Below are positions 1-64,000 of a DNA stretch of 64,000 nt, piece by piece; within the stretch, counting starts at the first letter, position 1; each line of letters begins with the position of its first letter. Under the pieces are notes generated by a model. It was not told where the DNA came from. It did not search any database and saw nothing but the letters and a program-made list of their open reading frames with translations. A program made the position numbers and the translations under genes. The stretch is from Shinella sp. H4-D48 (GTDB lineage Bacteria; Pseudomonadota; Alphaproteobacteria; Rhizobiales; Rhizobiaceae). Location of the stretch: assembly GCF_022637395.1 (NCBI RefSeq), contig NZ_CP093338.1, forward strand, positions 1-64,000, given 5' to 3'.

Positions 1-94
1 CTCCGGAATCCGCATAATCAAAGAACATCTTCGGCACCCTTCGACGCGCCTGTTCCTTGAGGTCTGCGATTGTCAGGGCCTGTTCCACGCTCAT
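1..94 (-). CDS. lldD: FMN-dependent alpha-hydroxy-acid (L-lactate) dehydrogenase, N-terminal fragment
   Basis: Only the first 31 codons are inside the window. The translated start (MSVEQALTIADLK, then a run ending RRVPKMFFDYADSG) matches the N-terminus of the LldD/glycolate oxidase FMN family, where the RRxPxMxFDYADSG segment is highly conserved. These enzymes oxidise L-lactate or related 2-hydroxy acids with FMN, usually at the inner membrane face. A GAGGA Shine-Dalgarno lies 5 nt before the ATG. The gene is separated from the upstream aldolase gene by a terminator, so it probably has its own promoter. Substrate cannot be judged from this fragment. Confidence 0.7.
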   Translation of the reverse strand, partial: MSVEQALTIADLKEQARRRVPKMFFDYADSG

Positions 95-211
95 GTCGTC
101 CTCGCACCGGCCACGCTGTCGCGATGGTCCGCTTCCAACTGGATTGTGCCATCTTTTACGAGGACGTGCAGCGCCTCGCAACGAATTCCTGCGGCTTGAA
201 ACGTCAAATCA

Positions 212-239
212 AAACCCTCCCGGCGAGAACCGGGAGGGC
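212..239 (-). terminator. Rho-independent terminator of fba
   Basis: Reading on the minus strand, a 9-bp perfect stem (CCCTCCCGG / CCGGGAGGG) with a 5-nt loop is followed by TTTT. It lies about 20 nt after the aldolase stop codon and before the lldD-like gene. Confidence 0.8.
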
Positions 240-260
240 ATGAAAGTCGATGATGGCAGC

Positions 261-1304
261 TTAGCTTGCCGCGTAGAACTTCGCCATTTCCGGCAGGCGC
301 TTGACGCGGATGCCGGAGGCCTTGCCGGCGGTGCGGAAGGCCTCGAAGCGCTCGCGGCAAACCTCCTGCATGCGGGCTGTTGCCGGCTTCAAGTAGGTAC
401 GGGGGTCGAAATTCTCCGGCTTTTCCTTGAAGTTCTTGCGGATCGTGCCGGTCATGGCGAGACGCAGGTCCGTGTCGATATTGACCTTGCGCACCCCGAG
501 CGGGATCGCTTTCTGGATCTCGGCGACGGGAACACCCCATGTCTGCTTCATCTCGCCGCCATAGGCGGTGAAGAGGTCCTGCAGATCCTGTGGGACCGAA
601 GACGAACCATGCATGACGAGGTGGGTGTTCGGCAGCTTGGCGTGGATTTTTGCTATCGTCTCAATCGACAGGATGTCGCCATCCGGCGCGCGGGTGAACT
701 TGTAGGCGCCATGGCTCGTGCCGATAGCGACGGCAAGCGCATCGACACCGGTCTTGGAAACGAAATCCAGAGCCTGGTCGGGGTCGGTCAGCAGTTCCTC
801 GCGCGTCAGCTTGCCTTCGAAGCCGTGGCCGTCTTCCTTCTCGCCGGCGCCCGTTTCAAGGTTGCCGAGACAGCCAAGCTCGCCTTCAACCGAAACACCG
901 GCGGCGTGCGCGATCTTCACGACCTCAGCGGTAACGTCGACATTGTATTCGTAGCTGGCGATGGACTTGCCGTCGGCCAGCAGCGAGCCGTCCATCATGA
1001 CGGAGGTGAAACCGTTCGTGATGGCCGAGATGCAGGTCGACGGCTGGTCGCCGTGGTCGAGATGCAGGCACACGGGAATGTGCGGATACTCCTCGGCGGC
1101 GCCGAGAATGAGGTGGCGCAGGAAGGCATCGCCGGCGTAAGAGCGCGCACCGCGGCTGGCCTGCAGGATCACCGGAGAGTCCGTTGCATCCGCCGCGCGC
1201 ATGACTGCCTGGATGTATTCCAGATTGTTTACGTTGAATGCGGGCAGTGCGTAGTCGTTCTCCGCTGCGTGATCGAGCAGTTGCCGCATGGTGATCAAGG
1301 CCAT
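261..1304 (-). CDS. fba: Class II fructose-1,6-bisphosphate aldolase
   Basis: This is a 347-residue zinc-dependent aldolase that cleaves fructose 1,6-bisphosphate to glyceraldehyde-3-phosphate and dihydroxyacetone phosphate in glycolysis, gluconeogenesis or the Calvin cycle. The length and motifs fit the class IIA Calvin-type subtype: HLDHGD at residues 81-86 (metal and catalytic region), [16 protein letters not shown] and NIDTDLR in the phosphate-binding half. The ATG at 1304 is chosen because GGGAGG lies 7 nt upstream; an in-frame start 14 codons earlier has no such site and adds a non-conserved tail. It is flanked by terminators on both sides and looks monocistronic. No cbb cluster is adjacent, so a glycolytic or gluconeogenic role is most likely. 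Confidence 0.95.
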
Positions 1305-1446
1305 TCCTGTCCTCCCTTGGATGCATGGTATCGGGGTCGGCGGCACTATTCACACATCATCTGGCAGATGCAACAGCGGCCCAGGACCGCGCCGGAGGCC
1401 AAATCGATTAAATCGGGGACGGCGTCGAATTTTCTCGGGCGGACAG

Positions 1447-1480
1447 CAAAAATCCGGCCCGCATGCACGGGCCGGATGGA
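1447..1480 (-). terminator. Rho-independent terminator of ftsK
   Basis: A perfect 10-bp stem (ATCCGGCCCG at 1452-1461 and CGGGCCGGAT at 1468-1477) has a 6-nt loop and, read on the minus strand, a TTTT tract after it. It follows the ftsK stop codon by about 70 nt. Confidence 0.8.
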
Positions 1481-1548
1481 AAAAAGATCGGCAATTCAAA
1501 TAAGTAGGACTATTGCCCGAAGTCGGGGCAATCGCCCGGCGCACGTTC

Positions 1549-4260
1549 TCAGTCGTCCTCACCGATCTCCTGCGGGGCACTGGCGTTGCGTTCGCCGCTG
1601 ATGATCTCACGTTTGCCGACATGGTTGGCGGCACCGACGAGGCCCTCCTTCTCCATGCGCTCGACGAGGGAGGCTGCACGGTTATAACCGATGGCCAAGC
1701 GGCGCTGGATGTAGGACGTCGAGCACTTGCGATCCCGCAGCACGACCTTGACGGCTTTCTCGTAGAGATCGTCGCCATCCTCTGCCGCGATGTCGCCCTT
1801 GTCGAAGACGGCGCCACCGGCAGCGGGCTTTTCTTCCTCTTCCTCCTCCTCGCCGGCCGTGACCGTCTCGAGATATTCGGGGCGGCCCTGCGCCTTCAGG
1901 TGCAGCACGACCTTCTCGACTTCCTCATCGGAGACGAAGGGACCGTGCACGCGGGAAATGCGGCCGCCACCAGCCATGTGCAGCATGTCGCCCTGGCCGA
2001 GAAGCTGCTCGGCGCCCTGCTCTCCGAGGATCGTGCGGCTGTCGATCTTCGACGTCACCTGGAAGGAGATGCGGGTGGGGAAGTTCGCCTTGATCGTGCC
2101 GGTGATGACATCGACCGAGGGGCGCTGCGTCGCCATGATCAGGTGGATACCGGCGGCACGCGCCATCTGGGCGAGCCGCTGGATAGCGCCTTCAATTTCC
2201 TTGCCTGCGACCATCATGAGGTCGGCCATCTCGTCGACGATGACGACGATATAGGGCATCGGCTCCAGCGAGAGTTCCTGTTCCTCGTTGATCGCCTCGC
2301 CGGTCCCCTTGTCGAAGCCGGTCTGCACGCTGATCGAGATGGTCTCGCCCTTGTCTCGGGCAGCGGCCACGCGGTTGTTGTAGCCATCGATGTTGCGAAC
2401 GCCGAGGCGCGACATCTTGCGATAACGATCCTCCATTTCGCGCACGGCCCATTTCAGCGCCATGACGGCCTTCTTGGGATCGGTCACGACCGGGGTCAGA
2501 AGGTGCGGGATGCCGTCATAGATGGACAGTTCCAGCATCTTAGGATCGACCATGATCAGGCGGCATTCCTCCGGGCGGAACCGGTAGAGCAGCGACAGGA
2601 TCATGGTGTTGATGGCGACGGACTTACCCGAGCCGGTCGTGCCGGCCACGAGAAGATGCGGCATCTTCGCGAGTTCGGCGATGACGGGTTCGCCACCGAT
2701 CGTCTTGCCCAGGCAGATCGGCAGCTTGAAGCCGGTCTTGGCGAAGTCGGGTGAATCGATCATCTCGCGGAAATAGACGGTCTCGCGCGTCGCGTTCGGC
2801 AGTTCGATGCCGATGACGTTGCGGCCGGGCACGACGGCGACACGGGCCGAAAGCGCCGACATGGAGCGCGCGATATCATCTGCCAGGCCGATGACGCGCG
2901 AGGATTTGACACCCGGTGCCGGCTCGAATTCGTAGAGCGTGACGACGGGACCGGGGCGGACATGGATGATCTCGCCGCGAACGCCGAAATCCTCCAGAAC
3001 GCTTTCGAGAAGACCGGCATTCTGCTCGAGCTGCTCCTGGGTCAGCACGAAGCCGACGGTGCGCGGCGGCTCCTGCAGCAGTTCGCGCGGCGGATACTCG
3101 TAGGTATCCCCCATAGGCGTTGCCATGGTCACCTCGAACGGCCGCGCCCGCGACAGAACCGAAGACGGAGCTTCACGAGGAGGTTCGACGACGGCGACCG
3201 GGGATACCGAGACTGGCGCTTGCGGGATCTGGAAGACGGCGGGCGCGGGCTCCTGCACGACCGCGGCCACAGGCTGGACGGCGGCAACGGGTTCGGCGAC
3301 GACCACAGCGACGCTCGCCACTGGCACGCTCTGTGTCTCCGGCTTGCGGCCGGATGCCGGACGGCATTCGACGACGCGGAAGAGCGAGGCGATGGAGGCC
3401 GGTCCGGCCTTCTGTTCTGCAACGACAGGGATTTTCGAGGCGGTGGTTTCGGCAACCGGCGGCGGCATGCGCACGACGGAGGCAACCCTGCGAGCGGAAA
3501 CAGGCACGACGACGGGCGCGGCGACAAGCTTTTCATCCGGGGTCATGGTTTCGAAGAAGGCATGATCGGAGAGATGAGCAAAGCGGTCGATGGCGGCGTG
3601 GATATCGGCCTTCACGACCGGCGCGGCCTCAGCGGCCGGCGCAGGCTTCGGCGCGAGGAAGGACGAACGAATGGGGCTTTGAGGCTTGAACACGACTGCG
3701 GCATCTTCCGGTATTTCTTGCGTCGCGGCGGCTACGACCGCCTGGACGAACTGGGGAACAGGATCGGCGGGCACGCCTTGGGGCGCCTGCTGCGCCTCGA
3801 AGCGGCGGCGCCGTTCGTCGAGCGCTTCACGCAGACGCTGAAGAAGCTCCGCCTGCGAAAGCTGAGTCGGCTGCGACTCGGCGGCAGGTTCGATGGTCAA
3901 CGCGGGTTGCGGATCGATGACTGATTCGGTACTCGCTGCAGCTTCGGCCGCCGCCTCATCGATCTTTGCGGAGACCTTGTCGGGCGTGCGCGTGAAGCGG
4001 ACATTGGGCGCCAGATAGAAGTGGCTCTCCCAGCTACCGTCGGCATACTGGCCGGGATCGTAGCTGCGGAGTGCGGGCGAGCGGAAGCGCGGGCGATAGG
4101 TATCGTCGTTGGCCACCGGCGGCTCTTCGGCGACCCAGGCTTCTTCCGGCACGACCTCTTCGGTCAAACCATTGTCGTCATGAAAGAAATCCGACGCGTT
4201 TTCGTCGGTTTCCGTTTCGGATTCGAGGATCGGATAGAAGTTTGTTCTGGAAATACGCAT
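1549..4260 (-). CDS. ftsK: FtsK/SpoIIIE-family DNA translocase without membrane segments
   Basis: This 903-residue protein has a C-terminal FtsK motor: an alpha-type domain before residue 500, Walker A GTTGSGKS near 540, Walker [13 protein letters not shown] near 670, and a winged-helix gamma domain at about 830-890 that in FtsK reads KOPS sites. The first 380 residues are rich in Ala, Pro, Val and Glu, look disordered, and contain no hydrophobic span long enough for a membrane helix. Canonical FtsK carries four N-terminal helices that tether it to the septum. Several rhizobia encode a second, soluble FtsK of this kind, and this is probably that paralogue. It should pump chromosomal DNA and help dimer resolution. 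The ATG at 4260 is preferred over an upstream in-frame GTG (4272) because an AGG lies at the right distance. Confidence 0.9.
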
Positions 4261-4470
4261 GAACCTGCACACTCGACGATCATTGCCGATAGGAATGCGT
4301 AGATGGTTAGGAAATGAAGGTTAACAATGTCTTTGGAGCGGCGCAGAATCCTTATCACGATCCCGTTTCGATGCGCCCTCAGAAGGGTCCAGAAGCACGC
4401 AAGACATTGACCCGCCGAGGATTGCCGCAGGCGGATGAAATGCGCAAAACTCTGCGAGTAAAACCCGGCC

Positions 4471-4863
4471 TCATTCGCCGAGGGCAGGTCCGCGTTTCGG
4501 CTCGTCGGGAGACACTTCCGCCAGCACGTCGGGGTTGCCTTCCGCCCTGTCCCGGTGAAGGGCTGCACGGGCGAGCAGCATCAGGGTGACCGGTGTCGTA
4601 ACGGTCACGAAAATGCCGATCAGGATTTCATGGATGACCGGTCGCGTGGCAAGCACGGTGAAGAAGATCATCGAGGCCATGACGATGCCGCCGGTGCCCC
4701 AGCTGGTGCCGAGCGTGGGCGCATGAATGCGCTCATAGAAAGACGGCAGGCGCGAAAAACCGATCGTGCCGATCAGCGTCAGCCCAGAGCCGACGACGAG
4801 AAAGAACGAGACGAGAAGCGCTGCCCAGACCGGCAGGTCGACCGCGTGATCCATGATGTTCAT
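4471..4863 (-). CDS. mnhG: Na+(K+)/H+ antiporter subunit G
   Basis: This 130-residue membrane protein has three hydrophobic helices in its first 95 residues (the first starting [14 protein letters not shown]) and a polar C-terminal tail, as in the MnhG/PhaG/MrpG family. It is the last gene of the six-gene Mrp operon, a multisubunit secondary antiporter that exchanges Na+ or K+ for protons across the inner membrane and protects against alkali and cation stress. In rhizobia the same complex is called Pha and is linked to K+ efflux. Its ATG overlaps the mnhF stop by 4 nt, so translation is probably coupled. Confidence 0.93.
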
Positions 4864-5141
4864 TCGATGACCTCCCCGCGCATCAGGAACTTGGCCAGCG
4901 CCACCGTCGCTACGAAGCCGAGCATGCCGATGACCAGCGACGCTTCGAAATAGATGTCCTTGCCGGTGCGGATGCCGAAGACCATCAACAGCAGCATCGA
5001 GTTCACATAGAGCGTGTCGAGCGCGAGCACGCGATCCTGCGCCCGCGGTCCGCGTGACATGCGCAGCGCGGCAAGCGCCATGGCAATGGCAAGGCAGACT
5101 TGAGCGAATGTGAGGGAAACGGCGAGAATGGTCTGGCTCAT
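4860..5141 (-). CDS. mnhF: Na+(K+)/H+ antiporter subunit F
   Basis: This 93-residue subunit has three predicted helices and the conserved family core [15 protein letters not shown] followed by a G(I)RTGKD-type loop. It is an obligatory small subunit of the Mrp antiporter complex. The ATG at 5141 is chosen because it overlaps the mnhE stop codon (ATGA) and gives the usual family length; an upstream in-frame start would add 18 polar residues inside mnhE. Upstream and downstream genes are both overlapped, so it belongs to one transcript with mnhE and mnhG. Confidence 0.93.
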
Positions 5142-5614
5142 TCGAAGATCTCCATCAGCAGCGCTTCGTAACGCCCCTTGATCAGGGTTTGCCACTCGGC
5201 CTCGTCGACAAGGTCGAGAACGTGGATCAGCACCGTCCGGTTCAAGGAGTTGTACTCAAGCCAGGCCGTACCCGGCGTGCTCGTTACGACGACCGCGAGA
5301 ACCGCAAGCGCCATGGGGCTCTCGACATCGAGGGGAACGGTAATGAAGCCGGACTTGAACTGACGTCTGTGTCCGCCGAGGATGATCGATGCGACAGCGA
5401 CGTTCGACCGCACGATATCGTAGAGCACGATGCCGACGAGCTTGGGCAGCAGATACCATTTCCTCAGGCGAGGCTTGGCAGGCCGCAGCGACGCCATGCC
5501 CCAGGAGGCGAAGACGGCGACGATGCAGCCGAGGATAAGGTGGCCGAGCGTGAAACCATTCAGGGCCAGCCACATGATGACGAGGGATGCGCTCAGCAGC
5601 GGATAGGGCAGCAT
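5138..5614 (-). CDS. mnhE: Na+(K+)/H+ antiporter subunit E
   Basis: This 158-residue MnhE-family subunit has two to three N-terminal helices ([18 protein letters not shown] onwards) and a cytoplasmic C-terminal half containing the family signature [13 protein letters not shown] and the [10 protein letters not shown] segment. The ATG at 5614 has a strong GGGAGG Shine-Dalgarno at the end of mnhD and gives the standard length. An upstream start 20 codons earlier would be buried in mnhD. It forms part of the Mrp complex and is needed for assembly and transport activity in characterised homologues. Confidence 0.93.
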
Positions 5615-5615
5615 G

Positions 5616-7253
5616 TCAGATCCCTCCCCCGCCTTCGGGCCCGCCGGGTTCTTCGACACCGACACGGCGGGCATTGATCACCGCATCAATGTAGGTCGCC
5701 GGCTGTTGAAGGCCGCTGACGGTCTCTTCCATATAGCGCATGACAGGACCGGCCTGCACTGTGAGCGCGAGCGTCATCGCGATCAGCAGTAACACCGGCG
5801 CCATTTCCATGACGAGGACGCGTGGAACGGTGCCTTCCATCGAGGCCCAGAAAGTGCGGATACCGGCGCGTGTCATGGAGATGAGTGCTGCCAAGCCCGA
5901 CAGGATGAGGAGCGCCACGATCCACCAGACGGATGCCGGAATCGGCGCATCGGCGGACACGCCGCTGCCGATCATGCCCGTCAGCATGGTGAACTTGGCT
6001 ACGAAACCGGAAAGCGGCGGAAGGCCCGAAAGCAGGATACCGCAGGCGGCGAAGCAGACGCCGAGCACGGCGATGGTCGCAGGCATGGTCACGCCCACCT
6101 CGACCTCCTGCTCTTCCTCGTCAGCATCGCCATAGGCTTCCATCGTCACCGCGAGAACCGAGGCGCCGGCGTCCTGGCCACGCTCGACGAGTTCGATGAG
6201 CAGGAAGAATGCCGCGATGGTGAGCGTGGAGCTGACCATGTAGAACAGCGCCCCGGCCGTCACCATGCCGTTGTTGAGGCCGAGCACGGCAAGCAGCGTG
6301 CCCGACGATACAAGCACGGAATAGCTGGCAAGCCGCCCGAGCGCCTGGGACGCGAGAACGCCGATCGTGCCGAAAGCCACGGTCGCCATGCCGCCGTAGA
6401 GCAGGACATTGAGGCCAAGGCCCGCAGACTCGCCCTGGCCGAAAACCAGGAGCGAAAGCCGCAAGATGACGTATATGCCGACCTTGCTCATGATCGCGAA
6501 GATGCCGGCAACGGGCGCCGTGGCCGCGCTGTAGGCGGCCGGAAGCCAGAAGTTCAGGGGCCACATGCCCGCCTTGATGAGGAAGACGATGCCGAGAATG
6601 GCGGCGCCCGCCTCCAGCAGCATGCGCCGGTCGCCTTCAATCTCGCCGATGCGCACCGCGAGATCGGCCATGTTCAGCGTGCCGGCGGAACCATAGATGG
6701 CGCTGACCCCGATCAGGAAGCACAGCGCGGCAGCCAGGTTGACCGCGATATAATGCAGACCAGCCTTGACGCGCATGGGGCCGGAGCCGTGCATCAAGAG
6801 ACCGTAGGAAGCCGCCAGCATGACTTCGAAGAAGACGAAGAGGTTGAAGAGGTCGCCCGTCAGGAAGGCGCCGTTCAGGCCCATCAGCAGGAACTGGAAA
6901 AGCGAGTGGAAATGCGCGCCCGCCGCGTGCCAGCGTGCCAGCGCGTAGACCAGCGTTGGAACGGCGAGGATGGAGGCCAGCACGAGCATCAGAGCGGAAA
7001 GCCGGTCGACAACCAGGACGATGCCGAAGGGGGCCGGCCAGTTGCCCAGCATATAGACGCCCTCAAACCGTTCCGGGCCATAGCTTGCAAGGCGGAACAG
7101 ACTGACGGCGATGGCGACGAGCGCGAGGCACGACACCACGCTGATCATGGCTTTTACGACGCGCTGGCGCTCGTCAAAGAATAGCAGGATCGCGCCCGCG
7201 AGCAGCGGAATGAGGATCGGCGCGATGATGAGGTTTTGCTGCCAGCCGCTCAT
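5616..7253 (-). CDS. mnhD: Na+(K+)/H+ antiporter subunit D
   Basis: This 545-residue polytopic protein is of the NADH-quinone oxidoreductase subunit N/M/L family, with about 14 hydrophobic helices. It is homologous to the proton-pumping antiporter subunits of complex I. The conserved proton-path lysine region (GIVFLIKAGMWPLNFWLPAAY) and the helix segments around PVAGIFAIMSKVGIYV are visible. MnhD works together with MnhA as the ion-conducting module. An acidic run (DADEEEQEVEV) lies in a loop near residue 375 and is not typical of E. coli-type homologues. The start overlaps the mnhC stop by 4 nt. Confidence 0.95.
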   Translation of the reverse strand: MSGWQQNLIIAPILIPLLAGAILLFFDERQRVVKAMISVVSCLALVAIAVSLFRLASYGPERFEGVYMLGNWPAPFGIVLVVDRLSALMLVLASILAVPTLVYALARWHAAGAHFHSLFQFLLMGLNGAFLTGDLFNLFVFFEVMLAASYGLLMHGSGPMRVKAGLHYIAVNLAAALCFLIGVSAIYGSAGTLNMADLAVRIGEIEGDRRMLLEAGAAILGIVFLIKAGMWPLNFWLPAAYSAATAPVAGIFAIMSKVGIYVILRLSLLVFGQGESAGLGLNVLLYGGMATVAFGTIGVLASQALGRLASYSVLVSSGTLLAVLGLNNGMVTAGALFYMVSSTLTIAAFFLLIELVERGQDAGASVLAVTMEAYGDADEEEQEVEVGVTMPATIAVLGVCFAACGILLSGLPPLSGFVAKFTMLTGMIGSGVSADAPIPASVWWIVALLILSGLAALISMTRAGIRTFWASMEGTVPRVLVMEMAPVLLLIAMTLALTVQAGPVMRYMEETVSGLQQPATYIDAVINARRVGVEEPGGPEGGGGI

Positions 7254-7588
7254 TTCGGCTGCTCCCTACCATCGACGTGGTCCGTGCCGGTCAGGCCGCG
7301 TGCGGCCAGCAACACAACGAGGAAGAGGGCCGTGGTCGCAAAGCCGATGACGATCGCCGTCAGCACCAGCGCATGCGGCACCGGATCGGTCAGCGTCGAG
7401 GTGTCGACGCCCTCGCCCAGGAGGGGCGCCGCATTGGATTTCACGCCACCGACAGCGAAGATGAAGAGGTTGACGGCATAGGACAACAGCGAGAGACCGA
7501 TGATCACCTGATAGGTGCGCGGGCGCAGCAGGAGCCATACCCCGGATCCCGTCATGATGCCGATACCGATTGCGAGAACGAGCTCCAT
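7250..7588 (-). CDS. mnhC: Na+(K+)/H+ antiporter subunit C (NuoK-like)
   Basis: This 112-residue protein with three transmembrane helices is homologous to NuoK of complex I. It starts MELVLAIGIGIMTGSGVWLLLR and contains the family core of helix 2 (YQVIIGLSLLSYAVNLFIF) and the DPVPHALVLTAIVIG helix 3 motif. The ATG at 7588 shares one base with the mnhA stop codon (TGATG), the usual arrangement for translational re-initiation. It is a structural subunit of the Mrp complex. Confidence 0.95.
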   Translation of the reverse strand: MELVLAIGIGIMTGSGVWLLLRPRTYQVIIGLSLLSYAVNLFIFAVGGVKSNAAPLLGEGVDTSTLTDPVPHALVLTAIVIGFATTALFLVVLLAARGLTGTDHVDGREQPK

Positions 7589-10506
7589 CAGGCTTCCTCC
7601 GCCTTGGGGGCGTCGAGATTGCGAACCCGATGCGTACGAATGGACTGGTGGGCGAGCGCGATGAGGATCAGCACGGTCGCACCGACGACTAGGGAGAAGA
7701 CGCCGAGGTCGAACATCAGCGCCGATGCCATCGGCACCTTTCCGATAAACGGTACGTCGAGATATTGCGAATGAGACGTCAGGAACGGATAGCCGAACAG
7801 CCAGGCGCCCATACCCGTGAGCGGCGCCACGAGAAGGCCGAAACCCATCCAGCGCAGGGGCAGGATGCGCAGCCTGTCTTCCGCCCAACGCACACCGCCC
7901 GCGAGATATTGCAGGAGGAAGGCGATCGCCATGGTCACACCGCCGGCAAACCCGCCACCCGGCAGATCATGGCCGCGCATGAACAGGTAGATCGCGAAGG
8001 TGACGATGACCGGGAACATCCACTGCATGATGACAGACGGCACAAGCAGGTAGTCCCGCACCGTATCGCCGGCCGAGCGCTCGGGGCGCTCGTCGTCATA
8101 GGCAGCCTGGATGCGCTGCTGTTCGGGTTTCTCGATACTGTCAGCGGCGGGGCGGAAGCGGCGCAGCAGCGCGAAGACTGTCAGCGCCACGATCGCGAGA
8201 ACCACGATCTCGCCCATCGTGTCGAAGCCGCGGAAGTCCACCAGAATGACGTTGACGACATTGCGCCCGCCGCCTTCCGTGTAGGCCTTCTCCAGGAAGT
8301 AGCTGGCGATGGCATCCGGCACAGGCTGCTTCATGATCGCGTAGGACAGCAGGAACATGCCGAAGCCGCAGGAAACGGCGAGCAGGAAATCGCGGAAGCG
8401 ACGCCCGCGCGCGGCGAGCGTCACGGAGTTGTCGACCTTCTCGTAGCGTTTCGGCAGCCAGCGCAGCCCGAGCAGAAGCAGGACGGTCGTCACGATCTCC
8501 ACCACGAGCTGCGTGATGGCGAGGTCGGGCGCCGAAAGCCAGACGAAGGTAATGCAGGTGGTGATACCAGCGCCGCCGAGCAACACGAGGGCGGCCAGCC
8601 GATGGTACTTCGCCTGATAGGCGGCGGCAAGCGCGCAGAACGCGCCGATGCACCAGATAGCCGCGAAGATGGGATCAACTCCGCTGAAGGCGACTGGCGC
8701 CGGCGTGAAGCCGGCCATGTAGAGCGGCACCACGCCCGCAAGCAGGCCCGCGGCGGCAATCAGACGCAACTGCGGCTGGAGATTACGCGTGCCGAAGCGG
8801 CTTTCCATCCAGCGCGCCCATTTCCACGACACCGTGACCAGCACGCGCTCGAAGATGCGCTGTCCGGCAAGATGACGGAAAAGCGGCGGACCATCGTCGC
8901 ACCGGGCGAGATAGTCCTTCAGCAAGATGTAAAGCAAGACACCGCCGGCAAGCGCGATCATGCTCATGATGAGCGGCGTGTTGATGCCATGCCAGATCGC
9001 AAGGCTATATTCGGGCGTGCGATCGCCAAGCACCGAGAGGACGGCCGAATGGAGGAAAGGCCCGATTGAGAGGCCGGGGATGATACCGACGACGAGGCAC
9101 GCCAGCACCAGAAACTCAACGGGGAAGCGCATCCAATGCGGCGGCTCGTGCGGCTTCGGCTTTGGGAGATCCAGAGGCGCCGGACCGAAGAAGACGGTGT
9201 GGATGAAGCGGAGCGAATACACCACGGAGAAGGCGCCGGCGAGCGTCGCGATATAGGGCAGCATGCGGTCCAGCATGGAATCGGCATGCGTTTCGACCGC
9301 CTCGGCGAAGAACATTTCCTTGGAAATGAACCCGTTGAGCAACGGCACACCGGCCATGGCGGCACTTGCCACCATGGCGAGCGTGCCCGTGATCGGCAGG
9401 TACCTGTAGAGCCCGCTCAATCGCCGCATGTCGCGGGTGCCCGTCTCATGGTCGATGATACCGGCAGCCATGAAGAGCGATGCCTTGAACGTTGCGTGGT
9501 TCATCATGTGGAAGATCGCCGCAACCGCGGCCAATGGGCTGCCGAGGCTGAGCAGTGTGGTGATGAGGCCGAGATGGCTGATCGTCGAGTAGGCGAGCAG
9601 ACCCTTCAGGTCCTGCTGGAACATGGCGAAATAGGCGCCGAGCAGCAGGGTGCAGGTGCCGGCAATGCCGACCAGCATGAACCATTCATAGGTGCCCGAC
9701 AATGCAGGCCAGAAACGGACCAGAAGGAAAACGCCCGCCTTCACCATGGTTGCCGAATGCAGATAGGCGGAGACCGGCGTCGGCGCCGCCATGGCGTTCG
9801 GCAGCCAGAAGTGGAAGGGCACCTGCGCACTTTTCGTGAGCGCGCCGATCAGGATCAGGACCAGCGCCGTCAGGTAGAGCGGATGAGCCTTGATCTGATC
9901 GCCCGCGCCCAGAACAACATCGAGATCGTAGCTGCCCACGATGTGGCCAAGTACGAGAAGACCCGCCAGCAGGCAGAAGCCGCCGATGCCCGTTATCGTG
10001 AGCGCCATACGCGCGCCGTCACGCGCCGTGGCATTGTTGTGCCAATAGCTGATCAGCAGGAAGGAGAAGATGCTGGTCAGTTCCCAGAACACCGAGAGCA
10101 GAATGATATTGCCGGAGAGAACGATGCCGAGCATCGAGCCCATGAAGGCAAGCAGGAAGGAGAAGAAGCGCGGAACCGGGTCTTCTTCCGACATATAGTA
10201 GCGGGCATAGAGAACGACGAGGCAGCCAATTCCCGCGATCAGCATGGCGAAAAGCCAGGCAAAACCATCCATGCGCAGCGTGAAGTTCAGGCCGAACTGC
10301 GGCAGCCACTCGATATCGAGCCGAAGCTTTCCACCGGAGCGAACGGCGGGATACACGGCAGCCGTCAGCACCAGGCACAGGAACGTCACGGCGCCAGCCA
10401 TGCGGGCAGCGAGAACGCGGGAATCCGTCCGGAGCAGCATGATCGCCGCAAGGCTTCCCAAAAAGGGAAGGCAGACCAGCAGGACCAGAACCATTTCACC
10501 TGTCAT
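7588..10506 (-). CDS. mnhA: Fused Na+(K+)/H+ antiporter subunits A and B
   Basis: This 972-residue first gene of the Mrp operon combines two subunits that are separate in Bacillus. Residues 1 to about 640 are a NuoL-like ion-translocating unit (the LTKSAQVPFHFWLPNAMAAP segment carries the proton-path lysine). Residues about 640-760 are the MrpA C-terminal extension (SAPDLAITQLVVE). From about 815 to the end lies an MnhB domain (MQWMFPVIVTFAIYLFMRGHD, PGGGFAGG). The A-B fusion is characteristic of group 2 Mrp systems of rhizobia and Pseudomonas, known as PhaA in Sinorhizobium. It is expected to conduct ions in the inner membrane. The upstream region to 10.6 kb should contain the operon promoter, but no clear consensus was found. 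Confidence 0.95.
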   Translation of the reverse strand: MTGEMVLVLLVCLPFLGSLAAIMLLRTDSRVLAARMAGAVTFLCLVLTAAVYPAVRSGGKLRLDIEWLPQFGLNFTLRMDGFAWLFAMLIAGIGCLVVLYARYYMSEEDPVPRFFSFLLAFMGSMLGIVLSGNIILLSVFWELTSIFSFLLISYWHNNATARDGARMALTITGIGGFCLLAGLLVLGHIVGSYDLDVVLGAGDQIKAHPLYLTALVLILIGALTKSAQVPFHFWLPNAMAAPTPVSAYLHSATMVKAGVFLLVRFWPALSGTYEWFMLVGIAGTCTLLLGAYFAMFQQDLKGLLAYSTISHLGLITTLLSLGSPLAAVAAIFHMMNHATFKASLFMAAGIIDHETGTRDMRRLSGLYRYLPITGTLAMVASAAMAGVPLLNGFISKEMFFAEAVETHADSMLDRMLPYIATLAGAFSVVYSLRFIHTVFFGPAPLDLPKPKPHEPPHWMRFPVEFLVLACLVVGIIPGLSIGPFLHSAVLSVLGDRTPEYSLAIWHGINTPLIMSMIALAGGVLLYILLKDYLARCDDGPPLFRHLAGQRIFERVLVTVSWKWARWMESRFGTRNLQPQLRLIAAAGLLAGVVPLYMAGFTPAPVAFSGVDPIFAAIWCIGAFCALAAAYQAKYHRLAALVLLGGAGITTCITFVWLSAPDLAITQLVVEIVTTVLLLLGLRWLPKRYEKVDNSVTLAARGRRFRDFLLAVSCGFGMFLLSYAIMKQPVPDAIASYFLEKAYTEGGGRNVVNVILVDFRGFDTMGEIVVLAIVALTVFALLRRFRPAADSIEKPEQQRIQAAYDDERPERSAGDTVRDYLLVPSVIMQWMFPVIVTFAIYLFMRGHDLPGGGFAGGVTMAIAFLLQYLAGGVRWAEDRLRILPLRWMGFGLLVAPLTGMGAWLFGYPFLTSHSQYLDVPFIGKVPMASALMFDLGVFSLVVGATVLILIALAHQSIRTHRVRNLDAPKAEEA

Positions 10507-10599
10507 TGTTTAATCGATCGCTTTCGAACGTCGGTGCTTCTTTCACGCCGGCGCGCCGGCTCCATGCAAAGCCGCGCGATCCGCAATGATCGAACGGCG

Positions 10600-10983
10600 T
10601 CAGGCGATATCCGCAGGCGGCGCACGCGCCGCCGATGTCACGAGATGGCTATCGGCGAAAGAACGCGTGCGGCCCGGTCCCACGCCGGCAGCAGAGCAGA
10701 ACGCCCCGAAGAACGCGGCTTCATGCTCACAGACCAGCTCGACACCGCGCCCGTCCGAAGACATCAGCTTTCCGGCGACCTGCCCCTTCGCCCCCTCCAC
10801 ACGCGCGGAAGCAGCAAGAGAACCGGCGCTCTTCTGCGTGCCATGGACAAGGACGCGTGGGGTCACGCTACCAGATGCGGGAGCCGAGAGCGCGAATGCC
10901 AGGAGCAGAATGCAGGTGAACGTAGAGCAGAGGAGGCAGAACGCCGGATAAAACGGCCGATACTGTCGCCTTGATCCCGTCAA
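10600..10983 (-). CDS. Possible small secreted protein, unrecognised
   Basis: This is a weak candidate of 127 residues. If it starts at the TTG at 10983, preceded by AGGCAGG, the product has a credible signal peptide: a basic n-region (SRRQYR), a hydrophobic stretch rich in Leu, Phe and Cys, then ALSAPASG as a cleavage site. The mature part is about 90 residues with two later cysteines (VCEHEAAF and GAFCSAAG) and no family I recognise. GC at third codon positions looks moderately high but not decisive. Competing readings of the same DNA exist on the plus strand. It could equally be non-coding leader DNA upstream of mnhA. Confidence 0.3.
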   Translation of the reverse strand: MTGSRRQYRPFYPAFCLLCSTFTCILLLAFALSAPASGSVTPRVLVHGTQKSAGSLAASARVEGAKGQVAGKLMSSDGRGVELVCEHEAAFFGAFCSAAGVGPGRTRSFADSHLVTSAARAPPADIA

Positions 10984-11013
10984 ACGCCTGCCTTTCGATT
11001 CGCTTGTCTTTGA

Positions 11014-11031
11014 TGGATATTTTCGTATCCA
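11014..11031. promoter_or_regulatory. Perfect inverted repeat in a non-coding stretch
   Basis: TGGATA and TATCCA are separated by 6 nt (TTTTCG). The repeat lies in the roughly 390-bp stretch 10984-11377 in which I see no convincing gene. It could be an operator for an unidentified regulator or a small RNA hairpin. A second inverted repeat, TTTTTCC / GGAAAAA with an 8-nt spacer, lies near 11119-11140. Nothing else recognisable was seen in this stretch. Confidence 0.35.
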
Positions 11032-11377
11032 GACAATACGTTGGCCGGATCGGCGCTGTCCACCCGCGAGCATGAAATTTTTCCAAAATTGCAACGATTT
11101 GCCGCGCACGGCAGGATGTTTTTCCGTTTCGAAGGAAAAACCGTGTTCCGCACGGCGTGCAGGCCGGCTTGATGCCCCGCCCCTTTGGGCGCATCCTAGC
11201 AAGGCGAATCGCACATAGCAGGCCCGCCTGTGGTCCCGCTCGGGGCATGCAGGGCGGATGAAGTCCGATCATGCGGGAGCTGTCTCCAAGCGGTCGAAAA
11301 AATTGCGTGCTCTGGCCTCGGCAATCCCACCGCAGCGCATGGCACGACATCAATTCACTCTCACTCGAGGACCAGCG

Positions 11378-11686
11378 ATGACGGATACGCGAAGGGAATG
11401 GATCAGCAAGAGAGCCTATACGATCTGGGAGGACGCCGGCCGGCCGGATGGCCGCGACGCGGAGCACTGGAATCAGGCCGAGCGGGAGCACGCCGATTTC
11501 GAAACGGGTGCAGTCGCCAAAAAGACCGCCAGGAAGCCGTTGATCGAAATCTCCGGCAAGGCAAAGCCGGCAAAGGAACAGACAGTCAAGACGAAGAAGA
11601 AGGAAGCCAAGGCGGAAAAGCCCGCGCCGGTGAAAACTCCCGCTAAGGCAAAACCGGCGAAAGTCGCGGCCGACAAGCCGGTCTGA
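11378..11686 (+). CDS. DUF2934 protein with Lys/Ala/Pro-rich tail
   Basis: This is a 102-residue protein. Residues 1-38 form the DUF2934 domain, recognised by EWISKRAYTIWEDAGRPDG and HWNQAEREH, a short helical motif common in rhizobia and of unknown function. The rest is a low-complexity tail of repeated AKPAK-type units rich in Lys, Ala and Pro, likely disordered and positively charged like histone H1-type tails, which suggests nucleic-acid binding (inference). The ATG at 11378 has a CGAGG Shine-Dalgarno; 40 in-frame codons upstream lack any conserved sequence. It is not obviously operonic with the gene at 11790. Confidence 0.75.
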   Translation: MTDTRREWISKRAYTIWEDAGRPDGRDAEHWNQAEREHADFETGAVAKKTARKPLIEISGKAKPAKEQTVKTKKKEAKAEKPAPVKTPAKAKPAKVAADKPV

Positions 11687-11789
11687 TCGCCGAAGGGAGG
11701 CCGTTGCGCCCGCCGCGGCGTCCTGCCCCCTTGGAAGCCGGCGAAAAGCGCTCTATCTGGACCTCGACCACTCCCAAGACGAGGTTCCC

Positions 11790-12152
11790 GTGCGCTGGAT
11801 ATACATGCTGGCCGGCCTTTTCATGACGGCGCTCGGCATTGTCGGCGCCTTCCTGCCACTGTTGCCGACCACGCCGTTCCTTCTCGTCGCGGTCTGGTGC
11901 TTCTCGCGATCCTCGCCGCGTCTCGAGCAATGGCTGCTCAACCACCGCACGCTCGGACCACCGCTGACGAACTGGCGACGCGAAGGTGCCATCTCGGCAC
12001 GGGCGAAAACGATGGCTGTCTCCCTGATCGTCGCGAGCTACGGCTTCTTCTGGTATCGCACACAGCCATCGCCACTTTTAGCGATCATCGTCGGGCTGGT
12101 GCTAGCGGGAAGCGCCACCTTCATCCTCACGCGCCCGCTGCCGAAAGGTTGA
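11790..12152 (+). CDS. YbaN/DUF454-family inner membrane protein
   Basis: This 120-residue membrane protein is of the DUF454 family (E. coli YbaN). The signature GIVGAFLPLLPTTPFLLVAVWCFSRSSPR is at residues 17-45, followed by two more hydrophobic helices in the C-terminal half. Function is unknown in the family. The start is the GTG at 11790 with GAGG upstream, which gives the expected N-terminus; the first ATG is five codons later. Its stop is one base before the photolyase ATG, so the two genes are probably co-transcribed. Confidence 0.85.
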   Translation: MRWIYMLAGLFMTALGIVGAFLPLLPTTPFLLVAVWCFSRSSPRLEQWLLNHRTLGPPLTNWRREGAISARAKTMAVSLIVASYGFFWYRTQPSPLLAIIVGLVLAGSATFILTRPLPKG

Positions 12153-12153
12153 G

Positions 12154-13596
12154 ATGGTGACGAAGAACGAAGCGCCCGTCATTGTCTGGTTCCGCAAGGA
12201 CCTCCGCCTGGATGACAATGCTGCCCTTACCGCGGCCACCGACACGGGACGTCCGGTGATCCCCGTCTATATCCGCGAGCCGGTCACAGCGGGCACAGGG
12301 CCGCTGGGTGCCGCCCAAGCCTGGTGGCTGCATCACGCGCTCGCCTCGCTCGAGACATCGCTGAAAAAAGCCGGTTCACCGCTCGTGTTGCGCCACGGCG
12401 CGGCAAACAGTGCTCTTCGAGCGCTGATCGAAGAGACGGGCGCTGACACACTTTACTGGAACCGCAGGCACGATCCGGCGGGCATTTCCATCGATACGGA
12501 GATAAAGCGCGATCTCAGGGCCAAGGGTATCGATGTGCGCAGTTTCGCCGGGCAGCTGCTGCACGATCCGACGCGCCTGCTGACAGGCGAGAAAAAGCCC
12601 TATCGGGTCTATACGCCCTTCTGGAAGGCGCTGGAACGCGAAGGCGAGCCGCCGGAACCGATCGACGCACCGACGGCCCTCAAAGCTCCAGCGAAAGCGT
12701 CGCCGTCCGATACGCTCGATGATTGGGAACTGTTGCCTGCCAAACCCGATTGGGCAGCGTCCTTCAAGGAAATCTGGACGCCCGGCGAGGCGGCAGCACA
12801 TGAACGCCTAGACGACTTCGTGGAAGGCGCCATCGCGGGCTACAAGATGGACCGCGACCACCCCTCACTCGACGCCACCTCCAGAATGTCGCCCTATCTG
12901 GCGCTCGGTGAAATCTCCCCTGCCCGCGTCTGGCATGCGACGCGGGGCCTGAAAGCGCCGGTGGACGACGTGATCCATTTCCGCAAGGAACTGGCCTGGC
13001 GGGAGTTCTGCCACCATCTGCATTTCCATTTTCCCGCGCTTGCCGAAAAGAACTGGAACGAGCGCTTCGACGACTTTCCGTGGGAGAAGGCGGGCACGGA
13101 TTTCGAGCTGTGGACGCGGGGCATGACGGGCTACCCGATCGTCGATGCCGGCATGCGCCAGCTTTGGCAGCACGGCTGGATGCACAACCGTGTTCGCATG
13201 ATCACGGCATCGTTCCTCATCAAGCATCTGATGATCGACTGGCGGCACGGCGAGAAATGGTTTCGCGATACGCTGGTGGACGCGGACGCGGCTTCGAACC
13301 CTGCCAACTGGCAATGGGTGGCGGGATCGGGCGCGGACGCCTCGCCCTTCTTCCGCATCTTCAATCCCATCCTGCAGGGCGAAAAATTCGATCCTGATGG
13401 CGCCTATGTCCGCGCCTTCGTGCCGGAACTGGAGCATCTCGACGCGGCCTTCATCCACAAGCCGTTCGATGCGCCCGCGGACATGCTGAAAAAGGCAGGG
13501 GTCGAGCTGGGCGCGACCTATCCCAAGCCGATCGTCGATCACGCCAAGGCGCGCGAACGCGCCCTGGCGGCCTATAAATCCTTGAAGACCGCCTGA
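12154..13596 (+). CDS. phrB: Deoxyribodipyrimidine photolyase (CPD photolyase)
   Basis: This 480-residue class I photolyase repairs cyclobutane pyrimidine dimers with light using FAD. The N-terminal alpha/beta domain begins VIVWFRKDLRLDDNAAL and would hold the antenna cofactor. The C-terminal helical FAD domain carries the diagnostic ELAWREFCHHLHFHFP, TGYPIVDAGMRQLWQHGWMHNRVRM and NWQWVAGSGADASPFFRIFNP segments, which include the Trp electron-transfer chain region. Start and length match the family. The gene runs tail-to-tail with phnN with a single base between the two stop codons, so there is no room for a terminator between them. Confidence 0.95.
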   Translation: MVTKNEAPVIVWFRKDLRLDDNAALTAATDTGRPVIPVYIREPVTAGTGPLGAAQAWWLHHALASLETSLKKAGSPLVLRHGAANSALRALIEETGADTLYWNRRHDPAGISIDTEIKRDLRAKGIDVRSFAGQLLHDPTRLLTGEKKPYRVYTPFWKALEREGEPPEPIDAPTALKAPAKASPSDTLDDWELLPAKPDWAASFKEIWTPGEAAAHERLDDFVEGAIAGYKMDRDHPSLDATSRMSPYLALGEISPARVWHATRGLKAPVDDVIHFRKELAWREFCHHLHFHFPALAEKNWNERFDDFPWEKAGTDFELWTRGMTGYPIVDAGMRQLWQHGWMHNRVRMITASFLIKHLMIDWRHGEKWFRDTLVDADAASNPANWQWVAGSGADASPFFRIFNPILQGEKFDPDGAYVRAFVPELEHLDAAFIHKPFDAPADMLKKAGVELGATYPKPIVDHAKARERALAAYKSLKTA

Positions 13597-13597
13597 C

Positions 13598-14194
13598 CTA
13601 ACCGTTCGCAGCCAGAGTGGCTGCCAGAAGCGACACGAGCGCTTCTCCGGCATCCTCCAACGCGCCGCTGTTGTCGATGACGACGGTGTCGGCTGCAACA
13701 ACGATTTCCGGAGCAGCGCGAGCAAGGCGCTTGCGGATCGCATCCGCAGTCTCGCGGCCCCGAGCCGCGAGCCGCTCGGCAAGGATGTCCGGGCGGGCCG
13801 TGACCAGCACGACTGTGAGACGGGGATAGGCCGCCACAAAAGCCGGAAGTGCCGAACGGCTGCCATTCGCAACCAACGTCACGCCATTCTCCAGTTGCGC
13901 CAGCGTCTCTGCGGGAATGCCGTAGGAAAGGCCATGGGCCTCCCATGACACGGCAAAGCCGCCTTCCGATCTGCGCCGTGCAAAGCCCTCTGCATCGGTG
14001 GCCTCATGCGCCTCCCCGCCGGCGTCCGCAGGTCGGGTAATGACGCGGCGCACGAACTGCACGCATGACTCGCGGGCGAAATGACGGGCGGCGTAAGACA
14101 TGACACTGTCCTTGCCCGCGCCGCTCGGACCGACGACCACAACAATCGTGCCAGCGGCAGTCGGCAGCGCTTGCGGGTTCGCTTCTACGCTCAT
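13598..14194 (-). CDS. phnN: Ribose 1,5-bisphosphate phosphokinase
   Basis: This 198-residue P-loop kinase phosphorylates ribose 1,5-bisphosphate to PRPP, the last step that returns the ribose from C-P lyase turnover to metabolism. Walker A VVGPSGAGKDS is at residues 20-30, followed by a guanylate-kinase-like fold with VRRVITRPADAGGE. It is the last gene of the phnC-to-phnN transcript; its ATG overlaps the phnM stop by 4 nt. Length is as in E. coli PhnN. Confidence 0.93.
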   Translation of the reverse strand: MSVEANPQALPTAAGTIVVVVGPSGAGKDSVMSYAARHFARESCVQFVRRVITRPADAGGEAHEATDAEGFARRRSEGGFAVSWEAHGLSYGIPAETLAQLENGVTLVANGSRSALPAFVAAYPRLTVVLVTARPDILAERLAARGRETADAIRKRLARAAPEIVVAADTVVIDNSGALEDAGEALVSLLAATLAANG

Positions 14195-15336
14195 GCCACC
14201 CGGCGACCCTGGCGCCAGACTGAACGAACGACCGGCACGCCATCTGGTCGGCGCACGCGCACGATATCGGCGCGCAGGTCCGCGGCAATCGCACCGCGAT
14301 CATCGAGACCGACAGTGCGCGCGGGCGTGGTCGAGACCATCGCGATCGCCGTTGGCAGGTCGATGCCTTCGACCTCGTCGGCCAGAATGAAGGGCGCATG
14401 CATCAGACTGAAGGGCACATAGTCGGAGGACAGAACGTCGAGCACCCCAATCTTGGCAAGGTCGCGCGCGGCGATATTGCCGGAATGGGATTTGCCGCGC
14501 ACGATGTTTGGGGCGCCCATGAGCACGCTCATGCCCGCGCCGTGCGATGCTTTGGCCGCTTCGACGCTGGTCGGGAATTCGGCCAGACGGATACCGTAGC
14601 CAATGGCCTCCTCGACATGCTCGAGCGTCGCGTCGTCATGGCTGGCGACCGAGATATTGCGCGCCGCGCAGGATGCGGCGATGGCATCGCGATGCGGTTT
14701 GGCATAGCGAGCCGAAAGCTCCTGCTGCCGTTTGCAGAATTCCGCGAACTCGGCATCCGAAAGACCGCGCTTCTTCTGGTAGTAGAGAACGTACTGATCC
14801 ATGGTCTGGAATTGCCGCTGCCCCGGCGCGTGATCCATCAGTGAGACGAGACGGACCATCGGATCGTTCTCGAATTCTGCGTAATGATCCAATACATTAT
14901 CCGTAGAAACTTCACACCGAAGATGAATGAGATGTTCCGCTCGCAAACGGTCTTCGGCCTGCGCCTCGGAAAGCGCGTCGGCCATGGCGCGCATCTCGCC
15001 CTGTTCGAAACCACCGTCCGAATCCGAGCCCATGCGCAGACAATCGAAGACGGTAGTGATGCCTGACGTGACCACCTGCGCATCATGGGACTGAATGGCT
15101 GCGGTCTTGCCCCAGCGAACGCCGGGACGCGGCGAGTAATGCGCCTCGAGGTGGTCGGTGTGAAGCTCGACAAGACCAGGAATGAGAAAATCGCCTTCCA
15201 TGTCTTCGCCGACCGTTGACGGACCTTCGGAGATATCGGCGATGAGGCCGTCGCGCATGATCAGTGAGCCACTGAGAACCCGGTCCTCAAGTATAATTTT
15301 CGCATTGGAAAGAATGGTTTCGCGGGTCATCTTCAT
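14191..15336 (-). CDS. phnM: Alpha-D-ribose 1-methylphosphonate 5-triphosphate diphosphatase
   Basis: This 381-residue amidohydrolase-superfamily enzyme removes pyrophosphate from ribose 1-phosphonate 5-triphosphate to give the PhnJ substrate. The metal-binding VELHTDHLEAH segment near residue 57 replaces the HxH of the superfamily, and SVASHDDATLEHVEEA (about 230-245) and LSSDYVPFS (about 310) are conserved PhnM signatures. The start overlaps the stop of the DUF1045 gene by 4 nt. It is placed in the transport/processing half of the phn cluster, as in Sinorhizobium-type loci. Confidence 0.95.
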   Translation of the reverse strand: MKMTRETILSNAKIILEDRVLSGSLIMRDGLIADISEGPSTVGEDMEGDFLIPGLVELHTDHLEAHYSPRPGVRWGKTAAIQSHDAQVVTSGITTVFDCLRMGSDSDGGFEQGEMRAMADALSEAQAEDRLRAEHLIHLRCEVSTDNVLDHYAEFENDPMVRLVSLMDHAPGQRQFQTMDQYVLYYQKKRGLSDAEFAEFCKRQQELSARYAKPHRDAIAASCAARNISVASHDDATLEHVEEAIGYGIRLAEFPTSVEAAKASHGAGMSVLMGAPNIVRGKSHSGNIAARDLAKIGVLDVLSSDYVPFSLMHAPFILADEVEGIDLPTAIAMVSTTPARTVGLDDRGAIAADLRADIVRVRRPDGVPVVRSVWRQGRRVA

Positions 15337-16040
15337 GCAGTCTTTCTGTTGGCGGCTCCCCCCAGAGGGAAGAGCGAATGGACGGTGAAATCGGCGCCGC
15401 GCGACGGCTCTCGGAAGAGTGCCAGCCCGCCAAGCGTCAGCGGGCGGTCATGGAAATCGGCGAAATGGTCGAGAAGGACGGCCTCCATTCCATCTCGACT
15501 TTCGGCCGGGACGCGGCCGGTCAGCGTCATGTGGAAGCGGAACTCGTCAAAGACATAGGGATAGCCCCACTGCACCAGATTTTGGCGCTCTGCGGTACCC
15601 AGCTCATCCGGCCTGCGGCGCGCTATGTCGGCAGAGGTGAGCGGCGCGCGAAAACGTTCGAAGCGCCGGACGACCTCGCCGGCAAAGCTTTGCAACGGCG
15701 CGCAATGATCGCCGGGCACCAGTGCGAAGAAGGACCCGAGACGTCCGACGACGAGTTGCGGAATATCGACAGCTTCCGTTTCGCAAACGAAACGGCCGAG
15801 TTCGGCGACAAGCTCGGCTTCGCTGCGGCCTTCGGCCAATGCGAACGGCGCCTTCAGGGTGGCGTGGAAACCATAGCGGCGCGGATCTGCCGTCAGCCCT
15901 GCCATGGCGGACGCCTCGAAGCCGCTAACGGCCGGCTGTTCCAGAGCCGCGCCGGTAAAGGCGTTCCGTCCCAGCCAGCGCTGGGCGGCAAGCGTCAGCG
16001 GGTCGCTGGCAGGCGGGGTGAAATAAAGGGCGTATCGCAA
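15333..16040 (-). CDS. DUF1045 putative 2H phosphoesterase of phosphonate metabolism
   Basis: This 235-residue protein belongs to the DUF1045 family found in phosphonate operons. It has the two HxT motifs of the 2H phosphoesterase superfamily, GFHATLKAPF and FRFHMTLTG, which in related enzymes hydrolyse 2',3'- or 1,2-cyclic phosphates. The operon has no phnP, so this gene may supply the cyclic ribose phosphodiesterase step (inference). The family begins (M)RYALYFTP; here that methionine aligns with a TTG codon at 16040, preceded by AGGA at 8 nt. An upstream ATG at 16121 would add 27 non-conserved residues and nearly reach phnE2. The TTG start therefore looks more likely. Confidence 0.85.
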   Translation of the reverse strand: MRYALYFTPPASDPLTLAAQRWLGRNAFTGAALEQPAVSGFEASAMAGLTADPRRYGFHATLKAPFALAEGRSEAELVAELGRFVCETEAVDIPQLVVGRLGSFFALVPGDHCAPLQSFAGEVVRRFERFRAPLTSADIARRRPDELGTAERQNLVQWGYPYVFDEFRFHMTLTGRVPAESRDGMEAVLLDHFADFHDRPLTLGGLALFREPSRGADFTVHSLFPLGGAANRKTA

Positions 16041-16133
16041 AGGCTCATTCCTGTGAAACTCGTTCGACGCCGCCCGTGAAGGCGACGCCGGATCATGAAA
16101 GGATTCCTGTGGCAGCATCATGCCGCCACGCCA

Positions 16134-17480
16134 TCAATGCATCGGTTTTCCGATCAGCCGCGACCGCAGCGCATTGGAAATACCATCGAAAACGAAGACG
16201 ACGAGGAGGATCAGCACCACCATATAGGCTACCTTGTCCCAATCGGCATTCGTGCCCATCGCCTCCAGCAGCTTCAGGCCGATGCCGCCGGCACCAACGG
16301 CGCCGATGATCGTCGCAGACCGGGTGTTCGATTCCCAAAAATAAAGCGACTGGGAGACGAAGACCGGCAGAACCTGGGGCAGCACGCCGAACCGGTTGAC
16401 GGCTATGGACGATGCCCCGACTGACTTCACCCCCTCGCGCTGCTTATCGTCGACATTCTCCAGCGCCTCGGCATAGACCTTACCAAGCGCGCCCGTATCC
16501 GTGAAGAAGATGGCGGCGATGCCGGGGATCGGCCCCGGGCCGAACCCACGCGTGAAGAACAGCGCCCAGATCAGCATGTCGATCGACCGCAGGAAATCGA
16601 AGAGCCGCTTCATGCCCCAGTTCGCCGCGCGGTTCAGGGTGATGTTGCGGGCGGCGATGAAGGCGAGCGGCAACGCGAACAATGTGCCGAGAAGCGTGCC
16701 GACGAACGCCATCACCAGCGTCTGAAGCAGCTTGGACAAAATGTCGGCGTGCTGCCAGGCGGTGTTGCCGAGAAAGTCATCGACCATATGGCGGATGTTC
16801 GAACGACCCGTATCGACGCGCTCAGCCAGGAAGGCGAGGTTGGTGAGTTCGCCAAACGATTTCCCCCAGAATGGCGAACGAATGTCAAAGAAGAAGTTTG
16901 CCCAGCCGAGGAAGCGGCGCTGAACATAGACCTGCGAGCCGCGGATCTCAGCACTTCCCTCGAACCCGTAATCGACCATCACCTTGGTCCCGTCGAACAC
17001 GACGCCTGCGGGCGCGCCCTCTGGCGGCACCACGCCATCAGCCGTGATGGCGACCGGATAGACTGTGCCGCCAACAAGGATATCAACGCGGTCGGGATGG
17101 ACATCCAGCCGGTTATCCTCGCCTTCATAGATCACGCTGTAACCACCGTCGGCCATCGGACGAAGCCAGTCGATATCCGCACCCTCGGGATATTGCCGGC
17201 GGCTCGACCATTGCGGCACGACGGCACCATCGACAAAGCGCAGACGCGGCTGCGCGCGCCAGGAATACCAATCCTGCACATAGATGGCGGCACGGTCCCA
17301 GCGCCCCTGCATGAAGGCCGGGCCGACATTGAAGGCGGCAAAGCAGATGGTGAGATAGATGGCTGTAATGCCGACACACAACGCCAGCCCCCAACGCTGC
17401 CAGAAACTGCGCCGGAAGATATCGGGATAGGTGGCCAGAAGCCGGTCGCGCTCGGCGGCGTGGATCATGGTTGTCGACAT
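16134..17480 (-). CDS. phnE2: Phosphonate/phosphate ABC permease 2 (PhoT-type)
   Basis: This 448-residue inner membrane permease has one helix near residues 30-52, then an unusually long soluble segment (about 55-245, containing EGEDNRLDVHPDRVDILVGG), and the transport domain with five helices at about 260-440 (TLLGTLFALPLAFIAARN, EALENVDDKQREGVKSVGAS, the EAA-type coupling loop). E. coli PhnE is much shorter; the layout resembles PhoT of the Sinorhizobium phoCDET system, which moves both phosphate and phosphonates. The ATG at 17480 overlaps the phnE1 stop (TGATG). The long insert probably lies in the periplasm and may touch the binding protein (inference). Confidence 0.92.
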   Translation of the reverse strand: MSTTMIHAAERDRLLATYPDIFRRSFWQRWGLALCVGITAIYLTICFAAFNVGPAFMQGRWDRAAIYVQDWYSWRAQPRLRFVDGAVVPQWSSRRQYPEGADIDWLRPMADGGYSVIYEGEDNRLDVHPDRVDILVGGTVYPVAITADGVVPPEGAPAGVVFDGTKVMVDYGFEGSAEIRGSQVYVQRRFLGWANFFFDIRSPFWGKSFGELTNLAFLAERVDTGRSNIRHMVDDFLGNTAWQHADILSKLLQTLVMAFVGTLLGTLFALPLAFIAARNITLNRAANWGMKRLFDFLRSIDMLIWALFFTRGFGPGPIPGIAAIFFTDTGALGKVYAEALENVDDKQREGVKSVGASSIAVNRFGVLPQVLPVFVSQSLYFWESNTRSATIIGAVGAGGIGLKLLEAMGTNADWDKVAYMVVLILLVVFVFDGISNALRSRLIGKPMH

Positions 17481-18460
17481 CAGACAGCTCCCCGTGCGGT
17501 GTCCAGGAACTGCTGGCCAATCAGGCGCCGGCGCAGCCACGACGAGAACTGGTCGACCGCGATGATGGTGACGAGCAGGAGGATGACGATCGCGTAGGTT
17601 TTGGCGGCATGGTCGCGGCCGATGGCAAGGCGGAACACCTCGCCGATCCCGCCGCCGCCGACGGCCCCGATGATGGTCGAGGCGCGCACGTTGATCTCGG
17701 CGCGCAGCAGCGTGTAGGACACGAAATTCGGCAGGACCTGGGGAACGATAGCGTAGCGCACGCGCTCGACCCAGCTCGCTCCGGTGGCGCGCAGCCCCTC
17801 GTCCGGCCGCATGTCAACATTCTCCACGACCTCGAAGAACAGCTTGCCGAGCGCGCCGATCGTGTGGATCGTGATCGCCACAATGGCGGCAATCGGCCCG
17901 ATGGACAGGATGGCCGTCAGAAGACCGGCGACCACGATTTCCGGAAAGGCGCGCATGACTTCCATGATACGCCGCACGACCCAGCGCGTGGCGCCCGCGC
18001 CGACGAGATTGGTCGAGGCGAAGAAGCACAGCAGGAAGGCCAGCACGAAGCCGATGATCGTCGCGATCAGCGCGATGTTCACGGTGATGATCAGCTGGTA
18101 GATGAAATGCGGGATGTAGAAGCCGTCGGTGATGTAGACCCGCTCGGACGTGTAATCATAACGCAGCGACCCATCGGCATAGGGCGACGGCAGGTCGAAC
18201 ATCGCCCGCACGATTTCCATCGGGCTATCGGGCACGAAATTTCGGATGAAATCGAAGACGTAGGGCAGACGTTCGAAGAACTTGCCGGAATTCGCACTGT
18301 TGGCGAAATCGAGCGACGCCCAGAGTGCCACGAGGAAGACGATGATCGCGATGGCGGTATAGACCCGCCGCGTCCTCAGCTGTTGCTGATAGTGCCGCAT
18401 CACCGCGGCGGCGGACGGTCCAAGACCGCTCATCGTGTTTTCAGCTGTGCCGGACGCCAT
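17480..18460 (-). CDS. phnE1: Phosphonate/phosphate ABC permease 1 (PhoE-type)
   Basis: This 326-residue permease has a first helix at about 35-52 (VYTAIAIIVFLVALWASL), a short periplasmic insert, and a transport domain at about 120-315. It carries the EAA-type loop FFEVVENVDMRPDEGLRATGAS and the GAVGGGGIG motif shared with phnE2. Together the two permeases form a heterodimeric channel for the PhnC ATPase. It corresponds in order to PhoE of the rhizobial phoCDET locus. It is separated from phnD by 59 nt that hold a hairpin. Confidence 0.93.
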   Translation of the reverse strand: MASGTAENTMSGLGPSAAAVMRHYQQQLRTRRVYTAIAIIVFLVALWASLDFANSANSGKFFERLPYVFDFIRNFVPDSPMEIVRAMFDLPSPYADGSLRYDYTSERVYITDGFYIPHFIYQLIITVNIALIATIIGFVLAFLLCFFASTNLVGAGATRWVVRRIMEVMRAFPEIVVAGLLTAILSIGPIAAIVAITIHTIGALGKLFFEVVENVDMRPDEGLRATGASWVERVRYAIVPQVLPNFVSYTLLRAEINVRASTIIGAVGGGGIGEVFRLAIGRDHAAKTYAIVILLLVTIIAVDQFSSWLRRRLIGQQFLDTARGAV

Positions 18461-18480
18461 GCCGCTTTCTCCTGTGGGAC

Positions 18481-18503
18481 GGATGGCGCCTGAAGCGCCA
18501 CCC
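18481..18503 (-). repeat. Intercistronic hairpin between phnD and phnE1
   Basis: On the minus strand a 9-bp stem (GGGTGGCGC / GCGCCATCC, one G-U) with a 5-nt loop lies just after the phnD stop and before phnE1. No T tract follows in that direction. It probably stabilises the phnD part of the message, giving more binding protein than permease. Confidence 0.6.
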
Positions 18504-18519
18504 GTTTTTTTGATGGCGA

Positions 18520-19425
18520 TCAGCCGCCGATGACGGACTTACGAGCGTCGATGATCGTCTGGTAGAACGACTGGTCGACCTTGATGTAGTCCTTGTTGGC
18601 GCCCTGCGTGTAGGACTGGAAGCAGGCGAGGTCCTTCTTCGGCAGTTCGACGAAATACTGCTCGACCTTGGCGCGCATGTCGTCCGCCAGCTTGTTGGAC
18701 ACCATCAGCGGACCGTTCGGGATCAGCGGTGACTTCCAGACTTCGACGATGTCGTCCATGTCGAGATTGCCCTTGTTGACCATCTGGTAGAGGTTGCCGC
18801 CCGTATAGCCCTCTTCCCATTTGCCAACGCCCGAACCGAAGGTCGTGCCGACATCGAACTTGCCGTCGAGAACGGCGAGAACAAGGTTCTCGTGGCCGCC
18901 GCCGAAGCCGGTTTCAGAGAAGTATTCCTTGACCGGCATGCCGATTTCCTTCGGCAGCGTCACGCTCGGAACGAGATAGCCGGAGGTGGAGTCCGGGTCC
19001 GCAAAGCCGATCTTCTTGCCCTTGGCGTCGGCCAGCGTCTTGATACCGGAATCCTTGCGGGCAACCATGATCGAATAATAGCCGCTGGAGCCGTCCGACT
19101 GGGTGTAGGTCAGGATCGGGTCGACGGCCTTCGGGTCCTGAAGGTAGATGGCGGCGTAGGACGACGCGCCCATCGAGGCGATGTCGATCGTGCCGCCGAG
19201 CAGGCCCTGAATAACGCCGTTATAGTCCGGCGACGGGAAGATCTGGACTTCCGGCACGCCGGTCGCGGCCTTCAGGCCGTCGGCAACGCACTGGGTGTTG
19301 CGGATCTGGTCGGCTTCGTTTTCCGAGCCGTCGAGACCGATGCGCAGGACCTTGACGTCCTGAGCCATGGCGGAACCGGCCGTTACGGCAATCGCGACGG
19401 CGGCGAGCAGAGCTTTCTTCAACAT
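18520..19425 (-). CDS. phnD: Phosphonate ABC transporter periplasmic binding protein
   Basis: This 301-residue solute-binding protein has a Sec signal peptide (MLKKALLAAVAIAVTAGSAMA, cleavage after AMA). The mature chain has the PhnD/PhoD family core: GSENEADQIRN near the start, the DIASMGASSYAAIYL strand and FADPDSTSGYLVPS, whose Ser/Thr cluster binds the phosphonate or phosphate group in PhnD structures. It delivers ligand to PhnE1/E2. It is expressed from the unit starting at phnC, 84 nt downstream of that gene. Confidence 0.95.
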   Translation of the reverse strand: MLKKALLAAVAIAVTAGSAMAQDVKVLRIGLDGSENEADQIRNTQCVADGLKAATGVPEVQIFPSPDYNGVIQGLLGGTIDIASMGASSYAAIYLQDPKAVDPILTYTQSDGSSGYYSIMVARKDSGIKTLADAKGKKIGFADPDSTSGYLVPSVTLPKEIGMPVKEYFSETGFGGGHENLVLAVLDGKFDVGTTFGSGVGKWEEGYTGGNLYQMVNKGNLDMDDIVEVWKSPLIPNGPLMVSNKLADDMRAKVEQYFVELPKKDLACFQSYTQGANKDYIKVDQSFYQTIIDARKSVIGG

Positions 19426-19509
19426 TGCGTTCTCCTTTTGCCGGCCTCGCCGGCAGTCGAATCCTGTCGGTCTGTGGTGCCCTTGACGCGGGCGTTCGAT
19501 CCCGGCGGG

Positions 19510-20370
19510 TCAGAGACCAGCCAGTGCCAGCGGTGTGGGGCTGGCGGATTCCTTGTCAGTGCTATGGTCGTTGTCCTGGCGGGCAGGGTTGCGAATGGCG
19601 GTGGACGTGACGCTCTCGTCGATCTCCGAGCCATCGGAACCCGTGCCGTAGATCGAGCGCACGGCTTCGGCATTCAACTCACGGGGCGGGCCGTCGAAGA
19701 CCACACGACCGCCCGACATGCCGATGATGCGCTCGCAGTAGGCGCGCGCCGTATCGAGAGTATGCAGGTTGGTAACGACGGTGATGCCTTCGCGCTCGTT
19801 GATGTCGCGCAGCGCGTCCATGACGATCTTGGCGTTCAGCGGATCGAGCGAGGCGATCGGCTCGTCGGCCAGCAGCATCTTGGGGTTCTGCATCAGCGCG
19901 CGGGCGATCGCCACACGCTGCTGCTGTCCCCCTGACAGCGTGCCGGCGGGCTGAAGCGCCGTCTGCTCGATGCCGAGCCGTTCAAGAGCCGCAATCGCCA
20001 TGATGCGCTCCTCGTGGCTGAAAATGCTCAGAAGGCTGAGGACCGTCGAACGGTGGTTCAGGCGGCCGAGCATGACGTTTGTGAGCACATCCAGGCGCGG
20101 CACGAGATTGAACTGCTGGAAGATCATCGCACAATCGCGCTGCCAGTTGCGCAACGCCGAGCCACGCAGCGACGACACCTCGATATCGTTGAAGTGGATC
20201 GTGCCCTCGCTCGGATCGGCAAGGCGGTTGATCATGCGCAGCATGGTAGACTTGCCGGCGCCCGAACGGCCGATGACGCCGACCATCTGCCCCTGCGGGA
20301 TGTCGAACGTCACGTTGTCGACGGCAACGCGCTCGCCGAAACGGCGGGTGACATTCTTCAGTCGGAACAT
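19510..20370 (-). CDS. phnC: Phosphonate ABC transporter ATP-binding protein
   Basis: This 286-residue ABC ATPase energises phosphonate/phosphate import. Walker [10 protein letters not shown] lies at about residues 33-41, the Q-loop is at [14 protein letters not shown], the signature is [15 protein letters not shown], and Walker B is [12 protein letters not shown]. The ATG at 20370 is preceded by GGGAG at 5 nt and matches the family N-terminus ([11 protein letters not shown]); in-frame upstream codons are not conserved. The C-terminal 30 residues are variable. It is the first gene of the transport and processing unit, with a candidate Pho box about 90-115 nt upstream. Confidence 0.95.
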
Positions 20371-20456
20371 GGCAGCTCCCTCTTCCTTCGCTCGGCGCCC
20401 GGGCTTGGGTCCTGTCGCTTTCGGGACTGGCTCTAAACGTCGTTGATGAAGGGGCC

Positions 20457-20485
20457 ATGTCAGTTCCATGTCGGAAAAATAACAG
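20457..20485 (-). promoter_or_regulatory. Candidate Pho box upstream of phnC
   Basis: Reading toward phnC, three 7-mers CTGTTAT, CCGACAT and CTGACAT are each separated by 4 nt, giving the 11-bp periodicity of PhoB sites (rhizobial consensus CTGTCAT-N4-CTGTCAT). It lies in the 153-nt gap between the hexapeptide transferase gene and phnC, which indicates a second, phosphate-starvation-induced promoter inside the phn cluster. Confidence 0.7.
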
Positions 20486-20523
20486 TCCACAGGCCTGGTT
20501 TTCAGGCATCGCGGCTCGCCTCC

Positions 20524-21138
20524 TCACCCGCCGTAGCAGGATAGGAAGGCTTCTGCGTCAAGTTTGCGAAAGTCGTCGAGCGCGCTGCGCAGCCGGGCAT
20601 GATCCCAATCCCACCAGGCAAGTTTTTCCATGCGTTCTGCGATGCTTCGCGGGAAGCGCTCACGAATGACTTTCGCCGCAACACCGCCGACGATGGTGTA
20701 GGGTTCGACGTCTTTGGTGACGACGGCACCGGAGCCGACGACCGCACCATTGCCAATCGTGACACCCGGCAGGACGGTGGAACCGTGACCGATCCAGACG
20801 TCATGTCCGATGGTGACGCGATGCTCGCGCCGCCAGGCGAAGAAATCCGCCTCGTGGTCTGCATCGGGCCAGTAGTCGCTGGCGCGATAGGTAAAGTGGT
20901 GCAGCGTCGCGCGCCACATGGGATGGTTTGTCGCGTTGATGCGCACGGAAGCGGCAATGTTGACGAATTTGCCGATCGTCGCGCACCAGACGGAGCCGCC
21001 CTCCATGATGTAGGAATAGTCGTCGATCTCCGCCTCGCTGATGCGGCAGTTCTCGGCGATCTCGGTATAACGGCCGAGCGTCGTGTCGGAGACGACCGCC
21101 GTCGGGTGGATCAGTGGCGTTTCGGAAAGCTTCGTCAT
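20524..21138 (-). CDS. Hexapeptide-repeat transferase of the phn cluster
   Basis: This is a 204-residue left-handed beta-helix acyltransferase. Imperfect hexapeptide repeats run through residues 10-165 (HPTAVVSDTTLGRYTEI; VTIGHDVWIGHGSTVLPGV; AVVGSGAVVTKDVEPYTIV). It belongs to the xenobiotic acetyltransferase type group repeatedly found in phosphonate operons. PhnO, the GNAT aminophosphonate acetyltransferase of E. coli, is not present, so this protein might modify aminophosphonates or an intermediate (inference); the substrate is unknown. Its ATG overlaps the phnL stop by 4 nt, making it the last gene of the phnG-led unit. Confidence 0.88.
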   Translation of the reverse strand: MTKLSETPLIHPTAVVSDTTLGRYTEIAENCRISEAEIDDYSYIMEGGSVWCATIGKFVNIAASVRINATNHPMWRATLHHFTYRASDYWPDADHEADFFAWRREHRVTIGHDVWIGHGSTVLPGVTIGNGAVVGSGAVVTKDVEPYTIVGGVAAKVIRERFPRSIAERMEKLAWWDWDHARLRSALDDFRKLDAEAFLSCYGG

Positions 21139-21842
21139 GCGGCGACCTTTCGCGGTGAGAAGGCGGAGACATCCACGATGCGATCGGCGACCCTTTCGCG
21201 CACATCCTCGTCGTGAAAGATGCCGAGAAGCGCCACGCCTGCCGCCTTCTTCTCCTCGATCATGTCCACCACGACAGTCCGGTTCCTCGCATCGAGCGAC
21301 GCGGTCGGCTCGTCCAGCAGGAGGATGCGGTGATCGGTGATAAAACCGCGTGCGATGTTGACGCGCTGCTGCTCTCCGCCGGAGAACGTGGCGGGCGGCA
21401 GTTGCCAGAGTTCACGCGGAAGGTTAAGCCGCGCCAGCATGACCTCGGCCATCCCCCTCGCCTCAGCCGCATCGATGCCCCGCGCCGTAAGCGGCTCGGC
21501 CACGACATCGACGGCCGCGACACGCGGCACGGTGCGCAGGAACTGGCTGACATAGCCAAGTGTTGCCCGGCGCACGGACAGAATGGTGCGCGGATCGGCA
21601 CTCGCCAGATCGAGCAGGCGGCCACCGTGCTCGAGCAGGATCTGGCCGCCGTCAACGGCATAATTGCCATAGACCATCTTGAGCAGCGAACTCTTGCCAA
21701 TGCCGGAGGGACCGCCCAGCACGACGCATTCGCCCGCTTTTACTGAAAAAGTCACGTTGGACATGACCGGCAACCGGATACCGTCGCGCAGATGCATGGT
21801 GAAGCTCTTGGCGACATCGGAAACGACGAGAGGAGTCGGCAT
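21135..21842 (-). CDS. phnL: C-P lyase complex ABC-type ATPase subunit PhnL
   Basis: This 235-residue protein of ABC ATPase fold has Walker A GGPSGIGKSS near residue 44, signature FSGGEQQRVNIARGF and Walker B ILLLDEPTASLD. PhnL is not a transporter subunit. In the C-P lyase pathway it acts with PhnG, PhnH and PhnI in forming ribose 1-phosphonate 5-triphosphate from ATP and phosphonate. The gap to phnK is 2 nt, and the downstream transferase gene overlaps it. Confidence 0.95.
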   Translation of the reverse strand: MPTPLVVSDVAKSFTMHLRDGIRLPVMSNVTFSVKAGECVVLGGPSGIGKSSLLKMVYGNYAVDGGQILLEHGGRLLDLASADPRTILSVRRATLGYVSQFLRTVPRVAAVDVVAEPLTARGIDAAEARGMAEVMLARLNLPRELWQLPPATFSGGEQQRVNIARGFITDHRILLLDEPTASLDARNRTVVVDMIEEKKAAGVALLGIFHDEDVRERVADRIVDVSAFSPRKVAA

Positions 21843-21844
21843 GG

Positions 21845-22621
21845 TTACACCTGCAGGATCGAGGAAACGAGGAGCTGGGTATAGGCTTCGCGCGGATCGT
21901 CCAGCACGCGGTCGGTCAGGCCCTGTTCGATGACGAGGCCATCCTTCATAACCATCATGCGGTGCGACAGCAGGCGCGCCACGGCAAGGTCGTGCGTGAC
22001 GATGATCGCCGAAAGACCGAGATCCTGGACGAGGCCGCGCAGGAGATCGAGCAGGCGGGCCTGAACCGAGACGTCGAGACCGCCGGTGGGCTCATCCATG
22101 AAGATCAGCCTTGGTGACGTCACGAGGTTGCGGGCAATCTGCAGACGCTGACGCATGCCGCCGGAGAAGGCGCGCGGCTGGTCGTCTATGCGGTCCACGC
22201 TGATCTCCACCCGCCGCAGCCAGTCGCCGGCCGTCTCGCGGATATTGCCGTAGTGCCGCTCGCCGACGGCCATCAGCCGTTCGCCGACATTGGCACCGGC
22301 CGACACCGCCATACGCAGGCCGTCCGCCGGGTTCTGGTGCACGAAGCCCCAGTCCGTGCGCATCAGGAAGCGGCGCTCCGCCTCGCTCATGCGGGAGAGG
22401 TCGCGCATCTGCCCATCGCGCATGCGGTATTCGACGGAACCTGAACTCGGCATCAGCCGGGTGGCGAGGCAATTGAGCAGCGTCGTCTTGCCAGACCCGG
22501 ATTCGCCGACGATGGCCAGCACTTCGCCCGGCCAAAGATCGAAGGAGACATTCCGGCACCCGATGCGTGCGCCATAAAACTTCGAGATATCGCAGACCTT
22601 GAGAAGAGGAGCATCAGTCAT
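21845..22621 (-). CDS. phnK: C-P lyase complex ABC-type ATPase subunit PhnK
   Basis: This 258-residue ABC ATPase has Walker A GESGSGKTT near residue 40, the Q-loop region FVHQNPADGLRM, signature FSGGMRQRLQIARNL and Walker B LIFMDEPTGGLD. PhnK binds the PhnGHIJ core through PhnJ in the E. coli structure and is needed for phosphonate breakdown. It resembles dipeptide transporter ATPases in sequence, but the gene order assigns it to C-P lyase. It overlaps phnJ by 4 nt. Confidence 0.95.
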   Translation of the reverse strand: MTDAPLLKVCDISKFYGARIGCRNVSFDLWPGEVLAIVGESGSGKTTLLNCLATRLMPSSGSVEYRMRDGQMRDLSRMSEAERRFLMRTDWGFVHQNPADGLRMAVSAGANVGERLMAVGERHYGNIRETAGDWLRRVEISVDRIDDQPRAFSGGMRQRLQIARNLVTSPRLIFMDEPTGGLDVSVQARLLDLLRGLVQDLGLSAIIVTHDLAVARLLSHRMMVMKDGLVIEQGLTDRVLDDPREAYTQLLVSSILQV

Positions 22622-23496
22622 TCGGCGGCGTCCTTGTCATAAGCGAGATGGCCGCGATGGCCCTCTGCGCAGCGACCTTCGCAATGGTCGGTGTCGGAGC
22701 AGACGAACATCCGTCCGCCCTTGTCGTCGAGCACGACCTCATCGAGATAGACGTCCTCGGCACCGCACAAGGCACATGGCTTGTCGAACGTCTGGATTTC
22801 GAAAGGATGGTCCTCGAAATCGAGGCTGACGACCTCGGTATGGGGCGGCACCGCATAGATGCGTTTCTCGCGCCCGGCGCCGAAGAGCTGGAGGGCCTCC
22901 GACCTGTGCATCTTCGGATTGTCGAATTTCGGTGTCGGAGAAGGATCCATAACGTAGCGTCCCTCGACCTTGACCGGATAGGCATAGGTCGTGGCGATGT
23001 GGCCGTTTCTGGCAATGTCCTCATAGAGCTTCACATGCATGAGGCCATATTCCTCAAGTGCATGCATCTTGCGGGTCTCCGTCTCACGCGGTTCGAGAAA
23101 GCGCAGCGGTTCGGGAATCGGCACCTGATAGACGAGCGTCTGGCCGGCTGTCAGCTTTTCCTCGGGAATGCGATGGCGCGTCTGGATGATGGTCGCCTCA
23201 CCCGTCCTGGTCGTCACAGCCACATTGGCGACCTTCTGGAAGAAGGCGCGGATGGAGACGGCGTTGGTCGTGTCGTCCGCACCCTGATCGATGACCTTCA
23301 GCACGTCGGCAGGCCCCAGGATCGCTGCGGTCACCTGCACACCGCCGGTGCCCCAGCCATAGGGCATCGGCATTTCGCGCGAGGCGAACGGCACCTGATA
23401 GCCGGGGATGGCGATCGCTTTCAGGATCGCGCGGCGGATCATGCGCTTCGTCTGTTCGTCGAGATAGGCGAAATTGTAGGTCGCGAGATCGCTCAT
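22618..23496 (-). CDS. phnJ: Carbon-phosphorus lyase, radical SAM subunit
   Basis: This 292-residue catalytic subunit cleaves the C-P bond of ribose 1-phosphonate 5-phosphate with a 4Fe-4S cluster and S-adenosylmethionine, releasing the hydrocarbon (methane from methylphosphonate). The key residues keep E. coli numbering: Gly32 (glycyl radical site, in IPGYQ), Cys241 and Cys244 (KPCALCG), Cys266 and Cys272 (FVCSDTDHC), with an extra Cys276. All catalytic cysteines are intact, so the enzyme should be active. It overlaps the fosX-like gene at its start and phnK at its end. Confidence 0.97.
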   Translation of the reverse strand: MSDLATYNFAYLDEQTKRMIRRAILKAIAIPGYQVPFASREMPMPYGWGTGGVQVTAAILGPADVLKVIDQGADDTTNAVSIRAFFQKVANVAVTTRTGEATIIQTRHRIPEEKLTAGQTLVYQVPIPEPLRFLEPRETETRKMHALEEYGLMHVKLYEDIARNGHIATTYAYPVKVEGRYVMDPSPTPKFDNPKMHRSEALQLFGAGREKRIYAVPPHTEVVSLDFEDHPFEIQTFDKPCALCGAEDVYLDEVVLDDKGGRMFVCSDTDHCEGRCAEGHRGHLAYDKDAAE

Positions 23497-23912
23497 TCGT
23501 TCACCGCCTCCAGTCGGGCGTAGGTCGCCAGCCGCCCGTCGAGCGTGCCGCCGTGCAGTTCGAAAAGATGGTTGTCGGCGTCATGGAAATAGAGGGACCG
23601 CCCCTCTCCCTCCACGCGCGGGCGTGGCGGCCTTACATCAAGGCCGAGCCGCTCGATGCGCTCGAGATAGAGGTCCAGCGTGTCATCCGGCACCTTGAAG
23701 GCGATGTGTTTGTAAGTGCGCTCGGAAAGAGCCTCGCCTTTCATGATGGCGATCCAGAGCCCGCCGATGACGAAGAAGCGCTCCGGCGAAAGAGAGAACT
23801 GCCGCTTTCCGCTGGCATAGACCTGCTTTGCGTTGAACACGCCTTGCAGAATATCCGTCATCCGGTCGAGATCGCGCACGATGAACGTCATATGGGAAAG
23901 GCCCTCGATCAT
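23493..23912 (-). CDS. fosX: FosX-type VOC metalloenzyme (fosfomycin hydrolase homologue)
   Basis: This 139-residue vicinal-oxygen-chelate protein has metal ligands His7 (GLSHMTFIV), His69 (YKHIAFKV) and Glu118 (HLFELHGG). Glu44, in SLSPERFF, aligns with the catalytic base of FosX, which adds water to the epoxide of fosfomycin. The segment RPPRPRVEGEGRS is shared with the Mesorhizobium loti FosX, which is also encoded in a phn operon and is only weakly active on fosfomycin. Embedded between phnI and phnJ with 4-nt overlaps on both sides, it is translated with C-P lyase. Its natural substrate may be a phosphonate or a pathway intermediate (inference). Confidence 0.9.
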   Translation of the reverse strand: MIEGLSHMTFIVRDLDRMTDILQGVFNAKQVYASGKRQFSLSPERFFVIGGLWIAIMKGEALSERTYKHIAFKVPDDTLDLYLERIERLGLDVRPPRPRVEGEGRSLYFHDADNHLFELHGGTLDGRLATYARLEAVNE

Positions 23913-25018
23913 TCCGCCGCCTCCGCGAGGTCATCGGCATTGCCGGCCAGCTTCTCCTCGTATTCACGCCGCATGCGGCGCACGAGGGCGAGCTCGGCCT
24001 GGAAATCCACATAATGAGGAAGCTTCAGGTGCTCGACGAAACCGGTCGCCTGCACATTGTCCGAATGGGAGATGACGAACTCCTCGTCCTGCGCCGGCGC
24101 CACGATATCCTCGCCGAATTCGTCCGCGCGCAAGGCGCGGTCGACCAATGACATGGCCATGGCCTTGCGTTCGCTCTGGCCGAACACGAGCCCGTAGCCG
24201 CGCGTGAACTGCGGCGGGGTCTTCGTCGAACCCTTGAACTGCGCGATCATCTGGCATTCGGTGATCTGGATGCGGCCGAGCGACACGGCAAATCCCAGCT
24301 CCGGCATGTCGATCTCCACTTCGACCTCGCCGATGCGCACTTCCCCGACAAACGGATGGGTGCGGGCGTAGCCGCGCTGGGTGGAATAGCCGAGCGCCAG
24401 CAGAAACCCCTCGTCGCCCCTGGCCAGCGCCTGCAGGCGCAAGTCCCGGGCCATTGGGAATTCCAGCGGCTCACGCGTGATATCGCCGGGTACATGGCCA
24501 TCCGGCAGGCTGCCGTCATCCTCGACAAGGCCTTCGCCGGCGAGAATGTCCGACACGCGCATGACCGGTTCACGACTTTCCTCGCGTTCCAGCGGCGCAT
24601 CGACATCGGCATCCGTTAGCAGGGAGGGGTCGAGAAGACGGTGCGTGTAGTCGAAGGTCGGGCCCAGAAGCTGGCCGCCGGGCAGGTCCTTGTAGGTGGC
24701 GGAAACACGGCGTTCGATCGCCATCTCGGCCGTATCGACAGGCTTGGAATAGCCGAAGCGCGGCAGGGTCGTGCGGTAGGCGCGCAGGATGAAGATCGCC
24801 TCGATCATGTCGCCACGTGCCTGCCGGATGGCGAGAGCTGCAAGTGCCCGGTCGTAAAGCGACGCTTCAGCCATTACCCGGTCCACGGCAAGGCCGAGCT
24901 GCGCGACGATCTGCTCTATACCGATCGCCGGCAGCGAGCGGTCGCCACGGCGTCGGTCGGCGAGAAGACGGTGGGCATTGGCGATGGCGGCTTCACCACC
25001 CTTGACGGCAACATACAT
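23909..25018 (-). CDS. phnI: Alpha-D-ribose 1-methylphosphonate 5-triphosphate synthase subunit PhnI
   Basis: This 369-residue core subunit of the C-P lyase complex is, by itself, a nucleosidase; with PhnG, PhnH and PhnL it replaces adenine of ATP by phosphonate. The N-terminus MYVAVKGGEAAIANAHRLL is near-invariant in PhnI, and LPHYVDFQAELALVRRMRREYE near the C-terminus is another signature. Length is close to E. coli PhnI. It starts 3 nt after the phnH stop and overlaps the fosX-like gene. Confidence 0.96.
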   Translation of the reverse strand: MYVAVKGGEAAIANAHRLLADRRRGDRSLPAIGIEQIVAQLGLAVDRVMAEASLYDRALAALAIRQARGDMIEAIFILRAYRTTLPRFGYSKPVDTAEMAIERRVSATYKDLPGGQLLGPTFDYTHRLLDPSLLTDADVDAPLEREESREPVMRVSDILAGEGLVEDDGSLPDGHVPGDITREPLEFPMARDLRLQALARGDEGFLLALGYSTQRGYARTHPFVGEVRIGEVEVEIDMPELGFAVSLGRIQITECQMIAQFKGSTKTPPQFTRGYGLVFGQSERKAMAMSLVDRALRADEFGEDIVAPAQDEEFVISHSDNVQATGFVEHLKLPHYVDFQAELALVRRMRREYEEKLAGNADDLAEAAE

Positions 25019-25021
25019 CGG

Positions 25022-25630
25022 TCAGCCCTCCTTGATGTGCAGAACGGTGGTGCGCGGCAGGCAAAGGACCCTGATGCCGGCAACGAGGATCATGTCCACG
25101 CCGCGGGGAAAATTCTGCCCGTTCTCAAGCCAGAATTGCGCAAACATGTCCGGCAGGCCGACCAGCGCGATGTGCTCTTGCGTGCGGATACCCGGCCCGG
25201 TCATGGCGAAAGACCGCCCGCCTTCGAAGGCCTCAATCTCGACAATGAGCGTCGTCGAACGATCCGGATATTCCTGCGTGCCCTGCGCGAAGAGGCAGAG
25301 GCTCGGCAGGATCCCGCCCTTCTCGACGAAGGCGAATCGGGCGTTCTGTCGCTCGGTGGTCGTGGTTGCGCCAGTGTGGAAGGCAAGCCATCCTGGCAAG
25401 GCGGAGGTGGCAAGCGCCGGGGTCAACCACACGTTCGTATCGTGGTCGCACAGCGTGAGTGCAACGGCGCCGGCCGCCGGCGAGAGCGGTGGGGGCGGAG
25501 CAACATCGACGGCAATATCACCGACCGTGCCCGGACGGGCCATACAGTCCATCATCGTGCGAAAGACGGCCTGAGCGGCGAAAACCGGCTCCGGGAACCC
25601 GCCGGAGAAAGTGCGTGTATCGAGTGTCAT
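25022..25630 (-). CDS. phnH: C-P lyase subunit PhnH
   Basis: This 202-residue PhnH-family protein starts MTLDTRTFSGGFPEPVFAAQAVFRTMMDCMARPG, with the FRxxMxxMARPG motif of the family. PhnH has a PLP-transferase-like fold without the cofactor and joins PhnG and PhnI in the core complex; it is required for the first committed step. The ATG shares a base with the phnG stop (TGATG). Confidence 0.95.
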   Translation of the reverse strand: MTLDTRTFSGGFPEPVFAAQAVFRTMMDCMARPGTVGDIAVDVAPPPPLSPAAGAVALTLCDHDTNVWLTPALATSALPGWLAFHTGATTTTERQNARFAFVEKGGILPSLCLFAQGTQEYPDRSTTLIVEIEAFEGGRSFAMTGPGIRTQEHIALVGLPDMFAQFWLENGQNFPRGVDMILVAGIRVLCLPRTTVLHIKEG

Positions 25631-26109
25631 CAGTCCTCTCCGCGAACCATGGTGAAGAAGTCGACGCGGGTGGCGGCCGCCTGGCGGGTCTTCGCGGCGT
25701 CTTCAGCGACGACACGTGCAGCTATGGCCGCAAGAAGCATCTCGACTTCCGTTTTGCGGTCCGGCTGCTGGAAAAGCGCGTCGAAGATCGCCGCAAGCCG
25801 AGCCTTCGCCCCATCCGTGCCCAGCGTCTGGCCGTGACCAACCGTGCCGTCATCAAGACGAATACTGGCGCGACTGACCGTAGCCTCACCGAGATTGAAC
25901 GGCGCGCCACCACCGCCAATCCGCCCGCGCACCATCACGAGGCCCGTTTCGGGGCCGCGCACCGGCTGCACGTCGGGCTTGTCACCAAGGGCATCGAAGG
26001 CGGACTGCAACTCCGTCCGGCTTGCCTTTGCAAGAAGCCCGATCGCTCTCTGCCGCTCGGCATTCGCAGCCTTCACGCCGGCCTCCGCAGATTTTTCAAC
26101 TGCCGCCAT
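25630..26109 (-). CDS. phnG: C-P lyase subunit PhnG
   Basis: This 159-residue protein is the first gene of the C-P lyase unit. The family core AIGLLAKASRTELQSAF, then VRGPETGLVMVRGRIGGGGAPFNLGEATVSRASIRL and VGHGQTLGTDGAKARLAAIFDAL, is intact. PhnG forms a heterocomplex with PhnH, PhnI and PhnJ. The upstream 105 nt to phnF contain a Pho box and an inverted repeat, so the operon is probably under both PhoB and PhnF control. Confidence 0.94.
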   Translation of the reverse strand: MAAVEKSAEAGVKAANAERQRAIGLLAKASRTELQSAFDALGDKPDVQPVRGPETGLVMVRGRIGGGGAPFNLGEATVSRASIRLDDGTVGHGQTLGTDGAKARLAAIFDALFQQPDRKTEVEMLLAAIAARVVAEDAAKTRQAAATRVDFFTMVRGED

Positions 26110-26124
26110 TGCCTCACTCCCAAA

Positions 26125-26142
26125 TGTCTATTATTCTAGACA
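26125..26142. promoter_or_regulatory. Candidate PhnF operator
   Basis: A perfect inverted repeat TGTCTA-N6-TAGACA sits between the divergent phnG and phnF genes, 16 nt upstream of the phnG ATG. GntR-family regulators commonly bind such dyads next to their own gene; this one would block phnG transcription downstream of the Pho box. Binding by PhnF is inferred from position and symmetry. Confidence 0.6.
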
Positions 26143-26176
26143 ACCGTACATCTAATTCTTGTCTTAAACGGCGGGA

Positions 26177-26194
26177 ATGACAAGGGTGTGACAA
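26177..26194 (-). promoter_or_regulatory. Candidate Pho box upstream of phnG
   Basis: Reading toward phnG, TTGTCAC and TTGTCAT are separated by ACCC, matching the two-repeat PhoB site (CTGTCAT-N4-CTGTCAT) in 11 of 14 positions. A possible -10 element (TTTAAG) lies about 10 nt further on. It is 68 nt from the phnG start. Confidence 0.65.
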
Positions 26195-26214
26195 ATATTT
26201 CATACGGGGGCGAA

Positions 26215-26964
26215 ATGGTGGAACGACAAACTGGCGTTGCGCTCTGGCGGCAGATCGCAGACCGGATGCGCCTTGCAATCAACAATGGCGATTTCGACGA
26301 GACCGGCATGATGCCGCCGGAAACGGTTCTTGCCGCCCGGTTTGGCGTCAACCGCCACACGGTGCGCAGCGCCATGGCAACGCTTGCCGATGAGGGTATC
26401 GTGCGCGCCATGCAGGGCGTCGGCACCCGTATCGAACGACGTGACAGGTTGAGCTTTCCGATCTCTCGGAGAACACGGTTTTCACAAGGCCTCGGAAATC
26501 AGGCGCATGATATCGAAGGTCGGATGCTGGAGGCAGACACAGACGTTGCGCCCGCTGTCGTCGCGCAGGCATTGGGATTGGGGGCAGGAACGCCGTGTGT
26601 GCGAATTGAAACCGTCAACAGTGCCGACAAGCGCCCCATATCGCGTGCAACGCATTATTTCCCTGCGGAACGGTTTGCCGAGATGGCCGAAGCTTACGAG
26701 AGGACGCGATCGATTACCGCAGCGTTTCGCGAACTCGACGTTTCCGACTATGTGCGCCGGTCGACGGAGATCTCCGCGATCCACGCCGAAGGAGACGACA
26801 TGCGCCACCTGAAACTCTCGCCTGGAGCGATCATCCTTGTGGCAACGGCCATCAACACCGATCTCACGGGTATCCCGATTCAATATTCGCGCACACGGTT
26901 TGCCGCGGACCGCGTCAAGCTGACGGTGGAGCCAGAAAATGACGGTATCGGTGACCCAGGCTAA
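26215..26964 (+). CDS. phnF: GntR-family transcriptional regulator of phosphonate genes
   Basis: This 249-residue HutC-subfamily GntR regulator has an N-terminal winged helix (residues about 8-72: ALWRQIADRMRLAI, PPETVLAARFGVNRHTVRSAMATLADEGIVRAMQG) and a C-terminal UTRA ligand domain (about 95-240, ending PIQYSRTRFAADRVKL). It is divergent from phnG, the usual PhnF position, and likely represses the phn genes until a phosphonate or phosphate-related ligand binds. The ATG at 26215 has GGGGGCG upstream; an in-frame GTG at 26188 overlaps the Pho box and adds non-conserved residues. Confidence 0.92.
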   Translation: MVERQTGVALWRQIADRMRLAINNGDFDETGMMPPETVLAARFGVNRHTVRSAMATLADEGIVRAMQGVGTRIERRDRLSFPISRRTRFSQGLGNQAHDIEGRMLEADTDVAPAVVAQALGLGAGTPCVRIETVNSADKRPISRATHYFPAERFAEMAEAYERTRSITAAFRELDVSDYVRRSTEISAIHAEGDDMRHLKLSPGAIILVATAINTDLTGIPIQYSRTRFAADRVKLTVEPENDGIGDPG

Positions 26965-27007
26965 TCCGCATAGGTCACCGACCGTCACGTTTTAATTAAT
27001 TACAGGA

Positions 27008-27397
27008 TCAATTCGCGGTGCCATCGGGAGTCACGCGCTGGCTCTCGCCGCCCGTGCCCGACTGCGGCGTGGGATCGCGATCCGTCGGAACGGTCTGGCT
27101 GTTATCGGGAACGCTGTCGTCGATCGCTCCATCCGGTGTGGCGTTGCCGGTACCGGTCGAAGTGCCGGTGGTCGATGTGGCCTGACCGCTATCAGCCGGG
27201 TCGGAGGGGGCTATACGGTTGCCCCAGAGCTCGACCACGCCCCAGACAAGAAATGCGAGGACGAGGCTGACGCCGAGCACCTTCAGAATGGGAACGCCGG
27301 GGCCACCCTGCCTCGTCTCGCGAGCCGCATATTCCTTTCGGACGGGCTCGTGGGTACGGGTGATCGGATCGCCGCGTTCGTCTTTCTGATGGGCCAT
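27008..27397 (-). CDS. Small membrane-anchored protein with Ser/Thr/Gly-rich tail
   Basis: This 129-residue protein is of no family that I recognise. A charged N-terminal 40 residues (with KDERGD and RKEYAARETRQGG) precedes one transmembrane helix at about 42-60 (LKVLGVSLVLAFLVWGVVELW). The remaining 65 residues are a low-complexity, acidic periplasmic tail with repeated Ser, Thr, Gly, Pro and Asp. The topology suggests a single-pass inner membrane protein. The ATG at 27397 has GGGAG upstream at good spacing. The gene stands alone between phnF (convergent) and the dehydrogenase gene; 46 nt separate it from the latter, in the same direction. Confidence 0.65.
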   Translation of the reverse strand: MAHQKDERGDPITRTHEPVRKEYAARETRQGGPGVPILKVLGVSLVLAFLVWGVVELWGNRIAPSDPADSGQATSTTGTSTGTGNATPDGAIDDSVPDNSQTVPTDRDPTPQSGTGGESQRVTPDGTAN

Positions 27398-27461
27398 GGT
27401 CAGCACTCCCTGCATTTGATGTCAGGGAGGGAACTTCTCATCCGCATGAAAGTTCCGAGCG

Positions 27462-28895
27462 TCAGGCTTCGGCGGGTCCATCCAGCCCGAGCGCGTCGAT
27501 CAATCGGCGCTGCCTGAGAAGGAGCGTGGTGAGAGCGACCACGTCACCACGGGTCGGCTGATGCGTCATGCTTTCCTGCACCGCCTCGACGATGGCCTCC
27601 AGCGTATCGGTGATCTCGCGCGAGACATCGTGCAACTCAACGAAACGCGGGTCTGACGCAGCCGCCGCAAGTGTGGCGACCGAGACGCGCCCGATGCCAT
27701 GCGGCACCTTTGCCCCTGCATCGGTGTAACCTTCCGGCAGGTCTCCCTTGAGGTTGCTGACGCGTCGCTTGACGATGACGTCCATGATCTGGTCGACGGC
27801 CTGGCAGGCACCCGCCACTCGGGAGGGATGATCAGTGTCGGCGGCCGCATGCGGCAGAAGCTCAAGCTTGCCCGGATGCCGCTCCGCGACCTTGAGATAG
27901 GGCAGCATGGGCCCGCTCAGGACGCCGCTTGCCGCATTCTTGAAAAGGTCTGCGTCGATTGCGGCATGGCGCACTTGGCCGGAGGCCAATGCCTTGTCCA
28001 GCGCGGCGGTCTCCACAACCTCGCCGCGATCGTAATTGACCAGCACGGCGCCGCTGTTCATCGCGGAAAGCACGGCCTCGCCGACAAGCCCGGCATTGGC
28101 ATAGCGGCGGGTCTCGGTATCCAGCCGTCCGAGGCCGACATGGACGGAGATAACATCCGCACCGTTCGCGGCCTCTACAGGCGTTTGTGCGAAGTTGAAG
28201 CCTTCGGCTTCAATCCATTGCCGGTGGCTCTCGCGGGCGTAGATCGACACCCGCATGCCGAAAGCTCGGGCCAGTTTCGCCACCTCACGACCGATATTGC
28301 CGTAACCGAACACCGCCACCTTGCGGCCCTCCAGTTTGGCGGTCGGATAGGATTTCAGATCTCGCCCCGTGTCAAAATCGCCGGTCGCCACGCGCTGGTG
28401 CAGGACATCGACCGGGAGATCCGGCAGCACTTTCAGGATCGCCTTCATCACCATCTGTGCGGTCGCGCGGCTGTTGATTCCGGGCGTGTTCATAAGCGGC
28501 GCCGTGCCGCCCTCGCCGTTGCCGCCACCCCAGGATACCGAGCCCATATTGCCCGTGCCGGCCCCGATGCGCACGCCGCCGAGTGGGAAGATGGCCTGTT
28601 TCGGAATAAAAGTCGCCGCGGCGATCAGCGCGTCGTAACGGCCATCCGCAGTCTGCGCGATGATCTCAACTTCAGCACTGAGATCGGGCTGGTAGAAGAA
28701 ATGAATGCCCGGCGGCAGATCCTCGCGCTTGTAAGCGCCCTCGTGAAAATGACCACCGCGGGACTCGATATACGTGCGCACCTCGGCGGCATCAGGCCGC
28801 CCCTCAGCATCGAAACGCAGGCCGACGAGATCCGCGATCAGGACCTTGTAAGCGCGATCGAGACCATCTGTCGTTGCCGGTTTCCGCTCCTGCAT
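27462..28895 (-). CDS. Divergent D-2-hydroxyacid dehydrogenase-like protein
   Basis: This 477-residue protein has a Rossmann NAD-binding domain: VAVFGYGNIGREVAKLAR at about 192-209, the dinucleotide motif of D-isomer-specific 2-hydroxyacid dehydrogenases such as SerA. The catalytic Arg (LVNYDRGEVV) and His (LELLPHAAADTDHPS) positions are present, but the acidic residue normally in the DVFxxEP motif is missing (AAIDADLFKNAASG). A glycine-rich loop (SWGGGNGEGG, about 124-133) and about 110 extra C-terminal residues are also unusual. It may act on an atypical substrate or use a different general acid. It is often labelled phosphoglycerate dehydrogenase, but that role is not supported by the neighbours. 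Confidence 0.75.
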   Translation of the reverse strand: MQERKPATTDGLDRAYKVLIADLVGLRFDAEGRPDAAEVRTYIESRGGHFHEGAYKREDLPPGIHFFYQPDLSAEVEIIAQTADGRYDALIAAATFIPKQAIFPLGGVRIGAGTGNMGSVSWGGGNGEGGTAPLMNTPGINSRATAQMVMKAILKVLPDLPVDVLHQRVATGDFDTGRDLKSYPTAKLEGRKVAVFGYGNIGREVAKLARAFGMRVSIYARESHRQWIEAEGFNFAQTPVEAANGADVISVHVGLGRLDTETRRYANAGLVGEAVLSAMNSGAVLVNYDRGEVVETAALDKALASGQVRHAAIDADLFKNAASGVLSGPMLPYLKVAERHPGKLELLPHAAADTDHPSRVAGACQAVDQIMDVIVKRRVSNLKGDLPEGYTDAGAKVPHGIGRVSVATLAAAASDPRFVELHDVSREITDTLEAIVEAVQESMTHQPTRGDVVALTTLLLRQRRLIDALGLDGPAEA

Positions 28896-28964
28896 GTTAC
28901 CCCCTCGCTATCCTCACCTGTTTCGTAGGCGAGATTGTTGGATGGGGCAAGCCGAGGCGTTTTG

Positions 28965-29759
28965 TCAGGCTCCACCAAGCGGCGCGGACAGGACCGGACT
29001 GTCCCCGCCCTCCAGGAACTCCCGTACCGTTGGCGGAAGCAGTCTGGAATTCTGTGGCAGCACCCCGCAGCGCGACAGAAGGAGCCGCCGGTCAGTGTCC
29101 GTGCCGAGATGGCGCCAGATCGCCCGCGACGCATAGGGCAGGTTTTGCTTTCGCCAGGATATGCCAAGTGTCATACCCTTGAGATAGATGCGCTGATGGG
29201 TTTCGAAAGGCGCCAGGATCGTCTCGGCGATCATCGACTCCGCGCCCGTGCTACGCTCGACGATAAAGATCCTGTTTTGCAGGAATGAAGCCAGCCCGAC
29301 ATATTTCGAGAATTGCCGGATTTCGTGGGGACGGTCCTGGATACGCTCGATGGTTTTCACACGGACAACTCCGTCTTTTTCGTCGATCCGGGTGCACGAA
29401 CAGACGATCATGCCAGGCCATGACAGGGAGACGTGGTAGGTCTGGTAATAGCCGAGATGCCGCCGGAGCGCTGGAAGATTGCCCGGAAAGCACACCTGAA
29501 GCGCATCCGCCTCGAAGGCGCCGCCTGATGAACTCAGCAGGCGCTGTTCGAATTTCAGCGGATCAAGTGAAAAATCGCCCGGTCGAACGCCAAAAAAGGC
29601 CGCGATACGCGCCAGATTGTGCGGCGACGGCATTGCCTCGCCGTTCACATAACGATTGAACTGCTGGCGGTTGACGCCCAGCTGACGACAGATTTCCGAC
29701 ACCGACTTACGCGTGCTGCAAGCGTGCCGGAGATTGATGGCAAATGATGTGCCCTGCAT
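28965..29759 (-). CDS. XRE-family transcriptional regulator
   Basis: This 264-residue protein has an N-terminal helix-turn-helix at about 8-62 (SVSEICRQLGVNRQQFNRYVNGEAMPSPHNLARIAAFFGV), the Cro/C1 type fold. The C-terminal 190 residues form a sensor-like domain without a clear family assignment. It is divergent from the binding-protein gene at 29903, across a 143-nt gap that contains three 10-bp tandem GCGTAA-like repeats, the likely operator. It probably controls itself and the binding-protein/hydrolase pair (inference). Confidence 0.8.
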   Translation of the reverse strand: MQGTSFAINLRHACSTRKSVSEICRQLGVNRQQFNRYVNGEAMPSPHNLARIAAFFGVRPGDFSLDPLKFEQRLLSSSGGAFEADALQVCFPGNLPALRRHLGYYQTYHVSLSWPGMIVCSCTRIDEKDGVVRVKTIERIQDRPHEIRQFSKYVGLASFLQNRIFIVERSTGAESMIAETILAPFETHQRIYLKGMTLGISWRKQNLPYASRAIWRHLGTDTDRRLLLSRCGVLPQNSRLLPPTVREFLEGGDSPVLSAPLGGA

Positions 29760-29780
29760 GTTTACCCCTTCGTCACATCA

Positions 29781-29820
29781 GCGTAAACCAGCGTAATTTC
29801 GCGTCAAGTCGTGAAATATC
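29781..29820. promoter_or_regulatory. 10-bp tandem repeats between divergent genes
   Basis: GCGTAAACCA, GCGTAATTTC and GCGTCAAGTC occur head to tail with exact 10-bp spacing, followed by a weaker GTGAAATATC. One helical turn spacing places all copies on one DNA face. In addition, GTTTAC at 29760 and GTAAAC at 29783 form an inverted pair. The block lies just upstream of the XRE regulator gene and faces the binding-protein gene. Confidence 0.55.
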
Positions 29821-29902
29821 AACGCGCGTGGATCTTCGCTACGACTGATCCGGACGATCCCGGCCGCATTTCGGGGTCACTACAACAACGGGAACCGCCC
29901 AC

Positions 29903-31486
29903 ATGACGCCTATCTGGAAGTCCGAACTCCACGCAAATACCGGCCTCAACCGTCGCGAATTCCTCGGCGGCACTGCAGCCCTTGGTGTTCTCGCCGCCAC
30001 CGCCACAAGCCTCGCACCCGGCCGCGCGCAGGCGCAGGAGCCGAAGCGTGGCGGACATCTGAAGCTTGGCCTGAATGGCGGCGCTGCGACCGATATGCTC
30101 GATCCCGCCGGATACAGTGCCGGCGTCGCCTTCGTCACCGGCCGCTGCTGGGGCGATACGCTGGTGGAATCCCATCCCGAAACGGGGGCGGCGGTGCCCT
30201 CGCTTGCCGAATCCTGGGAGCCGTCGGCCGATGCGTCGGTATGGACGTTCAAGATCCGCAACGGCGTGCAGTTTCATGACGGCAGCGAGATGACCGTTGC
30301 TGACGTGCTGGCCACGCTCAAGCGACACGGCGATGCGGGCTCCAAGTCCGGCGCGCTCGGACTTCTCGGCTCGATCAAGTCCATCGAGGAGAAGGCCGGC
30401 GACCTTGTGATCACGCTCACCGAAGGCAACGCCGATCTCCCGTTGATTCTCTCCGACTATCACCTGATCGTCCAGCCGGGCGGCGGCGTGGAGAACCCGC
30501 ATGCCGCGATCGGCACGGGCCCGTACAAGCTCACCTCCTTTGAAGCGGGCGTGCGTGCGACCTTCGAGAAGAACGCAAACGACTGGCGCAGCGACCGCGG
30601 CTTCGTCGACAGTGTCGAGATCATCGTGATGAACGACACGACGGCGCGTATCGCGGCATTGTCGTCCGGGCAGGTGCATTTCATCAGCATGGTCGAGCCG
30701 AAGACCGCCGCGCTCCTGAAGCGCGCACCGACGGTGGAAATCCTCCAGACCGGTGGCAAGGGCTTCTACAGCTTCCTGATGCATTGCGACACTGCGCCGT
30801 TCGATAACAACGACCTGCGTCTCGCGCTCAAATATGCCATCGACCGCCAGGAAATTCTCGATCGCGTGCTGGGCGGTTACGGAAAGCTCGGCAACGACTA
30901 TCCTGTCAACGCTGCCTATGCGCTGGCGCCCGACGATATCGAGCAGCGCATGTTCGACCCTGACAAGGCCGCATTCCATTTCAAGAAATCCGGCCATTCC
31001 GGGGCGGTCGTCCTGCGCTCGGCGGATGCCGCATTCCCGGGTGCCGTCGATGCCGCCGTGCTCTTCCAGGAAAGTGCCAAGAAGGCCGGGATCACGATCG
31101 ACGTCAAGCGCGAGCCGGATGACGGCTATTGGTCGAATGTCTGGAACGTCCAGCCGTTCTGCGCCTCCTACTGGGGTGGCCGGCCGACGCAGGATTCGCG
31201 TTACGCGACCTCCTATGTCTCCACCGCGGAATGGAACGATACACGTTTCAAGCGCCCGGACTTCGACAAGATCATCCTCCAGGCACGCGCCGAACTGGAC
31301 GAAACCAAGCGTCGCGAACTCTACCGGACAGCCGCGCTGATGGTGCGCGACGAAGGCGGCCTGATCCTGCCTGTCTTCAACGACTACCTCAACGCGTGCT
31401 CCAAGCAGGTCAAGGGCTACGTCCACGACATCGGCAACGACGTGTCCAACGGCTACGTCGCCAGCCGTGTCTGGTTCGATAGCTGA
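29903..31486 (+). CDS. Tat-exported ABC binding protein, dipeptide/oligopeptide family 5
   Basis: This 527-residue periplasmic solute-binding protein is of the DppA/OppA class. A twin-arginine signal (NRREFLGGTAALGVLAATATS, cleavage after AQA near 44) directs a folded export. The mature chain contains the family motifs LAESWEPSADASVWTFKIRNGVQFHDG, DLRLALKYAIDRQEI and a C-terminal LNACSKQVKGYVHD segment. No permease or ATPase genes are nearby, so it must dock to a transporter encoded elsewhere or act as a sensor. The nearest partner is the S15-type hydrolase downstream, which suggests that it binds peptides or acylated amides (inference). Confidence 0.9.
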   Translation: MTPIWKSELHANTGLNRREFLGGTAALGVLAATATSLAPGRAQAQEPKRGGHLKLGLNGGAATDMLDPAGYSAGVAFVTGRCWGDTLVESHPETGAAVPSLAESWEPSADASVWTFKIRNGVQFHDGSEMTVADVLATLKRHGDAGSKSGALGLLGSIKSIEEKAGDLVITLTEGNADLPLILSDYHLIVQPGGGVENPHAAIGTGPYKLTSFEAGVRATFEKNANDWRSDRGFVDSVEIIVMNDTTARIAALSSGQVHFISMVEPKTAALLKRAPTVEILQTGGKGFYSFLMHCDTAPFDNNDLRLALKYAIDRQEILDRVLGGYGKLGNDYPVNAAYALAPDDIEQRMFDPDKAAFHFKKSGHSGAVVLRSADAAFPGAVDAAVLFQESAKKAGITIDVKREPDDGYWSNVWNVQPFCASYWGGRPTQDSRYATSYVSTAEWNDTRFKRPDFDKIILQARAELDETKRRELYRTAALMVRDEGGLILPVFNDYLNACSKQVKGYVHDIGNDVSNGYVASRVWFDS

Positions 31487-31502
31487 GCCAGCGTCCTATC
31501 GT

Positions 31503-31530
31503 CCTGACGGGGTGGTCCCACCCCGTCAGG
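31503..31530 (+). repeat. Intercistronic hairpin after the binding-protein gene
   Basis: A perfect 13-bp stem (CCTGACGGGGTGG and its complement) with a 2-nt loop lies in the 77-nt gap before the hydrolase gene. There is no T tract, so it is more likely a message-stabilising hairpin than a terminator. Confidence 0.65.
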
Positions 31531-31563
31531 CCAACCGCCTCCCCTTCTGAACGGATACAGCCC

Positions 31564-33561
31564 ATGTCCCGCGCCTTCACCGTCATCGAAAACGAATGGA
31601 TCACGCTTGCCGACGGCACGCGGCTCGCCGCCCGCATCTGGATGCCGGATGGGGCAATCGATGATCCCGTGCCCGCCGTTTTCGAGTTCCTGCCCTATCG
31701 CAAGGGCGATGGCACGAGCCCGCGCGACGAATCCACCTATCCGGTCTTCGCCGCTGCCGGCATTGCCGGCGTGCGCGTCGACATCCGTGGCTCGGGTGAA
31801 TCCGACGGGGTCATTGACGGCGAATACACGCCGCTCGAACTGGCCAATGCCTGCGAGCTCATCGCATGGATTGCCGCACAGCCCTGGTCGAACGGCTCTG
31901 TCGGCATGATGGGCATTTCCTGGGGCGGGTTCAACTGCCTTCAGGTCGCCGCCCTCAAGCCGCCGGCGCTGAAAGCCGTCATTTCCATCGCCTCCACTGT
32001 CGACCGCTACAACGACGACATCCATTACAAGAACGGCACGCACCTTTCCGCCCAGCTTTCCTGGGCCGCGACGATGCTGGCCTACCAGTCGCGCTCGCCG
32101 GACCCGGCGATCGTGGGGGACCGCTGGCGCGACATGTGGCTGGAACGCCTCCAGAAGGAAGACTTCTTTATGGAGGAGTGGCTGCAGCACCAGCGCCGCG
32201 ACGCCTTTTGGCAGCACGGCTCCATATGCGAGGATTTCGACGGCTTCCCGCTGCCGGCGCTTGTCATTGCCGGCTGGGCGGACGGCTATCGCAACACGCC
32301 TCTGAAGGCGGTCGAAGGCCTCGGTGACAAGGCCAAGGCGCTGATCGGCCCGTGGGTGCACAAATATCCGCACTTCGCCTGGCCGAAGCCGCGCATGGAT
32401 TTTCATGCGGAAGCCATCGCCTGGTGGAATCGCTGGCTGCGCGGCGAGGAAAACGGCATCGAGAAGACGCCGCAGGTCCGCGCCTATATTCAGGATGCGC
32501 CCAAGCCCTCATTGCGCCGGGAATTCGATCCCGGCTTCTGGGCCGCGAAGGAGAGCTGGGAAACGCCTGATATGGCAACTTTCTACGTCGAGCAGTACGG
32601 CACGCTTGCGCCCGGCATGCCGATAACAGGTGCGTCGGGTCATGACCGCTATCTGAAATCCCCGCTCGACACCGGCCTCATGGCCGGCGAGTGGTTCACG
32701 CTGAAGCCGGACGCCGAAATGGCGCTCGACCAGCGGCTTGACGATGCCGGATCGCTCGTCATCGAAACGGCTCCTCTTGCGGAAGCGCAGGATTTCCTCG
32801 GCCAGCCGGTTCTCGAACTCGACGTCGCGACCGAGGCGGACATCGGCAATCTTTGCGCCCGCCTCGTCGACATCCATCCTGACGGTACGGCGACGCGCGT
32901 CACCTTCGGCGTGCTCAACCTTGCTCATCGCGACGGCAATGCCGAGCCCAAGGCGATGCCGAAGGGTGAGAAAACCCGCATCCGCCTCGTGCTGGATGCT
33001 ATGGGTTACCGGTTCCGCCCCGGTCACCGCATCCGTCTGTCGCTCTCGACCGCCTACTGGCCCATGGTGCTGCCGCCGCCGGTGGATGCCGGCGTAACTA
33101 TCGATCTCGCCTCGCTCGGCCTTGCCCTGCCCAAGCTCGGCGAACACCGCGTGATCAATCTGCCTGAACCTGAAAATACCGATCCCTTGCCGAAATACAC
33201 CGAGCTTGCACCCGGCGAGACCGCGCGCGGCGTGGAACGGGACCTGACGAACGGCCTCACGGAGTACACTATCTACGAGGATACCGGCCTTCACGAGCAT
33301 CCGGGTACGGGACTGGCGACGCGGCAGGTGCGCGACGAACTTTGGTCCATCGCGGAAAATGATCCGCTGTCGATGACCGGCACCTCGGTCTGGACCTGTG
33401 ACATGCAGCGCCCCGGCTGGTTCGTGCGCACGATCTCGACCTCGTCCATCGCCTGCACAGCCACGGACTGGCTGATCTCCGCGAATGTGCGCGCCTTCGA
33501 GGGCGAGACGCAGATCTTCGAAAAGACCTTCGAAAAGAAAATCCCGCGCGATTTCATGTGA
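31564..33561 (+). CDS. CocE/NonD-family (X-Pro dipeptidyl-peptidase S15-like) hydrolase
   Basis: This 665-residue serine hydrolase has no signal peptide. An alpha/beta-hydrolase core at about 20-280 carries the nucleophile elbow GISWGG (Ser119), Asp240 (GWADGYRNTP) and His266 (GPWVHKYPHF) as a likely catalytic triad. The C-terminal region (about 330-560) is the jelly-roll domain of S15/CocE enzymes (LDVATEADIGNLCARLVDIHPDGTATRV; RFRPGHRIRLSLSTAYWP). Such enzymes hydrolyse X-Pro peptides, cocaine-type esters or beta-lactam acyl groups. It follows the Tat-exported binding protein and precedes a strong terminator, so the pair forms one transcript. The substrate cannot be deduced. Confidence 0.88.
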   Translation: MSRAFTVIENEWITLADGTRLAARIWMPDGAIDDPVPAVFEFLPYRKGDGTSPRDESTYPVFAAAGIAGVRVDIRGSGESDGVIDGEYTPLELANACELIAWIAAQPWSNGSVGMMGISWGGFNCLQVAALKPPALKAVISIASTVDRYNDDIHYKNGTHLSAQLSWAATMLAYQSRSPDPAIVGDRWRDMWLERLQKEDFFMEEWLQHQRRDAFWQHGSICEDFDGFPLPALVIAGWADGYRNTPLKAVEGLGDKAKALIGPWVHKYPHFAWPKPRMDFHAEAIAWWNRWLRGEENGIEKTPQVRAYIQDAPKPSLRREFDPGFWAAKESWETPDMATFYVEQYGTLAPGMPITGASGHDRYLKSPLDTGLMAGEWFTLKPDAEMALDQRLDDAGSLVIETAPLAEAQDFLGQPVLELDVATEADIGNLCARLVDIHPDGTATRVTFGVLNLAHRDGNAEPKAMPKGEKTRIRLVLDAMGYRFRPGHRIRLSLSTAYWPMVLPPPVDAGVTIDLASLGLALPKLGEHRVINLPEPENTDPLPKYTELAPGETARGVERDLTNGLTEYTIYEDTGLHEHPGTGLATRQVRDELWSIAENDPLSMTGTSVWTCDMQRPGWFVRTISTSSIACTATDWLISANVRAFEGETQIFEKTFEKKIPRDFM

Positions 33562-33566
33562 TTTGA

Positions 33567-33616
33567 AGCCTTTCCGGTGACCCCGTGTCACCGGAAAGGC
33601 TCTATATTTTTGTTTT
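33567..33616 (+). terminator. Strong Rho-independent terminator
   Basis: A perfect 15-bp stem (AGCCTTTCCGGTGAC at 33567-33581 and its complement at 33587-33601) with a 5-nt loop is followed by a T-rich tail (CTATATTTTTGTTTT). It ends the binding-protein/hydrolase transcript 5 nt after the hydrolase stop. Confidence 0.92.
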
Positions 33617-33633
33617 CAGGCGATTGTCAGATA

Positions 33634-33653
33634 CCGAAGCGATCCCGCTTCGG
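33634..33653 (-). terminator. Short hairpin after dnaE2
   Basis: CCGAAGCG and CGCTTCGG (8 bp) with a 4-nt loop lie 12 nt after the dnaE2 stop on the minus strand. No immediate T tract is seen, so termination is only probable; the strong hairpin at 33567-33601 could also serve from this side. Confidence 0.45.
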
Positions 33654-33664
33654 CTGAAATTGGT

Positions 33665-36600
33665 CTAGTGAAAATCGCGCGATTTGACTCGGATCTCGTC
33701 GATATGGCCGTAACCGTCGACAAGATTGCGCGGTTTGACGATTTTTGGCATGCCGCGCCGGTCGGGTGAAGGACTGCCGTGGTGAAACTCGTCGCCACGG
33801 CCATGCGGCAGCGGGAATGGCCCTTCGCGCCGGCCGACGCTGGCGAGCATGCCGGATAGATCTGTGAGATGCTGCGCCACGACATGCACCACCTCCCCTT
33901 CGCGCTGGACATAGCCCTTCACGCCGAGCATCGATGCGCCCATCACCACCTTGCGATAGGCGGCAAACACTTTCTTCCAGACGACGAGATTGGCAATGCC
34001 CGTCTCGTCCTCGATCGTCACGAAAATCACCCCCTTCGCCGAGCCCGGCCGTTGGCGAACGAGAATGACACCTGCCGTCTCGATCGGTTGCCGGTCACGC
34101 AGATTGGTCGCGACATGACAGGAAACGATCTTCTGGCGCGCCAGATCCTCCCGCAGGAAGCTGACGGGATGCGCGCGCAGCGTCAGCCCGACATGGCCAT
34201 AATCCTCGACGACCTCGTTACCTGCGGTCATCGGGCGAAGGGCAACCTCGGGCTCGTCCAGTTCCGCAATGACCTCTTCCTCCCGTCGCGCCGCCGCGGC
34301 AAAGAGTGGCAAGGGTTCGTCACGCAACGCGCGGATCGCCCAGAGCGCCTCGCGCCGCGCAAGACCGAGCGAAGGCCGGAAGGCATCCGCATCCGCCATT
34401 TCGACAAGGGCGGCCACCGGCAGGCCGGAGCGGCGCCACAGGTCATCCACCGATACGAAGGGCTCATCGGCCCGCGCCTGGACGAGCCTGCTCGCATCCC
34501 TGTCGCTCATGCCCTTGATCATCCGCAGCCCGAGCCGCACGGCAAAACGATCCGGATCATCCGTGGGCTCCAGCGTGCAATCCCACCGGCTTTCATTGAC
34601 GCAGACCGGCAGCACCTTGACCCCATGTTTCTGGGCATCGCGCACGATCTGCGCGGGGGCATAAAAGCCCATCGGCTGCGAATTGAGCAGTGCCGCGCAG
34701 AAGACATCCGGGTGGTGGCATTTCATCCAGGCCGAGGCATAGGCGATGATCGCGAAACTGTAGGCGTGACTTTCGGGAAAACCATAGGAGCCGAAGCCCT
34801 CAAGCTGGCGGCACATGCGTTCGGCGAAAGCGGGGTCATAACCACGATCGATCATGCCCTCGCGCAATTCTGTGCGAAACTTGTCGATTCCGCCGGTCTG
34901 CTTGAAGGTTGCCATGGCTCTGCGGAGCTGATCCGCCCGTCCTGGGGTAAAGCCAGCGCATTCGATGGCCACCTGCATGGCCTGCTCCTGAAACAGAGGA
35001 ACGCCAAGGGTTTTCTTTAGAACCTTCTCGAATTCCGTTTTGGGATACTCAACCTTCTCCAAACCTTGCCGACGCCTGAGATACGGATGCACCATATCGC
35101 CCTGGATCGGACCGGGGCGCACAATCGCAACCTGAATGACCAGATCGTAAAGTTCTCGGGGCTTGAGCCGTGGCAACATGGACATCTGCGCCCGGCTTTC
35201 GATCTGGAAGGTGCCGAGCGTATCCGCCTTTGAGATCATCTCGAAGGTCGCCTCGTCCTTGTCGAGAATCGAAAGCGTACAGATCTTCCCCTTGTGCTCC
35301 TTTAGTAGATCGAAGGCTTTGCGCATGCAGGTGAGCATGCCGAGCGCCAGCACATCGACCTTCATGAAATTGAGGCTTTCGATATCGTCTTTGTCCCACT
35401 CGATCACCTGACGATCGTCCATGGCGGCCGGCTCGATGGGTACGAGATCATCGAGCCTGTCCTGCGTCAGGACGAAACCGCCGGGATGCTGGGAGAGATG
35501 ACGCGGCGCGCCCGTCAGTTCTCGCGCAAGCTCGACAAGAAGACGCATGCGCCGGTCATCGACATTGAAGCCGATATCCTCTATCTGCGCCTTTGGAATA
35601 GCGTTCGACCAGCCCCAGACTTGAGAAGACAGCGCTTTCAGCACATCTTCCGGCATGCCCAGAGCACGCCCGACATCCCGCATGGCACCGCGCGAGCGAT
35701 AACGGATGACCGTGGCACAGAGAGCGGCATGGTTTCTGCCATAGGTCTCGTAAATCCACTGTATGACCTCTTCTCGCCGCTCATGCTCGAAGTCGACATC
35801 GATGTCAGGAGGCTCACCGCGCTGTTCGGATACGAAGCGCTCGAAAAGCAGTCCGTTGTTCGTGGCATCGACCGATGTAATGCCCAACACGAAACACACC
35901 GCACTGTTGGCCGCAGATCCCCTGCCCTGGCAGAGAATATCCATCTTGCGGGCCTGACGGACGATGGAATTCACCGTCAGGAAGTAAGGCGCGTAGTTCA
36001 TGCGCGCGATGAGGGCCAGTTCGTGGTTCAGCTTGGCGCGCACTTCCTCCGGCACACCTTCGGGATAACGCTCATCAGCCCCCTCCCAGGTATATTTCTC
36101 CAAAGCCTCCTGCGGCGTGTAATGCGCGTATTCTCTCTCTTCAGGATACTGGTATTGCAGTTCGTCCAGCGAGAAGCGGCAGCGGTTGACGATGTCAAGC
36201 GTGCGCTGGAGCGACTCCGGGTAACGAGCGAAAAGCCGGTGCATCTCCTCCGGCGGCTTGAGGTAACGGTCGGCGTGGCGTTCGCGCAGAAAACCCGCAT
36301 TGTCGATGACCACATTGTTGCGGATGCAGGTGACAACGTCCTGCAACATGCGCCGACCTGGCTCATGGTAGAGCACATCATTGGTCACGACGGTGGGAAC
36401 GCGATGCTGGGCGGCGAGATTGGAGAGCTGCCAGAGCCGAAGCTGGTCGTTCGGGCGACGGCGCAGCGTGAGCGCCAGATAGCAGCGCCCCCGGAAGGTT
36501 TCAGCCAATCGGCGCAGGTGAAAACCGGCCGTTTCATCGGCCTCGTCAGGCACAAGAACAGCGAGTAGCCCCTCGTTCCACTCCACCACATCCGACCAGT

Positions 36601-36940
36601 CGAGATGGCATTTGCCTTTGCCAGCCTTCTTCTTGCCGGTGGTGAGCAGGCGGCAAAGCCGGCCATAGGCCACGCGATCCGTCGGATAGACGAGCAGCGA
36701 CATGCCATCGACAAGGTCCAGCCGGCAGCCGACGACAAGACGGACCATGTTCCCATCGGCCGGCAGTTCCTTGACTGCCCGATGCGCCTGGACGATGCCA
36801 GCAAGACTGTTGCGGTCCACCACTGCCAGGGCTTCGATACCCAGCGCGCTTGCCTGGGCGAACAGTTCCGCGCAACTGCTCGCTCCGCGTAGGAACGAGA
36901 AATGGGACGTGACCTGAAGCTCGGCGTAGCGCGGGTTCAT
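33665..36940 (-). CDS. dnaE2: Error-prone DNA polymerase DnaE2 (ImuC)
   Basis: This 1091-residue C-family DNA polymerase catalyses translesion synthesis and SOS mutagenesis together with ImuA and ImuB. The N-terminal PHP domain starts [16 protein letters not shown] (residues 7-22). The polymerase active-site aspartates lie in [15 protein letters not shown] near 376-390, with [12 protein letters not shown] upstream. A finger/thumb region ([15 protein letters not shown]) and a C-terminal OB-fold ([16 protein letters not shown]) follow. It is shorter than replicative DnaE1 and lacks the tau-binding tail. Its start overlaps the imuB stop by 4 nt, and the cassette is preceded by a LexA box. Confidence 0.97.
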
Positions 36941-38460
36941 GCGAAAATCCCATGCAGGAACCAGCGCCCGAGGCCGCGCGCGGCCTGAACCTCATCGCCC
37001 GAGCGAAACAGCCAGAAGCGCTCCCCCACGGCATCCTCGACCTGGAAATAATCCCGCACGGCCGCGCGTTCGCCGTCACGCTTCCACCACTCGCCAAAGA
37101 CGCGTTCTGGGCCATCGGCGCGTTTCACCAGCCGCCGCACGCCGCGCCAGGTGAAGGAGGCGGGCGGGTGGTCCGGCAGGAGCGCCATGACTTCTATGGG
37201 TTCGGGGCGGGCCAGCAGGCGTGGCGGCCGCGGCCATTGCCCCTGCCATGTCGCACCGGCATCGGGCGCCAGCGGCGCGACACGCTGGAAGGACCGTTCC
37301 GGGACATCGCTCTCGACCGGGGCGATGCGGTAAAGGCGGGAGGCGCCGATGCGGTTGGCGATGACATCGACGAGGCCGGCAATATCCGCAGGCGCGGCCT
37401 CGATCAGCGAGGTCGCCGCCTGTTGCAGGACAAGCGGTTCGGCCAGTGTCGCGGAAAGCTCCATGACCTCGATGCCGAAGCCGGGCTCGATGGTCTCGAT
37501 GCGGTCGCAGAGCAGCCGGGCAAGGCGTTTTTCATCACGCACAGGACGGGCCGTGCCGACACGGATCGCCTGTAGCGAATTGTCGACGCGGTGAAAGATG
37601 AGGTCGAGCCGGCGGGCGCCGAGGCCACGTTTTTCCAAGGCCTGACAGAGGTCGTGGACCAGCGCCGTCGTATAGCGCGCGATGGTGTCAGGCGCGCCGA
37701 TCGGCTCGCCGAAGCCTTTGCGGGCGACAATCCGTTCAGGGTCGCGCAATGGGTCGACTGGCTCGCGGACAACGCCTTCTATCTGATCCAGCCGTCGGCC
37801 AAGAATAGGACCAAAGCGCAGTACCAGCGGCGCACGCGGCACGGCGAGCAGGTCGCCGATCGTCGAAAAGCCGAGCACATGCAACCCCGCCACGATATCC
37901 GGGGGAATGCGCAGCCCACGGATCGGCAGCGGAGAAACGCTTTCAACGGCACTCCCCGCTGGGATGACGCGAACCGGATCGGCAAGGAAGCGTGCCGCGG
38001 CAAAAGCCGCGCCCCATGTATCGGCAACCGCGGCGCGGGCTGTAATGCCGGAGGCGCCGAGGCGATTGACAAGGCCGCTCAGCATCAGTGCCTCTCCACC
38101 GTGCAGATGGTCGGCGCCGGTCGTGTCGATGACGAGGCCATCCGGCGGATCGGGCGCGACGATGGGGGCATAATGCTGGAGAGCCCAGAGCGAGAGACGC
38201 TCGAGCGCTGTAGCATCGGCCGCAGGATCGGCCGGAAGGGTCAGGATGTCAGGCAGGAGCGCATGGGCCTTGGTAAGCGGCATGCCCACGCGCAGGCCGG
38301 CCTGTTCCGCCGGCCGGCTGACCGCCGTTACGACACGGCGCGTGCCATCGCGGCCGACAAGCACAAGCCGGCTGTCAGGCGGAGGCGCTTCCGCGCCAAG
38401 CGCCCGCCGCAGCCGGTCGATCGGCCAGCCGGGGAGAAAAAGCGATACGACCCTCGGCAT
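36937..38460 (-). CDS. imuB: ImuB, Y-family polymerase-like mutagenesis protein
   Basis: This 507-residue protein related to Y-family polymerases (DinB/UmuC fold) acts as the scaffold of the DnaE2 mutasome. The first strand reads [16 protein letters not shown], where the catalytic acidic residue of active Y-family enzymes is absent. This agrees with ImuB being a non-catalytic hub that binds the beta clamp, ImuA and DnaE2. Hinge and palm-like segments ([18 protein letters not shown]) follow. The ATG at 38460 lies inside the imuA coding end; the two genes overlap by 86 bp. A longer form starting further upstream in imuA has no conserved sequence. Confidence 0.93.
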
Positions 38461-39136
38461 CGGATGCCTCCACTTCGAATTCTGCCGCCTCGCCCGCGCG
38501 GCATCGGGTAAGCTCCAGCAGCCACCGCGCCCGGCCGACACCGGGCACCGGAAGCGGCACGGATGGCCGCACGGAAACCCGCCAGCGCGTCACCGCGGCC
38601 GATGGCAGGGTGAAGGCATCCGCCTCGGCCCGGCTGCGAAAACGGCGCACGGCAAGACCGAGCGTTCCGCCAGCCTCCGCTGCAAGTTGCAGGCGGCGTG
38701 AGACAGTCATGGGCAGGCGGGCAACCTCCGCCACGACAGCTCCGAGCCCGCCATGGCGCAGCCCCTCCTCGAAACAGAGGAGCAGGCTCTTCTCGTCGCC
38801 GGCCTCTACGTAAATGACCCGTCCAGGGGAAAGGCCTGCCTGTGCAAGCGCCGGCGCGAACAGATCGGGCCGGGTCAGGCACCAGAGCACCTGCCCCCGG
38901 GTTCGCGCGGCGATACCGGCGGCAAAGAGCATGGCGGCCGCCCCCTGGACAGCATCGTTCCCACCCCCGCACACTTCGTGGAGGCTCGCAAGCGCAAGCC
39001 CGCTGCCGGGCAACCGGTCGTCGATCTCCGGCACACCGAAGGGCAGCACTGCCCGTTCGCGCTCCGCACGGCCGTCGAACTGTCGGATACGGTCACGCAA
39101 GCCGGCGACGATAGCGCGGGCAGCGGCGGATGACAT
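38375..39136 (-). CDS. imuA: ImuA, RecA-like mutagenesis accessory protein
   Basis: This 253-residue member of the ImuA family is a RecA-related protein lacking the Walker A lysine (the region reads HEVCGGGNDAVQGAAAM in place of GxxGxGKT). It starts with a helical region, then LPFGVPEIDDRLPGSGLALASLHEV, a family hallmark. ImuA binds RecA and ImuB in characterised systems and is needed for damage-induced mutagenesis. The ATG at 39136 is favoured because a GGAG lies 10 nt before it; an ATG at 39163 would sit only 3 nt from the LexA box, leaving no room for a leader. Confidence 0.9.
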   Translation of the reverse strand: MSSAAARAIVAGLRDRIRQFDGRAERERAVLPFGVPEIDDRLPGSGLALASLHEVCGGGNDAVQGAAAMLFAAGIAARTRGQVLWCLTRPDLFAPALAQAGLSPGRVIYVEAGDEKSLLLCFEEGLRHGGLGAVVAEVARLPMTVSRRLQLAAEAGGTLGLAVRRFRSRAEADAFTLPSAAVTRWRVSVRPSVPLPVPGVGRARWLLELTRCRAGEAAEFEVEASDAEGRIAFSPRLADRPAAAGAWRGSASA

Positions 39137-39166
39137 CGGCGAAAAACTCCTTGGTCGGGGCATAAT

Positions 39167-39181
39167 GTTCTTTATTTGTTC
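39167..39181 (-). promoter_or_regulatory. LexA box of the imuA-imuB-dnaE2 operon
   Basis: GTTC-N7-GTTC (GAAC-N7-GAAC on the transcribed strand; spacer TTTATTT) matches the alphaproteobacterial LexA consensus exactly and lies about 30 nt upstream of the imuA start. The cassette should therefore be an SOS operon repressed by LexA. Confidence 0.88.
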
Positions 39182-39307
39182 TCAATTGTCGAAAGAGTCA
39201 ATTGCTCTTGCAGGTGGGAAAGATCACAGTTTGAATCATCGGCGGGAACCAACTTGCCCGGCGGAAGTTTCCCCTCACGCTATTCCAACAATTCAGGAGA
39301 CATATCC

Positions 39308-39613
39308 ATGGCTGACGAAAAGAGCACCGGAAAGCGCACGCTCGGCGTCGTTGAAGGTATCGACAGCATTTCAGAGGAAGCCCGCACTGCTGCAGCCGAG
39401 GCGGACATCAGCGCACAGATCGAGGCCCTGAAGACGGAAATCAGCCGGATAAAGGAATCGGCAGGCCTGATTGCCGAAGGCACCGGCCAGCTTGCCGTCG
39501 CCAAGGCTGAATCCCTGCGCGACGATCTGCGCCAGACGATCCAGGCCAATCCCCTTGCCACGCTCGCCGGCGCGGCCTTCATCGGTTATCTGTTCGGCCT
39601 GCGGCACCGCTGA
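39308..39613 (+). CDS. DUF883/ElaB-type tail-anchored protein
   Basis: This 101-residue protein has a long amphipathic, coiled-coil-prone segment (residues 20-75, ISAQIEALKTEISRIKESAG) and one C-terminal hydrophobic helix (NPLATLAGAAFIGYLFGLRHR, 81-101). This is the layout of the E. coli ElaB/YqjD/YgaM group, some of which tether ribosomes to the inner membrane in stationary phase. The ATG at 39308 has AGGAG upstream. A related protein lies tail-to-tail at 39685. Function here is inferred only from family. Confidence 0.75.
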   Translation: MADEKSTGKRTLGVVEGIDSISEEARTAAAEADISAQIEALKTEISRIKESAGLIAEGTGQLAVAKAESLRDDLRQTIQANPLATLAGAAFIGYLFGLRHR

Positions 39614-39635
39614 GTTTTCAAAAAAACGCCCATCA

Positions 39636-39660
39636 AAAAGCCCGGCATTGCCGGGCTTTT
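39636..39660. terminator. Bidirectional terminator between two DUF883-type genes
   Basis: An 11-bp perfect stem (AAAAGCCCGGC at 39636-39646 and GCCGGGCTTTT at 39650-39660) has a 3-nt loop. Poly-A before and poly-T after the stem let it serve both convergent genes. Confidence 0.9.
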
Positions 39661-39684
39661 CCGTATCAACTTTATCGACCGAAT

Positions 39685-39996
39685 TTAGAACCAGCGCTGG
39701 CGCCGAGGCTCGCTTTCATAGGAGCCGAGCAGATAACCAATGAGGACGCCGGCAAGTCCGGCCGTCAGAACCACGGTGGAAAGCGCTGCGGGATGCTCGC
39801 GTGCGGCCTGGGCAACAGCGGCGCCTTCGTTGCGCATATAGCGCGTTGCCGAACGCACGGCAGGGCGAGCAGCATCGCCTACACGCTCGCGGACCGCTTC
39901 ATAAGCCTCAGCGCCACGCTCCCCAAGATCCTTCTGGAGGGCTGCGATTTCGTCACGAAGAGCGGAAATCTGGGATTGAACGTCATTGCTTGCCAT
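39685..39996 (-). CDS. DUF883-type tail-anchored protein, paralogue
   Basis: This 103-residue protein starts with a heptad-like helix (VQSQISALRDEIAALQKDLGERG). After a basic linker (RPAVRSATRYMRNEG), a C-terminal membrane helix (LSTVVLTAGLAGVLIGYLLG, 72-91) contains small-xxx-small spacing. The design is the same as the convergent gene at 39308, so the two may interact or be regulated in opposition. The last residues ESEPRRQRWF are cationic. The start has a GAGA-rich region upstream and gives full family length. Confidence 0.75.
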   Translation of the reverse strand: MASNDVQSQISALRDEIAALQKDLGERGAEAYEAVRERVGDAARPAVRSATRYMRNEGAAVAQAAREHPAALSTVVLTAGLAGVLIGYLLGSYESEPRRQRWF

Positions 39997-40072
39997 TACG
40001 GTCTCCTTCTTAGCAATGAGACACGAACGATTGGCGCGTAACTTGGTTCCAGCACTGCGACAGAATTACCCG

Positions 40073-41092
40073 TCAGCTCGCCTGCCGACGGCCGTCGCGA
40101 CGGATTTGCGAGGGCGTGTCGCCGAAGGCTGCACGGAAGCGGCGCGTGAAATGCGACAGGCTCTCGAAACCGGTTTCGAGAGCGACTTCGATCAGCGGCT
40201 TGTTGCTGCGCATCACCATATTCAGCGCCGCCGCCATACGGATCTTCATGTAGACCGCGCTCGGCGAGGCGCCCATGTCGCTCTCGAAGAGGCGTTCGAG
40301 CTGTCGGCGGGAAACATTAGTCATGTTGGCGATGCTGTCGATGGAAAGCAGATCCTCGGTGTGCTGCTCCATCATCATGATGGCGAGATGGACCCGGCGA
40401 TCGCGGGCCTCCAGGCCGAGCGGGTTGCGCGGCTGGATATCCGTCGCATCACGTCGGTGGCGGATCTGCAGGATCTCCAGCGCATTGCGCTCAGCCGCCT
40501 CACCAACGTGGTGGCGCACCAAGGTTGCCGCGAGATCAGCGACGCTGCTGCCGCCGGCACAGGTTGCGACCTTGCCGTCGAAACGGAAAATCTGCTCTGA
40601 CGTCGCTTCGATATCCGGATAGCGCGCGCGAAAATCGCGGTGGTGCAGCCAGCTCACACAGGCGGTGTGGCCCTTGAGCAGGCCGGCCTCGGCGAGAATG
40701 AAACTGCCGGTACAGAGGCCGATCAGCCCGACACCGGCCTTGGCCGCCTTGCGCAGATAGTCCCGGGCATAGCTGTCGATCGGCTCATCGACCGACAGAA
40801 GGCCGCCGACGACGGCGATGTAGTCGAAACAGGATGGGTCGGCGAAGGGGGCGGTCGGAGCAACCTGGATGCCGCTCGATGAGGAGATGAAATTGCGAGT
40901 GCTGCTGATCACGTCCCAGTCGCAGTTGACGCGGCGCGAGCGGTCCTCGCTGTCGCTGGCAAGCCTGAGCGTATCGACGAACAGGGCGAAGGCGGAGAGG
41001 GTGAAACTCTTGGACAGGATAAAGCCGACGCGCAGCGCCTTCGGCGCCGATGCGCCGTGCATCTCCTTCGATGTCCGAACCCCTACGCCCAT
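40073..41092 (-). CDS. GlxA-family AraC-type transcriptional regulator
   Basis: This 339-residue protein has an N-terminal DJ-1/PfpI-type domain (about 20-190; RVGFILSKSFTLSAFALFVDTLRLASD, with GVGLIGLCTGSFILAEAGLL at the nucleophile-elbow position) and a C-terminal AraC helix-turn-helix pair (about 235-330; SIDSIANMTNVSRRQLERLFESDMG, then IEVALETGFESLSHFTRRFRAAFG). Related proteins control arginine, carnitine, glycine betaine or similar amine catabolism. It is placed next to putR and putA, in the same direction as putR, with 130 nt between them; a link to proline or hydroxyproline use is possible but unproven. The exact start could be one of several upstream codons. Confidence 0.9.
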   Translation of the reverse strand: MGVGVRTSKEMHGASAPKALRVGFILSKSFTLSAFALFVDTLRLASDSEDRSRRVNCDWDVISSTRNFISSSSGIQVAPTAPFADPSCFDYIAVVGGLLSVDEPIDSYARDYLRKAAKAGVGLIGLCTGSFILAEAGLLKGHTACVSWLHHRDFRARYPDIEATSEQIFRFDGKVATCAGGSSVADLAATLVRHHVGEAAERNALEILQIRHRRDATDIQPRNPLGLEARDRRVHLAIMMMEQHTEDLLSIDSIANMTNVSRRQLERLFESDMGASPSAVYMKIRMAAALNMVMRSNKPLIEVALETGFESLSHFTRRFRAAFGDTPSQIRRDGRRQAS

Positions 41093-41222
41093 CCAAATCT
41101 CCTACTATAGCGGGTACTATGGCCGCCAATCGGCCCTTATGGCAAGAGGCACATCGCATTCAGTTCCGGCCAACGATTTCCGCCTGCCGAATACGTTGGC
41201 AGTGAGGGCTCGCCGGGCGATC

Positions 41223-41705
41223 TTAACCCCGCTCCTTGACCGTCTCCATCGCCACATTCGTCGAAGTGCTCGCGACATAGGGAAGGTTGGAGATACGCTC
41301 ACCCAGCACCAGGCGGTATTTCTTGATGTCACGCGTGCGGATTTTCAGAAGATAGTCGAAACGCCCGGCTATCATATGGCATTCCTCGACCTCCCTGATC
41401 TTCTTTACCGCCGCATTGAAGCTCATCAGCGCCTCTTCCTGCGTATTCGTCAGCTTGACCTCGGCGAAAGCGATATGATCCAGGTTCATCTTCGCCGGAT
41501 TGAGGATCGCCTTGAAGCCCTGAATGAAGCCGTCAGCGATCAGCCGCTTGAACCGGTTCTGGCAAGGCGTCTTGGATAGACCGACCTTTTCGGCAAGTTC
41601 CGCCACCGGAATACGGCCGTTTTGTGCGAGCTCCTCGAGGATTTTTCGGTCGAAAGAATCCAAAGACCCATCGTCATGGGATAACTCAGGCAAAAAAACC
41701 TCCAT
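41223..41705 (-). CDS. putR: Lrp/AsnC-family regulator, likely PutR
   Basis: This 160-residue Lrp-family protein has a helix-turn-helix (SFDRKILEELAQNGRIPVAELAEKVGLSKTPCQNRFKRL, about 15-53) and a C-terminal RAM ligand domain (about 70-150). Divergent from putA, it fits PutR, the proline-responsive activator of putA in rhizobia and Agrobacterium. Two starts are possible: ATG at 41705, which lacks a clear ribosome site, or TTG at 41693 with GGAGG exactly 5 nt upstream. The latter site overlaps the former's second and third codons and shortens the protein by four residues. An ATG further upstream (41744) is less likely because it would run through the candidate operator. Confidence 0.9.
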   Translation of the reverse strand: MEVFLPELSHDDGSLDSFDRKILEELAQNGRIPVAELAEKVGLSKTPCQNRFKRLIADGFIQGFKAILNPAKMNLDHIAFAEVKLTNTQEEALMSFNAAVKKIREVEECHMIAGRFDYLLKIRTRDIKKYRLVLGERISNLPYVASTSTNVAMETVKERG

Positions 41706-41747
41706 TATTGGAAAAATAGAACCATTTGGCCTATTATTTCCCAATAT
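41704..41747. promoter_or_regulatory. Imperfect AT-rich inverted repeat at putR, candidate PutR site
   Basis: ATTGGAAAAATAG and CTATTATTTCCCAAT form an imperfect dyad in AT-rich DNA at and just upstream of the putR start, in the putR-putA gap. Lrp-type activators bind such AT-rich dyads near their own genes, so autoregulation and putA activation are plausible. Nothing else recognisable was found between 41748 and 41910. Confidence 0.4.
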
Positions 41748-41910
41748 GAGGTCAATTCGCTTTTTGGCGCAATGATATTGTTTCGAGGTGTTTCAAAGCA
41801 GACGCCCAAGCTCTTGCCGCCATGATGTCCTGGAAAGGACAAACCTGTCATCGGTGTCATCCGCTGGACCGTAACCACCCGTCATTGAACCGTTTCCGAC
41901 AGGCCCTTCC

Positions 41911-44900
41911 ATGCAGAACTCTCCAGCCACATCCACTTCTGCCTCCGGCGAGATGGTCGCGCCGTTTTCGCACTTCGCACAGCCTATTCGCGAGCAGAGT
42001 GAACTGCGCCGGACGATCACCGCAGCCTATCGCCGCCCCGAGACAGAGTGCCTGCCGCCGCTTGTCGCAGCGGCCCGCGTTACCGAGCGCGAGCGCTATG
42101 ACATCCGCAGCACGGCCCGCACGTTGATCGAGGCGCTACGTGCCAAGCACAAGGGTACGGGCGTCGAGGGACTGGTGCAGGAGTATTCTCTGTCGAGCCA
42201 GGAGGGCGTGGCACTGATGTGCCTTGCCGAGGCTTTGCTGCGCATCCCCGATACGGACACGCGTGATGCGCTGATCCGCGACAAGATCGCCGAAGGGGAC
42301 TGGACCTCTCACATTGGCGGCGGCAAGTCGATGTTCGTCAACGCGGCGACCTGGGGCCTCGTCGTGACCGGCAAGCTTACCTCCACGGTCAACGACCGCG
42401 GTCTTTCCGCCGCCCTCACCCGCCTCATCGCGCGCGCCGGTGAGCCAGTCATCCGCCGCGGCGTCGACATGGCGATGCGCATGATGGGCGAGCAGTTCGT
42501 CACCGGCGAGACCATAGAGGAAGCGCTGAAGCGCTCCAAACCGCTTGAGGCGCGTGGCTTCCGCTATTCCTACGACATGCTGGGCGAAGCCGCGACGACC
42601 GCGGCTGATGCCGAGCGCTATTACCGCGATTACGAGAAGGCCATCCATGCCATCGGCAAGGCTTCGAACGGTCGTGGCATCTATGACGGCCCGGGCATTT
42701 CCATCAAGCTCTCGGCGCTGCACCCGCGCTACGTTCGCGCGCAGGCCGAGCGCGTCATGGCCGAGCTGCTGCCGAAGGTGAAGGCGCTGGCCGCCATCGC
42801 CAAAAGCTACGATATCGGCCTCAACATCGACGCCGAGGAAGCCGACCGCCTCGAACTGTCGCTCGACCTGCTCGAAAGCCTTTGCTTCGACGAGAACCTC
42901 AAGGGCTGGAACGGCCTCGGCTTCGTGGTGCAGGCCTATGGCAAGCGTTGCCCCTTCGTGCTCGATTACATCATCGATCTTGCGCGCCGATCCGGCCGCC
43001 GCGTCATGGTGCGCCTCGTCAAGGGCGCCTATTGGGATGCCGAGATCAAGCGCGCACAGCTCGATGGCCTCGAGGGCTTCCCGGTCTATACGCGCAAGAT
43101 CTATACGGACGTTGCCTATGTCGCCTGCGCCCGCAAATTGCTGGCGGCGCCGGACGCCGTCTTCCCGCAATTTGCCACGCACAACGCGCAGAGCCTCGCC
43201 ACCATCTACCAGCTCGCAGGCCCGGATTTCGCCGTCGGCAAGTACGAGTTCCAGTGCCTGCACGGCATGGGCGAGCCGCTCTATGACGAGGTCGTCGGCA
43301 AAGACAAGCTGGACCGCCCCTGCCGCATCTACGCACCCGTTGGCACGCATGAGACGCTGCTTGCCTATCTCGTGCGCCGCCTGCTCGAAAACGGCGCCAA
43401 TTCTTCCTTCGTCAATCGCATCTCCGATCCCAAGGTCTCCGTGGAATCGCTGATCGCCGACCCGGTCGATATCGTGGCCGCGATGCCAGTCGTCGGCGCA
43501 CCGCATGATCAGATCGCGCTGCCCGACGCCCTGTTCGGCAAGACCCGCGCAAATTCGAAAGGGCTCGATCTTTCCAACGAGACCACGCTTGCGGCGCTTG
43601 CCGGCGAACTCGCGGGCACTGCTGCGACGTCATGGCATGCCGCACCGCTGCTGGCCCATGGCGCCAGTGACGGTGAGACAAGCGACGTGCTGAACCCGGC
43701 GGATCATCGCGACGTCGTCGGCCGCGTCACGGAAATCCGACCCGAGGATGCAGAACGCATCGTTGACGTCGCAGCGGATAATGTCGCCGACTGGTCCGGC
43801 GTCTCGCCAACCGAGCGGGCCGCCTGCCTGGACCGCGCGGCCGATATCATGGAGACCCGCATCGAACCGCTGATGGGCATCATCATACGCGAAGCCGGAA
43901 AATCGGCTGCGAACGCCATCGGCGAGGTTCGCGAGGCGGTCGATTTCCTGCGCTATTACGCCGAGCAGGCGCGCCGTACGCTCGGCCCCTCGCATCTGCC
44001 GCTCGGCCCCGTCGTCTGCATCAGCCCGTGGAACTTCCCGCTCGCCATCTTCACCGGGCAGGTCGCCGCCGCCCTCGTGGCGGGCAACGCGGTTCTCGCC
44101 AAGCCGGCCGAGGAAACGCCGATCATCGCGCATGAAAGCGTGAAGATCCTGCACGAGGCGGGTGTCCCCGTCGGCGCGCTGCAATTCGTGCCCGGCGCAG
44201 GCCGCGTCGGTGCAGCCCTCGTCGGTGCGGCGAAGACCGCCGGCGTCATGTTCACGGGTTCGACCGAAGTCGCCCGCCTCATCCAGGCGCAGCTTGCCGA
44301 ACGTCTCTCGGCCGGCGGCAAGCCGATCCCGCTGATCGCCGAAACCGGCGGCCAGAACGGCATGATCGTGGATTCCTCGGCACTTGCCGAACAGGTCGTC
44401 GGCGATGTCATCGCATCGGCCTTCGACAGCGCCGGCCAGCGCTGCTCGGCGCTCCGGGTGCTCTGCCTTCAGGACGATGTTGCGGACCGCACGCTGACCA
44501 TGCTGAAGGGCGCGCTCAACGAACTGACGCTTGGGCGCACCGACTGCCTCAATGTCGATATCGGCCCCGTCATCACGGCCGAGGCCCGCGACGGCATCGT
44601 CAAGCACATCGAGCATATGCGCAGCCTCGGCAACAAGGTGGAGCAGCAACCGCTGCCGGCCGGCACGGAAAACGGCACCTTCGTCGCGCCGACCATCATC
44701 GAGCTCAAAACGCTCGCCGATCTCAAACGCGAAGTGTTCGGCCCGGTCCTGCATGTCATCCGCTTCCGGCGCGCCGATCTCGACCGGCTGATCGACGATA
44801 TCAACGCCTCCGGCTACGGCCTGACGTTCGGCCTGCACACGCGCCTCGACGAGACGATCGCGCATGTCACGAGCCGCATCAAGGTCGGCAACGTCTACGT

Positions 44901-45615
44901 CAACCGCAACATCATCGGCGCGGTGGTCGGCGTGCAGCCCTTCGGCGGGCGTGGACTCTCCGGCACCGGCCCCAAGGCCGGCGGTCCGCTCTATATCGGC
45001 CGCCTCGTGCAGAAGGCCCCCGTGCCGCCGCAGCAGGATTCGGTGCATACCGATCCGGCGCTCAGGGATTTCATCACCTGGCTCGACCGCAAGGGCAAGA
45101 CCGACGAGGGCGAGACGGCCCGCAGCTTCGCCAACCGCTCCGCGCTCGGCCTGGAGCGGGAACTGACCGGACCCGTGGGTGAACGCAACATCTATGCGCT
45201 TCATCCGCGCGGCCGCGTGCTGCTCGTTCCGAAGACCGAAACCGGCCTTTTGCGTCAGGTCGCCGCCGCACTGGCGACGGGCAACCAGATCGTCATCGAT
45301 CATGTCGAGGGCCTGAAAACCGTCATCGCGGACGTGCCGGCTGCCGTTGCCGCCCGCCTGTCGTGGTCGACGGACTGGACGAAGGACGGCCCGTTTGCCG
45401 GTGCGCTGGTGGAAGGAGACGCGGCGGACATTCAGCGCGCCAATGCGCGCATTGCCGGCCTGCCCGGCCCGCTCGTCCTCGTACAGGCCGCGACAACCGA
45501 CGAACTAGTCAACGATCCCGAGGCCTATTGCCTCAACTGGCTATTGGAGGAGGTTTCGACCTCCATCAACACCGCTGCTGCCGGCGGCAATGCCAGCCTT
45601 ATGGCCATCGGCTGA
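41911..45615 (+). CDS. putA: Bifunctional proline dehydrogenase / L-glutamate-gamma-semialdehyde dehydrogenase
   Basis: This 1234-residue PutA oxidises proline to glutamate in two steps and uses FAD then NAD. The proline dehydrogenase barrel covers about 180-490 (MVRLVKGAYWDAEIK, NAQSLATIYQLAG). The aldehyde dehydrogenase domain spans about 570-1010 with the Glu in AETGGQNGMIVDSSA near 810 and the catalytic Cys in GQRCSALRVL near 845. A C-terminal domain of about 200 residues completes the long-type protein. There is no ribbon-helix-helix DNA-binding domain at the N-terminus, which fits control by the separate PutR. A terminator follows the stop. Confidence 0.97.
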   Translation: MQNSPATSTSASGEMVAPFSHFAQPIREQSELRRTITAAYRRPETECLPPLVAAARVTERERYDIRSTARTLIEALRAKHKGTGVEGLVQEYSLSSQEGVALMCLAEALLRIPDTDTRDALIRDKIAEGDWTSHIGGGKSMFVNAATWGLVVTGKLTSTVNDRGLSAALTRLIARAGEPVIRRGVDMAMRMMGEQFVTGETIEEALKRSKPLEARGFRYSYDMLGEAATTAADAERYYRDYEKAIHAIGKASNGRGIYDGPGISIKLSALHPRYVRAQAERVMAELLPKVKALAAIAKSYDIGLNIDAEEADRLELSLDLLESLCFDENLKGWNGLGFVVQAYGKRCPFVLDYIIDLARRSGRRVMVRLVKGAYWDAEIKRAQLDGLEGFPVYTRKIYTDVAYVACARKLLAAPDAVFPQFATHNAQSLATIYQLAGPDFAVGKYEFQCLHGMGEPLYDEVVGKDKLDRPCRIYAPVGTHETLLAYLVRRLLENGANSSFVNRISDPKVSVESLIADPVDIVAAMPVVGAPHDQIALPDALFGKTRANSKGLDLSNETTLAALAGELAGTAATSWHAAPLLAHGASDGETSDVLNPADHRDVVGRVTEIRPEDAERIVDVAADNVADWSGVSPTERAACLDRAADIMETRIEPLMGIIIREAGKSAANAIGEVREAVDFLRYYAEQARRTLGPSHLPLGPVVCISPWNFPLAIFTGQVAAALVAGNAVLAKPAEETPIIAHESVKILHEAGVPVGALQFVPGAGRVGAALVGAAKTAGVMFTGSTEVARLIQAQLAERLSAGGKPIPLIAETGGQNGMIVDSSALAEQVVGDVIASAFDSAGQRCSALRVLCLQDDVADRTLTMLKGALNELTLGRTDCLNVDIGPVITAEARDGIVKHIEHMRSLGNKVEQQPLPAGTENGTFVAPTIIELKTLADLKREVFGPVLHVIRFRRADLDRLIDDINASGYGLTFGLHTRLDETIAHVTSRIKVGNVYVNRNIIGAVVGVQPFGGRGLSGTGPKAGGPLYIGRLVQKAPVPPQQDSVHTDPALRDFITWLDRKGKTDEGETARSFANRSALGLERELTGPVGERNIYALHPRGRVLLVPKTETGLLRQVAAALATGNQIVIDHVEGLKTVIADVPAAVAARLSWSTDWTKDGPFAGALVEGDAADIQRANARIAGLPGPLVLVQAATTDELVNDPEAYCLNWLLEEVSTSINTAAAGGNASLMAIG

Positions 45616-45624
45616 CACCTTGAC

Positions 45625-45662
45625 GGGTACGGTCCGCGAGAGGCGGGCCGTACCCTCTTGCC
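45625..45662. terminator. Terminator between putA and the polysaccharide locus
   Basis: A 13-bp stem (GGGTACGGTCCGC at 45625-45637 and GCGGGCCGTACCC at 45643-45655, one G-U pair) with a 5-nt loop starts about 10 nt after the putA stop. The T-rich tail is short. It lies between convergent genes and may serve both. Confidence 0.75.
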
Positions 45663-45663
45663 T

Positions 45664-47175
45664 TTATGTCGGCTGCTGCGCGCGGATATGCGTGCCGAAG
45701 GAAACTCCGACGAGGAGCAGGCAGAAGCCGAGCGCAAGAGGCGCATAAAAAGCCTCTTCCTGCAGCACGGCATTCGCACAGATCGTGACGACGGCCACGA
45801 AGGCAAAGAGAAAATCGGACTCGCCTGTCTCCGTCAGCCGGCGCCGGGCGGAGACGATTATCCCCGCTAGAAAGCCGAAGAACGCGAAGCTGCCGATCCC
45901 CATCTGAGAGAGCATAACGCCGACGGCGCTTTCCACGGGAATGGCCGAAGTCCCCTCCTCCTGCGCTCGGTCCCAATCCAGATTGACGCTGTCGCTTGAT
46001 AGATTGCCGCCGATACCCAGTCCCTGTCCAAGCGGGTTGCCAAGGAAATCGCGGATGCCTGCGAAGAACCCGAGCACATGATAATCCCCGTGGCGCGCCC
46101 CGTAGATCGTGGCGGCGAGCGTCCAGACCGAGGCAAGCAACAGGACGACCGCGAATGTCAGCCGGGGGCTGGATGCCCGCCAGAGAAGACGGCTTGCCAG
46201 TGCCACACACAGAAGGAAGGCCGCGCCCTTGGAGCCGATCAGCAAGAGAAGCGGGAAAGCGGCAAGCGGCAGCATACGATGCCCCCGGAAAAGCAGCCAG
46301 GCGGAAGAGAGGCTGAGGGCATAGGCATAGCTGATCGGATGGAAATTCGGCCCGGCATTGCGGAAGATCCGAGGCAACGCATCGGCGAAAAGAGCGGTGT
46401 TGAAGAAGGTTGCGGTCATGGTGTCTTCAAGCCCTCGCAGCACGAAACCCGTCTCGCGCATGGTCTTCTCCCAGACGCCCGCCTCGATCTGCGCCTTGAG
46501 ACCGCGCTGGACATAGAGATCGCCATGAAAGAGCCCGAGGAAATCCATGCGAAAGACTTGCTCGAGATAGCCATACGCAATCGCGACGACGCAAAGGCAG
46601 ACTATCGGCAATCGCAGGTCAACGCGGTAGAGGGTGGCCGCGACAAGCGCGATGTGGAAACAAGCAACAGGGGTGATCGTGTTGCGAAAATAGACGACTG
46701 CATCCTTCGGCTCGCCGCGGACCGCGCCGAGCAGAAGGTAGAACCCGACCACCAGGCAAAGAATAAACGTCATAAACAGCCACGGCCTCAAACCCGCCAT
46801 CGCACGCACGCGTGACGGGAAGGCCGCCAGTACAAAGAGGCTGAAGGTCGTCATCAGGATGACGAAGTTGGCGCCGCGCAACGCATCGAACGTGCCGTCG
46901 TCAGGCACAAACGGGGTGAACCATGCAACGACGAGATTCTGAAACAGGAAGGCACAGAGGATGACGGCCGGCAGCGCCGGCGGCACGGCAATGGCGAGAA
47001 CCGCGGTTAGGAGGCCCGTGGCCACAACGCCGAAGGGTGTCCACACCGCGAAGGATGCCACAGCGACTACGATCGTCATGGCGGCAAGGAAGAGATGAAA
47101 CGCGCCATCGGTCGGCTCGCCTACCGGACCGATCACATGAAGAGAGGCCGGAGGCGCCACTTCAACCTTCGGCAT
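45664..47175 (-). CDS. Wzy/O-antigen ligase-like polysaccharide polymerase
   Basis: This 503-residue polytopic membrane protein has about 10-12 hydrophobic helices and a large loop around residues 200-300. Family signals are weak but the arrangement (a GIGGNLSSDSVNLDW segment and a C-terminal loop region) resembles O-antigen ligase/Wzy and ExoQ-type proteins. It lies next to a GumC-like co-polymerase and a Wzx flippase, so Wzy-type chain polymerisation in the inner membrane is the best guess. Start choice is uncertain: ATG at 47175 overlaps the upstream gene by 14 nt; an ATG pair at 47217 and 47214 would overlap it by about 55 nt, and none has a strong Shine-Dalgarno. Confidence 0.75.
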   Translation of the reverse strand: MPKVEVAPPASLHVIGPVGEPTDGAFHLFLAAMTIVVAVASFAVWTPFGVVATGLLTAVLAIAVPPALPAVILCAFLFQNLVVAWFTPFVPDDGTFDALRGANFVILMTTFSLFVLAAFPSRVRAMAGLRPWLFMTFILCLVVGFYLLLGAVRGEPKDAVVYFRNTITPVACFHIALVAATLYRVDLRLPIVCLCVVAIAYGYLEQVFRMDFLGLFHGDLYVQRGLKAQIEAGVWEKTMRETGFVLRGLEDTMTATFFNTALFADALPRIFRNAGPNFHPISYAYALSLSSAWLLFRGHRMLPLAAFPLLLLIGSKGAAFLLCVALASRLLWRASSPRLTFAVVLLLASVWTLAATIYGARHGDYHVLGFFAGIRDFLGNPLGQGLGIGGNLSSDSVNLDWDRAQEEGTSAIPVESAVGVMLSQMGIGSFAFFGFLAGIIVSARRRLTETGESDFLFAFVAVVTICANAVLQEEAFYAPLALGFCLLLVGVSFGTHIRAQQPT

Positions 47176-49243
47176 CGGATCGCTCTTTGATGGCGGGGTT
47201 GTCACACGGCTCATCATCGATGGCGACGATCAGCGTCGCGCTTCGTTGCATGTCACTGTCTCGAAGGGCGCCTCGGAGCTGGTCGCGCATCCGCGCACCG
47301 GCATCCGCCGGCGTGAAGGTGAATAGCATCAGATCGACAGAACCGAAATGCGCCGCATCCCACCCGGCGATACCAATCGGCGGAGCCAGCAACAGGATGA
47401 AATCGAAGCCGTCGGCAAGATGCGCCTCGAGCGTGAAGGCGCGACCATTCGTGCCCGGGGCAAGCGGCCGCACGATGGTCGGCAGGCCGCTTGCCCCGTT
47501 GACGGATACTCCGGCCATGACCGAACCGGAGCGCCCGTGTTTCACAAAATCGACGATGAGAACCTTCTGGCCCGCCTGCTGCAACCCGAGACCGATCATC
47601 GCGCCTGTCAGCTGCGCCTCCGATGGACTATCCACAGAGGAGACCAGCAGCATGTAGGGCGCCGGATGCTCTTCGAGGCGAGCAACGATACGCCGGACGA
47701 GCTGGAGCGTGCTTCTGGAAAAGACCGCTCCAGAAGGATGGAGAAGGCGCCGCCTCATGGCGCGCATGCGGGCGGGCATGCTCATTCCCGCCACACCCGG
47801 CAGTTCGTAGCGCCCGAGATGAACGGGCACGGCCTGACTGCCGGCAAGTGATCCCCGCGGGGTTACGTCCAGCAGTTTGGCTTCGGCACGGCCCGACCGG
47901 GGGGATCCGCCTGTCACCGCAAGCCCGCATCCGGCGAGAAAGCCGATGCCGACACTGACCGGCAAAACCAGCGTCGGTGTCGGCCAGGACGGCTGGACGG
48001 GCGGCGACGCAACGCCGATCACCCGTGCCTCGGAAAGCTGGAGACCCCGCATCTGCGCGGTTTCCTCGGTGCGTTTCAGCACATCATCGAGAACGGTACG
48101 GGCCGCATCGGCCTTCGCCTCCAGCCGCCGCAGTTCCACGCCTGCCGCATCGGCCGCCTGCGACTTTGCACGCATCTCGACGAGCTTGGCTTCGAGAACC
48201 TCGACGGCCTCGTCGGCCAAATCCTGTTTCGCCTTCAGCTCTCGCGTGATGCGTCCGGCTTCGGCGGCCATCAGCGCCTTCGTTCGTGACAGTTCCGAAC
48301 GCAGGCGGCGCACGGTCGGGTGATGCGGCTGGTAGACGGTATCGGCATTGGCCATGGTCGCTGCGCGCTGGTTGTAATCGCCGCGGAGCCCGTCGAGGGC
48401 CACCGAGGAGACGATTTCCGAAAGTCGCGCAGCGCCCGGCTGTGCCCGCTCAGCCGCGACCGCCTGTTCATAGCGGCCCCGCGCGGCGTCCGCCTTTACC
48501 CGGGCGTCGATCACCTGCGTGGTAAGCTGGTCGATCTGCGATTGCAGCGTGCCACCGGCGGCAGGATCGAGAAGCTCGTGCCGAACCTTGAACTCGGCCA
48601 CGGCGCGCTCCGCTTCGGCGACGTTGCGCTGGAGGGCGGAAAGCCGTCCCTTCAGCCGTGCATTGACGTCGTCATTGGCGTTCTCACGCTCGCCGGCCAG
48701 GCCTGCGGTGTAACGGGCCACGATCGCGTTCGCGATCATCGCAGCCTTCTGCGCAGAGCGGGACTTGAAGCCCACCTTGATCACGTAGGTCAAGCCCGCA
48801 CGTTCAACCGATACACGCTTCTCGAAACGGCGGAAGATTGCATCCCGTTCCCGTCCCCCTGCCCCCGTCAGGAAAGAAAGGATGCAGGGGTCGGCGAATT
48901 CGGCATCCTGCGCAATGCGCTGGCTTTCGAACACACGCATCAGCAGATCTCGCGACTCGATGACGAAGACTTGGCTTGCGACGGCAGCGCTGTCCGCTCC
49001 GATACCGGGCAGCACGGTCTCAAACTGTGTGGAGCGCGCATCACGCGGATCGACGAGCAGGGACGCAGTGGCCGTATAGGTCGGCGTTGTCACGGCGAGA
49101 TAAAGCAGCGCAAGCGAGAGAGCGGCGACAACGCAGGCCGACACCCGCCAGCGCCCGCGCCAAAGGCGCGCCCAGAGATCCCCGACGTCGAACAATGGGG
49201 GGAGAAAACTCCCGGTCGATGCAAGCGCAGTCATCTCTGCCAT
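47162..49243 (-). CDS. GumC/Wzc-like polysaccharide co-polymerase with degenerate kinase domain
   Basis: This 693-residue protein starts with the Wzz domain (membrane helix about 33-53, VSACVVAALSLALLYLAVTTP). A long periplasmic coiled-coil region (about 190-390) rich in Ala, Glu and Arg and a second helix near 425-445 (LVLPVSVGIGFLAGCGLAV) follow. The C-terminal 170 residues resemble the BY-kinase fold (MLLVSSVDSPSEAQLTGAMIGLGL, QKVLIVDF), but the Walker A glycine-lysine motif is missing, so ATP-dependent tyrosine kinase activity is unlikely. It should set chain length for the Wzy-like polymerase and form a link to an outer-membrane exporter not present in this window. Confidence 0.85.
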   Translation of the reverse strand: MAEMTALASTGSFLPPLFDVGDLWARLWRGRWRVSACVVAALSLALLYLAVTTPTYTATASLLVDPRDARSTQFETVLPGIGADSAAVASQVFVIESRDLLMRVFESQRIAQDAEFADPCILSFLTGAGGRERDAIFRRFEKRVSVERAGLTYVIKVGFKSRSAQKAAMIANAIVARYTAGLAGERENANDDVNARLKGRLSALQRNVAEAERAVAEFKVRHELLDPAAGGTLQSQIDQLTTQVIDARVKADAARGRYEQAVAAERAQPGAARLSEIVSSVALDGLRGDYNQRAATMANADTVYQPHHPTVRRLRSELSRTKALMAAEAGRITRELKAKQDLADEAVEVLEAKLVEMRAKSQAADAAGVELRRLEAKADAARTVLDDVLKRTEETAQMRGLQLSEARVIGVASPPVQPSWPTPTLVLPVSVGIGFLAGCGLAVTGGSPRSGRAEAKLLDVTPRGSLAGSQAVPVHLGRYELPGVAGMSMPARMRAMRRRLLHPSGAVFSRSTLQLVRRIVARLEEHPAPYMLLVSSVDSPSEAQLTGAMIGLGLQQAGQKVLIVDFVKHGRSGSVMAGVSVNGASGLPTIVRPLAPGTNGRAFTLEAHLADGFDFILLLAPPIGIAGWDAAHFGSVDLMLFTFTPADAGARMRDQLRGALRDSDMQRSATLIVAIDDEPCDNPAIKERSDAEG

Positions 49244-49413
49244 CCGCGTGAACTCAAGAGGGCAAAGCCGCCCCGCACATCACCACCTCAGGTTACATTA
49301 ATCCTCAAAAGTAACTATAAGGTGTATTTTTTGAATCATCCCTCACGGGTTGTGATATCCATTAATACACGCTTAGCGTTATTCGAAATGGATGCACAAC
49401 CGAGGGAAAGACG
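49244..49413. promoter_or_regulatory. AT-rich divergent promoter region
   Basis: This 170-bp gap separates the divergent co-polymerase and flippase genes and is clearly richer in A+T than its surroundings (GTAACTATAAGGTGTATTTT, ATCCATTAATACACG). No -35/-10 pair or operator stands out, but two divergent promoters must lie here. Confidence 0.5.
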
Positions 49414-50769
49414 ATGATCCAGCGCCAGATGCTTCCGCTCCATGTGCTCGCCGGCAAAGGTGTGGCCGCGGGTGGCGTGAAGCTCGCGAGCGCCGCCCTC
49501 ACTTTCGCGGTTTTCGTCGTCGTAGCCGCCACGATGGACGAGCGGCAGTTCGGCCTCTTCAGCACAGCCTATGCCGGTGCCAGTCTCGTTTCCTTCTTCG
49601 CGCTTGCCGGCCAGCACGCCGCCGTCCTGCGTTTCTGGCCGCAATATGCCGGCAGCCGCGATCACGGTCACGCCAATAGCATCATGGCCCTGTCCATCCG
49701 CATTACGGCAGTGGCCGTCATTGGCTGCGCACTCATCGTCTCGGCGGCAAGCGCATTTCCGCTCCTCGTTGTCCCCGAATGGCCGGCGATCATCGCAGCG
49801 ACCGCCCTTCTCGCGGCAGCGCTCGGCTGGTCGGAGTTCTGCGCCTGTGCCATGCGTGCGAAAGGCGCCCTCTTCAGCAGCCTGCTGCCCCGGGATATCG
49901 TCTGGCGGGTCCTGAGCATCCTCGTCTTTGTCATCGCCGGGCACCTTGCGACCAGCATGACCGCGGTCTCGGCTCTCTGGCTGACAGCGCTCCTGCTCAT
50001 CGCCAGCGTCCTGCCACAGACGGTGACGCTGCTGCGTGAGACATGGCGGGCACCGAAAATCCCTCTCAGCCCGGCACAAAAGGCAGAGTTCCGCGCTGCA
50101 ACGCTTGGCTTGTGGGGCGTCACGGCCCTGCCGCCGGCACTCGGGCAGGCGAGCACGCTTGTCGTCGCAGCACTGCTCGGCCCGGAAACAGCAGGTGCGG
50201 TTTTCGTGGCCGATCGCATTACGCGCCTTGCTGCCCTCGCCCTGAACGGCATCAACCAGGCGGCGGCACCCCAGATCTCCGGCGCCTTCCATGGCGGTGA
50301 CCGGCCCCACGTGCAGCACATAACCAGTTTCGTCGCCGTGACCGGCTTTACCGCCGCGCTCGCCGTACTTGCAGGGCTCATCATCACGGGCCATCCGGTG
50401 CTGGCGCTGTTCGATCCCGCCTATGCCACGCCCACCATGCACTCCGTGCTGGTCATTCTTGGGCTCGGCGTGCTCATCGGCACCGCCTGTGGGCCGACCG
50501 AACTCACCATGCAGTTGACCGGTCTGCAACGCGAACTTTTCCGCACGCTGGTCTTCGTCAACGGCCTCGGTCTGGCAGCGACTGCTGCCCTCGCACTCAC
50601 CCATGGCCCGATGGGCGCCGCGATCGGCATGGCCGGGACGACGGCTGTCTGGTGCCTCGCCGGAGCTGCCATCACCCGCCGCAAGATCGGCATCGATCCC
50701 TCCATCCTCGGTTTCCTCTCAGGACGGCGGCTCCTCGCCCTCAACGCAACCCAGAAAGGCCGGCCATGA
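49414..50769 (+). CDS. Wzx-type lipopolysaccharide/oligosaccharide flippase
   Basis: This is a 451-residue polysaccharide transporter of the MATE/PST superfamily with about 12-14 membrane helices. Recognisable features are the N-terminal helices (VLAGKGVAAGGVKLASAALTFAVF, then MDERQFGLFSTAYAG, typical of Wzx-like proteins) and the repeated central fold with GINQAAAPQIS. It would move the lipid-linked repeat unit across the inner membrane. It overlaps the next glycosyltransferase by 4 nt (ATGA), so the two are expressed together. Confidence 0.85.
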   Translation: MIQRQMLPLHVLAGKGVAAGGVKLASAALTFAVFVVVAATMDERQFGLFSTAYAGASLVSFFALAGQHAAVLRFWPQYAGSRDHGHANSIMALSIRITAVAVIGCALIVSAASAFPLLVVPEWPAIIAATALLAAALGWSEFCACAMRAKGALFSSLLPRDIVWRVLSILVFVIAGHLATSMTAVSALWLTALLLIASVLPQTVTLLRETWRAPKIPLSPAQKAEFRAATLGLWGVTALPPALGQASTLVVAALLGPETAGAVFVADRITRLAALALNGINQAAAPQISGAFHGGDRPHVQHITSFVAVTGFTAALAVLAGLIITGHPVLALFDPAYATPTMHSVLVILGLGVLIGTACGPTELTMQLTGLQRELFRTLVFVNGLGLAATAALALTHGPMGAAIGMAGTTAVWCLAGAAITRRKIGIDPSILGFLSGRRLLALNATQKGRP

Positions 50770-51923
50770 AAATCCTCCAGGTTCAGACGCAGGCGGAAGC
50801 CGCCGGCGCACAACGCATCTCCGACATGGTGGGCGAAGGGCTTCGAGCCCGCGGCCATGACGTCCGAACGGTCTTCCTGTATCGTAAGACCGACGTCTAT
50901 GACCGTGATCCCCACGCCGATTTCATCCTGATGCATCCGCCGCGCGGCGTCCTCGAACAGATGCTCGCGGTGCTGGGCCTCGTCGATCACGTACGCAAGG
51001 TCAGGCCAGATGCGGTCGTTTCCTTCCAGCATTATGGCAATATAGCCGGCACACTTGCCGCCCGGCTCTGCGGTGTGGGCGCCATTGTCGCCAACCAAAG
51101 CGGTGCGCCACAGGCACACGGCCTGCGCGGTTTCCTCACGCAAATCGACAAGTTCATGGGCATGGCGGGTCTTTATCACGTCAATGTCGTGAACTCCGCA
51201 TGGACCGAATCGCAGTTCGCCGCCTTCCCCGCCGCCTACCGCAAGCGCCTGCAACGCATCGATCACGGTGTCGCCGCGCCATCGCGGCTGCCGGCCAGGA
51301 AGCGTGCGCGCGCGACCTTCGGGTTGCCGGCCGGCGTTCCGCTTGCGGTCTCGACCGGCCGGCTGGCACTGTCGAAGAACCATACAGCCCTGGTGGGTGC
51401 GCTTGCGATGCTTCCAGGCGTACATCTTGCGATCGCCGGTGCTGGCCCGGAAAGGGAAAATCTCCTCGGGCTCGCCACGCGGCTCAACGTGCATAACCGC
51501 CTTCATCTTGTGGGCGAACTGTCCCCTGAAGGCATCCATGATTTTCTCGCGGCGGGTGACGTCTATGCCTTTTCCTCGACGACGGAGACCTTTGGCTTGG
51601 CGGTCGTGGAAGCCGCCATTGCCGGCCTGCCCGTCGTGGCGAGCGATCTGGACGTGCTGCGCGAGGTGCTCACAACGGACGACGGACGCCCGGCAGCACT
51701 GTTCGTGCCGCCGGATGTCGACGGACTCGCGGCCGGTCTTGCATCTGTTTTCGCAGATCCTGCACTCGCCACGACACTCGCGACAGCCGGACGCCAACTG
51801 CGGGAGCAATATTCACCCTCAACAATGTGCGCGGCCTATGAAGCGCTGTTTTCGTGCACCGGTCTTCGCATGGGCACGATGCCATCGATCACTTCCAGCG
51901 GACCTGAGCGATTGAGCGTGTGA
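50766..51923 (+). CDS. GT4-family glycosyltransferase
   Basis: This 385-residue GT-B fold retaining glycosyltransferase is cytoplasmic. The N-terminal domain binds acceptor (MKILQVQTQAEAAGAQRI; SFQHYGNIAGTLAARLCG). The C-terminal domain binds sugar nucleotide, with the E-x7-E motif in STTETFGLAVVEAAIAGLPVVAS at about 281-303 and TGRLALSKNHTALVGAL at about 200. The start at 50766 follows the overlap with the flippase gene. The last 29 codons overlap the convergent gene on the opposite strand. It likely adds one sugar of the repeat unit. Confidence 0.9.
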   Translation: MKILQVQTQAEAAGAQRISDMVGEGLRARGHDVRTVFLYRKTDVYDRDPHADFILMHPPRGVLEQMLAVLGLVDHVRKVRPDAVVSFQHYGNIAGTLAARLCGVGAIVANQSGAPQAHGLRGFLTQIDKFMGMAGLYHVNVVNSAWTESQFAAFPAAYRKRLQRIDHGVAAPSRLPARKRARATFGLPAGVPLAVSTGRLALSKNHTALVGALAMLPGVHLAIAGAGPERENLLGLATRLNVHNRLHLVGELSPEGIHDFLAAGDVYAFSSTTETFGLAVVEAAIAGLPVVASDLDVLREVLTTDDGRPAALFVPPDVDGLAAGLASVFADPALATTLATAGRQLREQYSPSTMCAAYEALFSCTGLRMGTMPSITSSGPERLSV

Positions 51924-53326
51924 ATGCGTGGATAGGGCCAATCTCCGTTGGTTAAGACGGGGATTGGCGGCGAGAACTGAACGGTATCGCTATCGAGGGC
52001 GAGCAGTTTGGATAATCCCAGTCCGCCGCCATAACCCAGCGTGCCGTCCTGAACCGGCATAAGAAGTCGCCCGACGCAATCCCGCACGAAAGCGCCACCC
52101 GGCCGCGCGCTGCGGCGGTCGATCAGGATCGGGTTCAGCCGGTGCGGCCGCCAGGGGCCGGTGAGCGCCTCGGCCTCGAAGATCACGAGCGTATCGGAGG
52201 TACTGCCAAAACCGTCCCGGTCCGTCGCGAAAAGCCAGAGTCTTCCGCCATGTGCCAGCAGGGTGGCGTCGGATATCTCGCCTTCGACTAGAACAGCCTC
52301 CGCCCGCCACCGATCCGGAAAATCTTCGGCACGGTAAAGGGTGAGCTTCCCGCTGGCGCTGGCCTCCGGCAGCATCCAGATCGACCCTTCCCAATAAAAG
52401 ACCTGCGGATAGGAGAGGTGGTGCGGCTCTTCTAAGATAACCCGGGCTGCCTGCGGAACGCCCGAAGCGCTGAACGGCACGACGGATATCACCGCCTTGC
52501 CTGCGGCATGCGGGTAATCCTCCACGAAGAGGAAGACGCGCCCCTGCCAATGGAAGACAAATGGATCGGCATAAAACCGATCTCCCGCATCCATGAGCAC
52601 GCGCCATCCGGTTCCGAGCCTCCCCGTGTCGACCACGCCTGGGCCATCATGAAAACGATACCCGACCCGCCAGTGCGCCTGCCGGAAGCGCAGCCGCCGC
52701 CAGGCCTCCCGGCCAAGGCGCGGCAGGGCGCAGGTCAGATAAGCGGGCAGGAATTGGTGTTCCGTCTGATCCATGGCGATGTCTTCGAGCGGGTTGAGCC
52801 GGTTTGCCGCAAATGTCTCCACCGCGGAGACCAAAAGTGTGATCGCCCGGGCAAGGACATCCTCCACCCCAAGCGAGACGGCCTCGCGCCGGTCGATCAT
52901 CGGCCAGGCGCGGCCGACCACGTTCACGCCATCGAGAACCACTTCCAGAACCGGCAGCCGACCCGCCGCAACCAATGTTGGGAGCGCGCGCGCATCGTAT
53001 GCGCCATCGCACAGCAAAGCGAAGGTCGGCACATCCTGCACCGATGCATTCCCCGAAAGATCAAGGCGTAAATTCGGCGCGACATGCCGTGTTCCGGGCA
53101 CAAGCGACTCGATCTGCGATGCGAGCGCCCGCTCGCGTCGGCGGAAAACGCGGCGTTCGAGCCCAAGCGTGCCGTTCACCCATGCCGGCCACGGATCGGC
53201 AACTTCGTCTGTAACGACCGCCACCGCATGCCCTGCCGCCGCCAGACGCTCGATCAGGACTTGGTGCCAGTACTGCGCACAACGGCCCGGGACAATGACC
53301 TCGATCGCAAGGTGCCGGCCGCTCAT
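51836..53326 (-). CDS. GINT1-like beta-propeller sugar-processing protein
   Basis: This is a 496-residue protein. The second half (about 240-480) has the repeats of a five-bladed GH43/GINT1-N type propeller: FYADPFVFHWQGRVFLFVED, HLSYPQVFYWEGSIWMLPEAS, LYRAEDFPDRW, GRLWLFATDRDGFGS. Such domains occur in bacterial polysaccharide clusters and in plant inositolphosphorylceramide glycosyltransferases, but their reaction is not settled. The N-terminal 230 residues look alpha/beta and may be a degenerate formyltransferase- or glycosyltransferase-like domain (inference). The start at 53326 shares a base with the acetyltransferase stop (TGATG). The 3' end overlaps the GT4 gene by 88 bp, tail to tail. 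Confidence 0.75.
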   Translation of the reverse strand: MSGRHLAIEVIVPGRCAQYWHQVLIERLAAAGHAVAVVTDEVADPWPAWVNGTLGLERRVFRRRERALASQIESLVPGTRHVAPNLRLDLSGNASVQDVPTFALLCDGAYDARALPTLVAAGRLPVLEVVLDGVNVVGRAWPMIDRREAVSLGVEDVLARAITLLVSAVETFAANRLNPLEDIAMDQTEHQFLPAYLTCALPRLGREAWRRLRFRQAHWRVGYRFHDGPGVVDTGRLGTGWRVLMDAGDRFYADPFVFHWQGRVFLFVEDYPHAAGKAVISVVPFSASGVPQAARVILEEPHHLSYPQVFYWEGSIWMLPEASASGKLTLYRAEDFPDRWRAEAVLVEGEISDATLLAHGGRLWLFATDRDGFGSTSDTLVIFEAEALTGPWRPHRLNPILIDRRSARPGGAFVRDCVGRLLMPVQDGTLGYGGGLGLSKLLALDSDTVQFSPPIPVLTNGDWPYPRIHTLNRSGPLEVIDGIVPMRRPVHENSAS

Positions 53327-54201
53327 CAGGCGTCGAAGACCGCGAATTCCGTAAAGGCCAGATCCCCCGGCCACGGCGGGTTCGGGCCTTTCGCATATTT
53401 GGGACCGGTTCCGGCGAAATAGCGCCCCACCAGCCCCGGCACGGGTCCGCACGCGTCGACGACGGCGAAGAGCAGCCCTTTGCGCACGAGATAACGCCCG
53501 AGCGCATGGGCACACCGACTGAGATCGGCATGCGAGCGACAATAGATGACCTGGCTGCATGGAAGCATGCCGCGCAGCACGCGTCGTCGCTTTAGAACGA
53601 AGGGATAAGCGTCGTCTCCATCCAGGCACAGGACGGCGTCGCAGCCAAGGGCGGCATGATCCAGCAGGAGGGTCCGGTCTTCTTCCAGCAGCCTGTCGAG
53701 TTCCGCGAGCCCCGGCCGTGCAACGACCGCGCGGATCGCACCCGTCGCCCGGGTGAGGAGCGGCACAAAAGCCTGCTGTCCGTCGGCGAAACGACGGAAC
53801 CGTAATGCCTCAGTCACCTTCAGCGTTACGGGCGCCGGCGTGATCGACAGGAAGGTGACATCCCGGCGGCGCATTGCCGTCATGATGAGCTTTCCCGCAT
53901 AGGAGCGAAAATCCTCGTCGACCGCCCAGCTTGAGAGATTGCAGCGGACGGCATCGCCCGGATGACGGAAGTACAATGCCAGCAGGACGCCGACAACGCG
54001 GCCTTCGCAATCCAGAACATAACCATAGCGCGGCAGGTCTTCCACGGCGGGGCGGTTGGACATGCGCTCCAGCGCTTCCTCCCAGTAGCGTCGTGACCGC
54101 TCGGGGAAACCACGGCTGAGGCAATCGACGACGTCAAGCCAATCCGCCTCGGCGATCGGACGGCAGGCAAGACCTTCGGGAAGCGGACCCAACACGCTCA
54201 T
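53326..54201 (-). CDS. GNAT-family acetyltransferase-like protein
   Basis: This is a 291-residue protein of the N-acetyltransferase superfamily. The first part (about 10-100) includes a GNAT-like core (GYVLDCEGRVVGVLLALYF; WAVDEDFRSYAGKLIMTAM), where GNAT proteins bind acetyl-CoA; the typical R/Q-x-x-G-x-G/A loop is only partly visible as DEDFRSYAGK. The C-terminal half is not conserved. The ATG at 54201 is preceded by GGAGG at 6 nt. Placement upstream of the propeller gene suggests acetylation or other modification of the polysaccharide or its precursors (inference). Confidence 0.7.
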   Translation of the reverse strand: MSVLGPLPEGLACRPIAEADWLDVVDCLSRGFPERSRRYWEEALERMSNRPAVEDLPRYGYVLDCEGRVVGVLLALYFRHPGDAVRCNLSSWAVDEDFRSYAGKLIMTAMRRRDVTFLSITPAPVTLKVTEALRFRRFADGQQAFVPLLTRATGAIRAVVARPGLAELDRLLEEDRTLLLDHAALGCDAVLCLDGDDAYPFVLKRRRVLRGMLPCSQVIYCRSHADLSRCAHALGRYLVRKGLLFAVVDACGPVPGLVGRYFAGTGPKYAKGPNPPWPGDLAFTEFAVFDA

Positions 54202-54377
54202 GTGGCCTCCATGCAAATTTTTTCGGTTGAAGACGACTCCCTAAATACAACCATTAGATATAAAGGGGGGCGATTATGCAACCATAAGAAAGGGGACGAA
54301 TTTCTCACCACTTGCCATACATCCGCCAATCAGGAAGGTTGCGCACGATCAGGACGCATCATCTTGCAGGAGCCGGC

Positions 54378-55682
54378 ATGGCCGTTACCGACATCGCGAC
54401 CCGCACCTACGATCATAATTTCCGGCTCGACCCGATCGTGCGCAGCCTGCTGGATACGGATTTCTACAAGCTTCTGATGCTCCAGATGATCCGCCGGCAA
54501 TATCCCGGCGTGCATGCCACCTTTTCGCTCATCAACCGGACGAAAAGCGTGCGGCTCGGCGACATCATCGACGAAGGAGAGCTGCGTGCGCAGCTCGATC
54601 ACGCCCGCGAAATCCGTTTTACGAAGAAGGAACTGATCTGGCTTGCCGGTAACAGCTTCTACGGCAAGGCGCGCATGTTCGGCCCTGACTTCATCGCCTG
54701 GCTCGCCGATTTCCGCCTTCCCGAATATGACCTGCACAAGGTGGATGGCCAATACGAGCTGCATTTCGACGGACCCTGGACGCACACGACGATGTGGGAA
54801 ATCCCGGCGCTCGCCATCATCAACGAGTTGAAGTCGCGGGCGGGCATGCGCGGGCGTGGGCGCTTCACGCTTGATGTTCTCTATGCCCGCGCGAAGGCGC
54901 GGCTCTGGGAGAAGGTGGAGCGGCTGGCGAAACTGCCGGATCTGGTCATTTCCGACTTCGGCACGCGGCGGCGCCACGGATTCCTCTGGCAGCGCTGGTG
55001 CGTGGAGGCGCTGAAGGAGGGGCTTGGGGATCGTTTCATCGGTACATCCAACGTGCTTCTCGCCATGGATGCCGATCTCGAAGCCATCGGCACCAATGCG
55101 CACGAGCTGCCAATGGTCGCATCCGCACTTGCCGATGGCGACGACGCGCTGGCGCGTGCCCCCTATCAGGTGCTGGAGGACTGGCGGCAGCATTACAACG
55201 GCAATCTGCTGATCGCGCTGCCCGATGCCTATGGCACGGCGGCCTTTCTCGCCAACGCACCCGACTGGGTCGCCGACTGGACGGGCTTTCGGCCCGACAG
55301 TGCGCCCCCGATCGAGGGCGGCGAGCAGATCATCGACTGGTGGCGTGCAAAGGGGCGCGATCCGCGCCAGAAGCTGCTGATCTTCTCCGACGGCATGGAC
55401 GTCGATACGATCGAGGAGACCTACCGGCATTTCCACGGGCGAGTGCGCATGAGCTTCGGCTGGGGCACCAATCTCACCAACGATTTCCGCGGCTGCGACC
55501 CGGACGGAGGCACGGCGCTCGATCCGATCTCACTCGTGTGCAAGGTCACGAGCGCGAACGGCCACCCCGCGGTGAAGCTTTCCGATAACCCCGCCAAGGC
55601 GACGGGCGATCCAGCCGAGATCGAACGCTATCGCCGCGTGTTCGGCATAGACCGACAGATGGCACGGCCAGTCGAAGTCTAG
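54378..55682 (+). CDS. pncB: Nicotinate phosphoribosyltransferase
   Basis: This 434-residue enzyme makes nicotinate mononucleotide from nicotinate, PRPP and ATP in NAD salvage (Preiss-Handler pathway). The family active-site histidine, phosphorylated during catalysis, is His200 in [29 protein letters not shown] near the N-terminus and [12 protein letters not shown] near residue 365 are other signatures. The ATG at 54378 has AGGAG 6 nt upstream; an in-frame ATG at 54312 adds 22 non-conserved residues. The 176-nt gap upstream (54202-54377) is AT-rich and holds its promoter. It appears monocistronic. Confidence 0.95.
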
Positions 55683-55841
55683 CCTTCCGAGCCGCCCACA
55701 TCATCATCGATGAAACGCAATGCCGCCACCATGCAGTCCGCCCGGTCGCGGCGGCCGTGACGCGTCTGCCGCGAACCTCGCTGCATAAGAATTACCCTGC
55801 CGCGAGAAAAATTGTCCGCAAGCGGATTTGGCGGTTTACAA

Positions 55842-55852
55842 TAGTAATACAA
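55842..55852. promoter_or_regulatory. Candidate FadR-family operator upstream of the ytfQ-like gene
   Basis: TAGTAATACAA matches the TNGTNNNACNA consensus of FadR-subfamily GntR regulators and is part of an AT-rich block (TACAATA repeated 11 nt apart) between pncB and the binding-protein gene. The GntR gene at 60549 in the same transcription unit is the obvious candidate regulator. The 221-nt gap (55683-55903) shows nothing else clear apart from AT-rich promoter-like DNA. Confidence 0.5.
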
Positions 55853-55903
55853 TATGATGTTTTATCGACGCTGCTGAGGAGCAGCTTTGTTTGGGAGGAA
55901 ACC

Positions 55904-56866
55904 ATGAACTTCAAATTCGCACTCGCAGGCGCCACGATTCTGGCTGCATCGGTCTTCAGCGCGGCTTCCGCGTCGGCGATGACCGTGGGCTTTTCGCAGA
56001 TCGGTTCCGAATCGGGCTGGCGCGCCGCAGAAACCACACTGACCAAGCAGCAGGCTGAAAAGCGCGGCATCGACCTCAAGTTCGCCGATGCCCAGCAGAA
56101 GCAGGAAAACCAGATCAAGGCGCTGCGTTCGTTCATCGCGCAGGGCGTCGATGCCATCCTGGTCGCACCGGTTGTTGCCACCGGCTGGGATGAAGTGCTG
56201 CAGGAAGCCAAGGACGCGAAGATTCCGGTCGTGCTGCTCGACCGCACCATTGATGCGCCGAAGGATCTCTATCTCACCGCCGTCACGTCCGACCTCGTGC
56301 ATGAAGGCAATGTCGCCGGCAAGTGGCTGGTCGACACGGTCGCCGGCAAGCCGTGCAACGTCGTCGAACTCCAGGGCACGACAGGCTCATCGCCGGCCAT
56401 CGACCGCAAGAAGGGCTTCGAAGAAGCGCTTGCAGGCAAGGACAACCTGAAGATCGTCCGCAGCCAGACCGGCGACTTCACCCGCACCAAGGGCAAGGAA
56501 GTCATGGAAAGCTTCCTGAAGGCCGAGGACGGCGGCAAGAACATCTGTGCAGTCTACGCGCACAATGACGACATGGCTGTCGGCGCCATCCAGGCGATCA
56601 AGGAAGCCGGCCTGAAGCCGGGCACCGATATCCTCGTCGTATCGATCGACGCCGTTCCGGATATCTTCCAGGCCATGGCCGCCGGCGAGGCAAACGCCAC
56701 GGTCGAACTGACGCCGAACATGGCCGGTCCGGCCTTCGATGCGCTCGATGCCTTCATCAAGGACGGCAAGGAGCCGCCGAAGTGGATCCAGACGGAATCG
56801 AAGCTTTACACCCAGGCTGACGATCCGATGAAGGTCTACGAAGAAAAGAAGGGCCTCGGCTACTAA
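55904..56866 (+). CDS. ytfQ: YtfQ-type sugar ABC transporter binding protein
   Basis: This 320-residue periplasmic binding protein of the ribose/galactofuranose group has a Sec signal peptide (residues 1-24, FALAGATILAASVFSAASASA). The mature chain closely follows E. coli YtfQ: VGFSQIGSESGWRAAETT, QQKQENQIKALRSFIAQGVDAI, APVVATGWDEVL, CNVVELQGTTGSSPAIDRKKG and YAHNDDMAVGAIQAIKEAGLKPG. YtfQ binds galactofuranose, so a furanose or similar sugar is the likely ligand (inference). The ATG has GGGAGG upstream. It is the first gene of ytfQ-R-T-yjfF. Confidence 0.92.
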   Translation: MNFKFALAGATILAASVFSAASASAMTVGFSQIGSESGWRAAETTLTKQQAEKRGIDLKFADAQQKQENQIKALRSFIAQGVDAILVAPVVATGWDEVLQEAKDAKIPVVLLDRTIDAPKDLYLTAVTSDLVHEGNVAGKWLVDTVAGKPCNVVELQGTTGSSPAIDRKKGFEEALAGKDNLKIVRSQTGDFTRTKGKEVMESFLKAEDGGKNICAVYAHNDDMAVGAIQAIKEAGLKPGTDILVVSIDAVPDIFQAMAAGEANATVELTPNMAGPAFDALDAFIKDGKEPPKWIQTESKLYTQADDPMKVYEEKKGLGY

Positions 56867-56880
56867 TCCCTACCCGGTCC

Positions 56881-56909
56881 TGCGCCCGGCCTTAAGACGG
56901 CCGGGCGCA
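56881..56909 (+). repeat. Intercistronic hairpin between ytfQ-like and ytfR-like genes
   Basis: A perfect 11-bp stem (TGCGCCCGGCC and GGCCGGGCGCA) with a 7-nt loop starts 14 nt after the binding-protein stop. There is no T tract. Such hairpins usually protect the upstream message and raise binding-protein levels over the rest of the transporter. Confidence 0.65.
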
Positions 56910-56979
56910 CACCACCGCTTTGCCTGCCGACGCGCGCCTTGCTACGCTGCGGCCGGTTTCTGTCATACGGGTCGGGATC

Positions 56980-58503
56980 ATGCAGTCGGTCAGTTCCTAT
57001 GTTCTATCGGCGACGGGGATCGACAAGATCTTCCCGGGTGCCAGGGCGCTCAACGGCGTCGATTTCTCGCTTGCACGCGGTGAGGTTCACGCTCTTCTGG
57101 GTGAAAACGGCGCTGGAAAATCCACGCTCATCAAGTGCCTGACAGGCGCTTACCGGCGCGATGGCGGTCGCATCCTGCTCGATGGCACCGAAGTCGATCC
57201 GCACAACACTCTGGAAGCGCAGAAGCTTGGCATCGGCACGGTCTACCAGGAAGTGAACCTGCTGGCGAACCTCACGGTCGCCGAAAACCTGTTTCTCGGC
57301 CGCCAGCCGCGTCGCTTCGGTCTTGTCGATGCGCGCGCGATGAACAAGCAGGCTCGCGCGCTCCTTTCGCAATACGACCTCGACATCGATGTGACGGCGG
57401 AGCTCTCGTCTTTTTCCGTCGCTGTCCAGCAGGTCATCGCCATTGCCCGCGCCGTCGATCTGTCCGGCAAGGTGCTCATCCTCGACGAACCGACGGCCAG
57501 CCTCGACACACACGAAGTCGCCATGCTGTTCCGCATTGTGCGCCGCCTCAAGGATCGCGGCCTCGGGATCATCTTCATCACGCACTTCCTCGAGCAGGTC
57601 TATGACATCTCGGACCGCATCACCGTTCTGCGCAACGGCCAGCTTGTCGGTACGCGCGACACCGCGGCCCTGCCGCGCCGTGAACTCATCGCCATGATGC
57701 TCGGCCGTGAACTCGTGCACGAAGTCAGCGAAGCAAAACAGAGTGAAGCGAAGGCGCCCGGCGCCGCGCGCTTCCGCTTCCGCGGCTTCGGTCGCAAGGG
57801 GCATATCCAACCGTTCGATCTCGATGTCGCCTCCGGCGAAGTGGTCGGCATTGCCGGCCTCCTCGGCTCCGGCCGCACGGAGACGGCAGAAATTCTGTTC
57901 GGTGCCGAGCGCGCCGACAGCGGTACGGCCGAGGTCGATGGCCGCCCGCTCGACCTCTCCTCGCCGCGCGCTGCGATCCGCGAGAAATTCGGCTTCTGCC
58001 CTGAGGATCGCAAGGTCGACGGTATCGTCGGCGATCTCTCGGTGCGTGAAAACATCGTGCTGGCACTGCAGGCGCGGCGCGGCTGGGCGCGGCCGATCAG
58101 CCGGAGCGAGCAGGACAGGCTTGCCGATCACTACATCAAGGCGCTCGATATCCGCACAAGTGACCGTGAAAAGCCGATCCGGCTTTTGTCCGGCGGCAAT
58201 CAGCAGAAGGCCATCCTGGCCCGCTGGCTGGCGACCAATCCGGAATTCCTCATCCTCGACGAGCCGACGCGCGGCATCGATGTCGGCGCGCACGCGGAAA
58301 TCATCCGCCTCATCGAAACCCTGTGCGAAAAGGGCATGTCGCTGATCGTCATTTCCTCCGAACTGGAAGAACTCGTCGCCTATTCAAGCCGCGTCCTCGT
58401 GCTGAGAGACCGGGCACATGTGGCCGAACTGACGGGGGAAGAGGTCACCACCAACGCCATCGTCGAGGCGATCGCCTCCGCGCATGAAGGGAGGCCGTCA
58501 TGA
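56980..58503 (+). CDS. ytfR: Sugar ABC transporter tandem ATP-binding protein (YtfR-type)
   Basis: This 507-residue ATPase contains two ABC modules. The first has Walker A LLGENGAGKST at about 40-50 and Walker B VLILDEPTASLD. Its signature motif is degenerate (ELSSFSVAVQQVIAIARAV in place of LSGGQ), as is common in sugar importers of the CUT2 class. The second has signature LLSGGNQQKAILARWL and Walker B FLILDEPTRGIDVG, but its Walker A position reads GLLGSGRTE without lysine. The ATG at 56980 gives the normal N-terminus. Its stop overlaps the ytfT-like start by 4 nt. Confidence 0.93.
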   Translation: MQSVSSYVLSATGIDKIFPGARALNGVDFSLARGEVHALLGENGAGKSTLIKCLTGAYRRDGGRILLDGTEVDPHNTLEAQKLGIGTVYQEVNLLANLTVAENLFLGRQPRRFGLVDARAMNKQARALLSQYDLDIDVTAELSSFSVAVQQVIAIARAVDLSGKVLILDEPTASLDTHEVAMLFRIVRRLKDRGLGIIFITHFLEQVYDISDRITVLRNGQLVGTRDTAALPRRELIAMMLGRELVHEVSEAKQSEAKAPGAARFRFRGFGRKGHIQPFDLDVASGEVVGIAGLLGSGRTETAEILFGAERADSGTAEVDGRPLDLSSPRAAIREKFGFCPEDRKVDGIVGDLSVRENIVLALQARRGWARPISRSEQDRLADHYIKALDIRTSDREKPIRLLSGGNQQKAILARWLATNPEFLILDEPTRGIDVGAHAEIIRLIETLCEKGMSLIVISSELEELVAYSSRVLVLRDRAHVAELTGEEVTTNAIVEAIASAHEGRPS

Positions 58504-59525
58504 CGGGCACGCTCAAGGCCTATGCTGTCAGGCTGTTTCCGCAGGTCGCGGCGCTCGCCATCATCCTCTTCATGGTGTCGCTCGCCTTCCCCGGCTTTTT
58601 CAAGCTGTCGTTCCAGAACGACCGCCTCTATGGCAGCCTTATCGATATCCTGAACCGCGGCGCGCCCGTCGCCCTGCTGGCCATCGGCATGACGGTGGTG
58701 ATCGCGACAAAGGGCATCGACCTTTCCGTGGGCGCGGTCATGGCGATCTGCGGCGCAGTGGCTGCTGCCTCCATCACCGCAGGCCACTCCCTGGCCTTCA
58801 CCCTCCTGGTTACGATTTCGACCGGCATCCTGTGCGGCCTGTGGAACGGCGTGCTCGTCGCCGTGCTCGATATCCAGCCGATCATCGCAACGCTGGTGCT
58901 TATGGTGGCTGGGCGCGGCATCGCGCAGCTTATCACCGAAGGCGCCATCCTCACTTTTAACCATCCGGGCCTGATCTTCATTGGCAGCGGCTCGCTGTTC
59001 GGCCTGCCGATGCCTGTTATCATTTGGCTGGGCTTCGGGCTCATCGTGGCGCTGCTCGTGCGGCGAACGGCGCTCGGCATGCTCATAGAGGCCGTGGGCG
59101 TTAACCGCCGTGCATCCCGACTGTCCGGCGTGTCGACAGGCGTCCTGCTGATCGCGGCTTACATACTCTCCGGGCTTTGCGCAGCCCTGGCAGGCATCAT
59201 TGCAGCCGCCGATATCCGCGGTGCGGACGCCAACAATGCCGGCCTCTGGCTTGAGCTCGACGCCATCCTCGCCGTCGTCGTCGGCGGTACCTCCCTGCTC
59301 GGCGGCCGCTTCAGTATTGCCGCCTCGCTGCTTGGTGCAATGATCATCCAGTCGATCAACACCGGAATCCTGCTTTCAGGCTTCCCGCCAGAATTCAACC
59401 TCATCATCAAGGCGGCCATCATCGTGCTGATCCTGGTCATCCAGTCCCCGCGCGCGCAATCGGCCTTCATCTGGATGTCGCGCGTCCGCGCCGCCGAGCC
59501 CAAGAAGGAGCAGGAGGCGAAATGA
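58500..59525 (+). CDS. ytfT: Sugar ABC transporter permease (YtfT-type)
   Basis: This 341-residue CUT2/RbsC-family inner membrane permease has about 8-10 helices. Family motifs are VALLAIGMTVVIATKGIDLSVGAVMAICGAVAA near residue 60 and LDAILAVVVGGTSLLGGRF near residue 250. It forms the channel with the following YjfF-like permease. It overlaps both neighbours by 4 nt, so the operon is translationally coupled. Confidence 0.93.
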   Translation: MTGTLKAYAVRLFPQVAALAIILFMVSLAFPGFFKLSFQNDRLYGSLIDILNRGAPVALLAIGMTVVIATKGIDLSVGAVMAICGAVAAASITAGHSLAFTLLVTISTGILCGLWNGVLVAVLDIQPIIATLVLMVAGRGIAQLITEGAILTFNHPGLIFIGSGSLFGLPMPVIIWLGFGLIVALLVRRTALGMLIEAVGVNRRASRLSGVSTGVLLIAAYILSGLCAALAGIIAAADIRGADANNAGLWLELDAILAVVVGGTSLLGGRFSIAASLLGAMIIQSINTGILLSGFPPEFNLIIKAAIIVLILVIQSPRAQSAFIWMSRVRAAEPKKEQEAK

Positions 59526-60490
59526 ACCCGCGCTACCTTCCGCTCACCGCGACCGTCGCGATCTTCCTCATCGCCTACGCCGTCTGCATCGCGCAATATC
59601 CCAACATGCTGTCGACCCGCGTGATCGGCAACCTGCTGACGGACAATGCCTTCCTTGGCATCGCAGCTGTGGGCATGACCTTCGTCATTCTGTCTGGCGG
59701 CATCGACCTGTCGATCGGCGCGGTGATCGCCTTCACCGGCGTCTTCCTTGCCGTGCTTCTGCAATCGACAGCGATCCATCCGCTCGCCGCGTTTGCTCTG
59801 GCGCTGATCATCACGACAGCCTTCGGCGCGATGATGGGGGCCATCATCCACCATCTAGAAATGCCGCCCTTCATTGTCACACTGGCCGGCATGTTCCTTG
59901 CCCGCGGCATGGCGTTTGTGCTTTCCATCGACTCCATCCCGATCAAGCATCCGTTCTATACGTCGCTGAAGAGTTTCTATTACGTCCTGCCCGGTGGCGG
60001 ACGCCTGACGCTGATTGGCGGACTGATGCTCGTGGTCTTCCTCGTCGGTATCCTGATCGCCCACCGCACGCGCTTCGGCGCCGATGTCTATGCGCTGGGC
60101 GGCGGCACCGCCACGGCGCGGCTCATGGGTGTGCCGATCGGCCGCACAACTGTCATGATCTACGCTCTATCAGGGTTTCTCGCCGGCCTTTCGGGCATTG
60201 TCTTCTCACTCTACACCTCGGCGGGATACTCGCTGGCAACCGTTGGCGTCGAGCTTGATGCCATCGCGGCCGTGGTCATCGGCGGTACGCTGCTCACGGG
60301 CGGCTCCGGCTTCGTGGCGGGAACGCTGATCGGCATCCTGATACAGGGGCTGATCCAGACCTACATCACCTTCGACGGCTCGCTTTCGAGCTGGTGGACC
60401 AAGATCCTCATCGGCCTGCTGCTCTTCGCGTTCATCCTGCTCCAGAAGGCCCTGATCCTCCTGTCCGACCGAAGGCGACGCCATGCCTGA
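59522..60490 (+). CDS. yjfF: Sugar ABC transporter permease (YjfF-type)
   Basis: This 322-residue second permease of the CUT2 family contains LGIAAVGMTFVILSGGIDLSIGAVIAFTGVFLAV and ELDAIAAVVIGGTLLTGGSGF. Two different permeases in one transporter are the hallmark of YtfT-YjfF systems. The gene follows the ytfT-like gene with a 4-nt overlap and ends 58 nt before the GntR regulator gene, which probably belongs to the same unit. Confidence 0.92.
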   Translation: MNPRYLPLTATVAIFLIAYAVCIAQYPNMLSTRVIGNLLTDNAFLGIAAVGMTFVILSGGIDLSIGAVIAFTGVFLAVLLQSTAIHPLAAFALALIITTAFGAMMGAIIHHLEMPPFIVTLAGMFLARGMAFVLSIDSIPIKHPFYTSLKSFYYVLPGGGRLTLIGGLMLVVFLVGILIAHRTRFGADVYALGGGTATARLMGVPIGRTTVMIYALSGFLAGLSGIVFSLYTSAGYSLATVGVELDAIAAVVIGGTLLTGGSGFVAGTLIGILIQGLIQTYITFDGSLSSWWTKILIGLLLFAFILLQKALILLSDRRRRHA

Positions 60491-60548
60491 CGCGATCCGA
60501 AAGGCACAGGCCGCCCCGCGGGGCCACCCCGAAAGAAGGCGATAGCAG

Positions 60549-61343
60549 ATGGTCCGCCGGAAGGGAGTGCTCGATACGGTGATCACGGGCGCGGGTGTCC
60601 GCACAAGCCACTGGCAGGTGGTGAACGCGCTCGGCAAGGCGATCATCGCCGGAGAGTTTCCCGTCGGCACGACCCTACCCGGCGACGCTGAACTGGAGGC
60701 CAGATTCGAGGTTTCCAGAACCGTCTTGCGGGAAGCGATGAAGACGCTGGCTGCCAAGGGTCTGGTCGTGCCGCGCGCCCGCATCGGCACGCGTGTGACG
60801 CCGAAAAGCCAGTGGAACCTCTTTGACGGCGATATTCTCACCTGGCATTTCGCCGTCGGTGTCGACGAGAATTTTCTCTTGCACCTCAGCGAGATCAGAC
60901 TCGGCTTCGAGCCGCATGCCGCCGCACTTGCCGCGCGCCATGCCTCCGAGGCGGATATCATTCAGATGATGCATCTGGCCGTCGCCATGGGTGATCCCAG
61001 TCACACCCCCGAGACGATGGCGATCGCCGACCTGCGCTTTCATCTGAGCGTGATGGAGGCCTCGCGTAACCCCTTCATGCGCACGGTAGGAAGCCTAATC
61101 GAGGCCGCTCTTGCCGGCGTTTTCGAATTGAGCTCACCAGCAACCGCGGATATCCGCATCACCGACGTCTCATCGAGCCATATCCGCATCGTCGAGGAAA
61201 TCCGCAGGCGCGACGAAGACGGCGCACGCCGGGCGATGGAGAACGTCATCCTCGTTGGCCGAAACCGCATACTCGGCGCACGACCCGCCACGGCGCCGGG
61301 CGGGAACGGTGACAATGACGCCTCTCCGGTTCGTGCCGGCTGA
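60549..61343 (+). CDS. FadR-subfamily GntR transcriptional regulator
   Basis: This 264-residue GntR protein has a winged helix at about 20-85 (HWQVVNALGKAIIAGEFPVGTTLPGDAELEARFEVSRTVLREAMKTLAAKGLV). An FCD ligand domain follows at about 110-235, with ADLRFHLSVMEASRNPFM supplying the metal-binding Asp and His of this subfamily and the later SSHIRIVEEI a further His. It is downstream of the sugar transporter genes and likely a repressor of that operon, with the site at 55842 as candidate operator. The start has a GGCGATAG leader and family length; the next genes are on the other strand. Confidence 0.88.
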   Translation: MVRRKGVLDTVITGAGVRTSHWQVVNALGKAIIAGEFPVGTTLPGDAELEARFEVSRTVLREAMKTLAAKGLVVPRARIGTRVTPKSQWNLFDGDILTWHFAVGVDENFLLHLSEIRLGFEPHAAALAARHASEADIIQMMHLAVAMGDPSHTPETMAIADLRFHLSVMEASRNPFMRTVGSLIEAALAGVFELSSPATADIRITDVSSSHIRIVEEIRRRDEDGARRAMENVILVGRNRILGARPATAPGGNGDNDASPVRAG

Positions 61344-61367
61344 GGCGCCATATCGGACCCGTGCCGT

Positions 61368-62132
61368 TCAGACCACGCTGGCGACCCGTTTGAGGATGTC
61401 GAGATAGCCCTCGATGGTCCAGGCCGAGCGGCCGATGAACAGGCCATCGATATGCGCTTGTGACACCAGTTCCGCACAGTTTGCGGGGTTGACGCTGCCG
61501 CCATAGAGCAACGGCAGACGCCGGCCCATGGCCGCTTCCACGACCGCGCTGATCTTCTCGTGACGGGCATTGGCATAATCCATCGTGGCGGGGATGCCGT
61601 TCACGCCAATCGCCCAGACCGGCTCATAGGCGATGAGGATTTCCGCCTGTTTTTCCGCCGGGGTGAGCAGAGCCAGAGCCGCCCTTACCTGACGCGCCAA
61701 CACTTCGTCCGCCCGCCCGGCCTCTCGTTCGGCAAGTGTCTCGCCGATGCACACCAACGGGATCAGTCCGTGGCGCACCGCAGCCGCGGTTTTGCGGCCA
61801 ACCGCCTCATCTGTCTCGTTGAAGAACTCGCGACGCTCGCTATGCCCGATCTCGACAAGGTCGGCATTGCAGTCCTTCAGCATGACCGGCGAGATCTCGC
61901 CGGTCCAAGCCCCGCCGTCGTCCCAATGCATATTCTGCCCACCGACCTTCACGCTGGTCTGCGCAAGGCGGCTCTTGACCTCCCTGATGGCCGTGAATGC
62001 GGGCAGGATGAAGCGTTGAACATGCTGCGCGCGTTCACCATCCGCCGCCTTGAGGCCGTCTGCGAAAGCCAACGCCTCGGCAAGCGTCTTGTTCATCTTC
62101 CAGCTTGTGCCGACCCAGAGCGATTTTGCCAT
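61368..62132 (-). CDS. eryH: EryH/TpiA2-type triose/tetrulose-phosphate isomerase
   Basis: This 254-residue TIM-barrel enzyme has Lys12 (TSWKMNK), His97 (EIGHSERRE) and Glu170 (AYEPVWAIG), the full catalytic set. The loop-6 sequence AIGVNGIPATMDYANARH and GQNMHWDDGGAWTGEISPVML match the EryH/TpiA2 paralogue of Brucella and rhizobia, which isomerises D-3-tetrulose 4-phosphate in erythritol breakdown, rather than glycolytic TpiA. It sits directly after an EryC-like gene. No eryA or eryB kinase or dehydrogenase genes are in the window. The ATG at 62132 has GGAAGAAG upstream. Glycolytic activity is possible. Confidence 0.88.
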   Translation of the reverse strand: MAKSLWVGTSWKMNKTLAEALAFADGLKAADGERAQHVQRFILPAFTAIREVKSRLAQTSVKVGGQNMHWDDGGAWTGEISPVMLKDCNADLVEIGHSERREFFNETDEAVGRKTAAAVRHGLIPLVCIGETLAEREAGRADEVLARQVRAALALLTPAEKQAEILIAYEPVWAIGVNGIPATMDYANARHEKISAVVEAAMGRRLPLLYGGSVNPANCAELVSQAHIDGLFIGRSAWTIEGYLDILKRVASVV

Positions 62133-62146
62133 GTCTTCTTCCTTCC

Positions 62147-63079
62147 TCAGCCGCGAAAACCGTTCATGCCGGTATCGATATGCGGTTCCCAATAGGCGAC
62201 CGATTCCCGAATCATCTCGACCACGCGTCCATCCGTCGGTTCGCGCTCGCGGAATGACAGTTCCATGCAGATTTCGTTATCCGCGCCGCCGGCCTCCCTG
62301 ACGGTGCGGATCAGCTTTTCAGGCTGGATGCGGCCGTCCTTGTTGTGTTCGGCGGTGAAAGGCCAGTGCCCGCCCTTGTTCATGGAGGACTGCTTGACGT
62401 GGATGATCGGCGATTCCTGCGGGAATGCCGCCGCCCAGGCATAGGGGTCGGTATCATCGGGGTTCGAAGAGGTCACGTCGCCGTGGTCGATGTCCACGAT
62501 CATGCGGAACGGTATGGCGAAACCCGCGCTCGCAAGCCGCCGGTCGAGCGTGCGGCACGCGGCAATCGTCTGGCCGAACTCACGGCCAACCGACATCGGC
62601 TCCCAGAAGATGTATTTGAGCCCAGCCGCCTTGCCCTGTTCGGCCACGTCCTTCCAGCAGTCGATCACGGTTTCGATGAGTTCCTGCCGCCGCGTCTGGT
62701 CGTTGTAGTCCTTCTGCGTGAACACCGCGAACTGCGAGCCCATGCCGTCCGCGCCCAGTTCACCGGCTATATCGGCCAGCGTACGGAACCATTCGAGATA
62801 ATAGGCGCGCACATCGGGGTCGGAATGACCGAAATGATTGAGGCGACCGTAGGTGCTCGTCATGACGGACGTGACCCGCACGCCGGTTCGGTCCAGCGCG
62901 CGGCGGAAGGCGCGAACACGGCGCGTAATGACGGAGGCCGGCCACGACGGATTGATGAACTCAGGGGTCAGCTGGATATGACCGATACGGATTCGCTCTG
63001 CGATGGTTTCGATGAGATCATCGACATCGGCGAACCGGTTGACCAGCGGATTGGTGTTGAGCGACAGCCGCAGCGCCAT
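62147..63079 (-). CDS. EryC-like tetrulose-phosphate racemase (sugar isomerase, AP endonuclease family 2 fold)
   Basis: This 310-residue TIM-barrel protein resembles EryC, the D/L-3-tetrulose 4-phosphate racemase of erythritol catabolism. Matching segments include RLSLNTNPLVNRFADVDDLIETI at the N-terminus, TSTYGRLNHFGHSDPDVRAYY, EPMSVGREFGQTI, VDIDHGDVTSSNPDDTDPYAWA and HVKQSSMNKGGHWPFTAEHN, which provide the Asp, His and Glu of the metal site. Start at 63079 has GGAGAAG upstream; a TTG 12 nt earlier is less likely. With the eryH-like gene 14 nt downstream, it suggests tetrulose-phosphate conversion. Related enzymes act on other ketose phosphates, so the exact substrate is not fixed. Confidence 0.82.
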   Translation of the reverse strand: MALRLSLNTNPLVNRFADVDDLIETIAERIRIGHIQLTPEFINPSWPASVITRRVRAFRRALDRTGVRVTSVMTSTYGRLNHFGHSDPDVRAYYLEWFRTLADIAGELGADGMGSQFAVFTQKDYNDQTRRQELIETVIDCWKDVAEQGKAAGLKYIFWEPMSVGREFGQTIAACRTLDRRLASAGFAIPFRMIVDIDHGDVTSSNPDDTDPYAWAAAFPQESPIIHVKQSSMNKGGHWPFTAEHNKDGRIQPEKLIRTVREAGGADNEICMELSFREREPTDGRVVEMIRESVAYWEPHIDTGMNGFRG

Positions 63080-63128
63080 TTTCTTCTCCAAGAGTTATGC
63101 AATGCCGGCGCCGGCCGGCATCAGGATG

Positions 63129-63812
63129 TCATGTTTCCGCCAGCCGGCGCGCCTGTAGCGAGGCGATAGCGTCGGGCAGTTCCGCGAAGGCATCGATGAG
63201 CCGGTCGGCGCCGAGATCGTCCAACGGCGTTTTCGTATAGCCGTAGGTCAGCGCAATCACCGGCACCCCAGCTGCCTTTCCGGTTGCGATGTCGACCTCT
63301 GAATCGCCGACGAAAAGAACCGGATGCGCGCCGCCGGCCGCCGCCGCGGTTTCCGTCAGATGGCGGGGGTCCGGCTTGCCGACGCCGAAGGTGTCCGGCC
63401 CTGCAACCACGGCAAAGAAGCGCGAGAGGCCGAGGTGATCGACGATCTGTCGGGCGAAGCGCTCCATCTTGTTGGTGCAGACCGCCATCTTCCAGCCCTC
63501 ACCCGCAAGCTGCTCCAGCACGGTCTCGACATCGGCATAGGGCCGTGTCTCCTGAGCGACGCGTGCGCCGTAGATTTCGGTGAAGCGTTTGACGGCGGCC
63601 GCGCCGGCGTCGTCCTCCCATTCCACACCGCGCTCGCCCAAAGCCCGGCGCACCAGGTTCGGAATACCGTGGCCGATCAGCCTACGGGCGGTTTCGACAC
63701 CGATCGGCGCCAGCCCCCTTTCGGCCATCAGCGTGTCGAGAGACCCTGCCAGGTCCGGTACGCTGTCTACCAGCGTGCCATCGAGATCGAAAACAATCGT
63801 GCCTTTGCTCAT
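63129..63812 (-). CDS. gph: HAD-family phosphatase (Gph-type)
   Basis: This 227-residue haloacid dehalogenase-type phosphatase has motif I FDLDGTLVDS with Asp9 as nucleophile and Asp11 as acid/base, motif II CTNK, motif III lysine in GVGKPDP, and motif IV GDSEVDIATGKAAG. An alpha-helical cap lies at residues 15-80. This class includes phosphoglycolate phosphatase and phosphatases of other small sugar phosphates. It lies 49 nt upstream of the EryC-like gene in the same direction, so in this operon it may clear a pathway by-product (inference). ATG 63812 is preferred over ATG 63818 because AGAGG is correctly spaced. Confidence 0.88.
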   Translation of the reverse strand: MSKGTIVFDLDGTLVDSVPDLAGSLDTLMAERGLAPIGVETARRLIGHGIPNLVRRALGERGVEWEDDAGAAAVKRFTEIYGARVAQETRPYADVETVLEQLAGEGWKMAVCTNKMERFARQIVDHLGLSRFFAVVAGPDTFGVGKPDPRHLTETAAAAGGAHPVLFVGDSEVDIATGKAAGVPVIALTYGYTKTPLDDLGADRLIDAFAELPDAIASLQARRLAET

Positions 63813-63821
63813 GTCCATCCT

Positions 63822-64000
63822 CTATGCGTGAATCGCGCGTGAATCGGAGGCCAGCGTAGCCTCATGCAGCGCTTCCGACAGCGTGGGATGGGGAAATATC
63901 GTGTGGAGAAGATGCTCGCGCGTCGCGCCCATGGTCAGCGCAAGGGAAAAGACGGGCACGAGCTCGCTGACCGAGGGACCGATCATGTGCGCGCCGACGA
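63822..64000 (-). CDS. lpd: Dihydrolipoyl dehydrogenase, C-terminal fragment
   Basis: The gene runs off the right edge; 58 codons of the C-terminus and the stop are visible. The sequence GAHMIGPSVSELVPVFSLAL and FPHPTLSEALHEATLAS are the dimerisation-domain signatures of the flavoprotein disulfide reductases, including the active-site His-Pro-Thr-Leu-Ser-Glu segment of dihydrolipoyl dehydrogenase (E3 of 2-oxo acid dehydrogenase complexes). It ends 9 nt before the HAD phosphatase start, so it belongs to the same operon. That would mean an E1/E2 complex might be encoded beyond the window (inference). Confidence 0.8.
   Translation of the reverse strand, partial: VGAHMIGPSVSELVPVFSLALTMGATREHLLHTIFPHPTLSEALHEATLASDSRAIHA

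Follow-up and report, generated by a model that had tools for sequence, protein, structure and literature searches.

A predicted FosX-type fosfomycin epoxide hydrolase encoded between phnI and phnJ in a C-P lyase operon of the Rhizobiaceae

Described FosX enzymes and the predicted enzyme of the window

The closest described systems are the FosX enzymes of Mesorhizobium loti and Listeria monocytogenes. The M. loti gene is located in a phn operon, and the accessible text of PMC6122793 describes its product as a promiscuous enzyme that has little capacity for fosfomycin and is probably primarily metabolic. The accessible part of PMC9304900 calls it a promiscuous progenitor in the phn operon, and the location is restated there and in available excerpts of PMC12413358, both citing Fillgrove 2007. 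In Listeria, FosX confers high fosfomycin resistance, and its gene is a core gene that is not described as a member of a phn operon in the accessible portions of PMC6122793. A fosX gene among phn genes, as pointed out by a first-pass annotation of the DNA studied here, is not a new observation, since the arrangement was already in print for M. loti together with a proposed metabolic role (PMC6122793, accessible text). The literature searched, to which few subscription papers belonged, contained in its accessible text neither a survey of the phnI-fosX-phnJ cassette nor a remark on residue 131, and the main text of a 2023 review of phosphonate degradation (PMC10574752) mentions neither fosfomycin nor FosX. 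The arrangement is largely known in print, and the present analysis adds locus counts, a cassette-like distribution, a Pho-box-like site and an atypical Lys131 in the M. loti protein.

The window, i.e., the whole stretch of 64,000 nt that was analysed, belongs to a contig of 892,686 bases; the genome has 4.77 Mb, and a single FosX was found in it. The window FosX scored 202.5 bits with the NCBIfam model NF000222 (FosX; cut-off 170). The nearest solved structures by sequence are M. loti FosX (1r9c; 68% identity over 136 residues), which shares family and operon type, and Listeria FosX (2p7k and others; 60% identity over 131 residues), which shares the metal ligands and Glu44. The nearest named relative is the FosX of Shinella sumterensis (89% identity). 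An AlphaFold model (pLDDT 88) was compared with known structures using Foldseek, and the best matches were two FosX enzymes, with TM values by query length of 0.83 for 1r9c_A (E 5e-21) and 0.85 for 2p7p_A, indicating that a VOC fold is predicted. The FosA and FosB thiol transferases have this fold in common with the window FosX (Foldseek), and a kinship in sequence is detectable. However, only 81 bits were reached with the FosB model NF003152 (171 needed) and 52 bits with the FosA-type model NF000496 (180 needed), and the FosB chains displayed in two alignments lack a Glu at the place of Glu44, one alignment showing a gap there and the other a Leu beside a 7-residue gap.

The first-pass annotation had proposed that the general base Glu44 and the metal ligands His7, His69 and Glu118 are retained, and this was verified. 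The four residues align with identical residues in 1r9c and 2p7k, and they are kept in 105/105 aligned homologues, 48 of which had been gathered independently of residue patterns. In total, 18 positions are invariant in the 105 rows. Three residues of the window FosX that are located in or beside active-site motifs, and that also differ from 1r9c, are atypical. Lys68, next to the ligand His69, is an Asn in 97 of the 104 other rows, Gly121 occurs in none of these 104, and Gly126 occupies a position with Glu in 76 of 105 rows, so that Glu126 is not a defining residue by conservation. A structure of the Listeria E126Q mutant exists (title of 2p7q). Because of these three residues the activity of the window FosX is not assured. 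The dN/dS values were 0.015–0.284 in all eight close FosX pairs tried, and thus fosX is, as judged from coding sequences, under purifying selection.

Operon position and a Pho-box-like site

The fosX gene of the window is located between phnI and phnJ (Table 1), as had been stated by the first-pass annotation, and its product is of the FosX type by model score, predicted fold and catalytic residues. The C-P lyase operon extends from 13598 to 26109 on the minus strand in the order phnG, phnH, phnI, fosX, phnJ, phnK and phnL, followed by genes for a hexapeptide transferase, a phnCDE-like transporter, DUF1045, phnM and phnN. The fosX gene has the same strand as its neighbours, a spacing of −4 on both sides and a position inside phnGHIJKL, i.e., it is a phn operon gene. 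The claimed overlaps with phnI and phnJ are both exactly 4 nt by coordinates. Further 4-nt overlaps were found for phnJ-phnK, phnL-hexapeptide transferase gene, DUF1045-phnM and phnM-phnN; therefore, they reflect the tight packing of this operon and are nothing peculiar to fosX. In GC and GC3, fosX resembles phnI and phnJ. Rfam and tRNA scans of the 64-kb window yielded no matches.

Table 1. Features of the C-P lyase operon and its upstream region; positions are those of the 64,000-nt window.
Feature	Position	Strand	Basis and remarks
fosX	23493..23912	-	ATG to TGA, 139 aa; predicted VOC-fold FosX-type fosfomycin epoxide hydrolase
phnI	23909..25018	-	Pfam PhnI 545 bits; 4-nt overlap with fosX at 23909-23912
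phnJ (C-P lyase enzyme)	22618..23496	-	Pfam PhnJ 491 bits; 4-nt overlap with fosX at 23493-23496
phnG	25630..26109	-	TIGR03293 161.9 bits
phnH	25022..25630	-	TIGR03292 200.1 bits
phnK (ABC-type ATPase)	21845..22621	-	Pfam ABC_tran; named by operon position
phnL (ABC-type ATPase)	21135..21842	-	Pfam ABC_tran; named by operon position
Hexapeptide-repeat transferase of phn operons	20524..21138	-	TIGR03308 330 bits
phnC-like transporter ATPase	19510..20370	-	Pfam ABC_tran 126 bits; start inferred
phnD-like binding protein	18520..19425	-	ORF; named by position and resemblance
phnE-like permease 1	17480..18460	-	ORF; named by position
phnE-like permease 2	16134..17480	-	ORF, start inferred; named by position
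DUF1045 phn-operon protein	15333..16121	-	TIGR03223 276.6 bits; PF06299
phnM	14191..15336	-	NF011983 657 bits
phnN-like kinase	13598..14194	-	Weak AAA/guanylate kinase matches under cut-offs; named by position
phnF repressor gene	26188..26964	+	TIGR02325 304 bits; divergent, at operon head
Pho-box-like repeat TGTCACACCCTTGTCAT	26177..26193	-	Upstream of phnG; perfect TGTCAY-N5-TGTCAY
Inverted repeat GTCTA-N6-TAGAC	26126..26141	.	Between phnG and phnF, found by eye; possible PhnF operator

The core gene set, PhnF and a Pho-box-like site are common to the window operon and other C-P lyase operons of the Rhizobiaceae. The Pho-box-like repeat upstream of phnG, a putative PhoB site, is the sole perfect match to TGTCAY-N5-TGTCAY in the 64 kb, it is on the operon strand, and none of 100 shuffles contained such a match. 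The phnF-phnG regions of 45 related operons were also inspected (loci L108 and L109 included, the window's own operon left out), and 43 of them have TGTCA-N6-TGTCA with at most one mismatch, which was reached by at most 1% of 200 shuffles per region. Two mismatches were counted in the remaining regions, those of L069 (7% of shuffles) and L092 (14%). The inverted repeat between phnG and phnF is nearly kept in L049.

Distribution and history of the phnI-fosX-phnJ arrangement

The distribution of the genes was determined in samples of 151 genomes of the family, 21 of the genus, 297 of the order, 385 of the class and 398 of the phylum. FosX was found in 18 genomes of the family sample and PhnJ in 100. 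Nine of the 18 have phnI-fosX-phnJ, four have FosX and PhnJ apart, and five have no PhnJ. The placement is not due to chance, because half of the FosX-bearing genomes show it, though these genomes are kin by descent. Most Rhizobiaceae phn operons differ from that of the window, as fosX adjoins phnJ in only 9/100 phnJ-bearing genomes. The 91 without an adjoining fosX, together with the five FosX genomes devoid of phnJ, indicated that neither gene needs the other. In the genus sample FosX was present in 3/21 and PhnJ in 16/21 genomes, and the linked form in 2/21 (2/16 of those with phnJ). FosX was present in 30 genomes of the order sample; five of these, belonging to three family codes (f1, f179, f280), have the linked form, and in one further genome (G1006) fosX precedes DUF1045-phnM. 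Some match was obtained in 83/385 genomes of the class sample and one over the FosX cut-off in 5/385, and of these five only that of the window is linked. In the phylum sample 6/398 genomes matched at 1e-25, and four of these are linked.

In addition, 63 named loci were collected, of which 62 could be parsed and 46 were linked (broken and duplicate ones counted); these loci were retrieved with a sequence of the linked clade as query and do not form a random sample. The arrangement phnI-fosX-phnJ was present in 49 distinct intact loci once broken and duplicate copies had been discarded, and M. huakuii NBRC 15243 (L070) has it. Both collected M. ciceri loci (L081 and L110, from strains other than CC1192) are linked, and the set holds no M. 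japonicum locus. The phnI-fosX overlap is 4 nt in 48/49 linked loci and the fosX-phnJ overlap is 4 nt in 33/49, while 14 of the others have a segment of 271–299 nt before phnJ. In three other loci (L093, L095, L185) fosX is followed, among the mapped genes, by DUF1045 and then phnM, which is a second association of fosX with phosphonate genes.

A common catabolic cluster around unlinked FosX was sought in 17 loci and was not found; the contexts differ. Two contexts recur, namely DUF1045-phnM-phnN (L093, L095) and a nucleoside-type transporter operon (L088, L090, L091). In L088 (4247-11128), and likewise in the other two loci, fosX is part of a nucleoside-type ABC transporter operon and has a 4-nt overlap with the double-ATPase gene; the L088 operon also encodes two permeases, a cytidine deaminase, a purine nucleoside phosphorylase and deoC.

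The evolutionary distances of FosX and of PhnI plus PhnJ agree in 49 operons (Mantel r 0.868, reached by 0/2000 permutations). In a PhnIJ tree of 90 rows (87 different ones), 52 of which have fosX, the two fosX rows of the window genus nest inside its fosX-less rows, while in a 77-row FosX tree their FosX groups with that of Rhizobium and Pararhizobium (support 99/94). Among 38 operons without fosX, 32 have a phnI-phnJ distance of −13 to +17 nt (starts placed by homology), and presence and absence of fosX require 11 changes on the PhnIJ tree. From these sequence comparisons fosX can be read as a cassette that was gained or lost cleanly, and loss after an old insertion would fit best. Rooting on one Listeria row made the linkage look derived, while rooting on FosA/FosB-like rows made it look basal, and because the root moves with the outgroup, the FosX family may or may not have originated in a phn operon. 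When the phn side was held together, the likelihood was higher by 18.4 (p-AU 0.728). On a 105-row tree the linkage needs eight changes, and a single origin in one clade was not rejected (p-AU 0.445). The trees contain only one FosX from outside the Pseudomonadota (L107).

Several loci were left out of the trees. The 77-row tree is without L108 and L109 (frame-broken fosX), L111 (fragment), L115 (no start found) and the duplicates L002, L022, L041, L044, L045, L089, L094, L098, L112, L116 and L117, and the 105-row tree is without L195 (truncated) and L168 (same place as L118). The PhnIJ tree is without L108, L109, L116, L159, L022, L041, L044, L045, L002, L112 and L157 as well as loci with too little PhnI or PhnJ.

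The cassette-like presence and absence, and the position between two core subunits, could mean that fosX is a neutral passenger or that its product is an accessory subunit of C-P lyase. Both are highly improbable, as purifying selection was found in 8/8 pairs and the catalytic residues are kept in 105/105 rows, and the many C-P lyase operons that lack fosX show that a subunit role is not needed. A shift in specificity between linked and unlinked FosX was also considered and was rejected, because in a column-by-column comparison no catalytic or invariant position separates the groups. Information on group membership is highest in the C-terminal tail and at positions 19, 30, 38, 79, 81, 95 and 96.

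The spacing of the genes varies between loci. The segment directly upstream of phnJ is 138–299 nt long; it occupies the fosX-phnJ interval in L051, L053, L060-L065, L068, L070, L072, L074, L080 and L110, and it also occurs between phnI and phnJ in L021, L030, L031, L036, L047 and L148. In many of the loci, not in all, its antisense reading gives a predicted small membrane protein with a single helix, the tail of which is usually rich in Gly, Asp and His; the three of these proteins that were scanned matched no Pfam family over cut-off. Gaps of 127–742 nt between phnJ and phnK were seen in 20 loci (e.g., L054, L060, L065, L155), and some contain short recurring motifs, which presumably resemble rhizobial intergenic palindromic elements. 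In L010, a 473-nt gap between phnI and fosX carries an antisense frame that we take to resemble DUF378. A gene that by eye looks like a HAD phosphatase gene lies between fosX and phnJ in a Filomicrobium MAG (L092, 6200-6829). The fosX frame is broken in L109 (6001-6415), where the phn genes on either side could be mapped unbroken; in L108 many genes are broken, possibly owing to a poor assembly.

Possible roles in fosfomycin detoxification and use

The explanation that is considered probable, with considerable reservation, is that FosX opens the epoxide of fosfomycin under phosphate starvation, protects MurA and hands the resulting diol phosphonate to C-P lyase. FosX would be made together with C-P lyase when phosphate is short, and fosfomycin would enter the cell, probably via the phosphonate transporter encoded in the same operon. 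With a bound divalent metal, by homology Mn2+, the enzyme would hydrate the oxirane, Glu44 acting as the general base, and the product would be 1,2-dihydroxypropylphosphonate. The reaction would protect MurA at once, and the diol, an ordinary hydroxyalkyl phosphonate, could be loaded onto ribose and cleaved by PhnGHIJ, which would free its phosphorus. The cited rhizobial degradation of fosfomycin reportedly runs via dihydroxypropylphosphonate.

Target and uptake were inspected in the genome. Fosfomycin binds the Cys of the LPGGCAIG motif of MurA, and this Cys-bearing motif is kept in the MurA of the genome, and thus the target looks sensitive. A search with TIGR00881, which we take to be a model for GlpT/UhpT-type antiporters, gave 17 weak matches in the genome and none over cut-off, and therefore entry by the phosphonate transporter is plausible. 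These two results were counted in favour of hydrolysis followed by C-P lyase, as were the observed FosX score, predicted fold, kept residues, position in the operon, Pho-box-like site and dN/dS values, the 49 linked loci, the association with DUF1045-phnM, the Mantel agreement and the arrangement in M. huakuii, taken together with the citation of 'R. huakuii' PMY1 as a fosfomycin degrader. Counted against it were the separate occurrence of fosX and phnJ, published deletions that speak for resistance only, a possible other reading of the A. tumefaciens result and the atypical Lys68, Gly121 and Gly126. If the feeding half of this explanation were true, an antibiotic-resistance enzyme would catalyse the first step of a nutrient pathway, and the high fosfomycin tolerance of rhizobia would be easier to understand. 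The question is testable, as one genus has strains with and without the cassette (2/16 phnJ-bearing genomes have it).

The proposal of the first-pass annotation that the gene protects from fosfomycin is backed by two relatives: fosX deletion mutants of M. japonicum R7A and M. ciceri CC1192 were less resistant to fosfomycin and retained a high residual resistance (PMC9973854, accessible text). According to the same text, resistance was scored and not growth on fosfomycin as phosphorus source, and the location of the gene is not given. The deletions may have been polar on phnJ. Their effect would also be explained if fosX were a resistance gene only, co-expressed with a broad phosphonate importer that may admit fosfomycin, with the diol remaining unused; FosX without PhnJ in 5/18 family genomes, the several other contexts of the gene and the sensitive-looking MurA also argue for such a role. 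However, the kept insertion in the core phnGHIJ genes and the second association with DUF1045-phnM suggest more than co-expression. C-P lyase is a broad enzyme that is expected to accept a hydroxyalkyl phosphonate, and a role in resistance alone is thus judged unlikely. In A. tumefaciens under fosfomycin, phnJK was underrepresented among transposon insertions, and the authors propose that C-P lyase degrades the antibiotic (accessible part of PMC9790009). This result may mean that C-P lyase copes with fosfomycin alone in A. tumefaciens C58. Rhizobium huakuii PMY1 or Rhizobiales are cited as fosfomycin degraders in the available passages of PMC8928225 and PMC9790009.

The first-pass annotation had also suggested that FosX may act on natural phosphonates, and in the present analysis no evidence favours a substrate other than fosfomycin. 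That another epoxy- or unsaturated phosphonate is the natural substrate, with fosfomycin hydrolysis as a side activity, would accord with the promiscuity, low fosfomycin capacity and probably primarily metabolic role ascribed to M. loti FosX (accessible text of PMC6122793) and with its description as a progenitor in the phn operon (PMC9304900, available part). It is, however, distinctly unlikely in view of the fosfomycin phenotype in vivo of two relatives (PMC9973854, accessible text), the lack of a shift at catalytic residues between linked and unlinked FosX, the 18 positions invariant in 105 rows and the odd position 131 of the 1r9c sequence.

This position also bears on the statement of the first-pass annotation that an M. 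loti homologue in the same context is a poor hydrolase. The statement itself is in print (accessible text of PMC6122793), but its premise is one protein with an atypical Lys131. This Lys is the sole 1r9c residue found in none of the 105 rows, in which position 131 is Tyr in 104, including that of the window, and Cys in one; Listeria FosX also has Tyr. If the kinetic work used the 1r9c sequence, the low activity may be peculiar to that M. loti protein, and its reputation as a poor hydrolase may therefore not stand for the clade. It is possible, though on balance doubtful, that the phn-linked rhizobial FosX carries out the first catabolic step at full strength and makes fosfomycin a phosphorus source for C-P lyase, with resistance and feeding united in a single pathway, the label of a poor enzyme having come from a single M. 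loti protein with Lys131 in the helix that braces the active site of the partner chain. The published doubt rests on the crystallised M. loti enzyme with this residue. In Listeria FosX, residues 128–133 stabilise the catalytic site via contacts with the partner chain, Tyr131 packs on Tyr32′, and a stop at triplet 128 renders a fosX allele non-functional (PMC6122793, accessible text).
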